From: Plastoroseomonas hellenica
Lineage (GTDB): Bacteria; Pseudomonadota; Alphaproteobacteria; Acetobacterales; Acetobacteraceae
DNA length: 64,000 nucleotides
Direction: 5' to 3'
Assembly: GCF_018129085.1 (NCBI RefSeq)
Contig: NZ_JAAGBB010000001.1
Location: forward strand, 62,001-126,000
How positions within the stretch are numbered: position 1 is the stretch's first letter; each line of letters starts with the position of its first letter. The position numbers and the translations under genes were made by a program. Below the pieces are notes generated by a model. It was not told the origin of the DNA. It searched no databases and saw nothing but the letters and a program-made list of their open reading frames with translations. Below, one piece after another: positions 1 to 64,000 of the stretch.

Positions 1-1
1 C

Positions 2-622
2 GAAGATCCGATGTTGCTGCTGGTCTCCGCGCATTCGCCCTGGCGCGACCTTCCCGCCTATCTCTCCGCCTTCCGCGAGAAACGGGGTGGCATGAGCATC
101 GGCGTCTCCGGCACGCGCGGCACCGTCAGCCACATCTTCTCCGTCGTCCTCGCAAAGGCGCTGGGTCAGGAATACATCTTCTCCGGCTATCCCGGTGGCT
201 CGCGCGCCATCGCCGATTTGCTGGGCGGCCATATCGACTCGGTGATCCTGAAGCCGAACGAGACCATGCCGCAGATCCGCGAAGGCCAGCTGCGCCCGCT
301 CGCCACCTTCGCGCCGCAGCGCCTGCCGCTGCTGCCCGACCTGCCCACCTTCCAGGACGCCGGCATCGACGTCTTCCCCTATGGGCCGATCACCCAGATG
401 ACCTATCTCGCGGGGCCGGCGGGCATGCCGTCGGCGATCGCCGCGCGCATCAATGGCGGCTTTCGTCAGGCAGTGCTGTCCGCCGAGTTCCAGGCCTTTG
501 CGGCCGAGAACGGGTTCCCGGCCGATGGGCTGTCCGGCGCGGAATTCAGCAAGCTGTGCAGCGATGTGCAGACGGCGATGCTGGCCGTCGGCAACACCCT
601 CGGCGTCTTCAACCCGGAGTGA
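2..622 (+). CDS. Bug-family tripartite tricarboxylate transporter receptor, 5'-truncated by window edge
   Basis: The frame is open from the first bases of the window, so the start and signal peptide lie upstream. The visible 206 residues cover the C-terminal half of a TctC/Bug periplasmic receptor. Family features are the PMLLLVSAHSPW segment, the glycine-rich GVSGTRGTVSH loop and a YPGGSRAIADLLGGHID segment matching the usual 'Y.GG..A..DLLGG.vd' signature. The closing part, with LP.LPDLPTFQDAGIDV and a C-terminal helix, is typical. Bug proteins bind carboxylates or small organic acids in the periplasm. No TctA/TctB membrane genes are visible, as is common for the many orphan Bug genes of beta- and alphaproteobacteria. 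It converges on the next Bug gene with a 22-bp gap. Family is certain; ligand unknown. Confidence 0.9.
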   Translation, partial: EDPMLLLVSAHSPWRDLPAYLSAFREKRGGMSIGVSGTRGTVSHIFSVVLAKALGQEYIFSGYPGGSRAIADLLGGHIDSVILKPNETMPQIREGQLRPLATFAPQRLPLLPDLPTFQDAGIDVFPYGPITQMTYLAGPAGMPSAIAARINGGFRQAVLSAEFQAFAAENGFPADGLSGAEFSKLCSDVQTAMLAVGNTLGVFNPE

Positions 623-644
623 CGCCCAGCGGTGCCGGGCGGGT

Positions 645-1622
645 TCAGTCGCGCCAGGGATGGCGCGACCAGAGCTCGCGATAGCGGACATCGAGCGCGT
701 TCAGCTCATCGGCGAAGGCGTCCGGGCCAAGGAAGCGGAGCGGCAGGTTCTGCTGCACGGCCTGTGCCTGGAATTCCGGGTTCTCCACGGTGCGCTGCAC
801 GGCGAGCGCCAGCCGGGCCAGCACCGGCGCTGGCACGCCGGCCGGCGCCGCCATGCCGCGCATCGAGCCTTCCACCACGTCATAGCCGAGCTCCCGCAAT
901 GTCGGCAGCTCGGGCGCCAGCGCCCAGCGCGTCGCGCCCATCTGAACCAGCGGGCGCATGGTGCCCTGCCGCCAGTCGGTGATGCAGTCGCCGAGATTGG
1001 TGCAGGCGACCGGGATCGTGCCGGAGGCAAGGTTCTGCTTGATCTGCGCCGACCCCGCATAGGGGATGTGGATCATCTTGATGCCCGCGGCGCGTTCCAG
1101 CGCCAGCATGGCGAGGTGATCGTCGGAGCCGACGCCGGTGGTGCCATAGCCGATCGTCTCCGGCCGGCGCCTCGCGTCATCGATCAGGTCGGCCAGCGTC
1201 TGGTACGGGCTGTTCGCGAGCACCCAGAGCCCATCCGGGTCGTCCACGATGTTTGCGATCGGCGCGAAGTCGCGCAGCGCGAAGCGGGCACGGCGCTCGA
1301 TCGGGATGGTCGTGATGTGCGGCGTGTTGATGAAGCCTATGGTGTAGCCATCCGGCCGAGCGCGAGCGAGCTCGGCAAAGCCGATCTCGCCGCTGGCACC
1401 TGGCCGGTTCAGCACCACGATCGACTGGCCGAGGTCGCGTTCCATGAAGCGGCCGATCAGCCGCGCGGCGATATCGGTGCCGCCGCCGGCCGAGAAGGCG
1501 ACGATCATCGAGATCGGCCGGTCCGGCTGCCAGCCGGCCGTCGCCTGGGCGAGGGCAGCGCGCCGGAGGCCGGCAAGCGGCGCCAGCGCGCCGAGGGCGA
1601 GAAGGCTGCGGCGATGGGGCAT
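645..1622 (-). CDS. Bug-family tripartite tricarboxylate transporter receptor
   Basis: A 325-residue periplasmic solute receptor of the TctC/Bug family, close to the usual 320-330 residues. The N-terminus carries HRRS followed by a hydrophobic stretch and an A-L-A-Q cleavage region, so it is exported, possibly by Tat. PISMIVAFSAGGGTDIAARLI is the canonical Bug N-terminal signature; GYGTTGVGSDDHLA and IPYAGSAQIKQNLASG are the later ones. The ATG at 1622 was chosen because GGAGGAAA lies just upstream. It is divergent from an enolase-superfamily enzyme gene across a 204-bp region with two palindromes, so the receptor probably binds a sugar acid or similar acid used by that enzyme. This pairing is inference; the family call is firm. 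Confidence 0.92.
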   Translation of the reverse strand: MPHRRSLLALGALAPLAGLRRAALAQATAGWQPDRPISMIVAFSAGGGTDIAARLIGRFMERDLGQSIVVLNRPGASGEIGFAELARARPDGYTIGFINTPHITTIPIERRARFALRDFAPIANIVDDPDGLWVLANSPYQTLADLIDDARRRPETIGYGTTGVGSDDHLAMLALERAAGIKMIHIPYAGSAQIKQNLASGTIPVACTNLGDCITDWRQGTMRPLVQMGATRWALAPELPTLRELGYDVVEGSMRGMAAPAGVPAPVLARLALAVQRTVENPEFQAQAVQQNLPLRFLGPDAFADELNALDVRYRELWSRHPWRD

Positions 1623-1670
1623 GATGTTTCCTCCGATGGTCCGCGCTCTTTGGCCGACGCTGACCGCAGC

Positions 1671-1682
1671 ATTATCGATAAT
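1671..1682. promoter_or_regulatory. Perfect palindrome, candidate operator 1
   Basis: ATTATCGATAAT is a perfect 12-bp palindrome in the divergent region between the Bug receptor and the enolase-superfamily gene, 49 bp upstream of the receptor start. A second copy matching at 10 of 12 positions lies at 1760-1771. Such short AT-rich palindromes in GC-rich DNA are typical of GntR or LacI-type operators. No regulator gene is adjacent in the window, so the cognate protein is unknown. Confidence 0.5.
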
Positions 1683-1759
1683 GAATTCCCTGCATAGCGC
1701 CGAAGCTGCCGCGGATGGGACGCGCCTGCGCGGTGGACCGGTTTCTTGACCCTGATCTG

Positions 1760-1771
1760 ATTGTCGATAGT
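1760..1771. promoter_or_regulatory. Candidate operator 2, near-copy of 1671-1682
   Basis: ATTGTCGATAGT differs from the palindrome ATTATCGATAAT at two positions and keeps the TCGA centre. It lies 56 bp upstream of the enzyme start at 1827 and just downstream of TTGACC at 1746-1751, which could serve as a -35 box. A repressor bound here would cover the promoter spacer and -10 region. Promoter placement is weak because no good -10 hexamer is visible. Confidence 0.45.
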
Positions 1772-1826
1772 TTCTCGATGCGAAGCGCTGCGGCAGGGCA
1801 AGAAGTCTGCCGGTGTGGAGGAAGCG

Positions 1827-3017
1827 ATGAAGGTCAAGGCGTTCGAGACGCTGCAATGCGATGCCGGCTGGCGCATCTTCTCCTTCCTGAAGATCGAGAC
1901 CGATGTCGGCATCACCGGCTGGTCCGAATTCAACGAAAGCTTCGGCAGCCCCGGCCTGCGCGGCGCCATCGAGACCTTGATGCAGCCGGTCATCGGCATG
2001 GACCCGCACCAGATTGAGCTGGTCAATGCCGTGCTCGGCTCCCGCTCGGTGCAGTCCCGCGGCGGCATCGCCCGCCAGGCGATCGGCGCCATCGAGAACG
2101 CGCTGCTCGATATCAAGGGCAAGGATCTCGGCGTTCCCGTCTATCAGCTTTTTGGCGGCGCGCTGCGCGACCGCCTGCCGGTCTACTGGTCGCATTGCGG
2201 GTCCTACCGCCTGCGCAACCCGGACATCCTGGGGGTGAAGCCGGTGCGTACCTACGACGACCTCGCCGAGGTCGGCGCAGAGGTGCGGGCGAAAGGTTTC
2301 CGGGCGTTGAAGACCAACACCGCGCTTGAGGTCGGTGATCATGTCGAGCAGTACCGACCGGGCTTCCTGGTCGGCCGCGGCTTCCCGGAGCGCAACTGGG
2401 ACCGTCACATCGCGCGTTCCGCCGCGAAGACGATCGAGGCCTTCCGCGCCGGCGCCGGCGAGGAGATGGGCATCATGCTCGATCTCAACTTCCACTTCCG
2501 CACCGAAGGCTTCCGCTGGGTCGGCGACGCGCTGGGCGACCTCGATCTCACCTGGCTCGAGCTCGACATCCATGACGCGAATGCGCTGGCGCTGCTGCGC
2601 CGCGACCTGCGCTGCCCCTTGGCCTCCGGCGAGACCTTGCTGGAACGGCGCGACTTCAAGCCGTATTTCGAGAAGGATGCGATGGACGTCGCGATCGTCG
2701 ACGTGATCTGGAACGGCTTCAACGAGTCGCTGAAGATCGCGGCGATGGCGGATGCTTATGACATCAACGTCGCCCCGCATAATTTCTACGGCCATCTGGC
2801 CAGCGCGATCAGCGCGCATTTCTCCGCTGCGGTCCCCAATTTCCGCATCATGGAAACCGATATCGACAGCGTGCCCTGGCGCGATGAATACGTGATGGCG
2901 CCACCGGTGATCGAGAATGGCGACTTCCTGCTGCCGAAGGGGCCAGGCTGGGGCGTCGAGGTGAACGAAGCGGCGATCCGCGCCCGCCCGCCGAAGACGC
3001 TGCGCACCACCGTCTGA
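1827..3017 (+). CDS. Mandelate racemase/muconate lactonizing enzyme (enolase superfamily) protein
   Basis: A 396-residue cytoplasmic enzyme of the enolase superfamily. These proteins abstract the alpha-proton of a carboxylate substrate with Mg2+; many in this size class dehydrate sugar acids. The N-terminal capping domain (about 1-125) precedes a barrel. A Lys-Thr-Asn segment near 161 is on the proton-transfer strand. The expected metal ligands are Asp in MLDLNFHF (about 217), Glu in WLELDIHD (about 244) and Glu in ASGETLL (about 268). A His in NVAPHNFYGHL (about 317) is the likely general acid/base. The ATG at 1827 follows GGAGGAA; longer in-frame extension is ignored. It is divergent from a Bug receptor. 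Substrate is not assignable; galactonate- or galactarate-dehydratase-like chemistry is plausible. Confidence 0.9.
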   Translation: MKVKAFETLQCDAGWRIFSFLKIETDVGITGWSEFNESFGSPGLRGAIETLMQPVIGMDPHQIELVNAVLGSRSVQSRGGIARQAIGAIENALLDIKGKDLGVPVYQLFGGALRDRLPVYWSHCGSYRLRNPDILGVKPVRTYDDLAEVGAEVRAKGFRALKTNTALEVGDHVEQYRPGFLVGRGFPERNWDRHIARSAAKTIEAFRAGAGEEMGIMLDLNFHFRTEGFRWVGDALGDLDLTWLELDIHDANALALLRRDLRCPLASGETLLERRDFKPYFEKDAMDVAIVDVIWNGFNESLKIAAMADAYDINVAPHNFYGHLASAISAHFSAAVPNFRIMETDIDSVPWRDEYVMAPPVIENGDFLLPKGPGWGVEVNEAAIRARPPKTLRTTV

Positions 3018-3024
3018 TCAGGGA

Positions 3025-3047
3025 GGCCTGGCCCAGTTGTCCAGGCC
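3025..3047 (+). terminator. Hairpin after the enolase-superfamily gene
   Basis: GGCCTGG and CCAGGCC form a perfect 7-bp GC stem with a 9-nt loop, starting 7 nt after the stop codon. There is no clear T-run afterwards, so it may act as a weak terminator or an mRNA 3' stabiliser. Confidence 0.45.
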
Positions 3048-3088
3048 ACGCTTCCGCAACCATCGGGCCTGGTGCGCGTTATCTCCGC

Positions 3089-3346
3089 ATGAAGTTCGGC
3101 AACCGCATGGCAATCGCCGGCGTCGTCGCCGGCATCGCGGTGGCCTTGGCCGCCTGCGACGGGCCACCCCAGCAATCGCGCCGTCCGGACCGGCCGCCCA
3201 GGCAGGCCAGCGGCAACGTCATCCCGCCGCCATCCGGCATCGATCCAGGCATCCATGCACCGATGCCGCCCACCGCCGGGCATCCAATGCCGGTGATCCC
3301 GCCCCCCGGCGCGCCTGGTGGCGATCCCCGCGTGACGCCGCGCTGA
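3089..3346 (+). CDS. Small proline-rich lipoprotein
   Basis: An 85-residue predicted lipoprotein of unknown function. A short basic start and a hydrophobic stretch (about 7-21) end in the lipobox LAAC with the acylated Cys at about 23. The following Asp would favour inner-membrane retention under the classical Lol +2 rule, although that rule is not strict outside enterics. The mature 60-odd residues are rich in Pro, Gly and Arg (PPPSGIDPG, VIPPPGAPGG) and look unstructured. It stands alone between an enzyme and an exporter gene. Length, signal and composition support a real gene; no function can be given. Confidence 0.72.
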   Translation: MKFGNRMAIAGVVAGIAVALAACDGPPQQSRRPDRPPRQASGNVIPPPSGIDPGIHAPMPPTAGHPMPVIPPPGAPGGDPRVTPR

Positions 3347-3570
3347 TCCAATCTTGCGGGGGCTAGGCGGTCGGGCGTCAACGGCTTCGACGGCCGGTCT
3401 GCTCCATGCTCACCAATGGCCGATATCCCTCCAAGGCGCTGCTTTCGCCACCGGCTGCGGACGCTGGGCAGGGTTGAGCCCGGCGCCATGGCGGTGGATG
3501 CTGCACTGCGGTGAGATGGCGACCCTCATCGACCGCCGGTGCCGATGGGCGAACGGGGACCGAGAGACGG

Positions 3571-5142
3571 ATGCAGGCCGCAGACACGCCAACCGCCAAC
3601 ACGCAGACCGAGGTGCCGCCGCGCTTCTCCCACCAGCAGATCCTCCAGGTGCTGAGCGGCATACTGCTCTGCATCTTCCTCGCGGCGATCGACCAGACGG
3701 TGGTGATTCCGGCGGTACCGGCGATCGCCGCTGATCTCAACGGCTTCAGTCACCTGGCCTGGATCGTCTCCGCCTATCTCCTGACCTCCACGGCGATGAC
3801 GCCGATCTACGGCAAGCTCTCCGACATCTATGGCCGGCGGAAGCTGCTGCTGATCGCGCTGGCGATCTTCGCCGTCGCCTCCGTGTTCTGCGCCATGGCG
3901 CAGAGCCTCGGCCAGCTCATTGCCGCCCGCGCCCTGCAGGGGATCGGCGGCGCCGGGCTGATGGCCATGGCCCAGGCGGCGATCGCCGATGTGGTGAGCC
4001 CGCGCGAGCGCGGCCGCTACCAGGGTTACATGGCCTCCACCTGGGGCATCGCCTCGGTCGCGGGGCCAATCATTGGCGGCTGGGCGACGGAGGCGCTGTC
4101 CTGGCGGTGGATCTTCTGGATCAATCTGCCGATTGCGCTGATCGCGATGGTGCTGTGCGACCGTGCGCTACGGGTGCTGCAGCCGCCCGCACGGCGGGCG
4201 CGGATCGATTGGATGGGTGCGGGGTTGCTGACCGCGGCGATCACCTGCTGGCTGCTGATGCTGAGCTGGGGCGGGGTCGAGATGCCCTGGACCGCGCCAT
4301 CGATCCTGACGCTCGGGGCCGGTGGGCTGGTGCTGATCCTGCTGCTGGCTCGGCAGGAGCGGCGCTTCCCGGAGCCGCTGTTGCCGCCACGGCTGTTCAC
4401 CAATGCGGTCTTCGTGCGCGGCGTGATCATCGCCTTCTTCGCGGCACTGGCGTTGTTCGGCGGCAGTTTCCTGCTGCCGCTGTTCTTCCAGCTCGTGCGG
4501 GGCGTGGATGCGGCTGCTTCCGGCGCGCTGGTGGTGCCCTTCCTGGCCGCGAACTGCGCGGGCGCCTGGGCCGCCGGGGCGCTGTCGCGCCGGCGCGGCA
4601 AGATGAAGGGGATCATGGTGGCCGGGCTGTCGGGCTGCCTGGTCGGTTTCGCGCTGCTCTCGCTCATCGATGCCGCGACGCCGGGCTTCGTCCTGGTGGT
4701 CTTCCAGCTCGTGCTCGGCTTCGGCATCGGCATGGTGATGCCGAGCTGCCTGGTCAGCGTGCAGAACGCCGCCGACCGGCGCGATGTCGGCGCCGCCACC
4801 GGATCGGTGCTGTTCCTGCGTTCGATGGGCGGGGCCTTCGGCAGCACGCTGGTCGGCGCCCTGCTGGCCAGCGGCTTTGCGGCGCGCCTCGCCGAGATCG
4901 GCATCACCGCGCGCATCGACCTCGGCGAGGTGCGCCAGCATGGCGGTGCGTTGACGGGCGTCGCGCCCGCGATGCTGCCGCAGGTGCAGGCGGCGTTGGC
5001 CGGCGCCTTCCACCTCGCTTTCCTGGCCTGCGCGGTCGCGATGGTCGCCGCGCTGGTCGTGGCTTTCGGCATGCGCGACCTGCCGCTGCGCACCGCTTCG
5101 GCGAACGAGCCGCCGCCGGAGCCCGCGACGGTGGCGCATTGA
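3571..5142 (+). CDS. DHA2-family (EmrB/QacA-like) MFS drug exporter
   Basis: A 523-residue major facilitator of the 14-helix DHA2 type, which expels drugs or toxic organics in exchange for protons. Motif D1 is visible in the first helix ([16 protein letters not shown]). Motif A follows as [12 protein letters not shown]. Motif C-like [13 protein letters not shown] ends helix 5 and is typical of antiporters. Further hydrophobic helices run to about residue 495, with a polar tail. The ATG at 3571 after a GAGA-rich stretch is preferred to an upstream in-frame start because it begins a normal cytoplasmic N-terminus just before helix 1. No EmrA adaptor gene is nearby, so export would be to the periplasm. 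Substrate unknown. Confidence 0.93.
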
Positions 5143-5180
5143 GGCCAGGAATGGCCCGGACGCTCGTCCGCTGATGGCGC

Positions 5181-5198
5181 CGCCTCTGCGCGGAGGCG
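5181..5198 (+). terminator. GC hairpin downstream of the MFS gene
   Basis: CGCCTC and GAGGCG form a 6-bp stem with a 6-nt loop, followed by TTGT, 38 nt after the exporter stop. It could be a weak intrinsic terminator separating the exporter from the following ABC operon. The T-run is too short to be sure. Confidence 0.35.
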
Positions 5199-5363
5199 TT
5201 GTCCGGCAGCCCGTGCCTTGGTTTTCGGCATATTGCGCGTTCGCGCGGCGATGAGCCGCCTGCCACTGCACCAGTTGGCAATTTTCCGCCTGCCCTCGCC
5301 ATTGTCCCCGGTCCTGGGCCGTCGATAGCCTCTTCGCTGTCCGGACGGCTGGAGGAGCGGCGC

Positions 5364-6341
5364 GTGAACGATGTCGAGCTCGTGGCGGTCACCAAGCGCT
5401 ATGGCGGCGCTGTCGCCGTCGATGCTATCGACCTCGCGATTCCGACCGCGTCCTACACCTGTCTCCTGGGACCCTCGGGCTGCGGCAAGACCAGCACTCT
5501 GCGCATGATTGCCGGCCACGAAAGCGTGAGTGACGGCGATATCCTGCTGGCCGGCCGCAACGTGACCCTGCTGCCGCCGGCGAGCCGCGGCACCGCGATG
5601 ATGTTTCAGAGCTACGCGCTGTTCCCGCATCTCTCGGCGCGGGACAACGTCGCTTTCGGCCTGCGCATGCGCGGCACCCCTAAGGCGGAGCGTCTGGCCA
5701 AGGCGGACCAGTTTCTCGACCTGGTGCAGCTCGGCGCGCTGGCCGACCGATTGCCGGCACAGCTCTCCGGTGGGCAGCAGCAGCGCGTGGCGCTGGCCCG
5801 CGCGCTGATCACCGGCCCGCGCGTGCTGCTGCTCGACGAACCGCTCTCGGCCCTCGACCCCTTCCTGCGCGCGAAGATGCGGGAGGAGCTGAAGCGCCTG
5901 CAGCGTGAGCTCGGCATCAGCTTCATCCACGTGACCCACAGCCAGGAGGAGGCGATGGCGCTCGCCGACCTTGCGGTGGTGATGGATCATGGCCGAATCG
6001 TGCAGGCGGCACCGCCGCGCGAGGTGTTCGAGCGTCCCACCTCGGCCTTCGTCGCCCGCTTCATCGGCGGCCACAACGTGCTGCCGCGCGGCGAACGGGC
6101 CGTCGCGGTGCGCACCGACCGCTGCCGACTGGACGCCGGTACGGAAGGGCCACGGCTGGAAGGCCGGGTGCGCGCCCTGGAATATCTCGGCAGCACCGTG
6201 CGCGTCGTCGTCGCCACCCCTGATGGGACCGAGGCGGAGGCGCTGCTGCCGGACAGCGCCTTCGCCTCCAGCACGGTAACGCTGGGCGATGCCGCGACGC
6301 TCGCCTGGAACGCAGCGGATGAGCACGCGCTGGCCGCCTGA
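5364..6341 (+). CDS. Spermidine/putrescine-type ABC importer ATPase (PotA-like)
   Basis: A 325-residue ATP-binding subunit that powers an importer at the inner membrane. Walker A is GPSGCGKTS, the Q-loop is MMFQSYALFPHLS, the signature is [15 protein letters not shown] and Walker B is VLLLDEPLSALD followed by the H-loop HVTHSQEEAMALAD. A C-terminal TOBE-like region (after about 235) is shorter than in E. coli PotA. The GTG at 5364 is chosen because GGAGGAG precedes it by 8 nt and the ABC domain begins directly. It is the first gene of a four-gene operon with a binding protein and two permeases. Substrate may be polyamine or another small cation; only the family is certain. Confidence 0.92.
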   Translation: MNDVELVAVTKRYGGAVAVDAIDLAIPTASYTCLLGPSGCGKTSTLRMIAGHESVSDGDILLAGRNVTLLPPASRGTAMMFQSYALFPHLSARDNVAFGLRMRGTPKAERLAKADQFLDLVQLGALADRLPAQLSGGQQQRVALARALITGPRVLLLDEPLSALDPFLRAKMREELKRLQRELGISFIHVTHSQEEAMALADLAVVMDHGRIVQAAPPREVFERPTSAFVARFIGGHNVLPRGERAVAVRTDRCRLDAGTEGPRLEGRVRALEYLGSTVRVVVATPDGTEAEALLPDSAFASSTVTLGDAATLAWNAADEHALAA

Positions 6342-6401
6342 CCACTGTGTCCGGCGCGGATCTTGCAACACTTGCGACGCATCTGCCTCAGGAGAGAGAC
6401 G

Positions 6402-7688
6402 ATGAAGGATCAGAGCCTGCCAGGCCGCACCTCGCTCACCCGCCGCGGCGCCCTTGCCCTCGCCGGCGCCGCCGTCGGATCGGGTGCTGTCACCGGCTTC
6501 CCGACCATCTGGGCGCAGAACATCCGCAACATCACCCTGCGCCAGGCGGGCACCGGCGTCTCCGGCCTCAACGCCATCGCCGAACAGTGCAAGAAGGACA
6601 CCGGCATCACCCTGCAGCTCACGGTGATGGACACCGATGCGCTGGCCCAGCGCGCGGCCACCCAGCCGCGCAGCTTCGACATCGCCGATATCGAGTACAT
6701 GACGACCAAGAAGGTCTATCCGGTCGGCACCATGCAGGCGATCGAGCGCCGCCGCATCACCCATGCCGACAAGATCGTGCCGATCTTCACCACCGGCCGT
6801 CTGACGCCTGCCAGCGCCATCGCGCAGGGTACCGCGCCGCACACCGTGGGCTTCGTCGCGAACCGCCTCGCCACCGCCTTCGAGCCGTCGCAGACCGAGT
6901 GGATGACGCTGATCCCGACCATCTACAATGCTGACACGCTCGGCATCCGGCCGGACCTGATCAACCGCCCGATCACCAACTGGAAGGACCTCGTGGACCC
7001 GGCCTTCCGCGGCAAGGCCTCCATCGTCAACGTCCCGAATATCGGCATCATGGACGCGGCGATGGTGATGGAGAGTGCAGGCCAGGCGCCCTATGCCGAC
7101 AAGGGCAACATGACGCGGGCCGAGATCGACCGCACCACCGCCTTCCTCATCGACCTCAAACGCCAAGGCCATTTCCGGGCGTTCTGGAAGACCTTCGACG
7201 AGAGCGTGAACCTGATGGCCTCGGGGGAGGTGATCATCCAATCCATGTGGTCCCCGGCGGTGGCGGCCGTGCGTTCGCGCGGCATCGCCTGCACCTACCA
7301 GCCGCTCGCCGAGGGCTATCGCGCCTGGGGCGGCGGGCTCGGCATCGCGCGACACGTCTCGGGCCTGCAGCTCGACGCGGCCTATGAGTACCTCAACTGG
7401 TATCTTTCGGGTTGGACCGGCGCCTACCTGAACCGGCAGGGCTACTACTCCGCGGTGCTCGAGACCGCGAAGGCGCAAATGAGCCCAGCCGAATGGGATT
7501 TCTGGATGGAAGGCAAGCCCGCCGCCACCGACATCCTGGCGCCCGACGGTCGCGTGATGGAGCGTGCCGGTGCCGTGCGCGATGGCGGTTCCTTCACCGA
7601 GCGCATGGGCAAGGTGGCGTGCTGGAACTCGGTGATGAACGAGGAGCGCTACATGGTCCAGAAATGGAACGAGTTCATCGCGGCCTGA
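6402..7688 (+). CDS. Extracellular solute-binding protein of a polyamine-type ABC importer (PotD-like)
   Basis: A 428-residue periplasmic binding protein. TRRGALALAGAAVG near the N-terminus looks like a Tat signal, with mature protein starting near residue 38 after the A-Q boundary. Segments such as NITLRQAGTGVSGLNAIAEQCKKDTGI and YNADTLGIRPDLI.RPITNWKDLVDPAFRGKA are typical of the family 1/PotD-like fold. GEVIIQSMWSPAV and an AYEYLNWYLSGW segment also fit. It is longer than E. coli PotD (348 residues), as many alphaproteobacterial relatives are. ATG at 6402 follows GGAGAGAG. It lies 60 bp after the ATPase gene, and its stop overlaps the next start. Confidence 0.9.
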   Translation: MKDQSLPGRTSLTRRGALALAGAAVGSGAVTGFPTIWAQNIRNITLRQAGTGVSGLNAIAEQCKKDTGITLQLTVMDTDALAQRAATQPRSFDIADIEYMTTKKVYPVGTMQAIERRRITHADKIVPIFTTGRLTPASAIAQGTAPHTVGFVANRLATAFEPSQTEWMTLIPTIYNADTLGIRPDLINRPITNWKDLVDPAFRGKASIVNVPNIGIMDAAMVMESAGQAPYADKGNMTRAEIDRTTAFLIDLKRQGHFRAFWKTFDESVNLMASGEVIIQSMWSPAVAAVRSRGIACTYQPLAEGYRAWGGGLGIARHVSGLQLDAAYEYLNWYLSGWTGAYLNRQGYYSAVLETAKAQMSPAEWDFWMEGKPAATDILAPDGRVMERAGAVRDGGSFTERMGKVACWNSVMNEERYMVQKWNEFIAA

Positions 7689-8536
7689 TGCGCGGTACCG
7701 TCGTTTCCTGGCTGCTGGCGGCGCCGCTCGCGCTCGTGCTGGCCGTCTTCCTGGTCGTTCCGCTGGTCGTGCTCGTCGCGGTCAGCTTCTACGACTATGA
7801 CAGCTTCCGGCTGATCCCGGATTTCGTGTTCACCAACTATATCGAGGTCTTCGGCTCCCCGGTCACCTGGCGCACCTATGCGAAGACCTTCTGGTTCGCC
7901 GGCATCACCTGGGCGATCACGCTGATGCTCGGCTTCTGGATCGCCTACTACCTCGCCTTCGTGGTGGAGGGCACCGGCAGGCGCACGCTGCTGTTCCTGC
8001 TCTGCACCATTCCCTTCTGGACCTCGAACCTGATCCGCATGATCGCCTGGGTGCCCTTCCTTGGGCGCAACGGGCTGCTGAACCAGGCGCTTCTGGGCGC
8101 GGGCGTGATCGACCAGCCGCTGGAGTTCCTGCTGTTCTCGGACTTCGCCGTGGTGCTCGCCTTCGTGCATCTCTACACGCTGTTCATGGTGGTGCCGATC
8201 TTCAACACCATGATGCGCATCGATCGCCAGCTGATCGAGGCCGCGGTCGATGCCGGCGCGGATTTCTGGCGCGTGCTGCGCCATGTGATCATCCCGCTCT
8301 GCAAGCCCGGCATCGCGATCGGCAGCATCTTCGTCATCGTACTGGTGATGGGCGATTTCGTGACCGTGCGGCTGATGAGCGGCGGGCAGAGCGCCTCGGT
8401 TGGGCTGATGATCAGCAACCAGATCTCGCTTCTGCAATACCCGGCAGCCGCCGCCAATGCCGTGGTGCTGCTCGCGGTCGTGCTGCTGATGGTGGCCGCG
8501 ATCCTGCGCGCCATCGATATCCGCAAGGAGCTGTAG
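7688..8536 (+). CDS. ABC importer permease, PotB-like
   Basis: A 282-residue inner-membrane permease with six predicted hydrophobic helices. Helix 1 begins almost at once (VVSWLLAAPLALVLAVFLVVPLVVLVAV). The EAA loop that contacts the ATPase is readable as LIEAAVDAGADFWRVLRHVIIPLCKPGI near residues 193-220. The ATG overlaps the stop of the binding-protein gene (TGATG), so translation is probably coupled. It forms the translocation pore with the following permease. Confidence 0.92.
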   Translation: MRGTVVSWLLAAPLALVLAVFLVVPLVVLVAVSFYDYDSFRLIPDFVFTNYIEVFGSPVTWRTYAKTFWFAGITWAITLMLGFWIAYYLAFVVEGTGRRTLLFLLCTIPFWTSNLIRMIAWVPFLGRNGLLNQALLGAGVIDQPLEFLLFSDFAVVLAFVHLYTLFMVVPIFNTMMRIDRQLIEAAVDAGADFWRVLRHVIIPLCKPGIAIGSIFVIVLVMGDFVTVRLMSGGQSASVGLMISNQISLLQYPAAAANAVVLLAVVLLMVAAILRAIDIRKEL

Positions 8537-8540
8537 TCCC

Positions 8541-9341
8541 ATGCCCGGGCGCTTCGGCCGCGGCCTGCTCACGACGCTGTTCGGTGCCTTCGTGCTGTTC
8601 CTTTATGGGCCGACGCTCACCATCATGGTGCTGTCCTTCCAGGGGCCGGATGGCGGGCTCACCTTCCCGATGAACGGGGTGTCGCTGCACTGGTTCGGGC
8701 GGCTGTTCGAGCAGCAGGCGGTCGGTGACTTCGGTGCCTCGGTCACCCGCTCGCTCATTCTCGCGGCGCTGGTCACGGCAGCGACGGTGGTGATCTCGCT
8801 TTCCGCCGGCATGGCTTTCCGGCGCCGCTTTACGGGATCGGCGCTGCTGTTCTATCTCACCATCAGCAGCCTCATCCTGCCTTCGATCCTGGTCGGCCTC
8901 GGCATCGGCCTGTCCTTCAATCAGGCGGAGCTGGAGCCCAGCTGGTGGGGCTCGGCCCTGGGGGCGCAGCTCACCTGGACGCTGCCCTTCGGCCTGCTCA
9001 TCATGCTCGCCGTCTTCAACCGCTTCGACCACGCCTGGGAAGAAGCGGCGCGCGACCTCGGCGCGACATCCTGGCAGAGCTTCGCCCATGTGGTGCTGCC
9101 GATCGTGGCGCCGAGCGTGATCGGCATCGCGCTGTTCGGCTTCACCCTCTCCTTCGACGAATTTGCGCGCACGTTGCTGACCGCCGGCACTGACAACACC
9201 TTGCCGCTCGAGATCCTCGGCATGACGACGACGGTGACGACACCGGTGCTCTACGCGCTCGGCAGCATGAGCACGCTGCTCTCCTTCCTGGTGATCGGCT
9301 TGGCGCTGCTCGGGCTGCTGCGCTACCGGGCCAGAGCATGA
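8541..9341 (+). CDS. ABC importer permease, PotC-like
   Basis: A 266-residue second permease of the polyamine-type importer. The EAA loop WEEAARDLGATSWQSFAHVVLPIVAPSVI is intact, with hydrophobic helices before and after it. It starts 4 nt after the first permease stop. The last codons and the TGA lie inside the first arm of a palindromic repeat, so the C-terminus (RYRARA) may have been reset by the repeat. Confidence 0.92.
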   Translation: MPGRFGRGLLTTLFGAFVLFLYGPTLTIMVLSFQGPDGGLTFPMNGVSLHWFGRLFEQQAVGDFGASVTRSLILAALVTAATVVISLSAGMAFRRRFTGSALLFYLTISSLILPSILVGLGIGLSFNQAELEPSWWGSALGAQLTWTLPFGLLIMLAVFNRFDHAWEEAARDLGATSWQSFAHVVLPIVAPSVIGIALFGFTLSFDEFARTLLTAGTDNTLPLEILGMTTTVTTPVLYALGSMSTLLSFLVIGLALLGLLRYRARA

Positions 9342-9379
9342 TCGCTTGAGGTCGAATCACCGAAAAGCGTGGATCATGC
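9336..9379. repeat. Imperfect palindromic repeat unit A (REP-like)
   Basis: GCATGATCGCTT at 9336-9347 pairs with AAGC-GTG-GATCATGC at 9365-9379: 12 pairs with a 3-nt bulge. The first arm contains the stop codon of the PotC-like gene. Unit B, with the same GCATGATCGC core, follows after 13 bp. Repeats of this form are spread between genes in many alphaproteobacteria, so this is most likely a REP-like element rather than a gene-specific signal. Confidence 0.65.
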
Positions 9380-9392
9380 GATCCAACAAAGT

Positions 9393-9435
9393 GCCTGGGC
9401 ATGATCGCTTCAGCTTGAGGCGATCATGCCCAGGC
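9393..9435. repeat. Perfect 16-bp palindromic repeat unit B, likely bidirectional terminator
   Basis: GCCTGGGCATGATCGC at 9393-9408 and its exact reverse complement at 9420-9435 enclose an 11-nt loop; in RNA the stem can grow by three more pairs, one of them G-U. It sits between the convergent PotC-like gene and an M20 peptidase gene, so it can form on both transcripts and probably limits read-through or protects 3' ends. There is no T-run on either side. Confidence 0.75.
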
Positions 9436-9458
9436 GTGGCGGCTGAGGCCGTCCACCC

Positions 9459-10607
9459 TCAACGCAGCGTCTGCAGCAGGTGCAGCAGCAAGGTGCCACG
9501 CGGCACGATGGTCGCGATGTCCAGGAACTCGTCATTGGTGTGCGACCCGCCGCCGAAAGGCCCGAGCCCATCCAGCACGGCGGCAAAGGGGATGCAGAAC
9601 TGGCCGTCGGAGCCGCCCGAGCCTTCCCCGGTCGGCAAATCCTGCAGCTCGAAGCCGATATCCGCCGCAAGTCCGCGTGCCTGTTCGAACAGCGCCGCCA
9701 CGTCCGGCCGTTCCTGCTTGGTATAGGGGAAGCGGTTCATCCCGCCGGTGACGGTCAGGGTCACGTCCGGGGTCACAGGCTGCAGGCCCTCGATGCGGGC
9801 CACCATCTCCACCGCATCGGCCATGGTCGGCACCCGCAGGTCGATGCTGGCGGCCGCATGCTCCGGCACGACATTGGCTGCGGTGCCGCCCTCTATCATC
9901 CCGACGCTGACGGTGATGCCGCGGTCGTAGTCCGTCATGCTCTCGAGTGCAATGATCTGGTGCGCCAGCTCCTTCACCGCGCTGCGGCCCTGCTTGTGCG
10001 CGCTGCCGGAATGCGCGGGCCTGCCCTGCACAGTCAGGTCGAAGCGCGCCAGCCCCTTGCGCGAGGTGACGACGCGGCCGCCGCCACGCGCGGCTTCCAG
10101 TACCAGCGCATACTTCGCGCGCTTCGCTTCCGCCTCGATCAGTGGGCGGGAGCTCTGGCTGCCGACCTCCTCGTCGGCGACATAGACGATGGTGAGCGGC
10201 AAGGGTGTCCTGGTTCCGGTCTCCAGCAGGCGGCGCAGCGCGGCGAAGCAGGCATGCGCGCCGGCCTTCATGTCGTTGATGCCGGGGCCGTGGGCGCGGC
10301 CGGCTTCCGTGCGGATCGGGTTGCGCGCCAGACTGCCAATTGGATGCACGGTGTCGAGATGGCCGAGCATGACGATGCCGCGCTCGTTCGACCCGGCATT
10401 CCAAGGCGCCCGCACCACCAGATGGTCGCCGCGGCCGAGGGTGCCGGGCACCCGCTCCACGGTCGCGCCGATGCCCTCGCAATCGGTCTGCACGCGATCC
10501 ATCAGCCGGTTCACCGCAATGGCATCGGAGGTCGGGCTTTCCAGCGCCACCCAGGCGTTCAGCCCTTCCAGGAAGCGTTCCGGGGTGTCGAATGCGAGCA
10601 GAGTCAC
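9459..10607 (-). CDS. M20 family metallopeptidase, carboxypeptidase G2-like
   Basis: A 382-residue zinc-dependent hydrolase of family M20A. The usual metal and catalytic segments are all present: GHLDTVHP, GPGINDMKAG with the bridging Asp, ADEEVGS with the catalytic Glu pair, Glu in LVLEAARGG, and a C-terminal GGSHTNDEF with the last His. A dimerisation domain lies between about 180 and 290 (GRPAHSGSAHKQGRSAVKEL). There is no signal peptide, so it acts in the cytoplasm. It is the last gene of a dipeptide-type ABC operon, 10 bp after the second ATPase, and probably hydrolyses the imported peptide or acyl-amino acid. The exact substrate is unknown. Confidence 0.92.
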   Translation of the reverse strand: MTLLAFDTPERFLEGLNAWVALESPTSDAIAVNRLMDRVQTDCEGIGATVERVPGTLGRGDHLVVRAPWNAGSNERGIVMLGHLDTVHPIGSLARNPIRTEAGRAHGPGINDMKAGAHACFAALRRLLETGTRTPLPLTIVYVADEEVGSQSSRPLIEAEAKRAKYALVLEAARGGGRVVTSRKGLARFDLTVQGRPAHSGSAHKQGRSAVKELAHQIIALESMTDYDRGITVSVGMIEGGTAANVVPEHAAASIDLRVPTMADAVEMVARIEGLQPVTPDVTLTVTGGMNRFPYTKQERPDVAALFEQARGLAADIGFELQDLPTGEGSGGSDGQFCIPFAAVLDGLGPFGGGSHTNDEFLDIATIVPRGTLLLHLLQTLR

Positions 10608-10617
10608 GACGTCTCCT

Positions 10618-11601
10618 TCAGGCGGCTTGATGCTGATCTTGGCCGGTCAGGTGGCAGGCGGCGCGGCCGCCGCCCGGGCAAGGGAGCAACGCCGGCGCCT
10701 CGCGCGCGCAGCGTTCGAACACCGCCGGGCAGCGCGGGTGGAAGGCGCAGCCGGAGGGCAGCGCCAGCGGATTGGGAAAGACGGTGCCGAGCCGCATTGC
10801 CGGCAGACCGAGCGACGGATCCGGTGTGAGCGCGGAAGCGAGCAGCGCCGCCGTATAGGGGTGCTGCGGCGCGCCGAGGACGCGGCCGGCCTCACCCTCC
10901 TCCACCACCCGGCCGAGATACATCGCGGCCACCCGTCCCGCGAGCATGTGCACCACCGCGAGGTTGTGGCTGATGAAGAGGTAGGAGAGGCCGAGCCGTT
11001 CCTTGAGATCGAGCAGCAGGTTCAGGATCTGCGCCTGCACCGAGACATCGAGCGCCGAGGTCGGCTCGTCGCAGACCACGAGGGTGGGGCGCAGCACGAG
11101 GGCGCGGGCGATCGCCACGCGCTGCCGCTGCCCACCCGAGAGCTGCGACGGAAAGGCCTCCGCATGGCGTGGCGCCAGGCCGACGAGCCCCAGCATCTCC
11201 GCGACCGCGTCGCGCCGCTCGGCCACGGTGCCGACACCGTGCACGATCAGCGGCAGGCCGATGATGGATGCGACGTCCCGCCGTGGGTTCAGCGAGGAAT
11301 AGGGATCCTGGAACACCGGCTGCACGAGGCGTCCGCGCTCCAGCCGACCGAGGCTGGCGATCGGCCGGCCATCGAGCAGCACCTCGCCCTCACTCGGCGC
11401 TTCCAGCCCGAGGATCATACGCGCCAGCGTGGATTTGCCGCAGCCGGATTCGCCGACCAGCCCCAGCACCTCGCCACGCTCCACTCGCAGCGACACGCCG
11501 GCGACCGCGGTCAGCGTCCGCCGGCGCGCCATCAGCCCGCCGCCGACGCCGTAGCGCTTGTGCACGCCGCGCAGCTCCAGGATGGGCGAGGCGGCGTTCA
11601 T
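10618..11601 (-). CDS. Oligopeptide/dipeptide ABC importer ATPase, OppF/DppF-like
   Basis: A 327-residue ATPase of the peptide-importer family. Walker [11 protein letters not shown]-loop [13 protein letters not shown], signature [15 protein letters not shown] and Walker [12 protein letters not shown] are intact. The C-terminal Opp/Dpp cysteine region ([19 protein letters not shown]), which in the family can hold an iron-sulfur cluster, is present. It overlaps the OppD-like gene by 4 nt. Confidence 0.93.
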
Positions 11602-12596
11602 GCGGCGCGCTCCAGCGCATTCTCGGGCAGCACGCAGCGCCAGGCATGACCTTCGGCATCGCCGCGCACCGCCACCGGCTCGGTGCAGGCCGGCATGGCA
11701 TGGGGGCAGCGGCCACGAAAGGCGCAGCCCTGCATGTCGCCCACCAGCGATGGCACCAGCCCGGGAATGGTGCCGAGCCGCGTGCCGGGCGGGGTGCGGC
11801 CCGGCTGCGGGATGCAGTCCATCAGCCCGCGCGTATAGGGGTGGCGGGGCGCATCGAAGACCACCGCGGCCGAGCCTTCCTCCACCACCTCGCCGGCATA
11901 CATCACCGCCACGCGGTCGGCGATGCGCGCCACGATGCCGAGGTCATGGGTGACCAGCACCAGCGCCATCCGCATCTCCCGCTGCAACTCCGCCAGAAGC
12001 TGCAGGATGCCGAGCTGGATGGTGGCATCGAGCGCCGTGGTCGGCTCATCCGCCAGCAGCAGGTCGGGGCCGCACATCAGCGCCATGGCGATCACCACGC
12101 GCTGCCGGAGCCCGCCGGAGAGCTGGTGCGGGTATTGCCCCAGCCGCCCGGCAGCGCCCGCGATGCCAACCCGCTCCAGCAGCGCCACGGCGCGGTCGCG
12201 CGCGCTGCGCCGATTGCCCTTGCCATGGCGAAGGAAGGTCTCGGTGAGCTGGTCTCCGATGGTGAGCGAGGGGTTCAGGCAGGTCATCGGATCCTGGAAG
12301 ATCATCGCCATGCGGTCGCCGCGCAGCGCGCGCAGCCGGCTGGCCGGCGCGCGCAGCAAATCCTCGCCCGCGAAACTCAGCCGCTCCGCCCGGCGCGCGG
12401 CGATCGCCGGCAGCAGCCCCATGAGCGCCAGCGATGTGAGCGATTTGCCGCAGCCGCTTTCGCCCACGATGCAGAGCGTTTCGCCGCGGCGCGCGGTCAG
12501 CGACACGCCGCGCACCGCATGCAGCATGCCGCCTGGCGTCGGGATGTCCACCTCGAGGTTCTGGACATCCAGCACGATGTCGCCGGCGCCGCTCAT
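11598..12596 (-). CDS. Oligopeptide/dipeptide ABC importer ATPase, OppD/DppD-like
   Basis: A 332-residue partner ATPase. Walker A is GESGCGKSL, the Q-loop MIFQDPMTCLNPSL, the signature LSGGLRQRVVIAMAL and Walker B LLLADEPTTALD. The C-terminal GCAFRGRCPHAMPAC segment is the family's cysteine-rich tail. The ATG at 12596 overlaps the permease stop by 4 nt (ATGA); the frame is open further upstream but that part only mirrors the permease gene. Confidence 0.93.
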   Translation of the reverse strand: MSGAGDIVLDVQNLEVDIPTPGGMLHAVRGVSLTARRGETLCIVGESGCGKSLTSLALMGLLPAIAARRAERLSFAGEDLLRAPASRLRALRGDRMAMIFQDPMTCLNPSLTIGDQLTETFLRHGKGNRRSARDRAVALLERVGIAGAAGRLGQYPHQLSGGLRQRVVIAMALMCGPDLLLADEPTTALDATIQLGILQLLAELQREMRMALVLVTHDLGIVARIADRVAVMYAGEVVEEGSAAVVFDAPRHPYTRGLMDCIPQPGRTPPGTRLGTIPGLVPSLVGDMQGCAFRGRCPHAMPACTEPVAVRGDAEGHAWRCVLPENALERAA

Positions 12597-13519
12597 GACC
12601 GGCCCTCGGGCGCCGTAATGTCGCGAATGCCGTCGCCCAGCAGGTTGATCGCCAGCACCAGCAGGCAGATCGCAGCCCCCGGCAGCATGATCATCCAGGG
12701 CTCGAAGAGCATGAACTCCTTCGCCTCGCTGACCATCAGCCCCCAGGAGGGCAGCGGTGGCTGCACCCCGAGGCCGAGGAAGGAGAGCGCCGCCTCCAGA
12801 AGGATCGCCTGCGCCATCTCGTAGCTGGCGATGACGACGAGGCCGGAGAGGACATTGGGCAGCACCTCGCCCCAGAGGATGCGCGGCACCGAACAGCCAA
12901 TGGCGCGCGCGGCGGTGATGTATTCGCGCCCACGCACCTGCATGGTGGCGCTGCGCATCACCACGGCAAAGCGGTCCCACAGGAGCAGCCCGAGCACCAG
13001 CACCACCACCTGCAGCGACCCGCCCAGCACCGCGACGACCGCGAGCGCCACCATAACGACGGGCAGAGAGAGGCGCGTGGTCACCAGGAAGGACACCACC
13101 ATGTCGGTGCGGCCGCCGAAATAGCCGGCCGCGATGCCAAGCACGGTGCCGATCACGCCGGAGACCAGCATGGTGAAGAAACCGATCAGTAGCGAGATGC
13201 GCGCCCCGTAGATCAGCCGCGAGAGGTAGTCGCGCCCGAGATTGTCGGTGCCCAGCAGATGGGCAGGATCCGACCGTTCCGCATCCACGAAGGCGGGCGG
13301 CGTCATGCGGGTGTCGAGCGACTGCTCATAGGGATCATGCGGTGCGACCAGCGGTGCCGCGACCGCCATGATCGCGATGAGGCCGAGCACCAGCGCCGCC
13401 ACGACCAGGCCGGGATTGCCCAGCATGCGCCGCCAGAGCCGGCGCTGCGGCATCGGCGCTGCCGCGTGGGCGGGCAGGGCGGCATCGGCGATGGCGGAGG
13501 CAGCGGGGATCGGGTCCAT
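12593..13519 (-). CDS. Peptide ABC importer permease, DppC-like
   Basis: A 308-residue permease with a polar N-terminal tail and six hydrophobic helices. HLLGTDNLGRDYLSRLIYGARISL (about 91-114) is the DppC/OppC hallmark. The EAA loop reads YITAARAIGCSVPRILWGEVLPNVLSGL, and SFLGLGVQPPLPSWGLM near the C-terminus is characteristic. It follows the DppB-like gene by 9 nt. Confidence 0.93.
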   Translation of the reverse strand: MDPIPAASAIADAALPAHAAAPMPQRRLWRRMLGNPGLVVAALVLGLIAIMAVAAPLVAPHDPYEQSLDTRMTPPAFVDAERSDPAHLLGTDNLGRDYLSRLIYGARISLLIGFFTMLVSGVIGTVLGIAAGYFGGRTDMVVSFLVTTRLSLPVVMVALAVVAVLGGSLQVVVLVLGLLLWDRFAVVMRSATMQVRGREYITAARAIGCSVPRILWGEVLPNVLSGLVVIASYEMAQAILLEAALSFLGLGVQPPLPSWGLMVSEAKEFMLFEPWMIMLPGAAICLLVLAINLLGDGIRDITAPEGRS

Positions 13520-13528
13520 CTCAGGCTC

Positions 13529-14446
13529 TCATCCTTCCCGGATGCGCGGGTCGAGCCACGCGTTCAGCAGATCCGACACCAGGGTCAGCAGCACATAGAA
13601 CAGCGCAACCACCAGCAGGATGCCCTGCACCACCGGGAAGTCCTTGCGCGAGATCGCTTCCCAGGCGAGGTAGCCGATGCCCTGCAACGCGAAAACCGTC
13701 TCGATCACCACCGAGCCGGAGAGCATGTTGCCGAACTGGACGGAGGCGAGCGCCACCACCGGCGCCACCGCATTGCGCAGCGCGTGCTTCACCAGCACCA
13801 CATGCACCGGCAGCCCCTTGGCATGGGCGGTGCGGATGTAATCCGCCCCCAGCACCTCCACCATGCCGGCGCGGGTCAGCCGCATCAGCACCGGGGTCGA
13901 GAACCAGCCGAGCGCCACCGCCGGCATTACGAAATTGGCGAGGCTTTCGGTGCCGGAGACCGGCAGCCAGCCGAGCGTCAGCCCGAAGAAGAAGATCAGC
14001 AGCAGCGCGAACCAGAAGGACGGCATCGCCTGCCCCAGCACCGCAATCCCAAGGGCTGTGCGATCGATCCAGGTATTGCGCCACATCGCTGCCACGACGC
14101 CGAGCGGGAGCGAGAGTAGCAGCGCGATGACCAGCCCGAGGCCCGCCAGGATCGCGGTGTTCGGTAGCCGGTCCAGGATCAGATTCGCGACGCTTTCCGG
14201 ATAGAACAGCGAACGCCCGAGATCGCCGGAGAGCGAGCGCAGCAGCCATTCGCCATATTGGACGACCAGGGGACGGTCGAGCCCGTAGAGCGAGCGGATG
14301 CGTTCGATCTCGGCCGGCGCTGCCTCCTCCCCGGCCAGCGTGGTGGCGAGATCGCCGGAGACCCGCAGCAGCAGGAAGGCGATGGCCGAGACCGCGAGGG
14401 CGACGGCCAGCGCCAGCAGCAGCCGCCTGGCGGCGAAACGCAGCAC
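13529..14446 (-). CDS. Peptide ABC importer permease, DppB-like
   Basis: A 305-residue permease of the DppB/OppB type. It opens with a membrane helix, then an extended periplasmic segment with YGLDRPLVVQYGEWL and GDLGRSLFY, both family signatures. The EAA region is YIRTAHAKGLPVHVVLVKHALRNAVAPVV, followed by FGNMLSGSVVIETVFALQGIGYL. It follows the binding-protein gene by 12 nt. Confidence 0.93.
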   Translation of the reverse strand: MLRFAARRLLLALAVALAVSAIAFLLLRVSGDLATTLAGEEAAPAEIERIRSLYGLDRPLVVQYGEWLLRSLSGDLGRSLFYPESVANLILDRLPNTAILAGLGLVIALLLSLPLGVVAAMWRNTWIDRTALGIAVLGQAMPSFWFALLLIFFFGLTLGWLPVSGTESLANFVMPAVALGWFSTPVLMRLTRAGMVEVLGADYIRTAHAKGLPVHVVLVKHALRNAVAPVVALASVQFGNMLSGSVVIETVFALQGIGYLAWEAISRKDFPVVQGILLVVALFYVLLTLVSDLLNAWLDPRIREG

Positions 14447-14458
14447 GGGGCTGGGACC

Positions 14459-15982
14459 TCAGCGGCGCCAGCGCGCTTCGAAGAAGCGGGGCACTTCGTC
14501 GGCGGAGGGGCGGAACTCCAGTTGGCTGTTGAAGGCGTAAGTCAGCGGGAAGGTCCACATCGGCAGCCAGTAGGCCTGTTCGGTGATGCGCCGGATCGCC
14601 GGGGCATAGGCGGCCAGCCGCACCTGCGGGTCGGTCGAGCTGTCGCCGCGGCGCAGCAGCGCCGCGACATCGGGGTCGCGCGCCATGTCGTTCGGCGTGC
14701 CGCCGAAGAAATAGGAGGTGATGGCCGCGACATCGTAGAGCGACGTCGATCCCCAGGCAGCCATGTTGAGGCGCACATTGCCGGCCCGGACCTCCGAGGA
14801 GGAGGTGTCGGCCTGCACCCAATTGAGGCGGGCACGAATGCCGACGGCGCGGAGCTGGCCGATCACGGCTTCCACCCAGGGCCGCTCGCGATAGGCCATC
14901 AGCGATACCTCGAACCCGTCCGGATAGCCGGCCTCGGCCAGCAGCGCGCGGGCGCGGGCGGGGCTGTAGTCGTAGCGGGTGATCCCTTCCTGGGTGCAGC
15001 CGAACTGCTCCGGATGGCAGGGCGTGTGCAGCACCTGCGCGCCCTCGCCGACCAGGTTGCGCACGATGCCGACGCGATCGATCGCGTGCGCGACCGCCTG
15101 GCGCACGCGGAGATCGGTCATCGGATTGTTCTCACGTCCCGTGCGGCCGCCGGCATCCATGCCCATGTAGACGATGCGCACCGTCTCACCGCTGACGATG
15201 GTCAGGTTGCGCCGGGTGCTGAGGTTGCGCGCCTGGTCCGGCAGCACGCGCCAGATCCAGTCGAGGCCGCCGGTCAGGAGCTCGGCAATCCGGGTATTGC
15301 CTTCGGGGATGCGGCGGAAGATCAGGCGCTCGATCGCCGGCTGGCCCTTGGCGCCGCCGAAATAGCGGTCGAAGCGCTGCAACACGGTCTGCCGTCCGGG
15401 CGCCAGCTCCGCCACACGATAGGGGCCGGTGCCCACCGGCTCGCGCGCCATGCCCTCCAGCCCGACCCGCTTCAGATAGTCGCTCGGCATCACCACCACA
15501 TTGGTCAGGTATTCCTGCCAAGGGCCGTAAGGCTCCTTCATGATGAGGCGGACGGTGCGCGCATCCACAACCTCCGCGCGCGACAGCCAGGCGACGCGCT
15601 GGAAGTTCACGATCCTATTGGCGGGATCGAGCATGATATTGACCGTGTCGGCCACGTCCTGCGCATCCACCACTTCGCCGTTATGGGCGGTGATGCCGTC
15701 GCGCATGCGCAGCTCGATCGTGGTGTCGTCCACCAGCCGCACCGATTCCGCCAAATGCATGCGGTACTCGCCGGTCGCCGGATCGCGATAGGTGGGAGCA
15801 TCCCAGATCAGGTAGCCCATCACCACGCCTTCGCGGACGGTGTTCTGATAGGGGATGATGTTGGCGGGCTCGCTGTCGGAAGCCCAGCGCAGGGTATTGT
15901 CGGCGGGACCTGCCTGCACGGCGGCGATGCCGATGCTGCACAGCAATGCGGCGGCAGCGGCGATACGCGCGATGACGCTCAT
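14459..15982 (-). CDS. Peptide-type ABC importer substrate-binding protein (family 5, DppA-like)
   Basis: A 507-residue periplasmic protein of the SBP family 5. A Sec signal (MSVIARIAAAAALLCSIGIAAVQA) is followed by NTLRWASDSEPANIIPY. Family segments include ITAHNGEVVDAQDVADTVNIM, PVGTGPYRVAELAPG and VRQAVAHAIDRVGIVRNLV. The start at 15982 is preceded by AGGGAGATG; a longer open frame upstream is not supported. It is the first gene of a six-gene minus-strand operon. The ligand may be a short peptide or another amino-acid derivative, given the M20 peptidase at the operon end. Confidence 0.92.
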   Translation of the reverse strand: MSVIARIAAAAALLCSIGIAAVQAGPADNTLRWASDSEPANIIPYQNTVREGVVMGYLIWDAPTYRDPATGEYRMHLAESVRLVDDTTIELRMRDGITAHNGEVVDAQDVADTVNIMLDPANRIVNFQRVAWLSRAEVVDARTVRLIMKEPYGPWQEYLTNVVVMPSDYLKRVGLEGMAREPVGTGPYRVAELAPGRQTVLQRFDRYFGGAKGQPAIERLIFRRIPEGNTRIAELLTGGLDWIWRVLPDQARNLSTRRNLTIVSGETVRIVYMGMDAGGRTGRENNPMTDLRVRQAVAHAIDRVGIVRNLVGEGAQVLHTPCHPEQFGCTQEGITRYDYSPARARALLAEAGYPDGFEVSLMAYRERPWVEAVIGQLRAVGIRARLNWVQADTSSSEVRAGNVRLNMAAWGSTSLYDVAAITSYFFGGTPNDMARDPDVAALLRRGDSSTDPQVRLAAYAPAIRRITEQAYWLPMWTFPLTYAFNSQLEFRPSADEVPRFFEARWRR

Positions 15983-16096
15983 GTTCACATCTCCCTGGAC
16001 GGGGAACGGTAGTCCGTCGTTCCTCGCTGTCAACGCTTTCGCGCCCCGCATGGCAATGCAATCATCGGACCACGCAGCGGATCGGGGAGGCCAGCG

Positions 16097-17521
16097 ATGT
16101 CGGGCAGCAATGACAGGGGCGACCGCGACGGCGCGATCGCGCGCGCGCATGGCTACTTCGACGACGGCCGCTACCTCGCGTCGCTCCGCCGCCTGGTTGC
16201 GGTGCCGACCGAGAGCCAGATGGCGGGCAGCGCCGATGCGCTGCGCCGCTACTGCAGCGACGCGCTGCCGCCCGAATTCGATGGGCTCGGCTTCGAGGTC
16301 GCGGTGCTGGAAAACCCGCGTGCCGGCCGCGGCCCGGTCATGCTGGCCACCCGCATTGAGGATCCGGCGCTCCCGACCGTGCTGATCTATGGCCATGGCG
16401 ACGTGGTCCGTGGCCTGCCGGAGAAATGGCGCGCCGGCCTCGACCCCTGGAGCATCGCGGTGGAGGGCGACCGCTGGTATGGCCGCGGCACGGTCGACAA
16501 CAAGGGCCAGCACCTGATCGCGATCCAGGCGCTGCGCGCCGTGATCGAGGAACGCGGCTATCTCGGCTTCAACGCCAAGGTCTTTGTCGAGACCGGGGAG
16601 GAGGCGGGGTCGCCTGGCCTCCGCGACCTGATGCAGCGGGACGCGGCGCGGCTCACCGCCGATGCGTTCATCGGCCTCGACGGTCCGCGCCAGGCGACCT
16701 TCCTGCCGGACCTGAAGCTCGGCGCGCGCGGCGGCGTCGCTTTCGACCTGGTCGTGAAGCTGCGCGAGCACGCGGCGCATTCCGGCCACTGGGGCGGTGT
16801 GCTGGCCGACCCTGGCTTCATCCTGGCGCATGCGCTGTCCTCCATCGTCACCCGCCAGGGCCGCATCCTGGTCGCTGGCTGGCTGCCGGCCTCGGTGCCG
16901 GAATCGGTGCGCCGCGCCTGCAATGACCTGGTCCTGGAAGCGGTGCCCGGCACGCCGGTGCCCGATCCCGGCTGGGGCGAGCCAGACATGAGCGTGACGG
17001 AGCGCATCTTCGCCTGGACCAGCGTCATCGTGCTGGCTTTCATCACGGGACACCCGGACGCACCGACCAATGCTGTGCAGCCGGAGGCACGGGCGCGGCT
17101 GCAGGTGCGGCACACGGTCGATGTGAAGGGCGGTGAGATCATGCCGGCGCTGCGCCGCCACCTCGACGCCCAGGGCTTCCCGGAGGTGCAGATCGTCCCG
17201 GTGATGGAGCGCGACATGTTCAGTGCCTCCCGCACCGATCCTGACGATCCCTGGGTGCGGATGGTCGCCGCGTCCATGCAGCGGACCTGCGGCCGGGCGC
17301 CGAACATCGTGCCGAACTCCTCGGGCTCCAACCCGTCCGACATCTTCATGGAGGAGCTCGGCGTGCCGGTGATGTGGATTCCGAACAGCTATGCCGGCTG
17401 CAACCAGCATGGACCGGACGAGCACGCCCTGGCCCCATTGCTGCGCGAAGGCCTGGGGCTGATGGCCGGTATCTGGTGGGACATCGGCGGCGGCCACGCG
17501 CCCAAGCGCCCGCCCCGCTAA
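16097..17521 (+). CDS. M20 family metallopeptidase (dipeptidase-like)
   Basis: A 474-residue M20 hydrolase of the larger dipeptidase-like subgroup. Zinc-site segments are YGHGDVV, GRGTVDNKGQ, ETGEEAGS, a GLDGPR Asp region and a C-terminal CNQHGPDEH. The dimerisation part contains HSGHWGGVL. ATG at 16097 follows GGGGAGG. It is divergent from the dipeptide ABC operon and separated by 114 bp. Two different M20 enzymes thus flank one importer, which suggests stepwise breakdown of an imported peptide or conjugate in the cytoplasm. Substrate unknown. Confidence 0.9.
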   Translation: MSGSNDRGDRDGAIARAHGYFDDGRYLASLRRLVAVPTESQMAGSADALRRYCSDALPPEFDGLGFEVAVLENPRAGRGPVMLATRIEDPALPTVLIYGHGDVVRGLPEKWRAGLDPWSIAVEGDRWYGRGTVDNKGQHLIAIQALRAVIEERGYLGFNAKVFVETGEEAGSPGLRDLMQRDAARLTADAFIGLDGPRQATFLPDLKLGARGGVAFDLVVKLREHAAHSGHWGGVLADPGFILAHALSSIVTRQGRILVAGWLPASVPESVRRACNDLVLEAVPGTPVPDPGWGEPDMSVTERIFAWTSVIVLAFITGHPDAPTNAVQPEARARLQVRHTVDVKGGEIMPALRRHLDAQGFPEVQIVPVMERDMFSASRTDPDDPWVRMVAASMQRTCGRAPNIVPNSSGSNPSDIFMEELGVPVMWIPNSYAGCNQHGPDEHALAPLLREGLGLMAGIWWDIGGGHAPKRPPR

Positions 17522-17829
17522 GGCGTGGTGACCTGAAGCGGAATCGCTGAAGGTCTGAATCACGCGATCAAGCATCGGCTTCAGCGCCGGATCCGTGGCA
17601 GCACCACGCGGTTCACCTTGCCGATCCCGGAATGAGCGGCGGCATCGGTGATTGTTGTCGATCATCCCGACTTCCGGGGTATCGTCCGCCGACAGGCCGA
17701 CGGTCGGCGCGATGCAGACGGTGCGTTGCCCTTGGGCAGCGCACCGCATCGGATGGCTGAGCCCGAGTGCGCGTCTTGTCCGCGATGCGCGGATTGGAAA
17801 GAGTACCGGACTTGAGCAACGAGATACCG
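17522..17829. other. 308-bp gap with a degenerate copy of the intergenic repeat
   Basis: No gene is supported here. The stretch about 17535-17570 shares a GAATC...GAA...ATCA-GCGATC pattern with repeat unit A at 9336-9379, so it looks like a decayed member of the same repeat family placed directly after the M20 gene. The remainder (17600-17829) shows no convincing promoter or ORF. Confidence 0.45.
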
Positions 17830-20196
17830 ATGCTGGCATCGCCCGCCCATCCGGATGCCGACTGGCTGCCGCGTGGCGCGCGATGGCTGGTGATCTCCGG
17901 CGCCGCGCTTTTCGTTGCCGCCTGCATCGCCGCGGGGCTGCTGCTGTCGCATCTGCACCGGCAATTCAATGCGGATGCCCGGCGCGAGCTCGGCAACCTC
18001 GCGCTGGTGCTGGCGCGTTACACCGAGAACAGCTTCCGGTCGGTCGAGCTCCTAGAGGATGGCCTCCTGGAAATGGTGGGCAGCCTCAACATCCGCAGCG
18101 GGCAGGAGTTCGACGAGCAGCTCTCCACCCTCGGGGTGCACCTGGACCTCCAGGCGCGGATCGCGGCACTGGTTCATGTCGATGCGGCGTTCTTCGCCAA
18201 TGCGCAGGGTATAGTCGTCGCCTCCTCGCGGAGCTGGCCCCAGACCGCCGCCGCCTCGATCGCCGACCGCCCCTATTTCGAAGTGCTCAGGGACAATCCG
18301 GGGCGGCGGCGCTACCTGGCGCCGCCGACGCCGGGTGTTCGGAGCGGCATCCGGAACATCTATCTGACCCGCCGGATCGATACCGCCGACGGACGCTTCC
18401 TGGGCGTCGTCGGCGCCGCGCTCAGCCTCTCGGAGCTCGAGGCCTTCCTCAGCCGCATCGCCCTTGGTGCGGGCAGCGCCATCTGCGTCTGGCGGCGCGA
18501 CGGCGTCCTCATGGCCCGTCACCCGCCCGCCGATGCCATCATCGGGGGCCCGCCACCTGGCAATTTGGGCTTCCAGAACATCCTGCAGCGAGGGGAGAGC
18601 GGCATCTACCGCGCCAGAAGCGCGGTGGACGGCGAGGATCGTATCGTCGCTGCCCGTGCCCTTACGGATTATCCGGTCGCCGTGACGGTATCCCGACGCG
18701 GGGATGACGTGCTGGCGCTCTGGCGGCGGGAGGCCGGCTATACCGCCGCCGCGCTGCTGGCGCTGGCCATCGCCATCCCCGGGGTCGTCCTGCTCGGCAT
18801 CCGGGCGCTCCGCAGCCGCGACCTGCTCGAACAGGCCCGAACCGAAGTCCGGGTGCTGGAGGAGCAGCGCCGCAGCCAGGCGCAGATCGCGCATCTGGCG
18901 CATCACGACCCGCTGACCGGCCTGGCGAACCGGTTGCTGCTGCGGACCCGGCTCGACGAGGCGGTGGCGCGTGCCCGGCGGGGGCAGGCCTGCGCGGTGC
19001 TCTGCCTCGATCTCGACCATTTCAAGGACGTCAACGACACCTTGGGCCACGCCTTCGGCGACATGCTGCTGCGTGCCGTCACCGAGCGCATCCGGACGGT
19101 GGTCAGGGAGACGGACACCATCGCGCGGCTCGGCGGCGACGAATTCGCCGTCGTGCAGACCGGGGTCGATCATCCGGACGATGCCGGCGTGCTCGCGCAG
19201 CGGCTCATCGCGGCCCTCGGCGTCCCCTTCGACCTCGATGGCAATCACGTCATGGCCGGTGTCAGCATCGGCATCGCGGTCGCCCCCGATGATGGGCTGG
19301 ACTCGAACCAGCTCCTGCAGGACGCCGACATGGCGCTGTACCGCGCGAAATCCGCCGGCCGCGGCTGCTACCGCTTCTTCGAAGCGGAGATGAACGCACA
19401 GGCGCTGCTGCGGCGAACCTTGCAGGTCGATATCCGGCGCGGCCTCCAGGCCGGAGAGTTCGAACTCTTCTACCAGCCGCAGGTCAGCCTCCCGGCGCGG
19501 CGCCTGACCGGGTTCGAGGCACTGCTGCGCTGGCGCCATCCCGAACGCGGGCTGCTCACCCCCGACCGCTTCGTCCCGCTGGCCGAGGATATGGGCCTGA
19601 TCCTGCCGCTGGGCGAATGGGTGCTCACCCAGGCCTGTGCCGAAGCTGCCGCATGGCCGGCCGACAAGAAGCTCGCGGTCAACCTCTCCCCCGTTCAGTT
19701 CACCGGCAGCTTGGTCGAGACCGTGACCACCGCCCTGCATGCGGCCGGCCTCGATGCCGCCCGGCTGGAGCTCGAAGTCACCGAGACGGTGCTGCTGCGC
19801 GAGACGGAGGCGACGCTCGTCACCCTGCACCGCCTGCGGGGACTCGGTGTTGCCATCGCACTCGATGATTTCGGCACGGGCTATTCCTCCCTCGGCTATC
19901 TGCAGCGCTTCCCCTTCGACAAGGTCAAGATCGACCGGACTTTCATCCGGAGCCTCGGCAAGTCCCGGGAGAGCGACGCCATCGTGCGTTCGGTGATCGA
20001 TCTCTGCGACGCGCTGGACATGGTCACCATCGCGGAGGGTGTGGAGACCGAGGAACAGCGCCGTATCCTGACCGCGCAGGGCTGCGACGAGGCGCAGGGC
20101 CATCTCTTCGGCCGGCCGATGACCGTGCCGGAGATCCGGGACCTGCTGCGTGTCCAGATCGCGCCATTGCCGGCGCCGCCCCGAGCTTCGGCCTGA
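17830..20196 (+). CDS. Membrane sensor GGDEF-EAL protein (cyclic-di-GMP synthesis and breakdown)
   Basis: A 788-residue inner-membrane signalling protein. Helix 1 spans about 17-40, then a periplasmic Cache/PDC-like sensor of about 250 residues (IADRPYFEVLRDNP and FLGVVGAALSLSELEAFL are typical), then helix 2 at about 302-324. The diguanylate cyclase domain has an intact GGDEF motif near 434, with an RETD product-inhibition site five residues before it. The phosphodiesterase domain begins with an intact EAL (about 563) and has DDFGTGYSSL. Both activities are therefore possible. The start is uncertain: ATG 17830 is chosen with GAGA upstream; TTG 17812 and GTG 17767 are in frame. Monocistronic; signal unknown. 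Confidence 0.9.
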   Translation: MLASPAHPDADWLPRGARWLVISGAALFVAACIAAGLLLSHLHRQFNADARRELGNLALVLARYTENSFRSVELLEDGLLEMVGSLNIRSGQEFDEQLSTLGVHLDLQARIAALVHVDAAFFANAQGIVVASSRSWPQTAAASIADRPYFEVLRDNPGRRRYLAPPTPGVRSGIRNIYLTRRIDTADGRFLGVVGAALSLSELEAFLSRIALGAGSAICVWRRDGVLMARHPPADAIIGGPPPGNLGFQNILQRGESGIYRARSAVDGEDRIVAARALTDYPVAVTVSRRGDDVLALWRREAGYTAAALLALAIAIPGVVLLGIRALRSRDLLEQARTEVRVLEEQRRSQAQIAHLAHHDPLTGLANRLLLRTRLDEAVARARRGQACAVLCLDLDHFKDVNDTLGHAFGDMLLRAVTERIRTVVRETDTIARLGGDEFAVVQTGVDHPDDAGVLAQRLIAALGVPFDLDGNHVMAGVSIGIAVAPDDGLDSNQLLQDADMALYRAKSAGRGCYRFFEAEMNAQALLRRTLQVDIRRGLQAGEFELFYQPQVSLPARRLTGFEALLRWRHPERGLLTPDRFVPLAEDMGLILPLGEWVLTQACAEAAAWPADKKLAVNLSPVQFTGSLVETVTTALHAAGLDAARLELEVTETVLLRETEATLVTLHRLRGLGVAIALDDFGTGYSSLGYLQRFPFDKVKIDRTFIRSLGKSRESDAIVRSVIDLCDALDMVTIAEGVETEEQRRILTAQGCDEAQGHLFGRPMTVPEIRDLLRVQIAPLPAPPRASA

Positions 20197-20265
20197 GGGG
20201 GCGGCCGAGCAGGCCGGCGACCATCGGGCGGAGGCGACGGATGCCGAGCTGACCTCTATCGCGTT

Positions 20266-20450
20266 CTATCCGCGCGGCCCTGGGGCGCCGCGGCGCAGCC
20301 CGTCCATCAGCAACTCCGGAACCCGCCCGGATCGCAGGCGCCAATCGGGCGCTGAGTAGATGCCCGCCATCGCCTGCATGATGTCCTCTGTCTCGACATC
20401 GGCGCGGATCGAGCCTGGGAGCTGCCGATCACGGTCGACCGGCTCGGGGG
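20266..20450 (-). pseudogene. Remnant of a TetR/AcrR regulator C-terminus
   Basis: Read on the minus strand, this stretch encodes SIRADVETEDIMQAMAGIYS and ends PELLMDGLRRGAPGPRG before a TAG. That matches the last 50-60 residues of TetR-family regulators of the type with '.lRaDv...dll.al.giy.ap' and a terminal 'l.dgLr.GA'. No helix-turn-helix or start codon precedes it; an in-frame TGA occurs immediately upstream. It is best read as the tail of a regulator gene whose front was lost by deletion or replaced by the small ORF next to it. Confidence 0.6.
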
Positions 20451-20454
20451 CCGA

Positions 20455-20772
20455 TCAGAGGCAGCTCTCGGCCACCATCACCGCCGCCCGCGCGTCGAAG
20501 CTCACCGCCTTCCCCGCGGCGGCGGAGATGATCAGCGAGAGCTGCGCGCGATCGATCGCGACATCCGGCATCGCGGTGCCAGGCCGTGTCGCATGGGTCT
20601 TCAACGCATGGCGGATGCCTTCGACCGCGGCCTGCAGATTGGCGACTTCCATGGCGTCATCGCCGAGCGTGGCGATGAGATCCTGCAGGGTGAGGGCGGC
20701 CAGATCGGCGATGGTCGATATGTCTGAGGTCTTGCTTGCGGGCACGAGCACCGAAGCGAAATGGGCGGACAT
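20455..20772 (-). CDS. Small hypothetical protein
   Basis: A 105-residue ORF of unknown function. It starts at ATG 20772 with AGGGAG about 9 nt upstream. The protein has no signal or membrane segment; it is rich in Ala, Ser and Leu with likely helices (IADLAALTLQDLIATLGDDAMEVANLQAAVEGIRHAL). No family is recognised. It lies between the TetR remnant and a LysR gene, on the same strand as both. Protein-like composition and a ribosome site argue for a real gene, but a chance ORF cannot be excluded in GC-rich DNA. Confidence 0.5.
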   Translation of the reverse strand: MSAHFASVLVPASKTSDISTIADLAALTLQDLIATLGDDAMEVANLQAAVEGIRHALKTHATRPGTAMPDVAIDRAQLSLIISAAAGKAVSFDARAAVMVAESCL

Positions 20773-20905
20773 GCAGGCGTACTCCCTGGACCGGACATAT
20801 GGCGTGCCGCCGCTGAATCCCAAGACGCGGGCGGGCTGCGGCGGAAACGCTGCGAAGGTGTTCCGGTTGCCCAGCCCTGTCCGCCCGCAGGGCGGCCCAG
20901 GGATC

Positions 20906-21826
20906 TCAGGGTTCGGCGACGGTTCCGTCGCATAACGCGCGCCGGCACCAGCCGATGAAGGCCTGGGTGGTGGAGCGCCGCTGTGCCAGCGCGGTGGTCG
21001 CGATGAAGTAGCCCGCGCCGTCGTCATGGACGACGTCGAAGGGCCGCACGAGGCGGCCTTCAGCGATCGCCTGTGCAACATGGCTGCTGCGCGCCATGGC
21101 GACGCCCTGTCCCGCTTCCGCCGCCGCCAGCGCGAGGGCGGTTTCGTCGAAGCGCGGACCGACCCGGCCCAGCGCCGGGTCGAGCCCGGCGGCGTGCAGC
21201 CAGGTCGCCCAATAGGGGCGCTCGGCATAGTGCAGCAGCACCTCGCCGCGCAGGAAGGCGGTCGGATCGGGCATCGGGTCGCGCAGCAGGGCAGGCGCGC
21301 AGACTGGGAACATGGTCTCCCGGGTCAGGGGCAGGATGACCGGCTCGCTCCACGACTTGCCGTCGCCCAGGCGGATCGCGAGGTCGGCGTCGGAGCGGTC
21401 CAGCGGCGTGTAGTAGCGATGGCTGTCGATGCGCAGGTCGATCCAGGAATGCGCGCGGATGAAGCTGCCGATGCGCGGTGCCAGGACGCGGAGCGCGAAG
21501 GTGCGCGAGCAGGAGACCGCGAGCGTGGTCGGCCGCCGCGGCTGGCCGATGCGATAGAGGCCGGTCGAGAGCTCGGAGAAACCGCGCACGACATAGTCGC
21601 TGAGGAGGTCGCCCGCCTCCGTCAGCACCAGCCCGCGCGGGCCGCGGCGGAAGAGCTGCTCATGCAGGCGGTCCTCCAGCGCCCGGATCTGGCGGCTGAC
21701 GGCACCCTGGGTCATGCCGAGCTCCACGGCCGCGCGGACCATGTTGAGATGGCGGGCGGCCGCCTCGAAGACCAGAAGGGCGCGCAGCGGCAGGCGATCC
21801 AGCGCCCGCGGGTGATCCGCGTTCAT
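20906..21826 (-). CDS. LysR-family regulator, GcvA-like
   Basis: A 306-residue transcription factor. The N-terminal winged helix contains LRALLVFEAAARHLNMVRAA and TQGAVSRQIRALEDRLHEQLFRRG, matching the GcvA subgroup, and the C-terminal domain binds an effector. It lies 11 nt downstream of another LysR gene on the same strand, so the two are probably co-transcribed. Its target is likely the divergent aminotransferase-hydantoinase operon or an unlinked gene. Confidence 0.9.
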   Translation of the reverse strand: MNADHPRALDRLPLRALLVFEAAARHLNMVRAAVELGMTQGAVSRQIRALEDRLHEQLFRRGPRGLVLTEAGDLLSDYVVRGFSELSTGLYRIGQPRRPTTLAVSCSRTFALRVLAPRIGSFIRAHSWIDLRIDSHRYYTPLDRSDADLAIRLGDGKSWSEPVILPLTRETMFPVCAPALLRDPMPDPTAFLRGEVLLHYAERPYWATWLHAAGLDPALGRVGPRFDETALALAAAEAGQGVAMARSSHVAQAIAEGRLVRPFDVVHDDGAGYFIATTALAQRRSTTQAFIGWCRRALCDGTVAEP

Positions 21827-21837
21827 GGCGGCCGAGG

Positions 21838-22773
21838 CTATAGTGCGCCGCCGGGGGCAGCAATCGCGCGCGCATGCCGCTCATGCGCCGCCAGCGCATG
21901 CGCGGCCATGTCGGCGAGCAGCGATCCGCCGCCCCGCGTCCGGTAGGCCATCCAGATCCGCGACACCGCCCGTGGCTCCGCCAGCGGCAGGATGCGCAGC
22001 TCCGGCAGGCGCAACCGGCAGAGCGAGCGCGGCAGGATGGAGATGCCGAGGGCATTGCCGACCAGCGCCAGGATGGAGCCGTTCTGGTTCGCCTCCTGCG
22101 CGATGCGCGGCGTGAAGCCGGCAGCCTCGCAGATTGCCGCGACATGATCGTGCAGGGCATTGCCGGCGCGCGGTGAGAAATGGATGAAGGGCTCCTCGGC
22201 CAGGGCCGTCAGCGGCACCGGCACCCGGCTGCGTGCCAGGCGGTGCGTCCGGTGCAGCACAAGCATCATCGGCTCCCGCATCATCTCCACCAGCCGGTGC
22301 CCCTTCGGAAGCTGCGGCGGCGTGCCGTAACGCAGGAAGGCGAGGCCGAGGCTGCCCTCGGCCAATGCTTCGATCGTCGGGTGCGCCGCGGTCTCCCGCA
22401 GCACCAGGCGCACCGCGGGATGCGCCTTCCGAAAAGCGAGGATGGCATCGGCGATCGGCGGCGCCAGCAGGGCGGAGGGGAAGAGGCCGATCGCCAGCTC
22501 CCCGATCTCGCCGAGATGGGCGCGGGATGCGACCATCCGCGCCCGGTCCGCCTGGGCGAGGGTCGCCCGCGCCTCCGCGAGAAAGAGCCGCCCGGCCTCG
22601 GTCAGCGCGACGCGGCGGTTGGTGCGTTCGAAGAGCCGCACGGAGAGCTCGGTCTCCAGCGCGCGGATCTGCTGGCTGAGCGGCGGTTGCGAGATGCCGA
22701 GCCGGTCGGCGGCGCGGCCGAAATGCAGCTCCTCGGCGAGGACGGTGAAGTAGCGGAGGTGGCGCAGCTCCAT
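21838..22773 (-). CDS. LysR-family regulator, BenM/CatM-like
   Basis: A 311-residue regulator starting MELRHLRYFTVLAEELHFGRAADRLGISQPPLSQQI, the classic form of the BenM/CatM/CbbR-type group that uses carboxylate or aromatic effectors. The effector domain follows to the C-terminus. The start at 22773 gives the canonical MELRHLRYF N-terminus. It is divergent from the aminotransferase operon; a 9-bp-arm palindrome begins 3 bp upstream of its start, so it probably represses itself and activates the operon. Confidence 0.92.
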   Translation of the reverse strand: MELRHLRYFTVLAEELHFGRAADRLGISQPPLSQQIRALETELSVRLFERTNRRVALTEAGRLFLAEARATLAQADRARMVASRAHLGEIGELAIGLFPSALLAPPIADAILAFRKAHPAVRLVLRETAAHPTIEALAEGSLGLAFLRYGTPPQLPKGHRLVEMMREPMMLVLHRTHRLARSRVPVPLTALAEEPFIHFSPRAGNALHDHVAAICEAAGFTPRIAQEANQNGSILALVGNALGISILPRSLCRLRLPELRILPLAEPRAVSRIWMAYRTRGGGSLLADMAAHALAAHERHARAIAAPGGAL

Positions 22774-22775
22774 GG

Positions 22776-22798
22776 AATGATATCTGGCAGATATCATT
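22776..22798. promoter_or_regulatory. LysR-type operator in the divergent promoter
   Basis: AATGATATC and GATATCATT form a perfect 9-bp inverted repeat with a 5-nt TGGCA centre. It fits the T-N11-A rule for LysR sites (ATC-N7-GAT core) and lies directly upstream of the BenM-like gene start, 88 bp from the aminotransferase start. Confidence 0.65.
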
Positions 22799-22885
22799 TT
22801 AATTGGAAATCATATTGGAGACTATCGTCTGCCGGCCCCAGACTTCCGGGATGCGCGCCTTCCGCGCCGCCACGGGGACCGAGCC

Positions 22886-24088
22886 ATGCATCTGACCTCC
22901 CAACGCCTCGACCGCATCGCCGGATCCGCGACCACGGCCGTGCGCATGGCCGCGGCGCGCCTGGCGGCGGAGGGGCGGGACATCCTGCGCATCTCCTCCG
23001 GCGAGCCGGATTTCGACACGCCACGCAATATCCGGGATGCCGCCATCCGCGCCATCGAGGCGGGCGAGACGAAATACACCGACGTCGCCGGCACCAGGGC
23101 GCTCAGGGAAGCAGTGGTCGGGTATTTCCGCCGCGAACATGCCCTGGACTACAAACCGGAGGAGATCGTGGTCTCGACCGGCGGCAAGCAGGTGATCTTC
23201 AACGCCCTGCTCGCCACTATCAATCCCGGCGACGAGGCGATCATCCCCGCGCCCTGCTGGGTCAGCTATCCGGAGATCGTCTCGCTCGCCGAGGGCAAGC
23301 CGGTCATCGTCCCGGCTGGCCAGGACCAGGGCTTCCGGATCACCGCGGCCCAGCTCGAGGCCGCGATCACGCCGCGCACCAAGTGGCTGATCCTGAACAA
23401 TCCGTGCAACCCGACCGGCGCGGTCTATGACGCTGATGCGTTGCGGCCACTGGCCGAGGTGCTGCTGCGCCACCCGCAGATCCATGTCTTCACCGACGAT
23501 ATCTACGAGAAGCTGGTCTATGACGGGGTGAAGTCGGCGACGATGGCGGCGGTGGAGCCGCGTCTCAAGGGCCGCACCGTCACCATGAACGGCTGCTCGA
23601 AAACCTGGTCGATGACCGGCTGGCGCATCGGCTTCGCCGGCGCGCCGCTGCAACTGATCAAGGCGATGGACAAGCTGCAGAGCCAGAGCACCAGCAACAC
23701 CTCCTCGATCAGCCAGGCTGCTGCCGTCGAGGCGCTGAACGGCCCGCAGGAGAGCGTGGAGGTGATGCGCCAGGCCTATCTCCGCCGCCGCGACATGGTG
23801 GTGGCGTTGCTGAACGAGGCGCCTGATGTCGCCTGCCTGACGCCGCAGGGTGCCTTCTACGTCTTCCCCTCGATCCATGCCTGCCTGGGCAAGACCACGG
23901 CGGGTGGACGCAAGCTCGCGACCGACGAGGATTTCGTCGCCGCCCTGCTGGAGGAGGAGGGCGTCGCCGCGGTGCAGGGCAGCGCCTTCCTGCTGCCCGG
24001 ACATATCCGGCTGAGCTACGCCGCCGCGGATGACGTGCTGCGCGAGGCCTGCATCCGCATCCGGCGCTTCTGCGCCTCCCTGGTCTGA
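22886..24088 (+). CDS. PLP-dependent aminotransferase, class I (aspartate aminotransferase-like)
   Basis: A 400-residue fold-type I aminotransferase. Visible features: SSGEPDFDTPRNIRDAA near the N-terminus, YTDVAGTRALREAV, the Asn in NNPCNPTG (about 172), Asp/Tyr in FTDDIYEKLVY, and the PLP Lys in NGCSKTWSMTGWRIGF (about 237), with a C-terminal Arg region RLSYA that binds the carboxylate. It transfers an amino group between an amino acid and a keto acid in the cytoplasm. First gene of an operon with hyuB, hyuA and an FAD oxidase, so it probably handles an amino acid released from a cyclic amide. Substrate not resolved. Confidence 0.93.
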   Translation: MHLTSQRLDRIAGSATTAVRMAAARLAAEGRDILRISSGEPDFDTPRNIRDAAIRAIEAGETKYTDVAGTRALREAVVGYFRREHALDYKPEEIVVSTGGKQVIFNALLATINPGDEAIIPAPCWVSYPEIVSLAEGKPVIVPAGQDQGFRITAAQLEAAITPRTKWLILNNPCNPTGAVYDADALRPLAEVLLRHPQIHVFTDDIYEKLVYDGVKSATMAAVEPRLKGRTVTMNGCSKTWSMTGWRIGFAGAPLQLIKAMDKLQSQSTSNTSSISQAAAVEALNGPQESVEVMRQAYLRRRDMVVALLNEAPDVACLTPQGAFYVFPSIHACLGKTTAGGRKLATDEDFVAALLEEEGVAAVQGSAFLLPGHIRLSYAAADDVLREACIRIRRFCASLV

Positions 24089-24099
24089 GGGGCGTCGCC

Positions 24100-25743
24100 A
24101 TGACCGAAGCCTTCGATCCGATCACGCTAGAGATCTACTGGAACCGCCTGATCTCCGCCGCCGACGAGGCCGCGACCGGGCTGCTGCGCACCGCCTTCTC
24201 CACCATCGTGCGCGAGTCGAACGACTTCGCGACCGTGCTGATGGACCGGCGCGGCGAATCCGTCGCCGAGAACACCGGCGGCCTCGCCTCCTTCTCCTGC
24301 ATCCTGCCGCGCACCACGAAGGCCTTTCTGGAGAAGTTCCCGCTGGAGACCTGGAAGCCCGGTGACACCGTCATCACCAACGATCCCTGGATCGCGACCG
24401 GACATCTGCCTGATTTCACCGTGGTGACCGGCATCTTCCATCGCGGCCGGCTGGTCGGCTTCGCCGGATCGATCTCCCACTCGCCCGACATCGGCGGCTC
24501 GCTCTGGGCCGCGGATTGCCGCGAGATCTTCGAGGAAGGCATCCGCATCCCGATCACCCATCTGCTGCGCGAAGGCCAGTGGAACGAGGCGATGCTGGAA
24601 ATCCTGCTCGGCAATGTGCGGGTGCCGCGCCAGGTGCTGGGGGACCTGCAGGCCCAGGTGGTGGCGAACGAGGTCGGTGCCCGCCGTATCGCGGAATTCC
24701 TCGATGATACCGGCCTCGACGACCTCGAAGGCCTTTCGGCCGCCTTGCAGGAACGCACTGACCGCGCCATGCGCCGCGCCATCGCCGAACTGCCCGATGG
24801 CACCTATGCCGCGGAGATCGGCGCCGACGGCTTTGATGCGCAGAAGACCCTGATCGCCTGCACCGTCACCGTGCGCGGCGACACCATGCAGATCGACTAC
24901 ACCGGCACCTCGCCGCAGATCGACCGCGGCATCAATTGCCCGATGAACTACACCCACGCCTATTCGGTCTACCCAGTGAAATGCGCGCTGGATCCCTTCA
25001 CGCCGCGCAACGAAGGCTCCTACCGCGCCATCACGGTGACGGCGCCGGAGCGGTCGATCCTGAACCCGCTCTACCCCGCGCCAGTCAGCGCACGGCAGCT
25101 TACCGGCCATCTGCTGGCGGGTGCGATCTACAAGGCGCTGGCGCCTGTCATGCCGGAGAAGATCATCGCCGAATGCGGCGGCGCGCCGACCATGCGCGCT
25201 CTGTTCAGCGGCGCACGGGCCGATGGCGACAGCTTCTCCCAGGTGCTCTTCGCCAGCGGCGGCATGGGTGCGGCGCCGCACAAGGATGGCATGGCGGCGA
25301 CCGCTTTCCCGACCAATGTCGGCGCCGGCAGCATCGAAGCCTATGAGAGCGTGGCGCCGATCACCGTCTGGAAGAAGCGGCTGCGCCAGGATTCCGGCGG
25401 CGCCGGCCGTTTCCGCGGCGGCCTCGGCCAGGAGGTGGAACTGGAGATCCGAACCACCACGCCCGCCCGCCTTTCCCTGCTGTCTGATCGGCATGAGCAT
25501 CCGGCGAGCGGCATCCTCGGCGGGGAGGCGGGCGGGCCTTCTGTCGTGCGCTTCGCCGACGGCAGCAAGCCACATCCGAAATCCCGCACCACGGTGCCGC
25601 CGGGCGCGCGGCTGACGCTGCTCTATGCCGGCGGCGGCGGCTATGGGCCGCCGCGGGAGCGCGACCGTGACGCGGTGCGCGCCGATCTCGCCGATGGCTA
25701 CATCTCCCCGGGCGCCGCCCGCGATACCTACGGGCTGGAGTGA
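24100..25743 (+). CDS. hyuB: Hydantoinase B/oxoprolinase family protein
   Basis: A 547-residue HyuB subunit. With HyuA it hydrolyses cyclic amides such as N-methylhydantoin or 5-oxoproline using ATP, in the cytoplasm. Typical segments are the N-terminal DPITLEIYWNRLISAADEAA, NDPWIATGHLPDF, the HSPDIGGS segment, GINCPMNYTHAYSVYPVKCALDPFTPRNEGSYR and GAGRFRGGLGQEVEL. Length is normal for the B subunit. It starts 11 nt after the aminotransferase and runs into hyuA. Confidence 0.93.
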   Translation: MTEAFDPITLEIYWNRLISAADEAATGLLRTAFSTIVRESNDFATVLMDRRGESVAENTGGLASFSCILPRTTKAFLEKFPLETWKPGDTVITNDPWIATGHLPDFTVVTGIFHRGRLVGFAGSISHSPDIGGSLWAADCREIFEEGIRIPITHLLREGQWNEAMLEILLGNVRVPRQVLGDLQAQVVANEVGARRIAEFLDDTGLDDLEGLSAALQERTDRAMRRAIAELPDGTYAAEIGADGFDAQKTLIACTVTVRGDTMQIDYTGTSPQIDRGINCPMNYTHAYSVYPVKCALDPFTPRNEGSYRAITVTAPERSILNPLYPAPVSARQLTGHLLAGAIYKALAPVMPEKIIAECGGAPTMRALFSGARADGDSFSQVLFASGGMGAAPHKDGMAATAFPTNVGAGSIEAYESVAPITVWKKRLRQDSGGAGRFRGGLGQEVELEIRTTTPARLSLLSDRHEHPASGILGGEAGGPSVVRFADGSKPHPKSRTTVPPGARLTLLYAGGGGYGPPRERDRDAVRADLADGYISPGAARDTYGLE

Positions 25744-25748
25744 TCGGC

Positions 25749-27851
25749 ATGGCATCCGGGACTGCGACCGCCCGCATCGGCATCGATGTCGGCGGCACCT
25801 TCACCGATCTCGTGCTGCACGACGCGGCCCGCGACATCACCCATACCGGCAAGCTGCTGACCACGCCGGACGACCCGAGCCGCGCGATCATCGACGGCAC
25901 CGTGCGCCTGCTGGAGGAGACCGGGCTGACGCCGGCCGACCTGCACAGCGTGATCCACGGCACCACGCTGGTGACCAACACGATCATCGAACGCACCGGC
26001 GCCACCGTCGGCTTGCTCACCACTGAGGGCTTCCGCGACAGCATCGAGATCGGGCGCGAGACGCGCTACGACCTCTATGACCTGTTCCTGGAGACGCCGA
26101 CCACCCTGGTGCCGCGCCGTCGCCGGCTGGAGGTCCCGGAACGCATCGGCGCCGATGGCGATGTGTTGCTGCCGCTCGACGAAGCCGCGGTCGCTACCGC
26201 CGCCCGCCGGCTGGTGGAGGAGGAGAAGGTGGAGGCGATCGCCGTCGCCTTCCTGCATTCCTACCGCGACGCCCGGCACGAGAAGCGCGCCGGCGCCGTC
26301 ATCAACGCGCTCTACCCGGCGCTGCCGCTTTCGCTCTCGGCCGAGGTGGCGCCGGAGATCCGCGAATACGAACGCGCCAGCACCGCCTGCGCGAATGCTT
26401 ATGTGCAGCCGCTGATGGCCCGCTACCTCGATCGGGTCGAGGCGGCGTTGATCGAGCGCGGCTTCCACGGTCGTCTCTACATCATGCTCTCGGGCGGCGG
26501 CATCACCACGGTGCGGGAGGCCAAGGCCTATCCGATCCGCCTGATCGAAAGCGGGCCCGCGGCGGGCGCCATGGCCTCCTCCTTCATCGCCAGGATGGCG
26601 GGGCTGGAGCGGGTGGTCTCCTTCGACATGGGTGGCACCACGGCCAAGATGTGCCTGGTCGAAGGCTACGAACCAAACCACAAGTTCGATTTCGAGGCCG
26701 GGCGTGTCCGCCGTTTCCAGAAGGGCTCCGGCCTGCCGCTGAAGGTCTCGGTCGTCGACATGATCGAGATCGGCGCCGGCGGCGGCAGCCTGGCACGCGT
26801 CGATCCGGCCTCCGGCCTGATGAAGGTCGGGCCGCGCAGCGCCGGCGCCATGCCGGGCCCGGTCTGCTATGGCCGCGGCGGCACGGAGCCGGCGGTGACC
26901 GACGCCGACCTGGTGCTTGGCCGGCTCGATCCGGCCTATTTCCTCGGCGGTGAGATGAAGCTCGACCCGGACCGAGTGACCCGCGCCTTTGCCGAACGTA
27001 TTTCGGCCAAGATCGGCGTCGATGCGGAGCAGGCGGCACTCGGCGTGCAGCGCATCGTCGATGAGACGATGGCGGCCGCGACGCGCATGCACCTCGCCGA
27101 GAAGGGCAAGGATCCGCGCCGCTTCACCATGATCGCCTTCGGCGGCGCCGGCCCGGTGCATGCCTGGAACCTGGCGCGGCTCCTGAAGATGCGGCGCGTG
27201 GTGGTGCCGCTCGGTGCCGGCGTTGCCTCCGCGCTCGGCTTCCTGGTGGCGCCGCCCGCGACGGACATGGTGCGCAGCCATGTCGCGCGGCTGGAGCGCC
27301 TCGATTGGGATGCGGTCAGCGCCCTCTTCGCGGAAATGGCCGCGGAAGGCCGCGCGCTGCTGACCGAGGCGGGGGCGGCGGAAGGCGCGATCAGCTTCCG
27401 CCCGGTCGCCGAGATGCGCCATGTCGGCCAGGGCTTCGAGATACCGGTGCCGCTGCCGTCGATGTCGCTCTCCGCCGCCGACCTGCCGGTGATCCGCGAG
27501 GCTTTCTTCGCTGCCTATCGCGACCGCTTCGAGCGCAGCATGGAGGACAGCCCGATCGAAGCGCTGAGCTGGCGCCTGGCCTGCGCGGCGCCGGGCCAGC
27601 ACATCGACCTGGGTGGCGCGGTGAAGACCAAGCCGGGCACCGGCGGGGCCGTGCCCCGCGCCACGCGGCGCGTGCTGTTCGAAGGCGTGGGCTGGCAGGA
27701 CTGCCCGGTCTATGACCGCTACGCGCTGGCGCCCGGCGCCGCCTTCGCTGGCCCCGCCCTGGTGGAGGAGCGCGAATCCACCTGCGTCGTCGGTCCCGGC
27801 AGCAAGGTCCATATCGATCGCTTCCTGAACCTCGTCATGGACCTGGAGTAG
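25749..27851 (+). CDS. hyuA: Hydantoinase A/oxoprolinase family protein
   Basis: A 700-residue HyuA subunit with an actin-like ATPase fold. The phosphate-1 loop is RIGIDVGGTFTDLVLHD, then HGTTLVTNTIIERTGA, IMLSGGGITT, ESGPAAGAMAS and FDMGGTTAKMCLV. It energises ring opening together with HyuB. ATG 25749 with GGAG upstream is preferred; a GTG at 25740 overlapping the hyuB stop is also in frame. A and B subunit genes are in BA order within the aminotransferase operon. Confidence 0.93.
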   Translation: MASGTATARIGIDVGGTFTDLVLHDAARDITHTGKLLTTPDDPSRAIIDGTVRLLEETGLTPADLHSVIHGTTLVTNTIIERTGATVGLLTTEGFRDSIEIGRETRYDLYDLFLETPTTLVPRRRRLEVPERIGADGDVLLPLDEAAVATAARRLVEEEKVEAIAVAFLHSYRDARHEKRAGAVINALYPALPLSLSAEVAPEIREYERASTACANAYVQPLMARYLDRVEAALIERGFHGRLYIMLSGGGITTVREAKAYPIRLIESGPAAGAMASSFIARMAGLERVVSFDMGGTTAKMCLVEGYEPNHKFDFEAGRVRRFQKGSGLPLKVSVVDMIEIGAGGGSLARVDPASGLMKVGPRSAGAMPGPVCYGRGGTEPAVTDADLVLGRLDPAYFLGGEMKLDPDRVTRAFAERISAKIGVDAEQAALGVQRIVDETMAAATRMHLAEKGKDPRRFTMIAFGGAGPVHAWNLARLLKMRRVVVPLGAGVASALGFLVAPPATDMVRSHVARLERLDWDAVSALFAEMAAEGRALLTEAGAAEGAISFRPVAEMRHVGQGFEIPVPLPSMSLSAADLPVIREAFFAAYRDRFERSMEDSPIEALSWRLACAAPGQHIDLGGAVKTKPGTGGAVPRATRRVLFEGVGWQDCPVYDRYALAPGAAFAGPALVEERESTCVVGPGSKVHIDRFLNLVMDLE

Positions 27852-27861
27852 GCGCGCCGCC

Positions 27862-29166
27862 ATGGCCGGGCCGCTCGATGATCCGGCGCCGCTGCCCGCC
27901 GTCTATCGCAGCCGCTCGCCCGCGGAGCCGCCGGCACCGCCGCTCGAAGGCGACGCCACGGCGGATGTCGCGATCATCGGCGGTGGCTTCTGTGGCCTGA
28001 GCGCCGCGCTGCACCTCGCGGAAGCCGGGCTTGCCGTGGCGCTGCTGGAAGCACGCGGCATAGCCTCCGGCGGCAGCGGCCGCGCCTTCGGCCAGGTCGT
28101 GCCCTACGCCAAGCATGGCGAGCCGCATCTCCTCGCGCATTTCGGGGAAGCGGCGGGACTGCGCCTGATCGTGGCACTCGCCCAGGGTCCGGACCTGGTC
28201 TGGGATCTGATCGATCGCCACGGCATCGCCTGCGACGCGGTGCGCAACGGCCTGCTGTTTGCCGCGCATGTGCCCGCCGCCGAGGCCGGCCTCGAAGCCC
28301 GCGCCGCCTTCTGGCAGGCGCGCGGCGCGCCGGTGGAGATGCTGGACGCCGCACGCACCGCCGAACACATCGGCAGCCTGCGCTACAGCCGGGCGCTGCT
28401 CGACCGGCGCGGTGGGCACATCAACCCGCTGGCCTATGCGATCGGTCTCGCGCAGGCCGCGGCGAAGGCTGGCGCCCGTCTGCATGGCGACAGCCTCGCC
28501 ACGTCGCTGGTGCGGGAAGGCGAGGGCTGGCGGCTGCAAACGGCACGCGGGTCACTTCGCACGCGGCACCTGGTGATCTGCGGCGGGGCGTATTCGGACG
28601 ATCTCTGGCCGGGGCTCCGCCGCAGTATCCTGCCGATCCGCGCGCATCAGCTCGTCACCGCGCCGCTATCGGACAATCTCCGCGCCGGCATCCTGCCGCA
28701 GGGCCAATCTGTTACCGACACGCGGCGGCTCTATTCCGGCCTCCGGATGCTGCCGGGCGGCCGGATGCATCTGAGCGTGGATGGTTCCGGCTTCGGACCC
28801 TCGGTGACCTATCGCGAGAAGGCCGCCGAACGCTTGCGCGCCCTCTTCCCTGAGATCGGCGACCCTGTGTGGGAAGAAAGCTGGACCGGCTGGGTGGACA
28901 TGTCCGCCGATCAATACCCGCATCTGCACCGCCTGTATGACACCGCCTGGGCGGCGATCGGGCTCTCGGGGCGCGGCATTGCCTTCGGCACGCTGCTGGG
29001 ACGGGAGATCGCGCGCCGCATCGCGCAGCCGGAGCACCCGGCGCTGTTCATGCCGGTGACACCGCTGAAGCCCATGGCCTTGCGCCCGGTTGCCGAGCCG
29101 CTGGTTGCCGCTTTGATGGCCTGGTACCGGCTACGTGACCGCGCCGAGCTTGGCGGCAAGGCTTAG
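27862..29166 (+). CDS. FAD-dependent amine oxidoreductase (DAO family)
   Basis: A 434-residue flavoprotein of the D-amino-acid oxidase/glycine oxidase-like family. The Rossmann dinucleotide motif is VAIIGGGFCGLSAALHLAEAG near 35-55, with an acidic residue ending the second strand (LLEARG). A second FAD contact is the C-terminal AIGLSGRGIAFGTLLGREIA. The N-terminal extension before the FAD motif and the overall pattern resemble gamma-glutamylputrescine oxidase (PuuB)-type enzymes. It probably oxidises an amine or amino-acid product of the hydantoinase pathway. Last gene of the operon, followed by a strong hairpin. Confidence 0.9.
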   Translation: MAGPLDDPAPLPAVYRSRSPAEPPAPPLEGDATADVAIIGGGFCGLSAALHLAEAGLAVALLEARGIASGGSGRAFGQVVPYAKHGEPHLLAHFGEAAGLRLIVALAQGPDLVWDLIDRHGIACDAVRNGLLFAAHVPAAEAGLEARAAFWQARGAPVEMLDAARTAEHIGSLRYSRALLDRRGGHINPLAYAIGLAQAAAKAGARLHGDSLATSLVREGEGWRLQTARGSLRTRHLVICGGAYSDDLWPGLRRSILPIRAHQLVTAPLSDNLRAGILPQGQSVTDTRRLYSGLRMLPGGRMHLSVDGSGFGPSVTYREKAAERLRALFPEIGDPVWEESWTGWVDMSADQYPHLHRLYDTAWAAIGLSGRGIAFGTLLGREIARRIAQPEHPALFMPVTPLKPMALRPVAEPLVAALMAWYRLRDRAELGGKA

Positions 29167-29182
29167 AGACCTTTGGAAATGG

Positions 29183-29211
29183 CGTCGGCGGAGGACGCGC
29201 CTCCGCCGACG
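29183..29211. terminator. Strong bidirectional hairpin between convergent genes
   Basis: CGTCGGCGGAGG and CCTCCGCCGACG form a perfect 12-bp stem with loop ACGCG. It begins 17 nt after the oxidase stop and ends 10 nt before the end of the convergent small-protein gene. The stem is followed by TTGC rather than a T-run, but its position and strength argue for a shared terminator. Confidence 0.75.
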
Positions 29212-29220
29212 TTGCGGGCG

Positions 29221-29559
29221 TTACTGCACCGCGATGCCGTTGCCGCTGACAGTCACCGTGCTGACAGCGCAGAGATCGACGCCACGGCGCTCGAGTTCAC
29301 GGCCATTGGCAAAGACCACCTTGAAGTCATAGTTGCCGCCCGGGCTCGGGCGGAAGTCGACCGAGTTGCCCGGCGCCAGGACGTTCTGGCCGAGACGGTC
29401 GGGGCCCCAGTTCGTCAGGCGCGTCGGGTTGAAATAAAGCTCGTTCACCACCGCGTTCGAACGGTTCGCGATAGTGAAGCTGGTGTCGCATTGCGCGAAT
29501 GCCGGAGCGGAGGCGACGCCGCACAGAATGGCGGCCGAGAGCACTGCACGACGAAACAT
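29221..29559 (-). CDS. Small secreted protein of unknown function
   Basis: A 112-residue exported protein. A clear signal peptide (MFRRAVLSAAILCGVASAPAFA, cleavage before QCDTS) precedes a compact domain with SFTIANRSNAVVNELYFNPT and NWGPDRLGQNVLAPG. The domain ends in RRGVDLC, giving a likely disulfide between the first and last Cys. This 'WGPDRLG...L.PG' arrangement is shared by a group of uncharacterised small alphaproteobacterial exported proteins. ATG 29559 is used because GGAG lies 6 nt upstream of it; an ATG four codons earlier is less likely. It stands alone. Confidence 0.82.
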   Translation of the reverse strand: MFRRAVLSAAILCGVASAPAFAQCDTSFTIANRSNAVVNELYFNPTRLTNWGPDRLGQNVLAPGNSVDFRPSPGGNYDFKVVFANGRELERRGVDLCAVSTVTVSGNGIAVQ

Positions 29560-29654
29560 CGAATTCTCCATGGTGGACCGCGCGACACCGTGCGGGCGAC
29601 GGACCCTAGGCGGAGTTCATGCCGGAATGGTTAAGCGTCCGCGGATCGCGACGT

Positions 29655-31973
29655 TCACCGCGATGATCGGTGCTCGCCCGCCCGTGCCGCCTGGATCGCC
29701 GCCCAAACCTTGGCTGGCGTCGCCGGCATGTCGAGGGTCCGCACGCCGAGCGGCGCCAGCGCGTCCAGCACCGCATGCATTACCGTCTGTGGTGCGCCGA
29801 TGCAGCCGGCCTGCCCGGAACCCTTCACCCCGAGCGGGTTCGACGCGGTCGGCACGCCGGCGAAGGTGACCGCGAGGTCCGGCAGATCCTCCGCGCGCGG
29901 CAGGCAATAATCCTGGAAGGACGCGGCCAGGGGCTGCGCGCTGTCCGCGTCATAGGTGACTTCCTCCAGCAGCGCCTGGCCGATCCCCTGCGCGAGCCCG
30001 CCCTGGACCTGGCCGCGGGTCAGCATCGGATTCACGAGTGTGCCGTAGTCATCGACGGCAGTGTAGCGCAGCAGCCGCACCAGGCCGGTTTCCGGATCGA
30101 TCTCCACCTCCGCCACATGGCAGCCATTCGGGAAGGTGATGAGGTCGAGCGGGCTGTCGATTTCGGCATCGATGCTCTCGCCCGCTTCCGCCGCGGCGCG
30201 CGCGACGTCGAGCAGCCCGATGTCGCGCGTCTCCCCCGGCACACCGAAACGCCCGTCACGGAATTCGAGTGACGCTTCCTCGGTCTGCAGGAGCTGCGCG
30301 GCGAGGCGCTTCGCCTTGGCGATCGCGGCATCCATCGCCTGGACCAGCGCCGCGCCGGCCATGTGCAGCGACCGCGCGCCACCATGGCCCTTGCCGCGCG
30401 CCACGGAGCGCGTGTCGGCCTGCACCAGCCGGAACGCCGCGTGCGGCAGGCCGAGGTAGTCGGCCGCGATCTGCGGGAAGCTCGTCTCGTGCCCCTGGCC
30501 GTTCGATTGCGTCCCGGTCGCGAGTGCCACCTGCCCATCCGCCTCGAAGCGCACCGCGGCCCATTCGCCGGGCGCGCCGCGCGCCGTCTCCAGGAAGCAG
30601 GCGAGGCCGAAGCCGCGCAGCTTGCCCTGCGCCTCCGCCGCCGCGCGCCTGGCGGCGAAGCCGGCCTGATCGGCGGCGTCCAGCACCGCGGCGAGATTGC
30701 CCTTCGCGTTGCCGCAGTCGATCGCCATGCCCATCGCGCTGCGATAGGGGAAATCCGCGATCAGGTTCAGCCGCCGCAGCGCCGCCGGATCGCGCCTCGT
30801 CTGCCGCGCGGCGAGGTCGATCAGCCGTTCGGTGACGTAATTCGCCTCCGGCTTGCCGGCGCCGCGATAGGCATCGATCGGCACGGTGTTGGTGAAGACG
30901 CCGCGCACTTCCATGCACACCGCCGGGATCGCATAGAAGCCGCCCATCGCGGTGCCGGGCGCATTGGTCGAGCTGCCGGGCCCGCTCGGCGAGAGGTAGG
31001 CGCCGAGATTGGCGATGGTGCGGACGTCGAGCGCCAGGATGCGCCCTTCGGCGTCCAGCGCCATCCGAGCCTCGGTGCGGTTGTCGCGGCCATGGGCGGA
31101 GGAGAGGAAATCCTCCGTCCGGCTCGAGCTCCAGCGCACCGGGCGCGCCAGCCGCCGCGCCGCGACCAGGAGCAGGACATATTCGGGATAGACGAAGTTC
31201 TTGGCGCCGAAGCCGCCACCGACATCGGGGGCCATGACGGTGAGGCGCTGCGGCGGGATGCGCAGGATGTGCTGCGCGAGCTGGTCGCGGATGCCATGGA
31301 CGCCCTGGCCGGTCAGCTCCAGCAGGAAATCGCCGCTGGCCGCATCATGGTAGGCGATGGCGGCGCGTGCTTCGATCGGTGCGGCGGCGACGCGGTTGTT
31401 TACCAGCGCGAGGGAGACGGTGGCGTGCGCCGCCGCGAAGCCAGCCTCTACCGCGGCCCGGTCGCCCTTGCGGAAGAGGTAGGAGAGATTGCCCGGCGCC
31501 TCGGGCCAGAGCTGCGGCGCATCTGGCGCCAGCGCGGCCGCGGCATCGGCGACTGCCGGCAGCGCCTCGTAGTCGACTGCGATGGCTTCGGCGGCGTCGC
31601 GCGCCTGCGCCGCGGTGTCCGCGACGACGAAGGCGACGGGGTCGCCGACATGGCGCACGATGCCGTCGGCCAGCGCGGGGCGCGACGGGATGATGATCGG
31701 CGCCACAGTCGCGACCGCCGCCACGCAGGGCAGATCGCCGATGCCTTCGGCGCGCAGGTCGGCGGCGCTCAGCACCAGCCGCACGCCCGGCATCGCCGCG
31801 GCCTCCGACAGGTCGAAGCCGATGATGCGCGCATGCGCGTGCGGGGACCGCAGCACCACGCCATGCAATGCGCCATCGGCTTGCATGTCGTCGACGTAGC
31901 GGCCGGCGCCGTTCAGGAAGCGCCCATCCTCCACCCGTCGGCGGGACTGGCCTTGCTCCAGGGATTTCTGCAT
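29655..31973 (-). CDS. Xanthine dehydrogenase-family molybdopterin-binding subunit, orphan, with Glu-to-Gln change
   Basis: A 772-residue molybdenum hydroxylase large subunit, the size of CoxL-type proteins. The N-terminal domain has GQSRRRVEDGRFLNGAGRYVDD, then LRSPHAHARI; the cofactor region has QGVHGIRDQLAQHI, GGGFGAKNFVYPEY and AYRGAGKPEANYVTERLID. The AYRGAG form, not AYxCSFR, argues against a true CO dehydrogenase. The C-terminal active-site segment reads GSGQAGCIG: Gln721 (codon 29811-29813, CAG) stands where the family usually has the catalytic Glu. No FAD or [2Fe-2S] subunit genes are nearby, so partners must be elsewhere. It lies 3 nt after an Ldh-type dehydrogenase gene. Substrate unknown. 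Confidence 0.9.
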   Translation of the reverse strand: MQKSLEQGQSRRRVEDGRFLNGAGRYVDDMQADGALHGVVLRSPHAHARIIGFDLSEAAAMPGVRLVLSAADLRAEGIGDLPCVAAVATVAPIIIPSRPALADGIVRHVGDPVAFVVADTAAQARDAAEAIAVDYEALPAVADAAAALAPDAPQLWPEAPGNLSYLFRKGDRAAVEAGFAAAHATVSLALVNNRVAAAPIEARAAIAYHDAASGDFLLELTGQGVHGIRDQLAQHILRIPPQRLTVMAPDVGGGFGAKNFVYPEYVLLLVAARRLARPVRWSSSRTEDFLSSAHGRDNRTEARMALDAEGRILALDVRTIANLGAYLSPSGPGSSTNAPGTAMGGFYAIPAVCMEVRGVFTNTVPIDAYRGAGKPEANYVTERLIDLAARQTRRDPAALRRLNLIADFPYRSAMGMAIDCGNAKGNLAAVLDAADQAGFAARRAAAEAQGKLRGFGLACFLETARGAPGEWAAVRFEADGQVALATGTQSNGQGHETSFPQIAADYLGLPHAAFRLVQADTRSVARGKGHGGARSLHMAGAALVQAMDAAIAKAKRLAAQLLQTEEASLEFRDGRFGVPGETRDIGLLDVARAAAEAGESIDAEIDSPLDLITFPNGCHVAEVEIDPETGLVRLLRYTAVDDYGTLVNPMLTRGQVQGGLAQGIGQALLEEVTYDADSAQPLAASFQDYCLPRAEDLPDLAVTFAGVPTASNPLGVKGSGQAGCIGAPQTVMHAVLDALAPLGVRTLDMPATPAKVWAAIQAARAGEHRSSR

Positions 31974-31976
31974 GGG

Positions 31977-32987
31977 TTAGCCGGTCGCCTCCTGCGTCAT
32001 CGCGAGCAGACGCTGATAGGCAGCGTCCGGCACCACGATGCCATCCCGGAGCGCCTGTTCCCGGCGCCGCTGGCGCGCCTCGCCCGGCAACCGCTCCGAC
32101 CCAGCCTCGCGGAGCGCCGCGACCAGGGCCGAAACACGGCCGGCAAATGCATCCCCGGCGCTGCGGGCCGGATCGATCAGCAACAGGAACTGCCCGGCAT
32201 TGCTCGTCTGTGCGCCGGGGAACTTAGCCGATTCATCCTGGAAGCCGAAGCGCCCGCCAGTGAGGGCGGCGGCCAGCACTTCGATCATGAAGGCGATGCC
32301 GGCGCCCTTGTGCCCACCGAAGGGCAGCAGCGCACCACCATCCAGGATCGCCGCCGGATCGGTCGTCGGCTTGCCCGCGGCATCAAGGCCGACGCCTTCG
32401 GGGACCCTGTGCCCCTCGGTCCTGGCCAGCAGCACCTCGCCCTGAGCGCGCAGGCTGGAGGCTTGGTCCCAGACGAAGGGCGGAGCATCGGCGCGGGGGC
32501 AGGCGAAGGCCATGGGATTGGTGCCGAGCACCTTGCGCTTGCCACCCCAGACCACGATCCGGCTGCGCGTGTTCACCACGGTCAGCGCGACCAGCCCCTG
32601 TTCTGCGAAGGGCTCCACGTCCGGCCAGAGGGCGGCGAAGTGATGCGAATCGCGGATGCAGATCGCCGCCATCCCGGCTTCGCGCACCGCGGCCAGGCCA
32701 GCCTCCCGCGCCGCCGCATGCGCCACCTGCGCGAAGCCGTTCCGCGCATCCACCATCACGATGGCCGGGGCGGGCCGCTCCACCACGGGCTCCGCGGTGC
32801 CATCGACCCAGCCGCTCTTCAAGGTCGCGATATAGCCGGGCATGCGCAGCAACCCGTGGCTCGCCGCGCCGTCACGCTCGGCGGCGGCGACCACGGCGGC
32901 AACCAGGACAGCGTTCCGGGCACTCATGCCGTGGCGGGCCAGCGCCTCCGCGATGAGGCCAGCCAGTGCCGCTTCGGTCAGGATCAT
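31977..32987 (-). CDS. Ldh/malate dehydrogenase-type NAD(P)-dependent oxidoreductase
   Basis: A 336-residue member of the YlbC/DpkA/malate-L-lactate dehydrogenase family, which reduces alpha-keto acids or cyclic imines such as piperideine-2-carboxylate and is not Rossmann-fold. Family segments: RDGAASHGLLRMPGY near 38-52, the catalytic His region IRDSHHFAALWPDVEPFAEQGLVAL, GGKRKVLGTNPMAFACPR and LPFGGHKGAGIAFMIEVL. Placed between a Bug receptor and the molybdenum subunit on the same strand. With the upstream FAD amine oxidases, it could reduce the imine or keto acid they make; this is inference. Confidence 0.9.
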   Translation of the reverse strand: MILTEAALAGLIAEALARHGMSARNAVLVAAVVAAAERDGAASHGLLRMPGYIATLKSGWVDGTAEPVVERPAPAIVMVDARNGFAQVAHAAAREAGLAAVREAGMAAICIRDSHHFAALWPDVEPFAEQGLVALTVVNTRSRIVVWGGKRKVLGTNPMAFACPRADAPPFVWDQASSLRAQGEVLLARTEGHRVPEGVGLDAAGKPTTDPAAILDGGALLPFGGHKGAGIAFMIEVLAAALTGGRFGFQDESAKFPGAQTSNAGQFLLLIDPARSAGDAFAGRVSALVAALREAGSERLPGEARQRRREQALRDGIVVPDAAYQRLLAMTQEATG

Positions 32988-33007
32988 GGCCAGTCCCCTT
33001 CGTCATA

Positions 33008-33991
33008 TCATGGCATGCGGATGCCGCGGGCGCGGATGATCTCGCCCCACATGGCCGATTCCTCGGTGCGCAGCCGCTGGAACTCCTCTGCGGTCGATCC
33101 GATCGGGATGAAGCCGGAGCTGTCCAGCCAACCACGCCGCTCCGGCGCCCGCAGCCAGGTGACGACGGCGGCCTGCATGCGGTCCAGGATCGGCCGCGGC
33201 GTCCCAGCCGGTGCCAGCAGCCCATAGGCGGTGCTCGACTGGAAGCCGGGCAGCCCGGCGCCATCGAGGGTCGGCAGGCCGGGGAATTGCGGCGAGGGCT
33301 GCTTCGAGGTCACCGCGATCGCGCGCACATTGCCCGACTGCACAAGCGTGAGTGCGGTCGTCGTGTCCGCGAAATTGACCTGCACCTCCCCGCTCATCAG
33401 CGCCTGCGCGGCGGGTCCACCGCCGCGATAAGGGACATGCAGCATCGACAATCCGGTCATCGACATGAACAACTCCGCCGCCAGATGACTGGTGAAGCCG
33501 ATGCCGGCGGAGCTGAAGGAAAGCCGCTCCGGATTGCGCCGCACGTGATCCATGAAGCCGGCGAGATCGGTCACCGGCACGCTGCGATGCACGCAGAGCA
33601 CCTGCGGCGAGCTGGCGATCAGTGTGATCGGCGCGAAGGCGGCCTCCGGATCATAGGTGAGTGGGTAGAGATGCGGCGCGATCGCGTAGCTGCTGTTGGT
33701 GGAGGCCAGCAACGTATAGCCATCCGGCCGTGCCCGCGCGACCTGGCCGTGGCCGATGCTGCCGCCGGCGCCGGGGCGGTTGTCGATCACGAAGGACTGC
33801 CCGAAGACGCCGGTCAGATGCTGTGCCAAAGGACGCATTAGAGTGTCGGTGGAACCGCCCGGCGCCAGCGGCAGCACGATGGTTACTGGCCGCTGCGGCC
33901 AGGCGTCCTGCGCGCTGGCAAGGCGCGCGCGAGAGAGCGACGGCGCCGCAAGAAGCGCGGTGAGCAGCCGGCGTCGGATAGGGGAGGGCAT
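33008..33991 (-). CDS. Bug-family tripartite tricarboxylate transporter receptor
   Basis: A 327-residue periplasmic receptor. An RRRLL-containing signal ends near ASAQ; the mature start has WPQRPVTIVLPLAPGGSTD, the Bug signature. Later segments are SSAGIGFTSHLAAELF, HVPYRGGGPAAQALMSGEVQ and LPTLDGAGLPGFQSS. Third Bug gene of the window, again without TctA/TctB. It lies among amino-acid catabolic genes, 20 nt before the Ldh gene, so it may bind an amino or keto acid. The start at 33991 has only a weak ribosome site. Confidence 0.9.
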   Translation of the reverse strand: MPSPIRRRLLTALLAAPSLSRARLASAQDAWPQRPVTIVLPLAPGGSTDTLMRPLAQHLTGVFGQSFVIDNRPGAGGSIGHGQVARARPDGYTLLASTNSSYAIAPHLYPLTYDPEAAFAPITLIASSPQVLCVHRSVPVTDLAGFMDHVRRNPERLSFSSAGIGFTSHLAAELFMSMTGLSMLHVPYRGGGPAAQALMSGEVQVNFADTTTALTLVQSGNVRAIAVTSKQPSPQFPGLPTLDGAGLPGFQSSTAYGLLAPAGTPRPILDRMQAAVVTWLRAPERRGWLDSSGFIPIGSTAEEFQRLRTEESAMWGEIIRARGIRMP

Positions 33992-34094
33992 GTCGGGAAT
34001 TCCGTCGCGGGGCGTGGATGTCACAGTCGGTGGCCGCGACGTGGAGCCGCGGCGGCCTGGAGCAAGCACAGCTCGTGCCATCACGGACGCCGTT

Positions 34095-35381
34095 TCATGG
34101 TGAGGCGCTGGCCGTCTCTGATCGGCCGCCGCTGAAGCGCGACAGGCGGAATGGCGACAGGTCGAGATTGGTGGGCCGCCCGCTCACCAGCCCAGCGGCC
34201 AGCCGCCCGGTCGTGGCACCCCAGCTCAATCCCATATGGCCGTGACCGAAGGCATAGATGACGTTGCGGGCCGAGGAGGCGCGGTCGATCACCGGCAGGC
34301 TGTCAGGCAGGCTTGGCCGATGACCCATCCAGAAGCGATGGCCTTCGGTCTTCAGCCCAGGGATCAGCGATTGCGCGATGGTCATCAGATTGCGCGCCCG
34401 GTCCCAGTTCGGCGGCGCCGTCAGCCCCGCGAACTCCACGGTCCCCGCGAGCCGCAGCCCCTGCTCCATGGGCGAGAGCGCGAAGCCGCGCTCCACATGC
34501 GACATGCTGTGGCGCGGCATGATGCCCGGATCGGGCAGCATGACGTGGTAGCCGCGCTCGGTCTCCAGCGGCACCCGGTCGCCGAGGGCGCGTGCCAGCC
34601 GATGCGACCAGGCGCCGGCCGCCACCACCACCGCGGATGCGGGCTCGACATGGCCGTCGGCGCAGGCGACGCCACTCACCAGCGCGCCATGGTGGGTGAA
34701 GCCAGTGGCGGTGCCGGTCACTTCCCGGCCGCCGCGGGCACGGAACAGGGTGCGAAAGGCGGTCAGCAGCCGCAGCGGGTCGCCCACGGTCAGCCGGTCG
34801 AGGGAGGCGACGGCGAAGCCGATCGAGGACGCCAGCGCCGGTTCCTTGGCCCGGAGCGCTTCCCCCTCCAGCAATTCGTGGCGGAAGCCCGACTTGACCC
34901 GCAGCGACCAGCGCCAGCCTTCGGCTTCCCAGGCGGCGCGGGAGGCGTAGAGGCGCAGATGCGGGCCAGGTCGCAGCACGTCCTGTATGCCGGCCTCCTC
35001 GATCAGCGGCTGATAGTCGAGCGCGATCCGGTCGCAGAGCGCCGCCATGGCCGCGGAGATGCGCTCGACCTCCGACATGCGGCCGGCACGCAGGAAGCGC
35101 AGCAGCCAAGGTGTCAGGCGCGGCAGGTAGCGCAGCCGCAGCGCGAGCGGGCCGAGTGGATCGGCCAGCCAGCGCGGGAGCGCGCGGAGCACATGCGGGC
35201 CGGAGAGTGGCACGACCTCGCCCACCGCAAGATGGCCGGCATTGCCATAGGACGCCGCGCGCGTGGGGTCGCCGGGATCGAGCAGCACCACATCATGCCC
35301 ATCGCGCTGCAGATGCAGCGCGCTACCCAATCCGACGAAGCCGCTGCCGATGACGACGACCGGCGCCGAGGAGGCCATCAT
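34095..35381 (-). CDS. FAD-dependent D-amino acid dehydrogenase-like oxidoreductase (DadA-like)
   Basis: A 428-residue flavoprotein. The FAD motif PVVVIGSGFVGLGSALHLQRDGHDVVLLD is at the N-terminus, followed by SYGNAGHLAVGEVVPLS, a DadA-like segment, and a C-terminal VIYAFGHGHMGLSWGATTGRLAAGL. DadA enzymes oxidise D-amino acids at the inner face of the membrane. It overlaps the neighbouring FAD gene by 4 nt. Two adjacent amine oxidoreductases after an amino acid importer point to catabolism of an unusual (D-, N-methyl or opine-like) amino acid. Substrate unproven. Confidence 0.9.
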   Translation of the reverse strand: MMASSAPVVVIGSGFVGLGSALHLQRDGHDVVLLDPGDPTRAASYGNAGHLAVGEVVPLSGPHVLRALPRWLADPLGPLALRLRYLPRLTPWLLRFLRAGRMSEVERISAAMAALCDRIALDYQPLIEEAGIQDVLRPGPHLRLYASRAAWEAEGWRWSLRVKSGFRHELLEGEALRAKEPALASSIGFAVASLDRLTVGDPLRLLTAFRTLFRARGGREVTGTATGFTHHGALVSGVACADGHVEPASAVVVAAGAWSHRLARALGDRVPLETERGYHVMLPDPGIMPRHSMSHVERGFALSPMEQGLRLAGTVEFAGLTAPPNWDRARNLMTIAQSLIPGLKTEGHRFWMGHRPSLPDSLPVIDRASSARNVIYAFGHGHMGLSWGATTGRLAAGLVSGRPTNLDLSPFRLSRFSGGRSETASASP

Positions 35382-36541
35382 GCCTTGGGGCCGTCATCCG
35401 GCAGCGGTGTATTCTCGACGATGCGGCGATAGGAGAGGCGCGACAGGTCGATGGACCGGGAGCCGCCTTCGAGGATCATCTCCTTCACCGCCCGTCCCAC
35501 CGCCGGCCCATGCTGCAGGCCATGGCCGGAGAAGCCGGCGGCCACAATGAAGTTCGGCACCGCCGGGAAGCGGTCGATCACCGCATTGCCGTCCAGGCTG
35601 TTCATGTCGTAGTGCCCGACCCAGCCGCCCTTCTCCTTCACCGCTTCGAAGGCCGCGCTCTTCTCCGCGATCTGCGGCCAGAGGAAGTCGTTGAAGAGAT
35701 CGGGGTCCAGCGTCCAGTTAAAGCCGCGCGGCTCATCGAAGCGGGTATAGCCGGTGAGGTAGCCCTTCTGGTGCGGCCGGATCGCGAGGCCGGAGGCATG
35801 GCGCATCGCCGGAATGGTCTCGATCGGGTCGCGGGTGTCGAAGAAGAATTGCTGCCGGCGCATCGGCGCGATCGGCACCTGCATGCCGACCATGGCGCAG
35901 ATCCCGGCGGCCCAGCAATTCGCCACATTGACCAGGGTATCCACGGCGAGCGAGCTGCCGCTTTCAAGCCGCGCCGCCGTGACTTTGCCGTCCGCGACGT
36001 CGAGCCCGACGACACGGTCCTGCAGATAGGTGATGCCGCGCCCCTCGGCAGCCCTGCGGAAGCCCATCAGCGCGCCATAGGGGTCGATCTGACCATCGGC
36101 CGGCGACAGCGCAGCGGCATCGACATCGTTGAAATTGAAGGACGGGTAGCGCCGGCGCAGTGCCTCCCGGTCGAGCAGATGGACCTCGACGCCGAGCCGT
36201 CGCTGCATCGCCGCATTCGCTTCCAGCGCCGCGACGTCGGCGGCGCCGCGGACCTGATAGAGATAGCCAATGCGGCGGAACTGCGGATCGAATTCCACCG
36301 TGCCCCCGTTCACATGGGTCGCGAAATCCGAATAGACAGTATCGCCGTAGAGCGACATCGCGACATTCTCAGGCAGTGCGTGCTGCAGCCGAACGCCGCC
36401 GACGGCGCGCGGCGTCGCCGCGAACTCGTAGGTCGGGTCGGGCTCCACCACCACGACATCCGCCGCGGCGCCGGCCACCGCCAGGTGATAGGCGATGCTC
36501 GACCCCATGATGCCACCGCCGACGATGACGATCCGCTGCAT
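35378..36541 (-). CDS. FAD-dependent oxidoreductase, DAO family (sarcosine/dimethylglycine oxidase-like)
   Basis: A 387-residue flavoprotein distinct from its neighbour. FAD motif: RIVIVGGGIMGSSIAYHLAVAG, then VVVVEPDPTYEFAATPRAVGGVRLQ with the Arg/Gly segment typical of sarcosine oxidase beta and FOXRED1-like proteins. The substrate-side region has MRRQQFFFDT, and the C-terminal FAD contact is FIVAAGFSGHGLQHGPAVGRAV. It overlaps the ATPase stop by one base and the DadA-like start by 4 nt, so it is translated with the importer. Oxidation of an N-alkyl or secondary amino acid is plausible. Confidence 0.9.
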   Translation of the reverse strand: MQRIVIVGGGIMGSSIAYHLAVAGAAADVVVVEPDPTYEFAATPRAVGGVRLQHALPENVAMSLYGDTVYSDFATHVNGGTVEFDPQFRRIGYLYQVRGAADVAALEANAAMQRRLGVEVHLLDREALRRRYPSFNFNDVDAAALSPADGQIDPYGALMGFRRAAEGRGITYLQDRVVGLDVADGKVTAARLESGSSLAVDTLVNVANCWAAGICAMVGMQVPIAPMRRQQFFFDTRDPIETIPAMRHASGLAIRPHQKGYLTGYTRFDEPRGFNWTLDPDLFNDFLWPQIAEKSAAFEAVKEKGGWVGHYDMNSLDGNAVIDRFPAVPNFIVAAGFSGHGLQHGPAVGRAVKEMILEGGSRSIDLSRLSYRRIVENTPLPDDGPKA

Positions 36542-37374
36542 CAGCCTTGCTCCCTGGTGGTGAGGGCGAATGGCCCTGGTGGATCGTCGTGCATCTGCTC
36601 CGGCAGGCGAAACAGGGTATGGCTGCGCAGGAAGTCGCGGGTGCGCGGGCGCTGCGGGTTCAGCAGCACCTGCTGCGGGGTGCCTTCCTCATGGATGACG
36701 CCGTGCTCCATGAACACCACGCGGTCGGCCACATTGTAGGCGAAGCCGAGCTCATGGGTGACGATCAGCATCGTCATGCCATCCTCCCGGAGCTGCCGCA
36801 TGGCCAGCAGCACCTCGCCCACGAGTTCCGGATCGAGGGCGGAGGTCACCTCGTCGAACAGCATCATGGAAGGCTCCATGGCGAGCGCGCGCGCGATCGC
36901 GACGCGCTGCTGCTGTCCACCGGAGAGCTGCGCGGGATAGCTCCGCGCCTTCTCGAGGATGCCGACCTTCTCGAGATTGGCCGCGGCGACGCGGCGCGCC
37001 TCGGCCTCCGACAGGCCGCGCAGCTTCATCGGCCCGATCATGACGTTGCGCTCGGCGGTCATGTGCGGAAACAGGTTGAACTGCTGGAAGACCATGCCAA
37101 CGCGCATCCGGAGCGCCGAGAGTTCCCGGTTGGGGTAGCGGATGCGGCCGTCTCGGGCTTCCCGCCCAACCAGGCGGCCTTCCAGGTGGATACGCCCTGC
37201 ACCCGGCATCTCCAGGAAGTTGAGGCAGCGCAGCAGCGTGCTCTTGCCGGAGCCGCTGGCGCCCAGGATCACGACAGCTTCACCGCGCCGCACCGTCAGG
37301 TCGATGCCGCGCAGGACGTGCAGCGGACCGTAATGCTTGTGCAGGCCTTCGACGCGCAGGACCTCATCAGCCAT
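36541..37374 (-). CDS. Polar amino acid ABC importer ATPase (GlnQ/HisP family)
   Basis: A 277-residue ATPase with Walker [11 protein letters not shown]-loop [13 protein letters not shown], signature [15 protein letters not shown] and Walker [17 protein letters not shown]; the V-T-S-ALD form is diagnostic of the amino acid importers. A loop with [13 protein letters not shown] between Walker A and the Q-loop is slightly long, as in HisP. It overlaps the permease gene by 8 nt. Confidence 0.93.
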
Positions 37375-38029
37375 GGCGCGCGAGCCTCCGCTCCATCATG
37401 CCCGCGATCGCGCTGGTGGGCAGCAGCACCAGGATGAAGGCGGCGCCGACTGCGGTATAGGCCTCGATCGGGCGGAATTCCTGTTCGCTGAGCAGCTTGG
37501 CCGAGTAGAGCAATTCGGCATAGGCGATGGTGGAGGCGACCGAGGTGGTCTTCACGATCTCCAGCACCTGGTTGGTGAAGGCCGGCAGCACCCGTCGGAA
37601 GGCCTGCGGCAGCACCACATAGCGCATCGTCATGCCATGGCCGAAGCCGACCGCGCGCGCGCCATCCCATTGCCCCTTCTCGATCGAGGCAATGCCGCTG
37701 CGAAACACCTCCGTCAGATAGGCGCCGGCATAGAGAGAGGTCGCGATGGCGGCCGCGGCATAGGCGTTCGGTTGCACACCGGTCAGGATGGGGATCGAGA
37801 AATAGAGCCAGAAGATCTGCACCAGCACCGGGATGTTGCGGAAGAACTCGACATACCCGGTGCCGACGGCGCGCAGGATCGCGCTGCCGGACAGCCGCGC
37901 CGTGGCGCCGACGAGGCCGATCACCGTGCCGGCAACCAGGCTCACCACCGCAAGCCGCAAGGTGCCGAGCAGGCCCTGCAGGATGAAGTGGCGCTGGTCG
38001 ATCAGGAAGGCGAAATCCCACTCATGCAT
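37367..38029 (-). CDS. Polar amino acid ABC importer permease (HisM/GlnP type)
   Basis: A 220-residue permease. [35 protein letters not shown] and [47 protein letters not shown] (the EAA region) are the family hallmarks. It starts 6 nt after the partner permease. Confidence 0.92.
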
Positions 38030-38035
38030 CGGCGG

Positions 38036-38701
38036 TCACTCCGGCACCGCGACGCGCCGCTCAATGGCGCGCACGAGCCGGCTCACGCAGAAGATGGTGG
38101 TGAAGAAGAACAGCGCCACGATGGTGAAGGTCTCCATCGGGCGAAAGGTCTCGGAGGCGGCGCGGTTCGCCATCTGCACGATCTCGGCATAGGAAATCGC
38201 TGCGGCGAGCGAGGTCGCCTTGTAGAGTTCCGTGATACGGGTGAAGAAGATCGGGATCATTCGCCGCACCGCCTGCGGCAAGATGATGGTGCGCATGCGC
38301 GTGGCGCTTCCCATGCCGAGTGCGGTCGCCGCCTGCCACTGCCCGCGATCGACCGAGATAATGCCACCGCGGAACACCTCCGCCATATAGGCGCCGGTTT
38401 GCAGCCCGAGCGCCAGCGTGACTGCCGTGTGACCGGCGAAGTCGACGCCAGCCAGGATCGGGAAGGCGAAGAAGAACCAGTAGATCAGCACGATCGACGG
38501 TGCCGTGCGGAAGATGTCGGTGGTGATCGCCAGCAGCCAGGACAGCACCGGAATCCGCGCCAGCCGCAGCATCGCGACCGCGAGGCCGAGCGGCAGCGCG
38601 ATCAGCAATGCCGAGCCAGCCAGCCGAAAGGTGTTGGCGGCGCCTTCCAGCAACAGGTCGGAATGGCGGAAGACCGCGGCGAAATCCCATTCATAGGCCA
38701 T
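38036..38701 (-). CDS. Polar amino acid ABC importer permease (HisQ type)
   Basis: A 221-residue permease closely related to its partner. GAANTFRLAGSALLIALPLGL, FRTAPSIVLIYWFFFAFPIL and AEVFRGGIISVDRGQWQAATALGMGSATRMRTIILPQAVRRMIP are readable. Both begin with the same EWDFA motif, suggesting an ancient duplication. It follows the binding-protein gene by 15 nt. Confidence 0.92.
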   Translation of the reverse strand: MAYEWDFAAVFRHSDLLLEGAANTFRLAGSALLIALPLGLAVAMLRLARIPVLSWLLAITTDIFRTAPSIVLIYWFFFAFPILAGVDFAGHTAVTLALGLQTGAYMAEVFRGGIISVDRGQWQAATALGMGSATRMRTIILPQAVRRMIPIFFTRITELYKATSLAAAISYAEIVQMANRAASETFRPMETFTIVALFFFTTIFCVSRLVRAIERRVAVPE

Positions 38702-38716
38702 CCGCCCGATCCCCGC

Positions 38717-39601
38717 CTACCAGAGCTCCCGCTGGATCGGCGTTGCCTTCCCGGCTTCCAGGCCGCGGAAGACCATGAACTCGTCATAGATCTGCTGGGT
38801 AATGCCGCCATTGTAGAAATAGCCGACGCAGGTGTTCAGGTAGTTGGCCCAGCGCGTGTCCGTCTCCTTGCGTACCCCGGCGCCGGCGGGGACGGCGACG
38901 ATCGGGCGGGGCACCAGGCTCTTGCCGCGGCGCATGCGCGCGATGGTGAGGTCGACGGTCGGGCCGGTGGTGACGGCGATGTCGATGCGGTTCGACTGCC
39001 AGGACGCCATCAGCTCGCCGGTGGTCGGGTAGCGCTGGATGGCGGCGCGTGGCGCGAGCCGGGTCAGGGTCTGGTCGGTCGAGCTGCCGAGCGCGACGCC
39101 GACCCGCGCCGAAGGATTGTTGAGGTCGGTCCAGGTGGTGGCCGTCACGCTCTCCCGCGCCAGGCCGGCGATCGGGTACCAGAGGATGGGGGAGGGTACG
39201 AAGTCAACCGCCAGCGCCCGTTCCGGCGTCGGGTCCAGGATGAACATGGTGTCGATCTGGCCGGCCTGAAGCGCCGCGACCGCGGTGCCCCAGGTCACCT
39301 CCACCATCTCGAGCTGCACGTTCATCGCGCGCGCGATCAGTTCCCCGATGCGCGGGCCGATGCCGCGCCAGGTGACGTCGCCGACCCGCACGGCGCCGGG
39401 GGCGTCGCTGTTGGCGGTGTCCTTGTAGTACCAGGGCTCCGACAACGCCGCGCCGACGCGCAGCTTGCGGCCCTGCATAATGGTGTCCCAGGTCGAGGCC
39501 GCGGCCTGGGCGCGCACCAGGCGCGGGGCGGCCAGCGTGCCGAGCGTCGCCAGGCCGGCGGCGAGCCCTGGAAGCAGGCGGCGGGAAATGACGGGGTTCA
39601 T
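38717..39601 (-). CDS. Amino acid ABC importer substrate-binding protein (family 3)
   Basis: A 294-residue periplasmic binding protein. An SRRLLPGLAAGL signal ends near VRAQA. The mature domain has GRKLRVGAALSEPWYYKD, IDTMFILDPTPERALAVDFV and GVALGSSTDQTLTR, the typical family 3 pattern; the usual ligand Arg region is near LAPRAAIQRYPTTGELM. ATG 39601 follows AGGAG. It is the first gene of a long minus-strand series containing the importer, two FAD oxidoreductases and, further on, a Bug receptor and dehydrogenase. Confidence 0.9.
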   Translation of the reverse strand: MNPVISRRLLPGLAAGLATLGTLAAPRLVRAQAAASTWDTIMQGRKLRVGAALSEPWYYKDTANSDAPGAVRVGDVTWRGIGPRIGELIARAMNVQLEMVEVTWGTAVAALQAGQIDTMFILDPTPERALAVDFVPSPILWYPIAGLARESVTATTWTDLNNPSARVGVALGSSTDQTLTRLAPRAAIQRYPTTGELMASWQSNRIDIAVTTGPTVDLTIARMRRGKSLVPRPIVAVPAGAGVRKETDTRWANYLNTCVGYFYNGGITQQIYDEFMVFRGLEAGKATPIQRELW

Positions 39602-40010
39602 GGCGGTCGGCTCCTGCACGGGATGCGGATCGGTGAGAGCCTGGGGCAGCGCGGCAGGGTCGCCGGGGCGGGCGACAGCGTTCGGCTCCCGGAAGACCTT
39701 CAACGCCACCACACCCAAACCTGCCTGCGTCATGGAACCTCGCTGTCTGACCCTGGTGGCATGCCCATGGGGCGCGGCAACGACGGCACGCGGCACAACG
39801 GACATCCGGAGCAGGCTCGTTCGACCCGATCCTGGCGTAGACGGCGTTCCCTGGATCGCAACCGGCAGGCTGATCTGCTCTCGCAGTTCAGCGCGAGCAG
39901 GTTGCGTCCTGTGGTCAGGTTCCGGGTCGGAGCGCCGCGAGGGAAGCGGTGATTCCGGACGCGATGATATGATCGGGCCTCATACCGGCGCCGAAGCCGC
40001 GTCGGGTGCT
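39602..40010. other. 409-bp gap with one structured inverted-repeat element
   Basis: No gene is supported. It separates the LLM monooxygenase stop from the amino acid binding protein start, both on the minus strand, and so must hold the promoter of the importer operon. The only clear structure is the nested stem at 39857-39906. I see no convincing sigma-70 hexamers. Confidence 0.5.
39857..39906. promoter_or_regulatory. Nested stem-loop in the 409-bp gap
   Basis: An outer stem CGCAAC (39857-39862)/GTTGCG (39901-39906) encloses an inner stem CTGCTC (39875-39880)/GAGCAG (39895-39900), which can continue by two pairs past one mismatch to an 8-nt loop. It could terminate the LLM operon or act in the leader of the amino acid importer mRNA. 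No known riboswitch consensus was recognised. Confidence 0.35.
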
Positions 40011-41306
40011 CTATTCCCGCCGGTCGGGCACCGGCAGGCCGAGATGCTCGCGGAGCGTGCGCCCGGCATAGCCGCTCCGGAACAGCCCGCGTTCCTGCAG
40101 GATTGGCACCACCAGGCCGACGAAATCCACGAGCCCACCCGGAAAATGCGAGGGCATGATGTTGAAGCCGTCCGCGGCCATGCCGGTGAACCAGGCTTCC
40201 AGCGTATCGGCGACGCTCTCCGCCGAGCCGCACAGCACCCAATGCCCGCGTGCGGCGGCGATCAGGTTGTAGACGTCGCGGAGCGACATGGCCTCCCGCC
40301 GCGCCTTGCTCAGCATGGCACGGGAGAAGCTGTGATAGGTGTCGGGCAGCGGCAGATCCGGGATGGGGCCGTCGAGATCGTAGGGACTCATATCCGTTCC
40401 GAACCGGTCCGACAGCAGTTGGAGTGCATTCGAGCCATCGATGTAGCCCTGCAGCAGCGCCAGTTTCTCGAAGGCCTCACGATCGGTGCGGCCGACGACA
40501 GGCATGACGCCGGGCAATACCGTGACCGCGCCGGCGGCGCGGCCGAACTTCGGCAGTAGCGCCTTCAGCGCGGCGTATTGCGCCTGGGCTTCGGAGAAAT
40601 CCTGCACAACGGAGAAGACGACATCCGCGGTGCGCGCGGCCAGCACCTGACCGGGGCCGGAGCCGCCGGCCTGCAGCACGATGGGATGGCCCTGCGGTGC
40701 GCGGCCGATGTTGAGCGGGCCTTTGACGCTGAAATGTGGCCCCACGTGATCCAGGGCGCGGATCTTCGCGGGATCGAGATAGCGGCCGGTGACGCGGTCG
40801 GCGACCAGCGCGTCCGCCGCCCAGCAATCCCAGAGGCCCTTCACCACATCCACATATTCGCCGGCGATGGCGTAGCGTTCGGCATGGTTGGGGTGCAGCC
40901 GGCCGAAATTCGGCGCCGCCTGCGGGCTGGCGCCGGTCACCGCGTTCCAGGCCGCGCGCCCCTTGCTGATGTGATCGAGGGAGGCGAAGGCACGCGCCGT
41001 GGTGAAGGGATCGCTGTAGGTCGTCGCGACCGTGGCGCCGAGCCCGATATGGGTGGTGCTGGAGGCCAGCGCCGCCAGCATGGTCAGCGGCTCCAGCCGC
41101 AGCGTGTAGGAGGGGTGGGCGGCCGGGTCGGCATAGAGGTTGTCGCCCATGAAGATCAGGTCGAAGCAGCCGCGCTCCGCGACCCGGGCGATCTCGCGCA
41201 CCGCGTCGATATCCTGGAAACTGTCGAAGGCGCCGGGATACCGCCAGCCCGCGACATGGCTGCCGGTGCCGAGCAGGAAGAGCCCGAGACGCATATGACG
41301 GGGCAT
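40011..41306 (-). CDS. LLM-class FMN-dependent monooxygenase (NtaA/SnaA/DszA family)
   Basis: A 431-residue bacterial luciferase-like monooxygenase. It uses reduced FMN and O2 to oxidise a small organic molecule; relatives attack nitrilotriacetate, dibenzothiophene sulfone or alkanesulfonates, and the RutA uracil enzyme belongs to the wider superfamily. Segments: GWRYPGAFDSFQDIDAVREIARVAERGCFDLIFMGDN, STTHIGLGATVATTYSDPFTTARAFASLDHISKGRAAWNAVT, HPIVLQAGGSGPGQ and HWVLCGSAESVADTLEAWF. A flavin reductase is not encoded nearby. It is the last gene of a ThiY-type ABC operon, 8 nt after the permease, so it probably acts on the imported molecule. Confidence 0.92.
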   Translation of the reverse strand: MPRHMRLGLFLLGTGSHVAGWRYPGAFDSFQDIDAVREIARVAERGCFDLIFMGDNLYADPAAHPSYTLRLEPLTMLAALASSTTHIGLGATVATTYSDPFTTARAFASLDHISKGRAAWNAVTGASPQAAPNFGRLHPNHAERYAIAGEYVDVVKGLWDCWAADALVADRVTGRYLDPAKIRALDHVGPHFSVKGPLNIGRAPQGHPIVLQAGGSGPGQVLAARTADVVFSVVQDFSEAQAQYAALKALLPKFGRAAGAVTVLPGVMPVVGRTDREAFEKLALLQGYIDGSNALQLLSDRFGTDMSPYDLDGPIPDLPLPDTYHSFSRAMLSKARREAMSLRDVYNLIAAARGHWVLCGSAESVADTLEAWFTGMAADGFNIMPSHFPGGLVDFVGLVVPILQERGLFRSGYAGRTLREHLGLPVPDRRE

Positions 41307-41314
41307 GGGACTAT

Positions 41315-42052
41315 TCACTTCCAGAAGATCACCCGGCGTTCGACCGCGCCGACCAACCCGAAGAAGGAGAGGCTGAGCGCGGAGGCCACGACGATCGCCG
41401 ACCAGACCTGCACGAAGTCGATCTGCACCACCGCCTGGTAGATGATCCAGCCGAGCCCGCCATAGGCGCCGAGCATCTCGGTCACGATGGCGACGATCAG
41501 GCTGCGCACCGTGGAGACGCGCATCCCCGCCGCGATCAGCGGCATCGCCGCCGGCAGGCGCAGGCGCCAGAGGATGGCGAGATGCCCGGCCCCAAAACTC
41601 CGCATCAGGTCGGCGGAGCGCCGGTCGACCCGGTCGAAGCCGGCGAGCGCGCTCAAGAAGATGGTGAAGCCGACCGCGAGGGCGACCATCACCACTTTCG
41701 ACGCGACGCCGATTCCGAACCAGAGTAGCACCAGGGGCGAGTAAGCGGCGACCGGCACCGAATTGATGGCCATCATCACCGGCAGCAGCCCCCCGCGCAG
41801 CGGTGGCAGCAGCACCAGCAGCACCGCGATGCCGATGCCAGCGACGCAGCCGATCGCGTAGCCGGCGAGCGCCTCCGCCGCTGTCAGCCAGCCAGCGGAG
41901 AACAGCGGCACCCGATGGGTCCAGACCGCGCCGAGGATGTCGCTCACCGCCGGCAGCGTATAGGCGGGGAGCGAGAGGCCGCGCGCCAGCACTTCCCAGA
42001 TCAGGAGCAGCAGCACGCCGCCGGCAATGCCGCGGGCCGCGCTGCGGCTCAT
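41315..42052 (-). CDS. ABC importer permease (NitT/TauT/ThiX type)
   Basis: A 245-residue permease with six helices. AINSVPVAAYSPLVLLWFGIGVASKVVMVALAVGF and SFGAGHLAILWRLRLPAAMPLIAAGMRVS, the EAA-like loop, are standard for the nitrate/taurine/pyrimidine importer group. ATG 42052 overlaps the previous permease stop by 4 nt. A much longer open frame upstream is only the mirror of that gene. Confidence 0.92.
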   Translation of the reverse strand: MSRSAARGIAGGVLLLLIWEVLARGLSLPAYTLPAVSDILGAVWTHRVPLFSAGWLTAAEALAGYAIGCVAGIGIAVLLVLLPPLRGGLLPVMMAINSVPVAAYSPLVLLWFGIGVASKVVMVALAVGFTIFLSALAGFDRVDRRSADLMRSFGAGHLAILWRLRLPAAMPLIAAGMRVSTVRSLIVAIVTEMLGAYGGLGWIIYQAVVQIDFVQVWSAIVVASALSLSFFGLVGAVERRVIFWK

Positions 42053-42825
42053 TGCTCCGCCCCCCAGAACACGATGCGGCGCTCGGCGAGGGCAACCAGC
42101 GCATAGAAGCCGGTGCCGAGCAGCGCCGAGCAGAGGATGGCGGCCCAGAGCGCCACGACATTCTCGTTGTACATCGCCTGCAGCAGCAGCACGCCGATGC
42201 CGGTGGTATCGCCGAACCATTCGCCGACGATGGCGCCGACCAGGCTGAGAGAGGCCGCCAGGCGGAGCGCCACGAAGATCTGCGGCAACGCCATCGGCAG
42301 TTGCAGGCGCAGCAGGACCTGGCGGCCGGAGGCGCCAAAGCTGCGCAGCAGCGCCACTTGCCGTGGATCGACGGCATTCAGCCCGAGCAGCGTGTTCACC
42401 GTGACCGGGAAAAAGGTGAGATAGAAGGCGATGACCGCCTTTGCCATCAGGGTATTGCCGAACCACAGCACGACCAGCGCGCCGAAGGCGATGACCGGGA
42501 TGGTCTGGGAGACGACGAAGATCGGGAACAGCATGTCGCGCAGCACCGGCGCGCGAAAGAAGGCGACGCCGTTCAGCACGCCGATGCCGGCCCCCGCCAC
42601 GAAGCCGATCAGCGTCTCCGCCAGGGTGCGCAGGAAGCCGTCGCGATAGGCGCCGGGCGTCAGCGCGATGGCGGAAAGCACCTCGCTCAGCCGCGGCAGG
42701 ATATGCGGGCGGATGCCGAGGAGGATGACTGCACCCTCCCACACTGCGGCCGCGAGCAGCAGGCCGAGGAGAAAGCGCGAGCCGGCCCGGATCGGTGCGG
42801 TGAAGCGGGCGCGCGCCGCCGTCAC
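42049..42825 (-). CDS. ABC importer permease (NitT/TauT/ThiX type)
   Basis: A 258-residue second permease. SQTIPVIAFGALVVLWFGNTLMAKAVIAFYLTFFPV and SFGASGRQVLLRLQLPMALPQIFVALRLAASLSLVGAIVGEW are the family blocks. It overlaps both its neighbours by 4 nt. Two unlike permeases form the pore, whereas many taurine importers use one gene as a homodimer. Confidence 0.92.
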   Translation of the reverse strand: MTAARARFTAPIRAGSRFLLGLLLAAAVWEGAVILLGIRPHILPRLSEVLSAIALTPGAYRDGFLRTLAETLIGFVAGAGIGVLNGVAFFRAPVLRDMLFPIFVVSQTIPVIAFGALVVLWFGNTLMAKAVIAFYLTFFPVTVNTLLGLNAVDPRQVALLRSFGASGRQVLLRLQLPMALPQIFVALRLAASLSLVGAIVGEWFGDTTGIGVLLLQAMYNENVVALWAAILCSALLGTGFYALVALAERRIVFWGAEQ

Positions 42826-43829
42826 GCCACGCGGTCCGCGACCGGGATGGCATCCAGGAAGCGGCGATCATAGGCGGCGGCGAGGTCGACCGGCTGCTTG
42901 ATGACCTCGTAGCGCAGAAGGAAATCATGCGCGGACTTCACGGCGTCGCGGTCGATCCAGAACAGGCCCTGTTGCGCGGCCTGCCCGGCGACCATCAACT
43001 TCCCGGCTTCCTCCAGCATGAATTCCTGATGCGGGCGGTTCAGCGTCGGCGCCACCGCCATCACGGCGTCGACGCCCGCCTTCGGATCGCGCAGCGCTTC
43101 GCGCCAACCGCGCATGGAAGCGCGGAGGAAGCCCTGCACCAGCTCCGGCTTGTCGCGCGCCGTCTGTTCGCTGGTGATGACGGTGTCGCGCGGGAAGGTG
43201 ACGCCGAAATCCTCCGGCACGAAGGTGCGGAGGTTCTCGCGGCCCATGCGGGTCATCAGCGTGTAGAACTCATTGTAGCGGGTGGCGGTGACGACATCGA
43301 TCTGGCCGTCCACGAAGGGCGTCACGCTCACCTGTTGCGGCTGCATGGTGAAGTCGCCCTGCCGCAGCCCCGCCTGGGCGAGCATGCCGAGCAGCACGTA
43401 ATTCGCACCGGTGAACCAGGTGGTGACGGTCCTGCCGCGGAAATCGGTCAGCGCCCGGATCGGCCCATTGGCGCGTGTGACGAAGACGAAAGGCGTCTGC
43501 TGATGCGCGACGCCGACGCAGACGATCGGCAGGTTCTTCTCCCGCGCGGCGAAGACGCTGTCGGTGCCGCCCGAGAGGCCGAAGGTATCTGCGCCGGAGG
43601 CGACCAGATTCTCGGTCAGCAGATTCGGGCCGCCGGGATTGATCGTCAGGTCGATCCCGGCTTCCCGGTAGTAGCCGCGCGACAGGGCCAGGTAGAAGCC
43701 GGCAAACTGGGTCTGCGCCAGCCACTTCAGGCGCAGCGTGGCGCGCGTCAGCGTCTGCGCGCCGGCGCGGCGGATTGCGGGAAAGGCAGCGGCGGTGCCG
43801 AGTGTCGCCAGCAGATGACGCCTGTGCAT
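42822..43829 (-). CDS. ABC importer substrate-binding protein, NMT1/THI5 (ThiY-like)
   Basis: A 335-residue periplasmic protein with a Tat-like HRRHLLATLGTAAAFPAIRR signal. The mature start, TLRLKWLAQTQFAGFYLALSRGYYREAGIDLTINPGGPN, is the NMT1/THI5-like signature shared with ThiY and RibY, which bind pyrimidine and riboflavin precursors. Other blocks: TFGLSGGTDSVFAAREKNLPIVCVG, DFRGRTVTTWFTGANYVLL and FVDGQIDVVTATRYNEFY. This points to a flat heterocycle or its formyl/ureido derivative as ligand. The inference rests on family resemblance only. Confidence 0.9.
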   Translation of the reverse strand: MHRRHLLATLGTAAAFPAIRRAGAQTLTRATLRLKWLAQTQFAGFYLALSRGYYREAGIDLTINPGGPNLLTENLVASGADTFGLSGGTDSVFAAREKNLPIVCVGVAHQQTPFVFVTRANGPIRALTDFRGRTVTTWFTGANYVLLGMLAQAGLRQGDFTMQPQQVSVTPFVDGQIDVVTATRYNEFYTLMTRMGRENLRTFVPEDFGVTFPRDTVITSEQTARDKPELVQGFLRASMRGWREALRDPKAGVDAVMAVAPTLNRPHQEFMLEEAGKLMVAGQAAQQGLFWIDRDAVKSAHDFLLRYEVIKQPVDLAAAYDRRFLDAIPVADRVA

Positions 43830-43893
43830 GGTCGGTGTCTCCGGGTTGATCAGCTTCGGTAGGGGTGGTCGCCATGGCGAGGCGGCCGGGCGC

Positions 43894-44733
<840 letters not shown>

Positions 44734-44751
44734 GGACGGGGCTGCCTTTCA

Positions 44752-44780
44752 TGTATGGTCAGGCCACAACCGCGCATACA
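44752..44780. promoter_or_regulatory. GntR operator candidate A (GTATG-N17-CATAC)
   Basis: TGTATG at 44752-44757 and CATACA at 44775-44780 form a perfect 6-bp inverted repeat. The GTATG and CATAC cores are separated by exactly 17 nt, the same geometry as site B at 45650-45678. It lies in the divergent region between the ABC ATPase gene and the GntR gene, where a repressor could silence the importer operon. Confidence 0.65.
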
Positions 44781-44927
44781 ATCGGCGGCGGTGGTGCTTA
44801 GGCTCAGCAATCGCTGTGCCATGGCGCCGCGTTGGCCCGGGATATGCACGAGGCCGGCCCGCGGGTCCGGCGTCCTGGATGCAGGAGGTCGGTCTGTGCA
44901 CACAAAGAGGCATATGATTGTCCACAT

Positions 44928-45638
44928 ATGAGCAAGAAGAGTGCAGCCCGGCGGGCAGAATGGTCGGAAAACGAGCGAGATGAGGGGGAGGCAAGGGCCT
45001 CGGCCACCCTGGCCAGCACCCTGCACCGGCGGCTGGAGGCGGAGATCGCGGCCGGCCATATCGCCCCCGGCAGCCGCCTCGACGAGCAGGAGATCGCCGA
45101 GCGCCATGGCGTTTCCCGCACCCCGGTGCGGGAGGCCTTCCGCCTGCTCGCCGCCGACCGGCTGGTGGAGATCCGCGGCCGACAGGGCGCGGTGGTGCGC
45201 AGCATCGGCGTGCAGACGCTGATCGAGATGTTCCAGGTGATGGGCGAGCTGGAGGGGCTTTGCGCCCGCCTCGCCGCCCGTCGGATCAGCCCTGCCCAAT
45301 GCGAAGGGCTCAGGGCCATCCATGCCCGCCTGGTGGCAGCCGCGGAAGCTGGGGTCGACGTCTTCTACGACATCAACCAGGAATTCCACGAAGCCATCTA
45401 TGAGGCCGCTTGCAACGCTTTCCTGGCGGATGAGACGCGGCGCCTGCGCAACCGGGTGGCCGCCTATCGCCGCCGCGTCACCCGGATGCCGAACCGTATC
45501 GTGGACACGCTGCGCGAGCATGAGGAGGTGATGAACGCCATCTTCGCCCATGATGCCGAGGCGGCACACCGCGCCATGCGGGCGCATCTGACCCTGCTCG
45601 GCGAGAACCTCCTGGATTTCATCGCCGCCTTCGAGTGA
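44928..45638 (+). CDS. GntR-family regulator, FCD type
   Basis: A 236-residue transcription factor. The winged helix spans about 25-90 with LDEQEIAERHGVSRTPVREAFRLLAADRLVEI, the GntR recognition signature. The FCD effector domain follows, with the metal-binding pattern Asp-x3-His seen in YDINQEFHEAIYEAA and later His residues in REHEEVM and AHLTLLGEN. FCD regulators usually bind small carboxylates through that metal site and derepress catabolic operons. ATG 44928 has a poor ribosome site; an in-frame upstream extension is not typical of the family. Matching operators flank the gene on both sides, so it likely controls itself and both neighbouring operons. Confidence 0.92.
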   Translation: MSKKSAARRAEWSENERDEGEARASATLASTLHRRLEAEIAAGHIAPGSRLDEQEIAERHGVSRTPVREAFRLLAADRLVEIRGRQGAVVRSIGVQTLIEMFQVMGELEGLCARLAARRISPAQCEGLRAIHARLVAAAEAGVDVFYDINQEFHEAIYEAACNAFLADETRRLRNRVAAYRRRVTRMPNRIVDTLREHEEVMNAIFAHDAEAAHRAMRAHLTLLGENLLDFIAAFE

Positions 45639-45649
45639 CCTGGGCTCCT

Positions 45650-45678
45650 GGTATGCAAATTGCTGGAGATTGCATACC
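45650..45678. promoter_or_regulatory. GntR operator candidate B (GTATG-N17-CATAC)
   Basis: GGTATGCAA and TTGCATACC form a perfect 9-bp inverted repeat with an 11-nt spacer, between the GntR stop and the SDR start. Its cores match site A in sequence and spacing. It overlaps the place where a promoter for the SDR operon would lie. Confidence 0.75.
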
Positions 45679-45697
45679 CAGAATCTGGAGTGCTCCC

Positions 45698-46477
45698 TTG
45701 CAGCTCGACCTGACCCATAAGACCGCTCTCATCACCGGTGCCTCCAAGGGCATCGGCCTCGCCTGCGCCGAGGTTCTGGCCGCGGAGGGCTGCCATCTGC
45801 ACCTCGCGGCCCGGAACGGCGCCGCCATGGAGGCAGCCGCCGCGCGGCTGCGGGCCGAGCATGGGGTCAAAGTCACGGTCCATGAGCTCGACCTCTCGAC
45901 CACCGAGGCCATGGAGCAGCTCGCCGCCGCGGCCGGTGACGTGGACATCCTGGTCAACAATGCCGGCGACATCCCGGCCGGCTCGCTCGCCATCGTGACC
46001 GATGAGGCGATCCGGCGCGGCTTCGACCTGAAGGTCTTCGGCTACATCACCCTCTCCCGCCTCTACTACCCGCGCATGAAGGGCAGGGATGGCGTCATCA
46101 TCAATATCATCGGCAATTCCGGGGAGAACTGGGACGCCAGCTACTTCGCCGGCTCCACCGGCAATGCCGCGCTGATGTCCTTCACCAAGGCGATCGGCGG
46201 CCGCAGCCTCGATGACGGCATCCGCGTTGTCGGCATCAACCCCGGCCCGGTCGCGACCGACCGCATGCTGAAGATCATGAAGCGCAAGGCGATCGACATG
46301 CTGGGCGACGAGGCGCGGTGGGAGGAGCTGTTCGACAAATATCCCGGCAAGCGCCCCGCGACGGCGCGGGAATGCGCCGATCTGGTCGCCTTCATGGCCT
46401 CGCCGCGCGCCGGCTACATCACCGGCACCGTCGTCACCATCGATGGCGGCATCGCGGCGCGGGGCTCGGTCATCTGA
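45698..46477 (+). CDS. Short-chain dehydrogenase/reductase with atypical active site
   Basis: A 259-residue Rossmann-fold oxidoreductase. The cofactor site TGASKGIGLACAEVLAAEG and the NNAG motif (VNNAGDIPAG) are intact. The active-site region reads NIIGNSGENWDASYFAGSTGNAALMSFTKAIG: a Tyr is present, but the fourth residue after it is Ser, and a GNAAL segment stands where YxxxK normally lies, so the catalytic Lys is not in place. A related SDR subgroup with GNAAL appears to exist. TTG 45698 is the preferred start because GGAG lies 7 nt upstream; an ATG at 45635 would run through operator B. First gene of a four-gene operon. Confidence 0.87.
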   Translation: MQLDLTHKTALITGASKGIGLACAEVLAAEGCHLHLAARNGAAMEAAAARLRAEHGVKVTVHELDLSTTEAMEQLAAAAGDVDILVNNAGDIPAGSLAIVTDEAIRRGFDLKVFGYITLSRLYYPRMKGRDGVIINIIGNSGENWDASYFAGSTGNAALMSFTKAIGGRSLDDGIRVVGINPGPVATDRMLKIMKRKAIDMLGDEARWEELFDKYPGKRPATARECADLVAFMASPRAGYITGTVVTIDGGIAARGSVI

Positions 46478-46479
46478 TG

Positions 46480-46551
46480 TCCGACGCTCGTATAAGCGAA
46501 GCGTCCGATTCAGACCTCCGGGCCATTCGGCCCTCCGATCACCGGACGCTC
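46480..46551 (+). promoter_or_regulatory. Structured leader between SDR and aminotransferase genes
   Basis: AGCGTCCG at 46500-46507 can pair perfectly with CGGACGCT at 46543-46550, or, with one mismatch, with the upstream arm TCCGACGCT at 46480-46488. The two pairings exclude each other. GGGCC-ATTC-GGCCC (46520-46533) forms a further central hairpin. The downstream arm touches the ATG at 46552. It may tune translation of the aminotransferase, or be a short palindromic insertion. Confidence 0.4.
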
Positions 46552-47670
46552 ATGCGCAACCGCTACTTCGATGCGCTGAGCGCGACGCCCGGCCTCGCCT
46601 GGATGGGGCAGAACACCAACCACATCCCCGCCCATCCCGCCGTCACCACGGCCATGATCCGCGCGATCGAGGCGGGCGAGTTCAACGCCTATGCCCCCCC
46701 GCTCGGCTTCGAGGCGCTGCGCGCCGCGATCACCGCCGATCTCGGCGTGCCGGAGGCCGAGGCGCTGGTGACCGAAGGCGGCGTCAATGCGCTCGCCATG
46801 GTTTGCCGCGCCCGCTGCCGTCCGGGCACCACCTTCGTCACCACCGACCCGACCTGGAAATGGCCCTGCCTCTTCGCTCGCCAGGCGGGGGCGGAGGTCA
46901 TCGAGATTCCGATCTACGATTCCGATTGCGACTACCGCCTGACGCCGAAGGCGCTGCGGGCCCATGTCGATGACCGCACCGCGATCATCTACCTGGTCGA
47001 CCCGAACAACCCGCTCGGCATCCGCTACACGGCGGAGGAGATCACCGGTTTCGCCGCCATCGCGCAGGAGGCGGGTGCGCTGCTGGTGCATGACTGCACC
47101 TATCGCGATTTCGCGGAGGGCCATCATCCGGCGCTGAAGGTGGCGCCCGAGAATGTCGTGGTCTCGCTCAGCTTCTCGAAATGGTTGGGCCTGGCCGGCA
47201 TGCGCATCGGCGCGCTGGTCACGCCGCGCGCGCTGTTCGAGGAATTCGCGGGGCAGGCGACTAGCGTGCTCGGCGCCAGCGTGATCGCGCAAAGGGCGGC
47301 GGCGGCCGGGCTCGCGGTGAAGCCCGAATGGATGGCCAACGTCCGCCGCATCGACGGCGCCAACAAGGCGATGATCCGGGAAGCCTTCCTGGCGCTGCCG
47401 GGCTTCGCCATCCCGGTCTGGCCGAGCCATGGCAATTTCCTGGTCATCGAGACCACCGGCGCCGGCATCCGGCCGGAAGCGTTGGTCGAGGCCGCGCGCC
47501 GTCGCGGCATCATGATCCGCCAGGGCACCTACCACACCGCCCGCTTCGGTGATCGCTTCGTGAAGGTCAGCACCTCCGTCCCCGGCGAATGGGCGGAGAA
47601 ACTCTGCACCCTGCTGCCGGGAATGGTCGAGGAAGCCCGCAGCCTGAACGACCTGCCGCCCCAGTTCTGA
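46552..47670 (+). CDS. PLP-dependent aminotransferase, class I/II fold
   Basis: A 372-residue fold-type I aminotransferase. Segments: LAWMGQNTNHIPAHPAV near the N-terminus, EFNAYAPPLGFEALRAAI, VTEGGVNALAMV, NNPLGIRYTAEEI, HDCTYRDFAEGHHPA, and the PLP Lys in LSFSKWLGLAGMRIGALV. The start is uncertain. ATG 46552 gives MRNRYFDAL, like homologues; ATG 46477, which overlaps the SDR stop (TGATG), would add 25 unusual residues encoded by a palindromic stretch. Second gene of the GntR-flanked operon; its amino acid is probably made from the ring-opened substrate, which is inference. Confidence 0.88.
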   Translation: MRNRYFDALSATPGLAWMGQNTNHIPAHPAVTTAMIRAIEAGEFNAYAPPLGFEALRAAITADLGVPEAEALVTEGGVNALAMVCRARCRPGTTFVTTDPTWKWPCLFARQAGAEVIEIPIYDSDCDYRLTPKALRAHVDDRTAIIYLVDPNNPLGIRYTAEEITGFAAIAQEAGALLVHDCTYRDFAEGHHPALKVAPENVVVSLSFSKWLGLAGMRIGALVTPRALFEEFAGQATSVLGASVIAQRAAAAGLAVKPEWMANVRRIDGANKAMIREAFLALPGFAIPVWPSHGNFLVIETTGAGIRPEALVEAARRRGIMIRQGTYHTARFGDRFVKVSTSVPGEWAEKLCTLLPGMVEEARSLNDLPPQF

Positions 47671-47682
47671 AGGATCGCACCT

Positions 47683-48564
47683 ATGCCCCGTGTCACAACC
47701 CCGGACGGCATCGCCCTGCATTACGAGGAAGCCGGCGCCGGCACGCCGATCCTCTTCATCCATGAATTCGGCGGCAATCATGAAAGCTGGGAGCCGCAGC
47801 TCCGCTTCTTCAGCCGCCGTCATCGCTGCATCACCTATGCCGCGCGCGGCTACCCGCCCTCCGACGTGCCGGAGGATGTGGAGCAATACTCCCAGGCCAT
47901 CGCCGTCGCCGATGCGGTCGCGGTGCTGGATGGGCTCGGCATTGCCAGGGCGCATGTCGTCGGCCTGTCGATGGGCGGCTTCGCGACCGTGCATTTCGGC
48001 CTGCGCCATCCCGACCGGGCCCTGTCGCTGACCGTCGCCGGCGCCGGCTATGGCTGCGAGAAGCAGTACGAAGACTATTTCCGCGGCGTGTCCCTGGAAG
48101 TGGCGGAGCGCTTCGCGACCGAAGGCGCGCGCGCCTTCGCGCCGGTCTATGCCGAGGGCGCGAGCCGGGTACAGTTCCAGAACAAGGACCCGCGCGGCTG
48201 GCGCGAATTCGCCGATCGCCTCGCCACCCATTCCGACACCGGTGCTGCGTTCACCATGCGTGGCGTGCAGGCGCGCCGCCCCTCCTTCTGGGACCTCGAG
48301 GAGGAGCTGAAGCAGATGCCGGTGCCGACGCTGGTCGTGGTCGGCGACGAGGATGATCATTGCCTGCTGCCGGGGATCTTCCTCAAGAAGACCATCCCGG
48401 CCTGCGGCCTCTCGGTCTTCCCCAAGACCGGGCATACGTTGAACCTGGAGGAGCCAGCCTGGTTCAACGGCCTGCTCGCCGAATTCATCGCGCAGGTGGA
48501 AGCCGGCGCCTGGACGCCGCGCGACCCGCGCGCGCTGCCCGGCCAGATCATGCGGACCAGGTGA
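47683..48564 (+). CDS. Alpha/beta hydrolase
   Basis: A 293-residue serine hydrolase of the alpha/beta fold. The oxyanion region is FIHEFGGNHESWEPQL, the nucleophile elbow is VVGLSMGGFATVHFG (Ser near 97), the acid is in TLVVVGDEDDHC and the His in GHTLNLEEP. A cap region lies between about 125 and 210. It is cytoplasmic. RutD of the uracil pathway is a member of the same wide family, but the resemblance is too general to assign. It lies 12 nt after the aminotransferase and 2 nt before the amidohydrolase. Confidence 0.9.
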   Translation: MPRVTTPDGIALHYEEAGAGTPILFIHEFGGNHESWEPQLRFFSRRHRCITYAARGYPPSDVPEDVEQYSQAIAVADAVAVLDGLGIARAHVVGLSMGGFATVHFGLRHPDRALSLTVAGAGYGCEKQYEDYFRGVSLEVAERFATEGARAFAPVYAEGASRVQFQNKDPRGWREFADRLATHSDTGAAFTMRGVQARRPSFWDLEEELKQMPVPTLVVVGDEDDHCLLPGIFLKKTIPACGLSVFPKTGHTLNLEEPAWFNGLLAEFIAQVEAGAWTPRDPRALPGQIMRTR

Positions 48565-48566
48565 GG

Positions 48567-49787
48567 ATGCGGATCGATCCCGACCGCCTCTGGCAAAGGC
48601 TGATGCGGCTGGCCGAGATCGGAGGCCGGCCGGATGGCGGCGTCGATCGCCAGGCGCTGACCGAGGGCGAGATCGCGGCGTGGCGCCTGCTGATCGGCTG
48701 GGCGGCGGAGGTCGGGATGGAAGCGGCGACGGATGCCGCCGGCAACCTGTTCCTGACCCTGCCGGGCCGCGACCGCGCCCTGCCGCCGCTGCTCGCCGGC
48801 AGCCATATCGACAGCCAGCCGACCGGCGGCAAGTTCGATGGCGCCTTCGGCGTGCTCGCTGCGCTCGAAGCCGCGACTTTCCTGGCGGAACGTGGCGTGG
48901 CCCCGGCGCGCGACATCACCATCGTCGCCTGGATGAACGAGGAAGGCAGCCGCTTCGCGCCGGGCATGATGGGCTCGGAGGCTTTCGCGGGCGTGCGCGA
49001 CCTCGCCGCCATCCGCGCCGCGCGGGATGCCGAAGGGATCAGCGCGGGCGATGCACTCGATACGCTGCACGCCGCCTTCCCCGAGCTGCCGCGCCGGCCG
49101 CTCGGCTTCCCGGTGGGATATTATCTGGAGCCGCATATCGAGCAGGGGCCGCTGCTGGAGCAGGCGGGGATCCCGATCGGGATCGTCACGGGCATCCAGG
49201 GCAAAACGACCTGGGAGATCGTGATCAAGGGCGAGGAGGGCCATGCCGGCACGCTCGACATGGCCTTGCGTCGCGACGCGCTGGTCGCCTTCGCGCGCAT
49301 GGCGGCCGCGATGCAGGCGGAGGTCGGTCTCGCCGATCCGGTGGTGAAGTTCACCATCGGCCGCGTCGAGGTGCAGCCCAACGCACCGTCCGTCGTGCCG
49401 TCGCGCGTCCTGTTCCGCATCGACCTGCGGCATCCGGACAATGCCGCGCTCGCGGGATTCGGCCGTCGGCTGGAAGCGCTTGCAGAGACCTATGCGGCGC
49501 CATGCGGCGTGAGCGTCACGCGGCTGGGCGAAGCACCCTCCAACGACTTCGACGCCGGGCTGCGCGCGCGGATCGCCGCAGCCGCCGCCCGGCTCGGTCA
49601 CGCGGTGATGCCGGTCCTCTCGGCCGCCGGGCATGACGCGCGGCACATGGCGCCGCTCTGCCCCGCGGCCATGATCTTCATCCCCTGCCGCGGCGGCATC
49701 AGCCACGCCCCGCAGGAATGGGCGGAGCCTGCCCATGTGGCGGCCGGCGCCGCCGTGCTGGCCGAGGTGATCTCGGAGCTCGCCTGA
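48567..49787 (+). CDS. M20 amidohydrolase of the carbamoylase/allantoate amidohydrolase group
   Basis: A 406-residue metal-dependent amidohydrolase of the HyuC/AllC/beta-ureidopropionase group, which removes carbamoyl groups from N-carbamoyl amino acids or ureides. Signature blocks: GSHIDSQPTGGKFDGAFGVLAALEA, WMNEEGSRFAPGMMGS, GYYLEPHIEQGPLLEQAGIPIGIVTGIQG, EEGHAGT, SAAGHDARHMA and SHAPQEWAEPAHVAAGAAVL. ATG 48567 starts 2 nt after the hydrolase stop. Last gene of the operon; it converges with the phosphonate-linked ABC ATPase with only 4 nt between stops. It supports a ureido- or carbamoyl-type intermediate in the pathway. Confidence 0.93.
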   Translation: MRIDPDRLWQRLMRLAEIGGRPDGGVDRQALTEGEIAAWRLLIGWAAEVGMEAATDAAGNLFLTLPGRDRALPPLLAGSHIDSQPTGGKFDGAFGVLAALEAATFLAERGVAPARDITIVAWMNEEGSRFAPGMMGSEAFAGVRDLAAIRAARDAEGISAGDALDTLHAAFPELPRRPLGFPVGYYLEPHIEQGPLLEQAGIPIGIVTGIQGKTTWEIVIKGEEGHAGTLDMALRRDALVAFARMAAAMQAEVGLADPVVKFTIGRVEVQPNAPSVVPSRVLFRIDLRHPDNAALAGFGRRLEALAETYAAPCGVSVTRLGEAPSNDFDAGLRARIAAAAARLGHAVMPVLSAAGHDARHMAPLCPAAMIFIPCRGGISHAPQEWAEPAHVAAGAAVLAEVISELA

Positions 49788-49791
49788 GGCT

Positions 49792-51411
49792 TCAGCCCTG
49801 CACGAGCGCGGCGTCCTGGGCCAGGACAGGCCGCAGGCCCGGCATCGCATCGACCAATGCGCGGGTGCCTGCCGCGCGCGGTGCGCCGAGCACCTCCGCG
49901 GTCGCGCCGTCCTCGATGATCCGCCCGCCTTCCATCACCATCACCCGGTCGGCGATATGCGCCACCGCCTCGAGGTCGTGGCTGATGAAGAGCAGCGCCA
50001 GGTCCCGCCGCGCCTGCAGATCCCGCAGCAGTTCCAGCACCTGCCGCTGCACCGTCACGTCGAGGGCCGAGATCACCTCGTCGCAGACCAGCACGGAGGG
50101 CTCCGCGAGCAGCGCGCGGGCGATCGCGATACGCTGGCGCTGGCCGCCGGAGAGCGCATGCGGGAAGCGCTCCAGGTGCTCTTCCGGCAGGCCCACCTCG
50201 GCCAGCATGGCGGCGGCGCACCGGCGACGCTCCCTGGCATCGGCGAGCCCCAGCGCGCGCAGCGGCTCCTCCAGCGCGGCCAGGATCCGGCGGCGCGGGT
50301 TCAGCGAGCCATAGGGGTTCTGGAACACCATCTGGATCCGCTGCGCGGCGGGGTCGCGCCGGGCGGCAAGTCCCGGCGGCAGCGGCCGGCCGTTCAGCAT
50401 CACCCGCCCGGCGGTACGGTCCGCGAGACCCACCAGGGCGCGGGCCACGCTGCTCTTGCCGCTGCCCGAGCCGCCGACCAGTCCCAGCACCTGCCCAGGT
50501 GCCAGGGCGAAGCCCACATCGCGCACCACCTGGACCGGGCGCGCGAAGAGGCCGTGGCCAGGATAACCCACCGCCAGCCCGTCCACTTCCAGCACCGGTG
50601 CGCGTGCGCGCCGGAAGGCTTGCAGCGGCGGCGTGGCCTGGCCGCGGCGTGCTGCGAGCAGGGCCCGGGCCTCGTCCGATCGCGGGGTCTCCAGCACGGT
50701 GGCGACCGGCCCGATCTCAACCAGCGCGCCTTGGCTCATCACGCCGACGCGGTCCGCCATGGCTGCGACCACCGCCAGGTCATGCGAGACGAACAACATG
50801 GCGAGGCCACGATCCGCCGCCAGTCGCCGCAGCAGCGCCATGACCTGCGCCTGTACGGTGGTATCGAGGGCGGTGGTCGGCTCGTCCGCCAGGAGCAGCA
50901 CCGGGTCGCCCGCCAACGCCATGGCGATCATCACCCGCTGCTGTTGGCCGCCGGAAAGCGCGTGCGGAAGCCGCCCTGCCAGCGGCGCCTCCAGTCCGAC
51001 CTCGGCGAAGAGTGCCGCGACCGCGCCCCGCAAGGCATCGCCGGAGAGGCCGCGATGCTGCCGCACCGCCTCCGCCACCTGGGCACCGGCGGCCATGAAG
51101 GGGTTCAGGCAGGCCATGGGATCCTGGAACACCATGGCGATGCGCCCGCCGCGCAGCCGGCGGATGGCTGGTTCCCCGAGGCCGGTCAGCTCCTGCCCTT
51201 CGAAGCGGATGCTGCTGCCGGGTGCGATCACCGCACCCTCCGGCAGCAGGCGCAGGATCGAGAGCGCGGTGAGCGACTTGCCGCTGCCGGATTCGCCCAC
51301 CAGCCCCAGCGTCTCGCCGGGGCGGATGCCGAAGGAGACGCCGCGCACCACCGCCCGTCCGGCGAAGGCGAGAGAGAGGTCGCGGATTTCGAGCAACGCG
51401 GCGTCCCTCAT
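49792..51411 (-). CDS. Dual-domain peptide-type ABC importer ATPase (GsiA/YejF-like)
   Basis: A 539-residue protein with two fused ATPase modules. Module 1 (about 1-255): Walker A GESGSGKSL, Q-loop VFQDPMACLNP, signature [15 protein letters not shown], Walker B LLLADEPTTALD. Module 2 (about 275-525): Walker A GGSGSGKSS, Q-loop VFQNPYGSLNPRR, signature [15 protein letters not shown], Walker B VLVCDEVISALD (Glu-Val-Ile in place of the usual Glu-Pro-Thr). The cysteine tail of OppD/OppF is absent from both halves. It overlaps the permease gene by 4 nt and is the last gene of the phnA operon. Confidence 0.93.
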   Translation of the reverse strand: MRDAALLEIRDLSLAFAGRAVVRGVSFGIRPGETLGLVGESGSGKSLTALSILRLLPEGAVIAPGSSIRFEGQELTGLGEPAIRRLRGGRIAMVFQDPMACLNPFMAAGAQVAEAVRQHRGLSGDALRGAVAALFAEVGLEAPLAGRLPHALSGGQQQRVMIAMALAGDPVLLLADEPTTALDTTVQAQVMALLRRLAADRGLAMLFVSHDLAVVAAMADRVGVMSQGALVEIGPVATVLETPRSDEARALLAARRGQATPPLQAFRRARAPVLEVDGLAVGYPGHGLFARPVQVVRDVGFALAPGQVLGLVGGSGSGKSSVARALVGLADRTAGRVMLNGRPLPPGLAARRDPAAQRIQMVFQNPYGSLNPRRRILAALEEPLRALGLADARERRRCAAAMLAEVGLPEEHLERFPHALSGGQRQRIAIARALLAEPSVLVCDEVISALDVTVQRQVLELLRDLQARRDLALLFISHDLEAVAHIADRVMVMEGGRIIEDGATAEVLGAPRAAGTRALVDAMPGLRPVLAQDAALVQG

Positions 51412-52319
51412 CGGCGTGGCCTCGGGTCCAGCAGGCGGTGCAGCAGCTCGGCCGCGGCGTTGATCAGCACGACGCCGGCGGCGAGGAAGACAATGGTCGC
51501 CTGCAGGAGCGGCCAGTCGCGCCCATGCATCGCGTTCAGCGCGAGGCTGCCGACGCCGGGCAGGCCGAACAGCACCTCCAGGGTCAGGGTGCCGCCCAGC
51601 ACACCCGCAAGCACCACGGAGGAGAGTGCCAGCAGCACCGGCATGGCGGTGGGCAACAGATGGAACAGCCCGATGCGCAGCGGGTGCAGCCCCTTGGCGC
51701 GGGCGGTGCGCACATGCGGCGCCGCCTGCGCCTGGCGCAGCTCGTCATGGAGCGGCTTCACGAGCTGTCCCGCGATATCGATCCCGAGAATCGCCGCCGG
51801 CAGGCCGAGATGCCCGATTGCCGGCAGCCAGCCGAGCCAGATCGAGAAGATCAGGATGCCGGCGATGCCGATGCAGAAGGTGGGCACCGCGATGGACCAG
51901 ATGTTCACCGCCTGCACCAGCAGCGGCAAGGGCGAGCGCGGCGCCGCCAGCGCCCCCAATGCGAGGGTCAGCGCCAGCCCGAGGCCGATCGCGAAGGCGA
52001 GCAGGCCGAGATGCAGCGTCGCCGGCAAGGCGTTCAGGAACAGCTCGCCGACCGGCTTGCCGAAGCGCAGCGAATTCCCGAATTCGCCGTGCAGCGCCCG
52101 GCCACCCCAGGTGAGGAACTGCACGATGGGGGAAGCGTTGAGCCCCATTGCCTGCCGCATCTCCGCCTGCTGCGCGGCGGTGAGGTCGCCCTGCGCAGCC
52201 AGCACGTCGACCACATCGCCCGGCACCGCGCGGATGCAGAAGAAGGCGATCATCGAGATCGCGAGGATGAGCGCCAGCGCGCGAAGCGGCGGCGCGGCCC
52301 AGCCGATGGCGCGGGTCAT
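51408..52319 (-). CDS. Peptide-type ABC importer permease, DppB-like
   Basis: A 303-residue permease. An N-terminal helix is followed by MGLNASPIVQFLTWGGRALHGEFGNSLRFGKPV, then NALPATLHLGLLAFAIG and the EAA region HVRTARAKGLHPLRIGLFHLLPTAMPVLLAL, with LEVLFGLPGVGSLALNAMHGRDWPLLQ near the end. ATG 52319 overlaps the preceding permease stop by 4 nt. Confidence 0.92.
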   Translation of the reverse strand: MTRAIGWAAPPLRALALILAISMIAFFCIRAVPGDVVDVLAAQGDLTAAQQAEMRQAMGLNASPIVQFLTWGGRALHGEFGNSLRFGKPVGELFLNALPATLHLGLLAFAIGLGLALTLALGALAAPRSPLPLLVQAVNIWSIAVPTFCIGIAGILIFSIWLGWLPAIGHLGLPAAILGIDIAGQLVKPLHDELRQAQAAPHVRTARAKGLHPLRIGLFHLLPTAMPVLLALSSVVLAGVLGGTLTLEVLFGLPGVGSLALNAMHGRDWPLLQATIVFLAAGVVLINAAAELLHRLLDPRPRR

Positions 52320-53167
52320 GGCGCACCATCGCGCAGCGGGTCCGATGCAGCGCGCAGCCGTTCGCCCAGGATCGACAGCGCCAGGGTGAAAACGGAGAGC
52401 GCCAGCACCGGCGCCAGCACGGCATGCGGCGCTTCTTCCGCGAAGCCGCCGGCATCGGCGATCATGCGGCCCCAGCTCGGCAGCTCCGGCGTGCCGCCGA
52501 GGCCGAGGAAGGACAGCACCGATTCGGTCACGATGCAGCGCGGCAGGATGATCGCCGCGAAGGTCAGCAGCACGCCGGTGAGGTTGGGCAGCAGGTGCCG
52601 GCCGAGCACCGCGAGCCGCGACAGGCCGAAGCTCCGCGCCGCGGCGATGTAGTCGGCGGCGCTCTCCCGCGCATGGGTGGCGCGCGCGACTTCGGCCACC
52701 ATCGGGGCATAGGTCAGGCCGAGGGCGAGCATGACGGAAAGCGGCCCGGGCGAGAGTGCGGCGACCAGCAGCATCGCCAACAGGATGCCGGGCAGGGCGC
52801 GCAGCAGGTCGAAGGCAGCGAAGACCAGCACCCGTGCCGGGCCCCCGAAGGCCAGCGCCAGCAACCCGACCCCGGCGCCGAGCAGGAAGGCCAATGCCGC
52901 GCCGCCGGCGCCGACCAGCAAGGTCAGCCGCGCTCCGGAGGCGAGGCGCGCCAGCACGTCGCGCCCGAGATGGTCGGTGCCGAGCCAATGCGCGGCGTCA
53001 GGCGCCTCATTCAGTGCCAGCAGGTCCTGCGCCAGCGGGTCCTGCGGCACCAGCATCGGCCCCACCAGCGCGAGCAGCACCGTCAGCACGACGACGATGC
53101 CCGCCAGCATCTCCGGCAGGCGCCGGCCCCGGACCACGCGGTCCGCCGGAAGCAGCGTCGCGCTCAT
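52316..53167 (-). CDS. Peptide-type ABC importer permease, DppC-like
   Basis: A 283-residue permease. HWLGTDHLGRDVLARLASGARLTL is the DppC signature; YIAAARSFGLSRLAVLGRHLLPNLTGVLL is the EAA loop; VLSFLGLGGTPELPSWGRMIAD is the late block. ATG 53167 overlaps the binding-protein stop by 4 nt; an upstream in-frame extension is not needed. Confidence 0.92.
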   Translation of the reverse strand: MSATLLPADRVVRGRRLPEMLAGIVVVLTVLLALVGPMLVPQDPLAQDLLALNEAPDAAHWLGTDHLGRDVLARLASGARLTLLVGAGGAALAFLLGAGVGLLALAFGGPARVLVFAAFDLLRALPGILLAMLLVAALSPGPLSVMLALGLTYAPMVAEVARATHARESAADYIAAARSFGLSRLAVLGRHLLPNLTGVLLTFAAIILPRCIVTESVLSFLGLGGTPELPSWGRMIADAGGFAEEAPHAVLAPVLALSVFTLALSILGERLRAASDPLRDGAP

Positions 53168-54723
53168 CCCCGGGGAGCGGGGTTGCGTGGCGCCAGCCAG
53201 GCTTGCGCCACGCCGCCGCTCGCCCAATGGCAGGCCCAGGTGAAGCCGGGATCCCAGCCCTGCACCTCGCTGCGATTGGCGATGACGTTCTGGCTATGGC
53301 CGAGCACGACCGTGTAGTAGCGGTCCAGCACCCGCTGCCACGCGCGGTTGTAGGCGACGGCGCGGCGGGCCTGGTCGGGCTCGCGCACCGCGGCATTGAC
53401 CAGGGCATCGAATTCCGGGTCCTGCACCCCGCCCCAGAGCACCGGGTTCGGCCCGTCGCTCATCATGCGGACATAGCGGAGGAACAGATCGGCACGCGGC
53501 CCCGAGGAGAAGACCGCGAGGTCCCAATCATACTGGCCGAGGCGGCGCTGCGCGCCGAGATCGTCCAGCGCCACATGGTTCACCGGGAAGCCGAGGCGGG
53601 TGACCATCTGCGCCGCGACCTGCGCGTAGCTTTCCTGCCAGGAGACGAGCTCGATCCGCCGCTGCGCGGGCGTCACCCCCGCCTCGCGCAGCAGGGCGCG
53701 GGCGCGATCGGGGTCGGGCCGCACATGCGCATCGGCATCGTGCATCGCCCGGTCGAAATGGACATTGCCGGGGATGACCATCTGGTTGGTCACGATGCCG
53801 TCCTGCCCGGCGGTGAAGTTCATGAAGGCACGCTTGTCGAGCGAATAGGCGATGGCCTGACGCACGCGGAGATCGTCGAAGGGCGCGCGCGGGGAGCGGT
53901 TGTTGAAGGAGACGAAGAACCAGTTGGTGTCCTTGAGCTTGCCGAGCCGGATCGCGGGATCGCGGGACAGCGCGGCCAGCTTGTCCCGGCCGACGCTCGC
54001 GACATGCAGGTCACCGGCGCGCAGCGCGAGCGAGAAGTCGGCATCGTCGCGCAGGTCGAACTCGACCGCGGCCAAATAGGGCCGGCCCGGCTGCCAATAG
54101 CCGGAGAAGGCCGGCGCCACGAAGCGTGCCTTCGGCCGCCAGTCGCCGAAGGTGAAGGGGCCAGTGCCGATCGGGCGGGTGATGGTGTCGTCCCAGCCCG
54201 GCGAGTTCGGCGACAGGATCCAGAGTTCGGAGAGCAGGTTCAGCAGCGGCGCATAGGGCTCCCGCATGCGGATGACGACGGTGCGCGCATCCGGTGCCTC
54301 GAAGCTCTCGGCCAACCGCATGGCACTGACCAGCCAGCCGCCGCGCACCCGGTTCTTCACGCGTTCCAGATTGGCGATCACCTCGGCCGAGGTCAGCGCG
54401 CTGCCATCGTGGAAGCGCACGCCCTCCCGCAGGCGGAAGCTGTGGACGCGGCCATCGGCGGAGACTTCGAAGGCCTCGGCCAGGAAGGGCTCGACCGTGC
54501 CATTGGCGGCGATCGAGGTCAGCGCCTCGACATAGGCCTGCTGCACGGCGATGGAGCCGGTGTGCCGATGCGGGTCGGCAGTGTCGAGGCCGAGCGTCGC
54601 GATGCGCAGCGTGCCGCCACGGCGCGGCGTCTCCGCCTGCTGCGCCTGCGCGAAGGACGCGAAGCCGAGGCCGGCGGCGCCGGCGAGCGCGGCACGGCGG
54701 CCGAGGGGCGGAAGCATCGTCAT
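53164..54723 (-). CDS. Peptide-type ABC importer substrate-binding protein (family 5)
   Basis: A 519-residue periplasmic binding protein. The signal LGRRAALAGAAGLGFASFAQAQ is Tat-like. Mature blocks: GGTLRIATLGLDTADPHRHTG, REGVRFHDGSALTSAEVIANLERV, PIGTGPFTFGDW and LRVRQAIAYSLDKRAFMN. Its overlap with the gene for an alkaline-phosphatase-superfamily enzyme next to phnA suggests the ligand may be an organophosphorus compound rather than a peptide. That is inferred from operon structure alone. Confidence 0.9.
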   Translation of the reverse strand: MTMLPPLGRRAALAGAAGLGFASFAQAQQAETPRRGGTLRIATLGLDTADPHRHTGSIAVQQAYVEALTSIAANGTVEPFLAEAFEVSADGRVHSFRLREGVRFHDGSALTSAEVIANLERVKNRVRGGWLVSAMRLAESFEAPDARTVVIRMREPYAPLLNLLSELWILSPNSPGWDDTITRPIGTGPFTFGDWRPKARFVAPAFSGYWQPGRPYLAAVEFDLRDDADFSLALRAGDLHVASVGRDKLAALSRDPAIRLGKLKDTNWFFVSFNNRSPRAPFDDLRVRQAIAYSLDKRAFMNFTAGQDGIVTNQMVIPGNVHFDRAMHDADAHVRPDPDRARALLREAGVTPAQRRIELVSWQESYAQVAAQMVTRLGFPVNHVALDDLGAQRRLGQYDWDLAVFSSGPRADLFLRYVRMMSDGPNPVLWGGVQDPEFDALVNAAVREPDQARRAVAYNRAWQRVLDRYYTVVLGHSQNVIANRSEVQGWDPGFTWACHWASGGVAQAWLAPRNPAPRG

Positions 54724-56015
54724 CGGGCGGGGTTCTCCGGCGGCAGGCGGTGCAGGGGGCGGCCATCCAGCCCGTCGAAAGCCAGGCCGAGATGGCGGAG
54801 GATGGTGGGCGCGAGGTCGGTGATGATGCTCGGCTCGGTCACCACCGCGCCGGCGGGGAAGCCGTCGCCCTCGATCATCAGGAAGGGCATCTGCTCGTAG
54901 CGGCCGAGCCCGCCATGCTGGCCGCAGCCGAGGCGGTCGGGCTTGCCCTGGGCCGGCAGCGCGGCGGCGCTGGAGCCCGGCACGCCATGGGTGTTCGGCG
55001 TCGCATCGCTCCGCATCGCGATGGCGCAGAGCAGGCCGCCGGTAGCGGCGTGGCCGATCTCCGCGAGCTCCGCGCCAGCCAGCACCCGATCGGCCCAGGG
55101 CTGGATGCGCAGCAGGCCGAGGACGGCCGGCGCTTCCGCGGCGCGATCGGGGTGCAGATAGATCAGCGCGCCGGTGCCATTGGCGACCGAGAGCAGGCTG
55201 TTATCGGCCGCGTCCCGCTTCAGCCCCGCCGCGATCAGCACGGCCTCGATGTCGACCACCTCGGTCACCGTCTGGTGGCCATGGTCGGAACAGGCGATCA
55301 GCAGGATCTCCTCGCCCGCCGCGCGGCGGGCTGCGACGGCTTCCCGCACCCGGGCGAAGGCGGCGTCCGAGCCGGCGATGGCGGCCAGGCAGGCGGGCGA
55401 GCCGAGCGGGCTTTCATGCTGCATATGGTCGGGCTCGCCGAGCCAGAGCACGGCCAGCGCCGCTCGCCGGCCCGCGACGGCATCGTCAAGGAAGCGGGTC
55501 GTCAACCGGGCGTCGCCCGCGGTGTCGAGCGTGATGTCCGCGACGGCTTCAGCGCCTGTCAGCGGCCGCAGCCCGGGCGCGAAGGAGCAGGCGCGATGGA
55601 AGACCCAGCCATGCCCGTCCGGGTCATGCGCGCGCGCGGCGCCGGGGGAGACATTGCTGAACACCATCGCTTCCCGCCCGGCGCGCGCCAGCCGTTCCGC
55701 GAGGGTCGGCACGGCAAGGCTGTGGCCGGTGACGCGGCGCTTGTGGTCCATGAAATCTGGGCGGCCGACATCGTGCGGGACCAGTTGCCCGTCTTCCATC
55801 AGCGCCACCGAATTGCCCTGCAGCCCATGCTGGGCGGGGAAGCAGCCGGTCGCGAAACAGGCCGAGACGACCCGCGTCGCGGAGGGGAAGACCGAGCGAT
55901 GCGCCGCGAAGTTGGTCGCGGCCTCTGCGAAGCTGTGCAGCGCAGGTGTCGCCTCGGGGCCCAGCAGGTCGCGGCGCAGCCCGTCCAGCACGGTGACGAT
56001 GACGCGGCGGGTCAT
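54720..56015 (-). CDS. Alkaline phosphatase-superfamily phosphodiesterase/pyrophosphatase-like enzyme
   Basis: A 431-residue metallohydrolase of the nucleotide pyrophosphatase/phosphodiesterase type. The first metal Asp is in VIVTVLDGLRRDLL (about 10), the nucleophile Thr is in VFPSATRVVSACFATG (about 46), further ligands are Asp/His in LGEPDHMQHE and the paired Asp-His in CSDHGHQ, and the last His is in NTHGVPGSS. No signal peptide, so it is cytoplasmic. It is related to PhnA but clearly different, and overlaps it by 4 nt. It may split a phosphonate or phosphate diester before or after PhnA action. Confidence 0.88.
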   Translation of the reverse strand: MTRRVIVTVLDGLRRDLLGPEATPALHSFAEAATNFAAHRSVFPSATRVVSACFATGCFPAQHGLQGNSVALMEDGQLVPHDVGRPDFMDHKRRVTGHSLAVPTLAERLARAGREAMVFSNVSPGAARAHDPDGHGWVFHRACSFAPGLRPLTGAEAVADITLDTAGDARLTTRFLDDAVAGRRAALAVLWLGEPDHMQHESPLGSPACLAAIAGSDAAFARVREAVAARRAAGEEILLIACSDHGHQTVTEVVDIEAVLIAAGLKRDAADNSLLSVANGTGALIYLHPDRAAEAPAVLGLLRIQPWADRVLAGAELAEIGHAATGGLLCAIAMRSDATPNTHGVPGSSAAALPAQGKPDRLGCGQHGGLGRYEQMPFLMIEGDGFPAGAVVTEPSIITDLAPTILRHLGLAFDGLDGRPLHRLPPENPAR

Positions 56016-57256
56016 GGCGCGACCGCCGTGCCGTTCAGCGCGGCGTCGAAGATATCGTAGTTGCGCAGCATGGGATGGGCCTCCCGCCAATGGGGATCGA
56101 GCGGCTCGGAGAGCAGGAAGGGCACGCGCTGCTCAGCGAGTCCGCCATGCGAGCGCAGGCGCTCGCCCGCGAGCTGCGACAGGTCATGCTCCGCCGCCCG
56201 GGCACCGAGCGCCACGCCACGCGCGCCGATGACGGTGACGTCGCCTTCCATCGCCGGCGCCAGGTCGAAGCGCGCGCAGGCCTCTTCGCCGGACAGGACG
56301 ACCTCGAGTTCCGGGATCGTTGCCAGGAAAGCGATGACATCAGCGACGGAAGGCCCGCCGGGCGACAGATGCACCCGCACGAAGCCGCCCAGCGCCCCAT
56401 GGTGCCGGACGAAGGGATCGGTGATCGGGCAGATCACGCGCGCGGCCCCGGCGCCGAAGCGGGCATCGAGCAGATCGCCCACGAAGACCACATGCGGCCG
56501 CCCGTCCGGCAGGGCCATGTCGGTCATCCCGTGATCGGCGGTCGCCGCGACCAGGCAGCCGGCATCGGCCAGCGCGCCGAGCCTGGCGTCGAGCGCGCGC
56601 ATGAAGTCCCTTGCCTCCGGGCTCTCCGGCGCGTGGCGGTGCTGCACATAGTCGGAGAGCGACAGATAGAGCAGCCGCGCACGCCCGGTCTCCAACAGCC
56701 GCAGCCCGGCATCCAGCACGAAGAGGGAGAGGTCCGCCGAATACTGGTCAGGCGCCGCGCGCCCGACCAGCGCGGTCAAGCCGCCGATGCCATGGGTTTC
56801 GGCCTGCGCCGCGTCCGCGCGCTCGGCCGAGACGGCCAGGGCATCCGGCCCGATAGGCAGGCCTTTCCCCAGCGCGGCGCGCAGCTTGTCCTTGGCGGTC
56901 ACCATGGCCGTCGGCACCCCGGCATTCGCCATCGCGGCCAGGATGGTCGGCACGCGCAGCTCGGCATCGCCGGTGACCATCACCGTCTCGCCGGTCTGCC
57001 GGTCGAGGTAGAAATTGCCGGAGACGCCATGCCGCGCCGGCGGCACGCCGGTGACGAGCGAGACGTTGTTCGGGTTGGTGAAGGTCGGCATGGCGGCCAG
57101 CGCTTCGCCGAAGAAGCCCTCCCGGGCGAAGCGGGCAAAGGCGGGCAGGTCGTTCGATGCGAGGCCCGCTTCGAGATAGGCCGGGTCGCAGCCATCGAGG
57201 CAAAGGATCGCCACCGGACGGGTCGGGATGCGATAGCGGCGGCCATTGACGGCCAC
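56012..57256 (-). CDS. phnA: Phosphonoacetate hydrolase
   Basis: A 414-residue zinc enzyme of the alkaline phosphatase superfamily that cleaves the C-P bond of phosphonoacetate to acetate and phosphate. VNGRRYRIPTRPVAILCLDGCDPAYLEAGL matches the known PhnA N-terminus with the first metal Asp. The nucleophile Thr lies in PTFTNPNNVSLVTGVPPARHG, the PhnA-specific signature; metal ligands follow in LSLSDYVQHRHAP and TADHGMTD, and the last His in RSHGGLAEQ. GTG 57256 is preferred because it gives the family's usual N-terminus; TTG 57328 would add 24 residues. First gene of a six-gene operon. Confidence 0.9.
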   Translation of the reverse strand: MAVNGRRYRIPTRPVAILCLDGCDPAYLEAGLASNDLPAFARFAREGFFGEALAAMPTFTNPNNVSLVTGVPPARHGVSGNFYLDRQTGETVMVTGDAELRVPTILAAMANAGVPTAMVTAKDKLRAALGKGLPIGPDALAVSAERADAAQAETHGIGGLTALVGRAAPDQYSADLSLFVLDAGLRLLETGRARLLYLSLSDYVQHRHAPESPEARDFMRALDARLGALADAGCLVAATADHGMTDMALPDGRPHVVFVGDLLDARFGAGAARVICPITDPFVRHHGALGGFVRVHLSPGGPSVADVIAFLATIPELEVVLSGEEACARFDLAPAMEGDVTVIGARGVALGARAAEHDLSQLAGERLRSHGGLAEQRVPFLLSEPLDPHWREAHPMLRNYDIFDAALNGTAVAP

Positions 57257-57430
57257 CTCGGATCGGGGGGACAGAGAACCGCTCCCGGTCCCAGGGCCTT
57301 CGGATCGCGGATGCTGCAGCAGGGTCAAATGCCTATGTCCCGTCGAGACGTCGTCACGGTCTGTAGCGGCATGGGACGTGGTGGCGGAAACGACTTCGCT
57401 TCCCGATCGGGGCGATGCCTTTTCCGGTTG

Positions 57431-57455
57431 TCACGCAACGGACATATCCGTGACG
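57431..57455. promoter_or_regulatory. LysR-type operator candidate in the phnA divergent region
   Basis: GTCACG (57431-57436) and CGTGAC (57450-57455) form a perfect 6-bp inverted repeat with 13 nt between, and CGGA-CATA-TCCG nests inside. It ends 13 bp before the LysR gene start. Size and position fit a LysR recognition site controlling both the regulator and the phnA operon. Confidence 0.5.
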
Positions 57456-57468
57456 CGGAACCTCAACC

Positions 57469-58350
57469 ATGAAGCCGGAAGCGCGCCGCCGGCTGCCGCC
57501 GCTCCGCATGATCGCGACTTTCGAGGCGCTGGCCCGCCTTGGCTCGCGCAGCGCGGCGGCGGCCGAGCTGAACGTGACGCTCGGCGCCGTCGGCAAGCAG
57601 CTTCGCGCGCTGGAGCAATGGGTGGGTGTGCCGCTGTTCGAAGGCGATGCCCGTGATCCCGCCATGACGCTGGCCGGCCGGCAGTTTGCGCAGGCGGCGA
57701 CCGCCGGCATGGACACGATCCTGGCCGGGCTCGAGCAGATCTCGCCCCGCACCGAGGCGGTGGAACTGCGCATCCTGGCGCCGGCGACCTTCGCGATGAA
57801 CTGGCTGATGCCGCGCCTGCACCGGCTGGAGCGGTTGCAGCCGCGTTTCCGCGTCAGCGTGCGGCCGACCCATACCGGGGAGGATTGGCTGCCTCTGCCG
57901 CATGACGCGGCGATCCGCCGCGACGGCTTCGTGCCGGCCGGCTACGCCGCGGAACCCTTGCTCCGCGAACAGCTCACGGCGGTGGCCGCACCCCAGCTCG
58001 ACACCGTGCAGGCATCGCCCGAAACCGTGCCCTTGCTCGAGAGCCGGTCGCGCCCAGGCGATCTCGACCGCTGGCTGGCTGCCGCCGGCGTCGAACGCCT
58101 GGGGCTGCCGCGCCGGAGCTTCGCGCATTTCTACATCGCCTATGAGGCGGCGCTGGCCGGCGAGGGGCTGCTGGTGGCGCCCTCGCTCATCACCGCGGCG
58201 GATGTGAAGTCGGGGCGGCTGTCGGAACGCTGGCCGGGGATCGCTGTGCCCGGCGCGACCTATACCTTCGTCCATCCGAATGGATACGGCGTGCGGGACC
58301 TGGTCGCGCCCTTCCTGATGTGGCTGCGCGAAGAGTTGGCGCAGCTCTGA
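57469..58350 (+). CDS. LysR-family regulator, probable PhnR counterpart
   Basis: A 293-residue LysR protein of the GcvA subgroup. The DNA-binding region has LPPLRMIATFEALARLGSRSAAAAELNVTLGAVGKQLRALEQWVGVPLFE; the effector domain follows. It is divergent from phnA. In Pseudomonas fluorescens 23F, phosphonoacetate hydrolase is controlled by a LysR-type protein, PhnR, so the arrangement suggests the same role here. It has not been shown that the two are orthologous. Confidence 0.88.
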   Translation: MKPEARRRLPPLRMIATFEALARLGSRSAAAAELNVTLGAVGKQLRALEQWVGVPLFEGDARDPAMTLAGRQFAQAATAGMDTILAGLEQISPRTEAVELRILAPATFAMNWLMPRLHRLERLQPRFRVSVRPTHTGEDWLPLPHDAAIRRDGFVPAGYAAEPLLREQLTAVAAPQLDTVQASPETVPLLESRSRPGDLDRWLAAAGVERLGLPRRSFAHFYIAYEAALAGEGLLVAPSLITAADVKSGRLSERWPGIAVPGATYTFVHPNGYGVRDLVAPFLMWLREELAQL

Positions 58351-58357
58351 CGATCCC

Positions 58358-59395
58358 TCAGATCTCCTGGCGCACCATCGCGGCACCGTCGGCCATGGCT
58401 TTCAGCTTTCCGAAGGCGCGATCGCGCGGCAGGTATTTCATGCCGCAATCGGGCGCCACGACGATGCGCTCCGGCGGCAGCACCTTGAGCGCCTGGCGGA
58501 TCCGGCCCGCGACGATCTCCGGCGTCTCCACCTCGGCCGAGCCGAGGTCCAGCACGCCGACCATCACCGTCTTGCCCGGCAACTCCCGCAGGATCGCGAG
58601 GTCGAGCTTCGGCTGCGCGGCTTCGATAGAGATCTGCTCGGCGATGCTGCCGGCGAGCTCCGGCAGGAAGGAGTAGCCGCTCGGCTTCTGATCGACCATC
58701 GCCGCATAGCCGAAGCAGAGATGCACGACGGTGGTGCCGGTCACGCCCTGGAAGGCGCGGTTGATGCAAGGGACCGCGAAGCGGCGCGCCTCGTCCGGGA
58801 AGGCCTGCATCCAGGGCTCGTCGAGCTGGATGACGTCGACCCCGGCGCGCTTGAGGTCGAGGATCTCCTCATTGAGCGCGATCGCGTAGTCCATCGCGAG
58901 CTCCGCCTCGTCATCGTAGAACTCGTTCTTCGCCTGGCGTGTCATGGTGAAGGGGCCGGGCAGGGTGATTTTCAGCTTGCGGTCGGTATTGGCGCGCGCG
59001 AAGGCGATGTCCGCGACCTCTACCGGCCGCGTCCGCCGCACCCGGCCGGTGACGCGTGGCACCAAGGTCGGCTTGCCGGTGCGGCCGATGACCTCGGCAG
59101 GGGTGACGGGATCGACGCCTTCGAGGGCGGAGGCGAAGTGGTTGGAGTAGCTCTCCCGCCGGATCTCGCCATCGGTGATGATGTCGATGCCCGCCCGCTC
59201 CATGTCGCGGATCGCGAGCAGCGTCGCGTCGTTCTGGGCTTCCTGCAGCAGTGGTTCGGCGATGCGCCAGATCTCCGGCGCCCTGACACGCGGCACCATG
59301 CGGGTGCGGAGCGCCTGTTGGTCGACCAGCCAGGCCGGCTGCGGATAGCTGCCGACCACGGTGGTGGGCAGCAGCGGAAGCGCTTCAGCGGACAT
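58358..59395 (-). CDS. Short MetE-like protein (cobalamin-independent methionine synthase C-terminal type)
   Basis: A 345-residue single-barrel protein related to the C-terminal catalytic half of MetE; the N-terminal half is absent, as in archaeal and many 'core' forms. Blocks: TTVVGSYPQPAWLVD, ERAGIDIITDGEIRRESYSNHFA, DVIQLDEPWMQ, TVVHLCFGYAA (His and Cys zinc ligands) and ERIVVAPDCGMKYLPRDRAFGKL (Cys ligand). Such short proteins often move methyl groups to or from an unusual substrate rather than make methionine. It converges with the LysR gene with 7 nt between. No methyltransferase partner is nearby. Confidence 0.9.
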   Translation of the reverse strand: MSAEALPLLPTTVVGSYPQPAWLVDQQALRTRMVPRVRAPEIWRIAEPLLQEAQNDATLLAIRDMERAGIDIITDGEIRRESYSNHFASALEGVDPVTPAEVIGRTGKPTLVPRVTGRVRRTRPVEVADIAFARANTDRKLKITLPGPFTMTRQAKNEFYDDEAELAMDYAIALNEEILDLKRAGVDVIQLDEPWMQAFPDEARRFAVPCINRAFQGVTGTTVVHLCFGYAAMVDQKPSGYSFLPELAGSIAEQISIEAAQPKLDLAILRELPGKTVMVGVLDLGSAEVETPEIVAGRIRQALKVLPPERIVVAPDCGMKYLPRDRAFGKLKAMADGAAMVRQEI

Positions 59396-59419
59396 GGCAG
59401 GGATCCTTCCCGAATGATG

Positions 59420-59788
59420 TCAACCCTTGGCCCGGCTCGCGAGGGTGGCAAGCCGCTTCTCCGCCGCGCGCTGGGCCGCGCGCTCGATCGCGCGATAATC
59501 CGCGACGAGGTTCCGGCCCGCATCGGTCAGCAGCGCGCCGCCGCCGCGATAGCCGCCGGGGCTCGCTTCCACCGCGGCGGTGCCGAGCAGCGTCTTCAAC
59601 GCATCGACCAGGTCCCAGGCGCGCTTGTAGCTCATGCCGAGGGCGCGCCCGGCGGCCGAGATCGACCCCTCGCGGTCGATCGCTTCCAGGAGTGCGATCT
59701 TCCCAGGCCCGATGCGGCCCTGCGGCAGGTCGATGCGCAGGCTGAGCAATCCGGTCGGCGGCGGCGCGGCACGGGGCGGGCGATTCAT
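59420..59788 (-). CDS. ModE-like winged-helix regulator without molybdate-binding domain
   Basis: A 122-residue DNA-binding protein. IGPGKIALLEAIDREGSISAAGRALGMSYKRAWDLVDALKTLLG is the ModE N-terminal winged helix, followed by a wing (GGYRGGGALLTDAGRNLVADYRAIE). The C-terminal MOP repeats that bind molybdate in E. coli ModE are missing, as in many short ModE homologues. It lies after modABC on the same strand, 126 bp from modC, and probably represses or otherwise regulates them. How it would sense molybdate is unclear. Confidence 0.9.
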   Translation of the reverse strand: MNRPPRAAPPPTGLLSLRIDLPQGRIGPGKIALLEAIDREGSISAAGRALGMSYKRAWDLVDALKTLLGTAAVEASPGGYRGGGALLTDAGRNLVADYRAIERAAQRAAEKRLATLASRAKG

Positions 59789-59808
59789 GCCACGAGCCTA
59801 ACACCAGA

Positions 59809-59827
59809 CCCTGCCGATCGGGCAGGG
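59809..59827. terminator. GC hairpin between modC and the ModE-like gene
   Basis: CCCTGCC and GGCAGGG form a perfect 7-bp stem around GATCG, 21 nt upstream of the ModE-like start and about 88 nt after modC. It may partly end modABC transcription or lower regulator expression. No T-run follows. Confidence 0.45.
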
Positions 59828-59914
59828 GTGCGAGGCCGAGCTCCTCCATCGCCTCGTCGGTGATCGTCGCGTCACCGCGGTGACGGCGCCGGGCAGGATG
59901 CCTGGCGGAGAACT

Positions 59915-61030
59915 TCAGGATGGCGGCCCGTCCCGGGATGACGCCGGTGCCGGCAGCCCGAAGGCTACGGATTTGACCAGGGCCCAGAGCATCTGCCCCG
60001 GCAACAGCCCCAGCCGTTCGGCGCTGTCGCGGGTCACGCGCGCCAGGAGAGGGGTCGGCCCCACGGCGAGGCGCAGGAACAGCTCATGCGGCGTGCCGGT
60101 GGGGGCGATCGCTTCCAGCGTCGCGGGCAAGACGTTCTGCATGGACAGGCTGCGCGGCGCCTCGGTCGCGACCGCGACATCGCGGGCCCGTAGCCTGAGG
60201 CGCAGCCGGCTGCCTGGCGGTTCCGGCCGCAGCGGCACCAGCAGCTCGCCGCCGCCGAAGCCGAGCCGGGTCAGGCCGCGCGCCGCGTCATGCGCCAGCA
60301 CCGTGCAGCCGACCAGCACGCCGGCATCGCGCCGTGCCGCCAGCGGCAGGTCGGTGCGGGCGGTCAGCGCCTCGACGCCGCCTTCCGCCAGCACGCGCCC
60401 GGCCTCCAGCAGCACCAGGCGGTCGGCCAGGGCATCCACCTCGTCCAGCGCATGGGTGACATAGAGGATCGGCAGCCGCGCCGCATCGCGCAGCCGCGCC
60501 AGGAAGGGCAGCACCTCCGCGCGCCGGGTGGTGTCGAGCGCCGCCAGCGGCTCATCCATCAGCAGCAGGCGCGGGCGCGCCAGCAGGGCGCGGCCGAGCG
60601 CGACGCGCTGCCGTTCCCCGCCGGAGAGGCCGGCCGGGCGGCGTGCCAGCAGGTGGCCGATGCCGAGCAGTGCCACGACCTCCTCGAAGCCAGGCCCGGT
60701 CGCACCGCGTGGGGCGCGGCGCTCGCCGTAGCGGAGATTGGTCTCGACGCTGAGATGCGGGAACAGTCGCGCTTCCTGGAAGACCACGCCGAAGCGCCGG
60801 CGCTCCGGCGGCAGGAAGATGCCGGTCGCGGTGTCGAGCAGCGCCTGGCCGTCCAGGACCACGCGCCCGGCCTGCGGCCGCAGCAGGCCCGCGACGGCGG
60901 CGAGGATCGTGCTCTTGCCGCAGCCGGATGGGCCGAACAGCGCGGTGACGCCGGCGCCATCCGCCGTGAAGCCGGCGTCGAGCGAGAACCCGTCCGCCGC
61001 GAAGCGATGCCGCAGCGCGACCTCCAGCAT
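59915..61030 (-). CDS. modC: Molybdate ABC importer ATPase
   Basis: A 371-residue ATPase. Walker A GPSGCGKST, Q-loop VVFQEARLFPHLSVETNLRYG (the ModC form), signature LSGGERQRVALGRALL and Walker B LLLMDEPLAALD are intact. A C-terminal MOP/TOBE domain (about 290-355, with SLSMQNVLPATLEAI and LLARVTRDSAERLGLLPGQMLWALVKSVAF) binds molybdate in relatives and can inhibit transport. ATG 61030 shares one base with the modB stop. Confidence 0.94.
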   Translation of the reverse strand: MLEVALRHRFAADGFSLDAGFTADGAGVTALFGPSGCGKSTILAAVAGLLRPQAGRVVLDGQALLDTATGIFLPPERRRFGVVFQEARLFPHLSVETNLRYGERRAPRGATGPGFEEVVALLGIGHLLARRPAGLSGGERQRVALGRALLARPRLLLMDEPLAALDTTRRAEVLPFLARLRDAARLPILYVTHALDEVDALADRLVLLEAGRVLAEGGVEALTARTDLPLAARRDAGVLVGCTVLAHDAARGLTRLGFGGGELLVPLRPEPPGSRLRLRLRARDVAVATEAPRSLSMQNVLPATLEAIAPTGTPHELFLRLAVGPTPLLARVTRDSAERLGLLPGQMLWALVKSVAFGLPAPASSRDGPPS

Positions 61031-61731
61031 CAGGCGCGGCCGAGCAGGCGATGCATGCGCCGTGCGACGAATTCCGCCAGCAGCAGCCCACCGATCGCGA
61101 GCGCGAAGGAGATCAGCGCGAGCCGCCCCGCCGCGGCTTCGCCGCCCGGTGTCTGGGTGGCGCTGTAGATCGCGAGCGGCAGGGTCTGGGTCTCGCCCGG
61201 GATGTTGGAGGCGAAGGTGATGACCGCGCCGAACTCGCCGAGTCCGGCCGCGAAGGCAGTGACCGTGCCGGCCAGGATGCCGGGCGACATCAGCGGCAGG
61301 GTCACTGTCAGGAAGCGGTCGAAGGGCCCGGCGCCGAGCGTCCGCGCCGCCGCCTCCAGCCCCGGGTCCACGCTCTCGAGGCCGAGGCGCACGGCGCGCA
61401 CGATCAGCGGGAAGGACATCACCGCGGTCGCCAGCGCCGCCGCTTCGGAGGTGAAGACCAGGCGCACGCCGAACCACTCGTTCAGGGGCGCGCCGATCGG
61501 GCCGCGGATGCCGAACAGCATCAGCAGGCCCCAACCGACCACGACCGGCGGCACCACCAGCGGCAGGTGCACCACCGCATCCAGCAGCACCCGCCCGGGA
61601 AAGCGCCCGCGCACCAGCAGCCAGGCCACCAGCACCGCCGGCAGCAGCGACACCAGCACCGAGCGCGACGCCACCTCAAGACTGAGGCGGACGGCCTGCC
61701 ATTCCTCCGCGCTCAGCCAGCCGGGGTTCAC
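61030..61731 (-). CDS. modB: Molybdate ABC importer permease
   Basis: A 233-residue permease. HLPLVVPPVVVGWGLLMLFG, MSFPLIVRAVRLGLESVDPGLEAAARTLGAGPFDRFLTVTLPLMSPGIL (EAA loop) and AFAAGLGEFGAVITFASNIPGETQTLPLAIY are the standard ModB blocks. It overlaps the modA stop by 4 nt. Confidence 0.94.
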   Translation of the reverse strand: MNPGWLSAEEWQAVRLSLEVASRSVLVSLLPAVLVAWLLVRGRFPGRVLLDAVVHLPLVVPPVVVGWGLLMLFGIRGPIGAPLNEWFGVRLVFTSEAAALATAVMSFPLIVRAVRLGLESVDPGLEAAARTLGAGPFDRFLTVTLPLMSPGILAGTVTAFAAGLGEFGAVITFASNIPGETQTLPLAIYSATQTPGGEAAAGRLALISFALAIGGLLLAEFVARRMHRLLGRA

Positions 61732-62507
61732 CGCGCGAGGGCGAAGCCGAAGCGGCGCCAGGTCCCGGCGCTGTCGGGGCCGGTCAGGAAGGCCAGGAAG
61801 GCACGGGCCTGGGCATTGCCCTGCGCCCGGCGCATCAGGGCGAAGGGATAGGTGATCGGGGGATGGCTCTCGGCCGGGAAGGTGCCAACCACACGCACGC
61901 CGCGGGAGGCAGCGGCATCAGTCGAATAGACGATGCCGTAGGGCGCCTCGCCCCGCTCGACCAGCAGCAGCGCCGAGCGCACATTGTCGGCGCGGGCGAG
62001 GCGCGGGGAGACCGCATCCCACTGCCCCATCCAGGTCAGCGCCGCCTGGGCATAGCGCCCGACCGGCACGTGCGCGGGATCGCCGGTCGCGATGCGATCC
62101 TGCGGCCCGAGCAGCGCCGCCAGGTCGGTATCGCGCGCGAGCGCCACCGGCCGCGCCTGGTCGGCGGGCGCCACCAGCACCAGGGCATTGCCGATGGGAC
62201 TGACGCGGGTGGCGTTCACGACGAGGTCGCGTTGCTGGACATAGTCCATCCAGGGCTCGTCGGCGCTCATGAACAGGTCGGCCGGCGCGCCCTGTTCGAT
62301 CTGCCGGGCGAGGGCGGAGGAGGCGGCGAAGGACAGGCGCGGCGCCGGGTTGCCGCGGGCCTGCCAGGCTTGCGCGAAATCGCGCATGGCGTCCGTCAGG
62401 CTGGCGGCGGCGAAGACGGTCAGGGTGTCCTGGGCACGGGCGGGGATGGCGGCCCCAAGCGCCAGGAGGGCGGCTCCGGCGATGGTTGTGAAGAAGCGGC
62501 GGCGCAT
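61728..62507 (-). CDS. modA: Molybdate-binding periplasmic protein
   Basis: A 259-residue periplasmic protein. A RRRFF-containing signal ends at ARAQ. The mature start DTLTVFAAASLTDAMRDFAQAW and then SFAASSALARQIEQGAPADLFMSADEPWMDYV are ModA hallmarks; the Ser residues in AAASL and SSAL contact the oxyanion. GIVYSTDAAAS and the closing FLTGPDSAGTWRRFGF also match. The ATG at 62507 is used because GGGAGA lies 7 nt upstream; an in-frame ATG at 62531 has no such site. Confidence 0.93.
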   Translation of the reverse strand: MRRRFFTTIAGAALLALGAAIPARAQDTLTVFAAASLTDAMRDFAQAWQARGNPAPRLSFAASSALARQIEQGAPADLFMSADEPWMDYVQQRDLVVNATRVSPIGNALVLVAPADQARPVALARDTDLAALLGPQDRIATGDPAHVPVGRYAQAALTWMGQWDAVSPRLARADNVRSALLLVERGEAPYGIVYSTDAAASRGVRVVGTFPAESHPPITYPFALMRRAQGNAQARAFLAFLTGPDSAGTWRRFGFALAR

Positions 62508-62525
62508 CGTGCTGTCTCCCGGCCT

Positions 62526-62549
62526 CGTCATATGTCATGGGAGATAGCG
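62526..62549. promoter_or_regulatory. Possible ModE-type site upstream of modA
   Basis: On the minus strand the stretch begins CGCTATCT and ends CATATGACG, recalling the imperfect dyad CG-TAT...TAT--CG of ModE operators. It lies 19-42 bp before the modA start. Symmetry is poor (about 5 of 9 positions), so it is only a candidate. Confidence 0.3.
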
Positions 62550-62588
62550 GATCGAATGCCCGTGGTCCATCGCCTGGCCCCGGCTGCC

Positions 62589-63287
62589 TTACAGGAGGCC
62601 GCTCAGGACCTCCGCATAGAGGGCGCGGCCGGCGGCGATATGGCGGCGCATGCGCGTCTCGGCGCCCTCGGCGTCGCCGGCCGCCAGCGCCTCCAGGATC
62701 GCGGTGTGCTCATGGAGCACGCCTTCGGGCCGGGCCGGCGCCTGGCGGGCCAGGTAGCGATAGCGCTCGAAGGCGAGCAGCACCTGCTCGTGCAGTAGCC
62801 GCGCCGGCCGGTTGTCGGCCAAGCTGCGCAGCTCCTCGTGGAAATCGATGCCGACGGCCAGCGCGAGGTCGGCGTCGCCGATCGCATGGACCGCCCGCAG
62901 CCTTTCATGGATCGATCGCAATCGCGTGAGGTCGACCTCGCCGGCGGCGACGCGCCGCGCCGCGGAAGCCGCGAAGAGCGCTTCCAGCGCTTCCCGCGTG
63001 GCCGAGAGGTCCAGCATGTCGCGCATCGTGAGCTGCGCGACCCGGAGCCCGCGGGAGGGTTCGCGGATCAGCAGCCCCAGCGTCTCAAGGCGCCGGATCG
63101 CGTCGCGCAGCGGGGTGCGGCTGACGAAGATGCCGGCGGCCAGCCCTTCCTCGGTCACGGTGCTGCCCGGCGCGATGGCGCCATGGCTGATGGCGCGCCA
63201 GACATGCTGGAAGGCGAATTCCGCGGCGCTGGTCGTGGCGCGGCTGCGGCGATCGTCGACGGTGTGGGCGGCAGGGTCGAAGGTCAT
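62589..63287 (-). CDS. GntR-family regulator, FCD type
   Basis: A 232-residue regulator. The winged helix has VTEEGLAAGIFVSRTPLRDAIRRLETLGLL, and the FCD effector domain shows DFHEELRSLADN and LHEHTAILEALAAGDAEGAETRMRRHI, with the expected Asp and His metal ligands. ATG 63287 gives a normal N-terminal arm; the ribosome site is weak. It is divergent from an aldo/keto reductase gene, which is its most likely target. The modA gene lies 81 bp downstream on the same strand and appears to have its own promoter. Confidence 0.9.
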   Translation of the reverse strand: MTFDPAAHTVDDRRSRATTSAAEFAFQHVWRAISHGAIAPGSTVTEEGLAAGIFVSRTPLRDAIRRLETLGLLIREPSRGLRVAQLTMRDMLDLSATREALEALFAASAARRVAAGEVDLTRLRSIHERLRAVHAIGDADLALAVGIDFHEELRSLADNRPARLLHEQVLLAFERYRYLARQAPARPEGVLHEHTAILEALAAGDAEGAETRMRRHIAAGRALYAEVLSGLL

Positions 63288-63476
63288 GAAGAGAAGACAT
63301 ACGCAGGGATCGCGATGCCGCCAAGAGATAGCACGCGCCGGCTGCCCGGGACTCCCGTCAGGCCTTGCCGGACCGCGGGGAGAGCCCATCTGGCGCCGGA
63401 CGGGTAGTCAGGCAGGCCATCGGATGCGCGGCCGCAGGGTCCCGCCTGCGACAAGGACATGACAGGAGGATCCGGG

Positions 63477-64000
63477 ATGGCGGCAGGAACCGGTCTTGCG
63501 CGGCGTCGGCTGGGCGGCAGCACCCTCGCGGTCGTGCCGGTCGGCCTTGGCTGCATGTCGCTCTCCGGCGTCTACGGCGCGGCCGACGACGCGGCGTCGG
63601 AAGTGCTGATCCAGGACGCCATCGATCGCGGCGTGAACCACTTCGATTCCTCGGACATGTATGGCTGGGGCCACAACGAGACCGTCCTCGGCCGCGCGCT
63701 CCGCGCACGGCGGTCGGAGATCGTGCTGGCGACCAAGTTCGGCCAGACCCGCCGGGAAACCGGCCCGAACGGTGTCGACGGCCGGCCCGAATACGTGGCT
63801 GCGGCCTGCGAGGCGAGCCTGGCCCGGCTCGGCGTCGAGGTGATCGACCTCTATTACCAGCACCGGGTGGACCCTTCGGTATCGATCGAGGAGACGGTCG
63901 GCGCCATGGCGCGGCTGGTGGAGCAGGGCAAGATCCGCTTCCTCGGCCTGTCCGAAGCGCGCCCCGACACCATCCGGCGCGCCCATGCCGTGCACCCGAT
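63477..64000 (+). CDS. Aldo/keto reductase, 3'-truncated by window edge
   Basis: The first 174 residues of an NADPH-dependent aldo/keto reductase, cut by the window end. ATG 63477 follows AGGAGG by 6 nt. The barrel start [20 protein letters not shown] is typical of the AKR13/YakC-type group. The catalytic tetrad is visible: Asp and Tyr in [15 protein letters not shown], Lys in [10 protein letters not shown] and His in [33 protein letters not shown] leads to the cofactor site. Divergent from an FCD GntR gene across 189 bp. Confidence 0.93.

Follow-up and report, generated by a model that had tools for sequence, protein, structure and literature searches.

A clade of orphan CoxL-type molybdenum large subunits with glutamine at the catalytic glutamate position and fixed companion changes

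A glutamate next to the molybdenum is described as essential in the xanthine oxidase enzyme family, and quinoline 2-oxidoreductase, whose large subunit QorL (1t3q) keeps this Glu, has its own S and M subunits. In xanthine oxidase, the residue is described as taking the proton of Mo-OH and then hydrogen-bonding the substrate (PMC3624778). In mouse AOX1, the Glu1265Gln variant kept 60% of its Moco and was inactive on all substrates tried (PMC2671166); a natural family with Gln at this place must therefore use another base, catalyze another reaction, or be inactive. Among CoxL sequences, form I, the true aerobic CO dehydrogenase (CODH), is defined by the Cys-containing motif AYXCSFR (PMC13203968), and form II is a putative aerobic CODH large subunit with the gene order coxSLM, whose function is described as still unsettled (PMC13240472, PMC13203968). 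Two further systems bear on the locus described here. In Sulfolobus tokodaii, GAOR2 and GAOR3 were shown to share one M/S pair between different large subunits, and GAOR2 keeps its catalytic Glu672 (PMC4726530). MhyADH of Alicycliphilus denitrificans, likened here by description and not by sequence, is a CODH/Xdh-like three-subunit molybdenum enzyme reported to oxidize a secondary alcohol (PMC4052635, PMC3692508), which suggests by analogy that chemistry besides hydroxylation is open to the family.

We analyzed a 64-kb stretch of Plastoroseomonas hellenica DNA, referred to as the window, which encodes one such large subunit.

29655..31973, minus strand: orphan CoxL/XDH-type molybdenum-binding large subunit of the Gln clade, 772 aa (ORF, Pfam, alignment, AlphaFold2 model)
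29811..29813, minus strand: codon of Gln721 (CAG) at the catalytic Glu site (alignments, codon reading)

The reading frame runs without a break, and all three large-subunit domains of the xanthine oxidase family (Ald_Xan_dh_C, MoCoBD_1, and MoCoBD_2) were matched above their Pfam cut-offs across residues 22–698. The AlphaFold2 model (pLDDT 90.3, pTM 0.90) has as its best PDB matches the large chains of CODH and quinoline 2-oxidoreductase over ~750 residues, with a TM of 0.91, Z of 50.5, and rmsd of 2.5 over 752 residues for the CODH large chains; the predicted fold is therefore that of the xanthine oxidase family and is intact. In the model, residue 721 directly precedes helix 722–742. The closest sequences of solved structure are the large subunits of CODH, quinoline 2-oxidoreductase, and 6-hydroxypseudooxynicotine dehydrogenase. 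QorL is ~35% identical over the whole length and shares the fold, but keeps Glu where the window protein has Gln; the archaeal GAOR2 large chain is about 31%–32% identical. None of the NCBIfam equivalogs (glyceraldehyde dehydrogenase alpha, CODH large, XdhA, and 4-hydroxybenzoyl-CoA reductase) scored above its curated cut-off (best 509 bits versus 790), and therefore the family models assign no named function. Form II CoxL is the nearest named sequence type: the window protein shares its AYRGAG core and has the CODH large-chain fold, but reads AYRGAGK rather than AYRGAGR (Lys in 72/72 of its clade), has Gln in place of Glu, and is encoded outside a coxSLM order, both in the window and in the examined flanks of 52 of 53 related loci. 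The Cys-containing form I motif is likewise replaced by AYRGAGK. By descent and fold, the protein is a variant of the xanthine oxidase family and not a standard hydroxylase, because the catalytic Glu is replaced by Gln721.

The original prediction, made from the DNA letters, had read Gln721 from the CAG at 29811-29813 and placed it where the catalytic Glu is expected, and both statements were confirmed. When aligned with five solved relatives (CoxL of three species, quinoline 2-oxidoreductase, and 6-hydroxypseudooxynicotine dehydrogenase), Gln721 faces the Glu of the G-x-G-E motif, or of its counterpart, every time; counted along the alignment, it corresponds to Glu763 of O. carboxidovorans CoxL. 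Homologs were collected from a species-genome scan (73 loci) and from overlapping samples of 397 family-group, 385 class, and 398 phylum genomes. Matches covering fewer than about 550 query residues were excluded. Of the 196 proteins that remained, 16 duplicated another across residues 31–700 and were merged with it, leaving 180 aligned sequences. Gln721 is present in 72/72 members of one clade and Glu in 108/108 of the others; two excluded C-terminal fragments, read separately, both carry Glu. In the window's own genome, all 14 further full-length matches carry Glu (partial matches L016–L027 lie outside this reading). Homologs were also found in 92 plasmid records, all below 60% identity (best 49.7%). 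The two groups overlap at about 51%–53% identity to the window protein, and therefore the residue tracks clade and not mere similarity. With columns 721 and 374 left out, a FastTree phylogeny groups the Gln proteins in a single clade of 72 (support 100) with one state change, and the nearest branch is a trio of Glu proteins (L032, L210, and L213). A subgroup trait, one of the three options first offered for the substitution, is thus established by the alignment to close homologs that had been suggested as a check. Sequencing error or recent mutation, which would have predicted Glu in all close homologs, and misalignment are practically excluded by these 72 distinct Gln sequences, which come from several bacterial families. 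Within the clade, mean pairwise identity is 60% (minimum 47%), 106 of 772 columns are invariant, and codon 721 is CAG in 66 members and CAA in six; codons 374, 465, 530, and 721 all vary synonymously. Invariant columns at this divergence, together with synonymous codon variation, argue for selection at the protein level. Searches of the open-licence PMC literature did not turn up a natural Gln at the place of the catalytic Glu, which is weak evidence of absence.

The substitution is accompanied by further changes, located at the following codons.

30852..30854, minus strand: codon of Lys374 in AYRGAGK, the invariant partner of Gln721 (alignment, codon reading)
30579..30581, minus strand: codon of Arg465 (72/72 in the clade; Gly in 63/86 near Glu relatives)
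30384..30386, minus strand: codon of His530, candidate replacement base (72/72 in the clade; 3/86 near Glu relatives)
30375..30377, minus strand: codon of Ala533 (72/72 in the clade; Ser in 76/86 near Glu relatives)
30285..30287, minus strand: codon of Gln563 (Glu in 84/86 near Glu relatives and in all five relatives of solved structure)

Lys374 occurs in 72/72 Gln proteins and 0/108 Glu proteins, where Arg is found in 91, so the pairing with Gln721 has no exception among the 180 sequences. Compared with 86 near Glu relatives, Lys374, Arg465, His530, Ala533, Gln563, and Gln721 are fixed in all 72 members, and Phe460 and His537 are present in 71. We also counted switches, defined as positions conserved in 90% of one group with a different conserved residue in the other. 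Going from the 60 Glu-bearing members of the surrounding orphan clade (described below) to the Gln clade, 135 of 182 conserved positions are kept and only three are switched: R374K, E563Q, and E721Q. The corresponding counts from 24 CoxS-linked proteins are 1/227 to the 60 orphan-clade Glu proteins and 8/227 to the Gln clade. In the alignments, then, amides replaced two acidic residues in a joint shift with one Arg-to-Lys exchange. By alignment, Lys374, Gln563, and His530 are equivalent to CoxL Arg391, Glu600, and Thr567, respectively; Arg391 stands three residues after Cys388, the Cu ligand of CoxL. His530 and Ala533 align with the GTYGSRS loop of CoxL, which presumably belongs to the cofactor site. 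The cofactor of the family is molybdopterin cytosine dinucleotide or a relative, with Mo=S; of the motifs at its site, GGGFG and AYRGAG show no variation in the Gln clade and GQGHET hardly any. Taken together, the consistent companion changes and the retention of these motifs argue for function.

The absence of an FAD or iron-sulfur subunit near the gene, also claimed from the letters, was borne out: no CoxS- or CoxM-like frames were detected in the 64-kb window. The suggested genome search for partners returned 18 Fer2_2 and 11 FAD_binding_5 matches outside the gene's neighborhood, and partners in trans are therefore available. Read by eye from the coordinates, each Fer2_2 gene adjoins another large subunit, and four large subunits are without such neighbors: the window gene and the Glu paralogs C30, C73, and C21, of which C73 sits near a contig end. 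In the wider sample, the examined flanks contained neither CoxS nor CoxM at 52 of 53 distinct Gln loci; only L314 differs, with a complete S-M-L operon of a distant type next door. Both were equally absent from the flanks of 39/39 Glu-bearing orphan loci, and both were found beside the large subunits of linked lineages. Flanks of up to about 10 kb were searched (much shorter in some loci), and the CoxM counts rest on a search with a true CoxM protein. The count of 53 omits L159 and L163, which duplicate L028 and L055. The set of 39 Glu loci was chosen by hand from the orphan clade (38 in the tree, L306 outside it) and omits L056 (3.3 kb), the own-genome loci (1.5-kb flanks), and L084 (unlinked, outside the clade).

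When linkage was mapped onto the tree, a clade of 132 (support 98), nested among CoxS-linked lineages, was unlinked wherever context was known, and the Gln clade lies inside it; therefore, on this tree, unlinking preceded the loss of Glu. The missing FeS and FAD neighbors are, by this sequence phylogeny, older than the Gln change. The orphan description accordingly holds for the gene's neighborhood and fails as a trait specific to Gln proteins, since the surrounding Glu lineages are orphans too. The rest of the orphan clade comprises 60 Glu-bearing CoxL-like proteins (for example L032, L035, L050, L073, and L195–L198). Unlinked genes outside the clade were L084, the second copy of L064, and the additional large subunit at L029, L031, and L092. 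In the last three, which are marine MAGs, the Gln gene (L029:7516-9879, L031:4585-6861, and L092:7529-9835) is divergent to this distant Glu-type large subunit, itself likewise without CoxS/CoxM, and the other side carries ABC transporter genes and a TenA-type gene (identified by scan in L029 and by cluster membership in the other two).

Partner supply was then considered at the genome level. Fer2_2 genes were present in 32/32 genomes tested, with Gln read or inferred from score. The nearest coxSLM set of the window's own genome, C27, has its own CoxL beside the pair. A C27-type CoxM match (E ≤ 1e-55) was found in 91 of 96 Gln family genomes versus 147 of the 301 remaining genomes (odds ratio 19 by Fisher's test, p 5e-18, uncorrected for phylogeny and genome size); Gln status was read directly in 53 of the 96 and inferred in 43 from a score of at least about 790 bits. 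Among the five exceptions, the C27-type set is cut by a contig end in G144 and G167, and the assemblies of G252, G267, and G370 hold only distant CoxM matches. At least one further CoxL-type gene was present in 25/25 Gln genomes searched (a 26th, G283, is not a Gln genome), and this gene could be the real user of CoxS-CoxM. Three genomes contain a CoxS-CoxM pair that lacks a neighboring CoxL.

L232:7381-8719 (G038): CoxS-CoxM pair without an adjoining CoxL
L303:7810-9272 (G470): CoxS-CoxM pair without an adjoining CoxL
L304:8159-9798 (G756): CoxS-CoxM pair without an adjoining CoxL

In G038, the pair sits between an AAA ATPase gene and a gene judged by eye to be CoxG-like, for which NCBIfam gave no match; CoxL is absent from the 16 kb read around the pair. 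All seven CoxL-type genes of this genome (E ≤ 1e-100 to C27 CoxL) are on other contigs, and a large subunit of more divergent sequence, accompanied by its own CoxS, is found ~145 kb off on the same contig as the pair. CoxL was also absent from the 16.5 kb read around the pairs of G470 and G756. Each of these genomes has two large subunits at E ≤ 1e-100: one Gln and one Glu orphan in G470, and in G756 one Gln protein and another whose residue was not read. The three pairs are candidates for shared electron-transfer modules, and their existence fits large subunits sharing one pair in trans. The arrangement resembles that of GAOR2/GAOR3 in that the large subunit genes lie apart from the M/S genes; an M/S pair without its own large subunit gene, as in S. 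tokodaii, was seen only in G038, G470, and G756. In MhyADH, unlike here, the three subunit genes adjoin one another. Sharing of CoxS-CoxM by the Gln protein itself is plausible, judging from these genome patterns.

The Gln gene is among the last of a tightly packed series of minus-strand genes, listed here in gene order.

38717..39805, minus strand: solute-binding protein family 3
38036-38701: second permease of the series, an ORF similar to that at 37367..38029, same cluster
37367..38029, minus strand: amino-acid-type ABC permease
36541..37374, minus strand: polar amino-acid-type ABC transporter ATPase
35378..36541, minus strand: FAD oxidoreductase (DAO), N-methyltryptophan/sarcosine-oxidase-like
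34095..35381, minus strand: FAD oxidoreductase (DAO), D-amino-acid-dehydrogenase-like
33008..34084, minus strand: TctC-type solute-binding protein, same predicted transcription unit
31977..32987, minus strand: Ldh_2 family dehydrogenase, 3 bases upstream of the Gln gene

On the plus strand beside this operon are an aminotransferase, HyuB, HyuA, and an L-pipecolate-oxidase-like protein. The HyuB/HyuA and L-pipecolate-oxidase-like DAO genes (24100-29166) are convergent with the Gln operon, and the nearest named models for HyuB/HyuA are caprolactamase subunits, below cut-off. Downstream of the Gln gene, 29221-29571 encodes a small 116-aa protein with a signal-like start, a relative of which is found near the Gln gene of L044. 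As a guess, the window locus could serve an amino or imino acid route. A single substrate or pathway for the whole clade was considered from gene context and dropped, as the neighbors fall into several unrelated settings, which among the listed loci include Ldh_2, a CoA-transferase pair with a DsbA-like protein, HyuA/B, a Bmp-type transporter, TenA, and allantoinase. Of 42 Gln loci compared, seven have a member of the Ldh_2 cluster no more than six genes upstream, and in four of them it is directly upstream. Because neighbors differ elsewhere, the guess for the window need not hold for the clade. At L189:3958-8760, a PuuE-type allantoinase (just below the NCBIfam cut-off) and HyuA/HyuB are directly downstream of the Gln gene.

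Gln cannot deprotonate Mo-OH; therefore, an active protein would need another base or a reaction without Glu-assisted Mo-O attack. Our main reading, with a probability of roughly 0.5, is that the Gln protein is a remodeled large subunit that acts as a guest in a shared molybdenum hydroxylase system. It would be, we infer, an active Moco-binding subunit of a conserved subfamily in which the active site has been rebuilt by E721Q, R374K, and E563Q, with Arg465, His530, and Ala533 as new invariant residues. This guest subunit would dock on a CoxS-CoxM pair encoded elsewhere, and the pair would pass on its electrons. Either another group would serve as base, His530 being the best candidate, or the substrate would be oxidized without Glu-assisted attack, such as through hydride abstraction from the carbon of an alcohol, amine, or imine. 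Judging from the operon, the substrate at this locus would probably be a transported amino or imino acid derivative. More tentatively, the Glu base may have been abandoned for a different molybdenum reaction, either dehydrogenation without oxygen insertion or a non-hydroxylating step, with the protein acting as one of several interchangeable large subunits on a common CoxS-CoxM module in Alphaproteobacteria.

The same residues could also belong to an ordinary hydroxylase whose base has moved, so that His530 or another new residue deprotonates Mo-OH for the water-derived hydroxylation of an N-heterocycle or aldehyde. The invariance of His530 and Ala533 in the clade and their alignment to the GTYGSRS loop are consistent with this idea, as are neighbors that handle ring amides or N-heterocycles: HyuB at 6/42 loci and HyuA at 5/42, the PuuE-type allantoinase of L189, and the TenA and NMT1/THI5-like genes of L029. 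We regard it as doubtful, although not implausible, in that the cofactor-site role of the loop is presumed and His530 also occurs in 3/86 near Glu proteins. The opposite possibility is a subunit that is inactive or lacks the cofactor and has been retained in a regulatory role, such as competition for CoxS-CoxM. The identical single change inactivates mouse AOX1 (PMC2671166), but the Gln clade keeps GGGFG and AYRGAG invariant and GQGHET nearly so, retains 135/182 conserved positions, and shows specific fixed companions of the substitution rather than scattered loss, so a pseudoenzyme appears unlikely. Of the other two options in the original prediction, changed chemistry is likelier and an inactive protein less likely, because the substitution is fixed and coupled amid an intact predicted fold and cofactor-site sequence. 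A molybdenum enzyme that catalyzes a non-redox reaction would need neither the CoxS/CoxM electron path nor the Glu base, which would account for the loss of the catalytic Glu and for 52/53 Gln loci being unlinked from CoxS/CoxM. However, Fer2_2 genes are present in 32/32 genomes tested, C27-type CoxM co-occurs with the Gln family, and Glu orphans of the same clade keep the catalytic residue yet are equally without linked partners; we consider this reading very improbable.

The remodeled guest subunit thus remains our preferred reading, and the Gln protein seems to be a functioning enzyme whose chemistry has changed, not the product of a broken gene. It is a conserved active-site variant of a known family, and its orphan state predates the variant. 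A conserved natural Gln family with defined companion changes makes the role of the glutamate testable through nature's own experiment and could yield a new molybdenum reaction. In a recent CODH survey, lone CoxL-like genes were attributed to incomplete genomes, a statement made of form I (PMC13240472). The CoxL-less CoxS-CoxM pairs suggest that in bacteria, as in Sulfolobus, a single electron-transfer module may serve several catalytic subunits; if such sharing is real, lone CoxL-like genes may often be functional.
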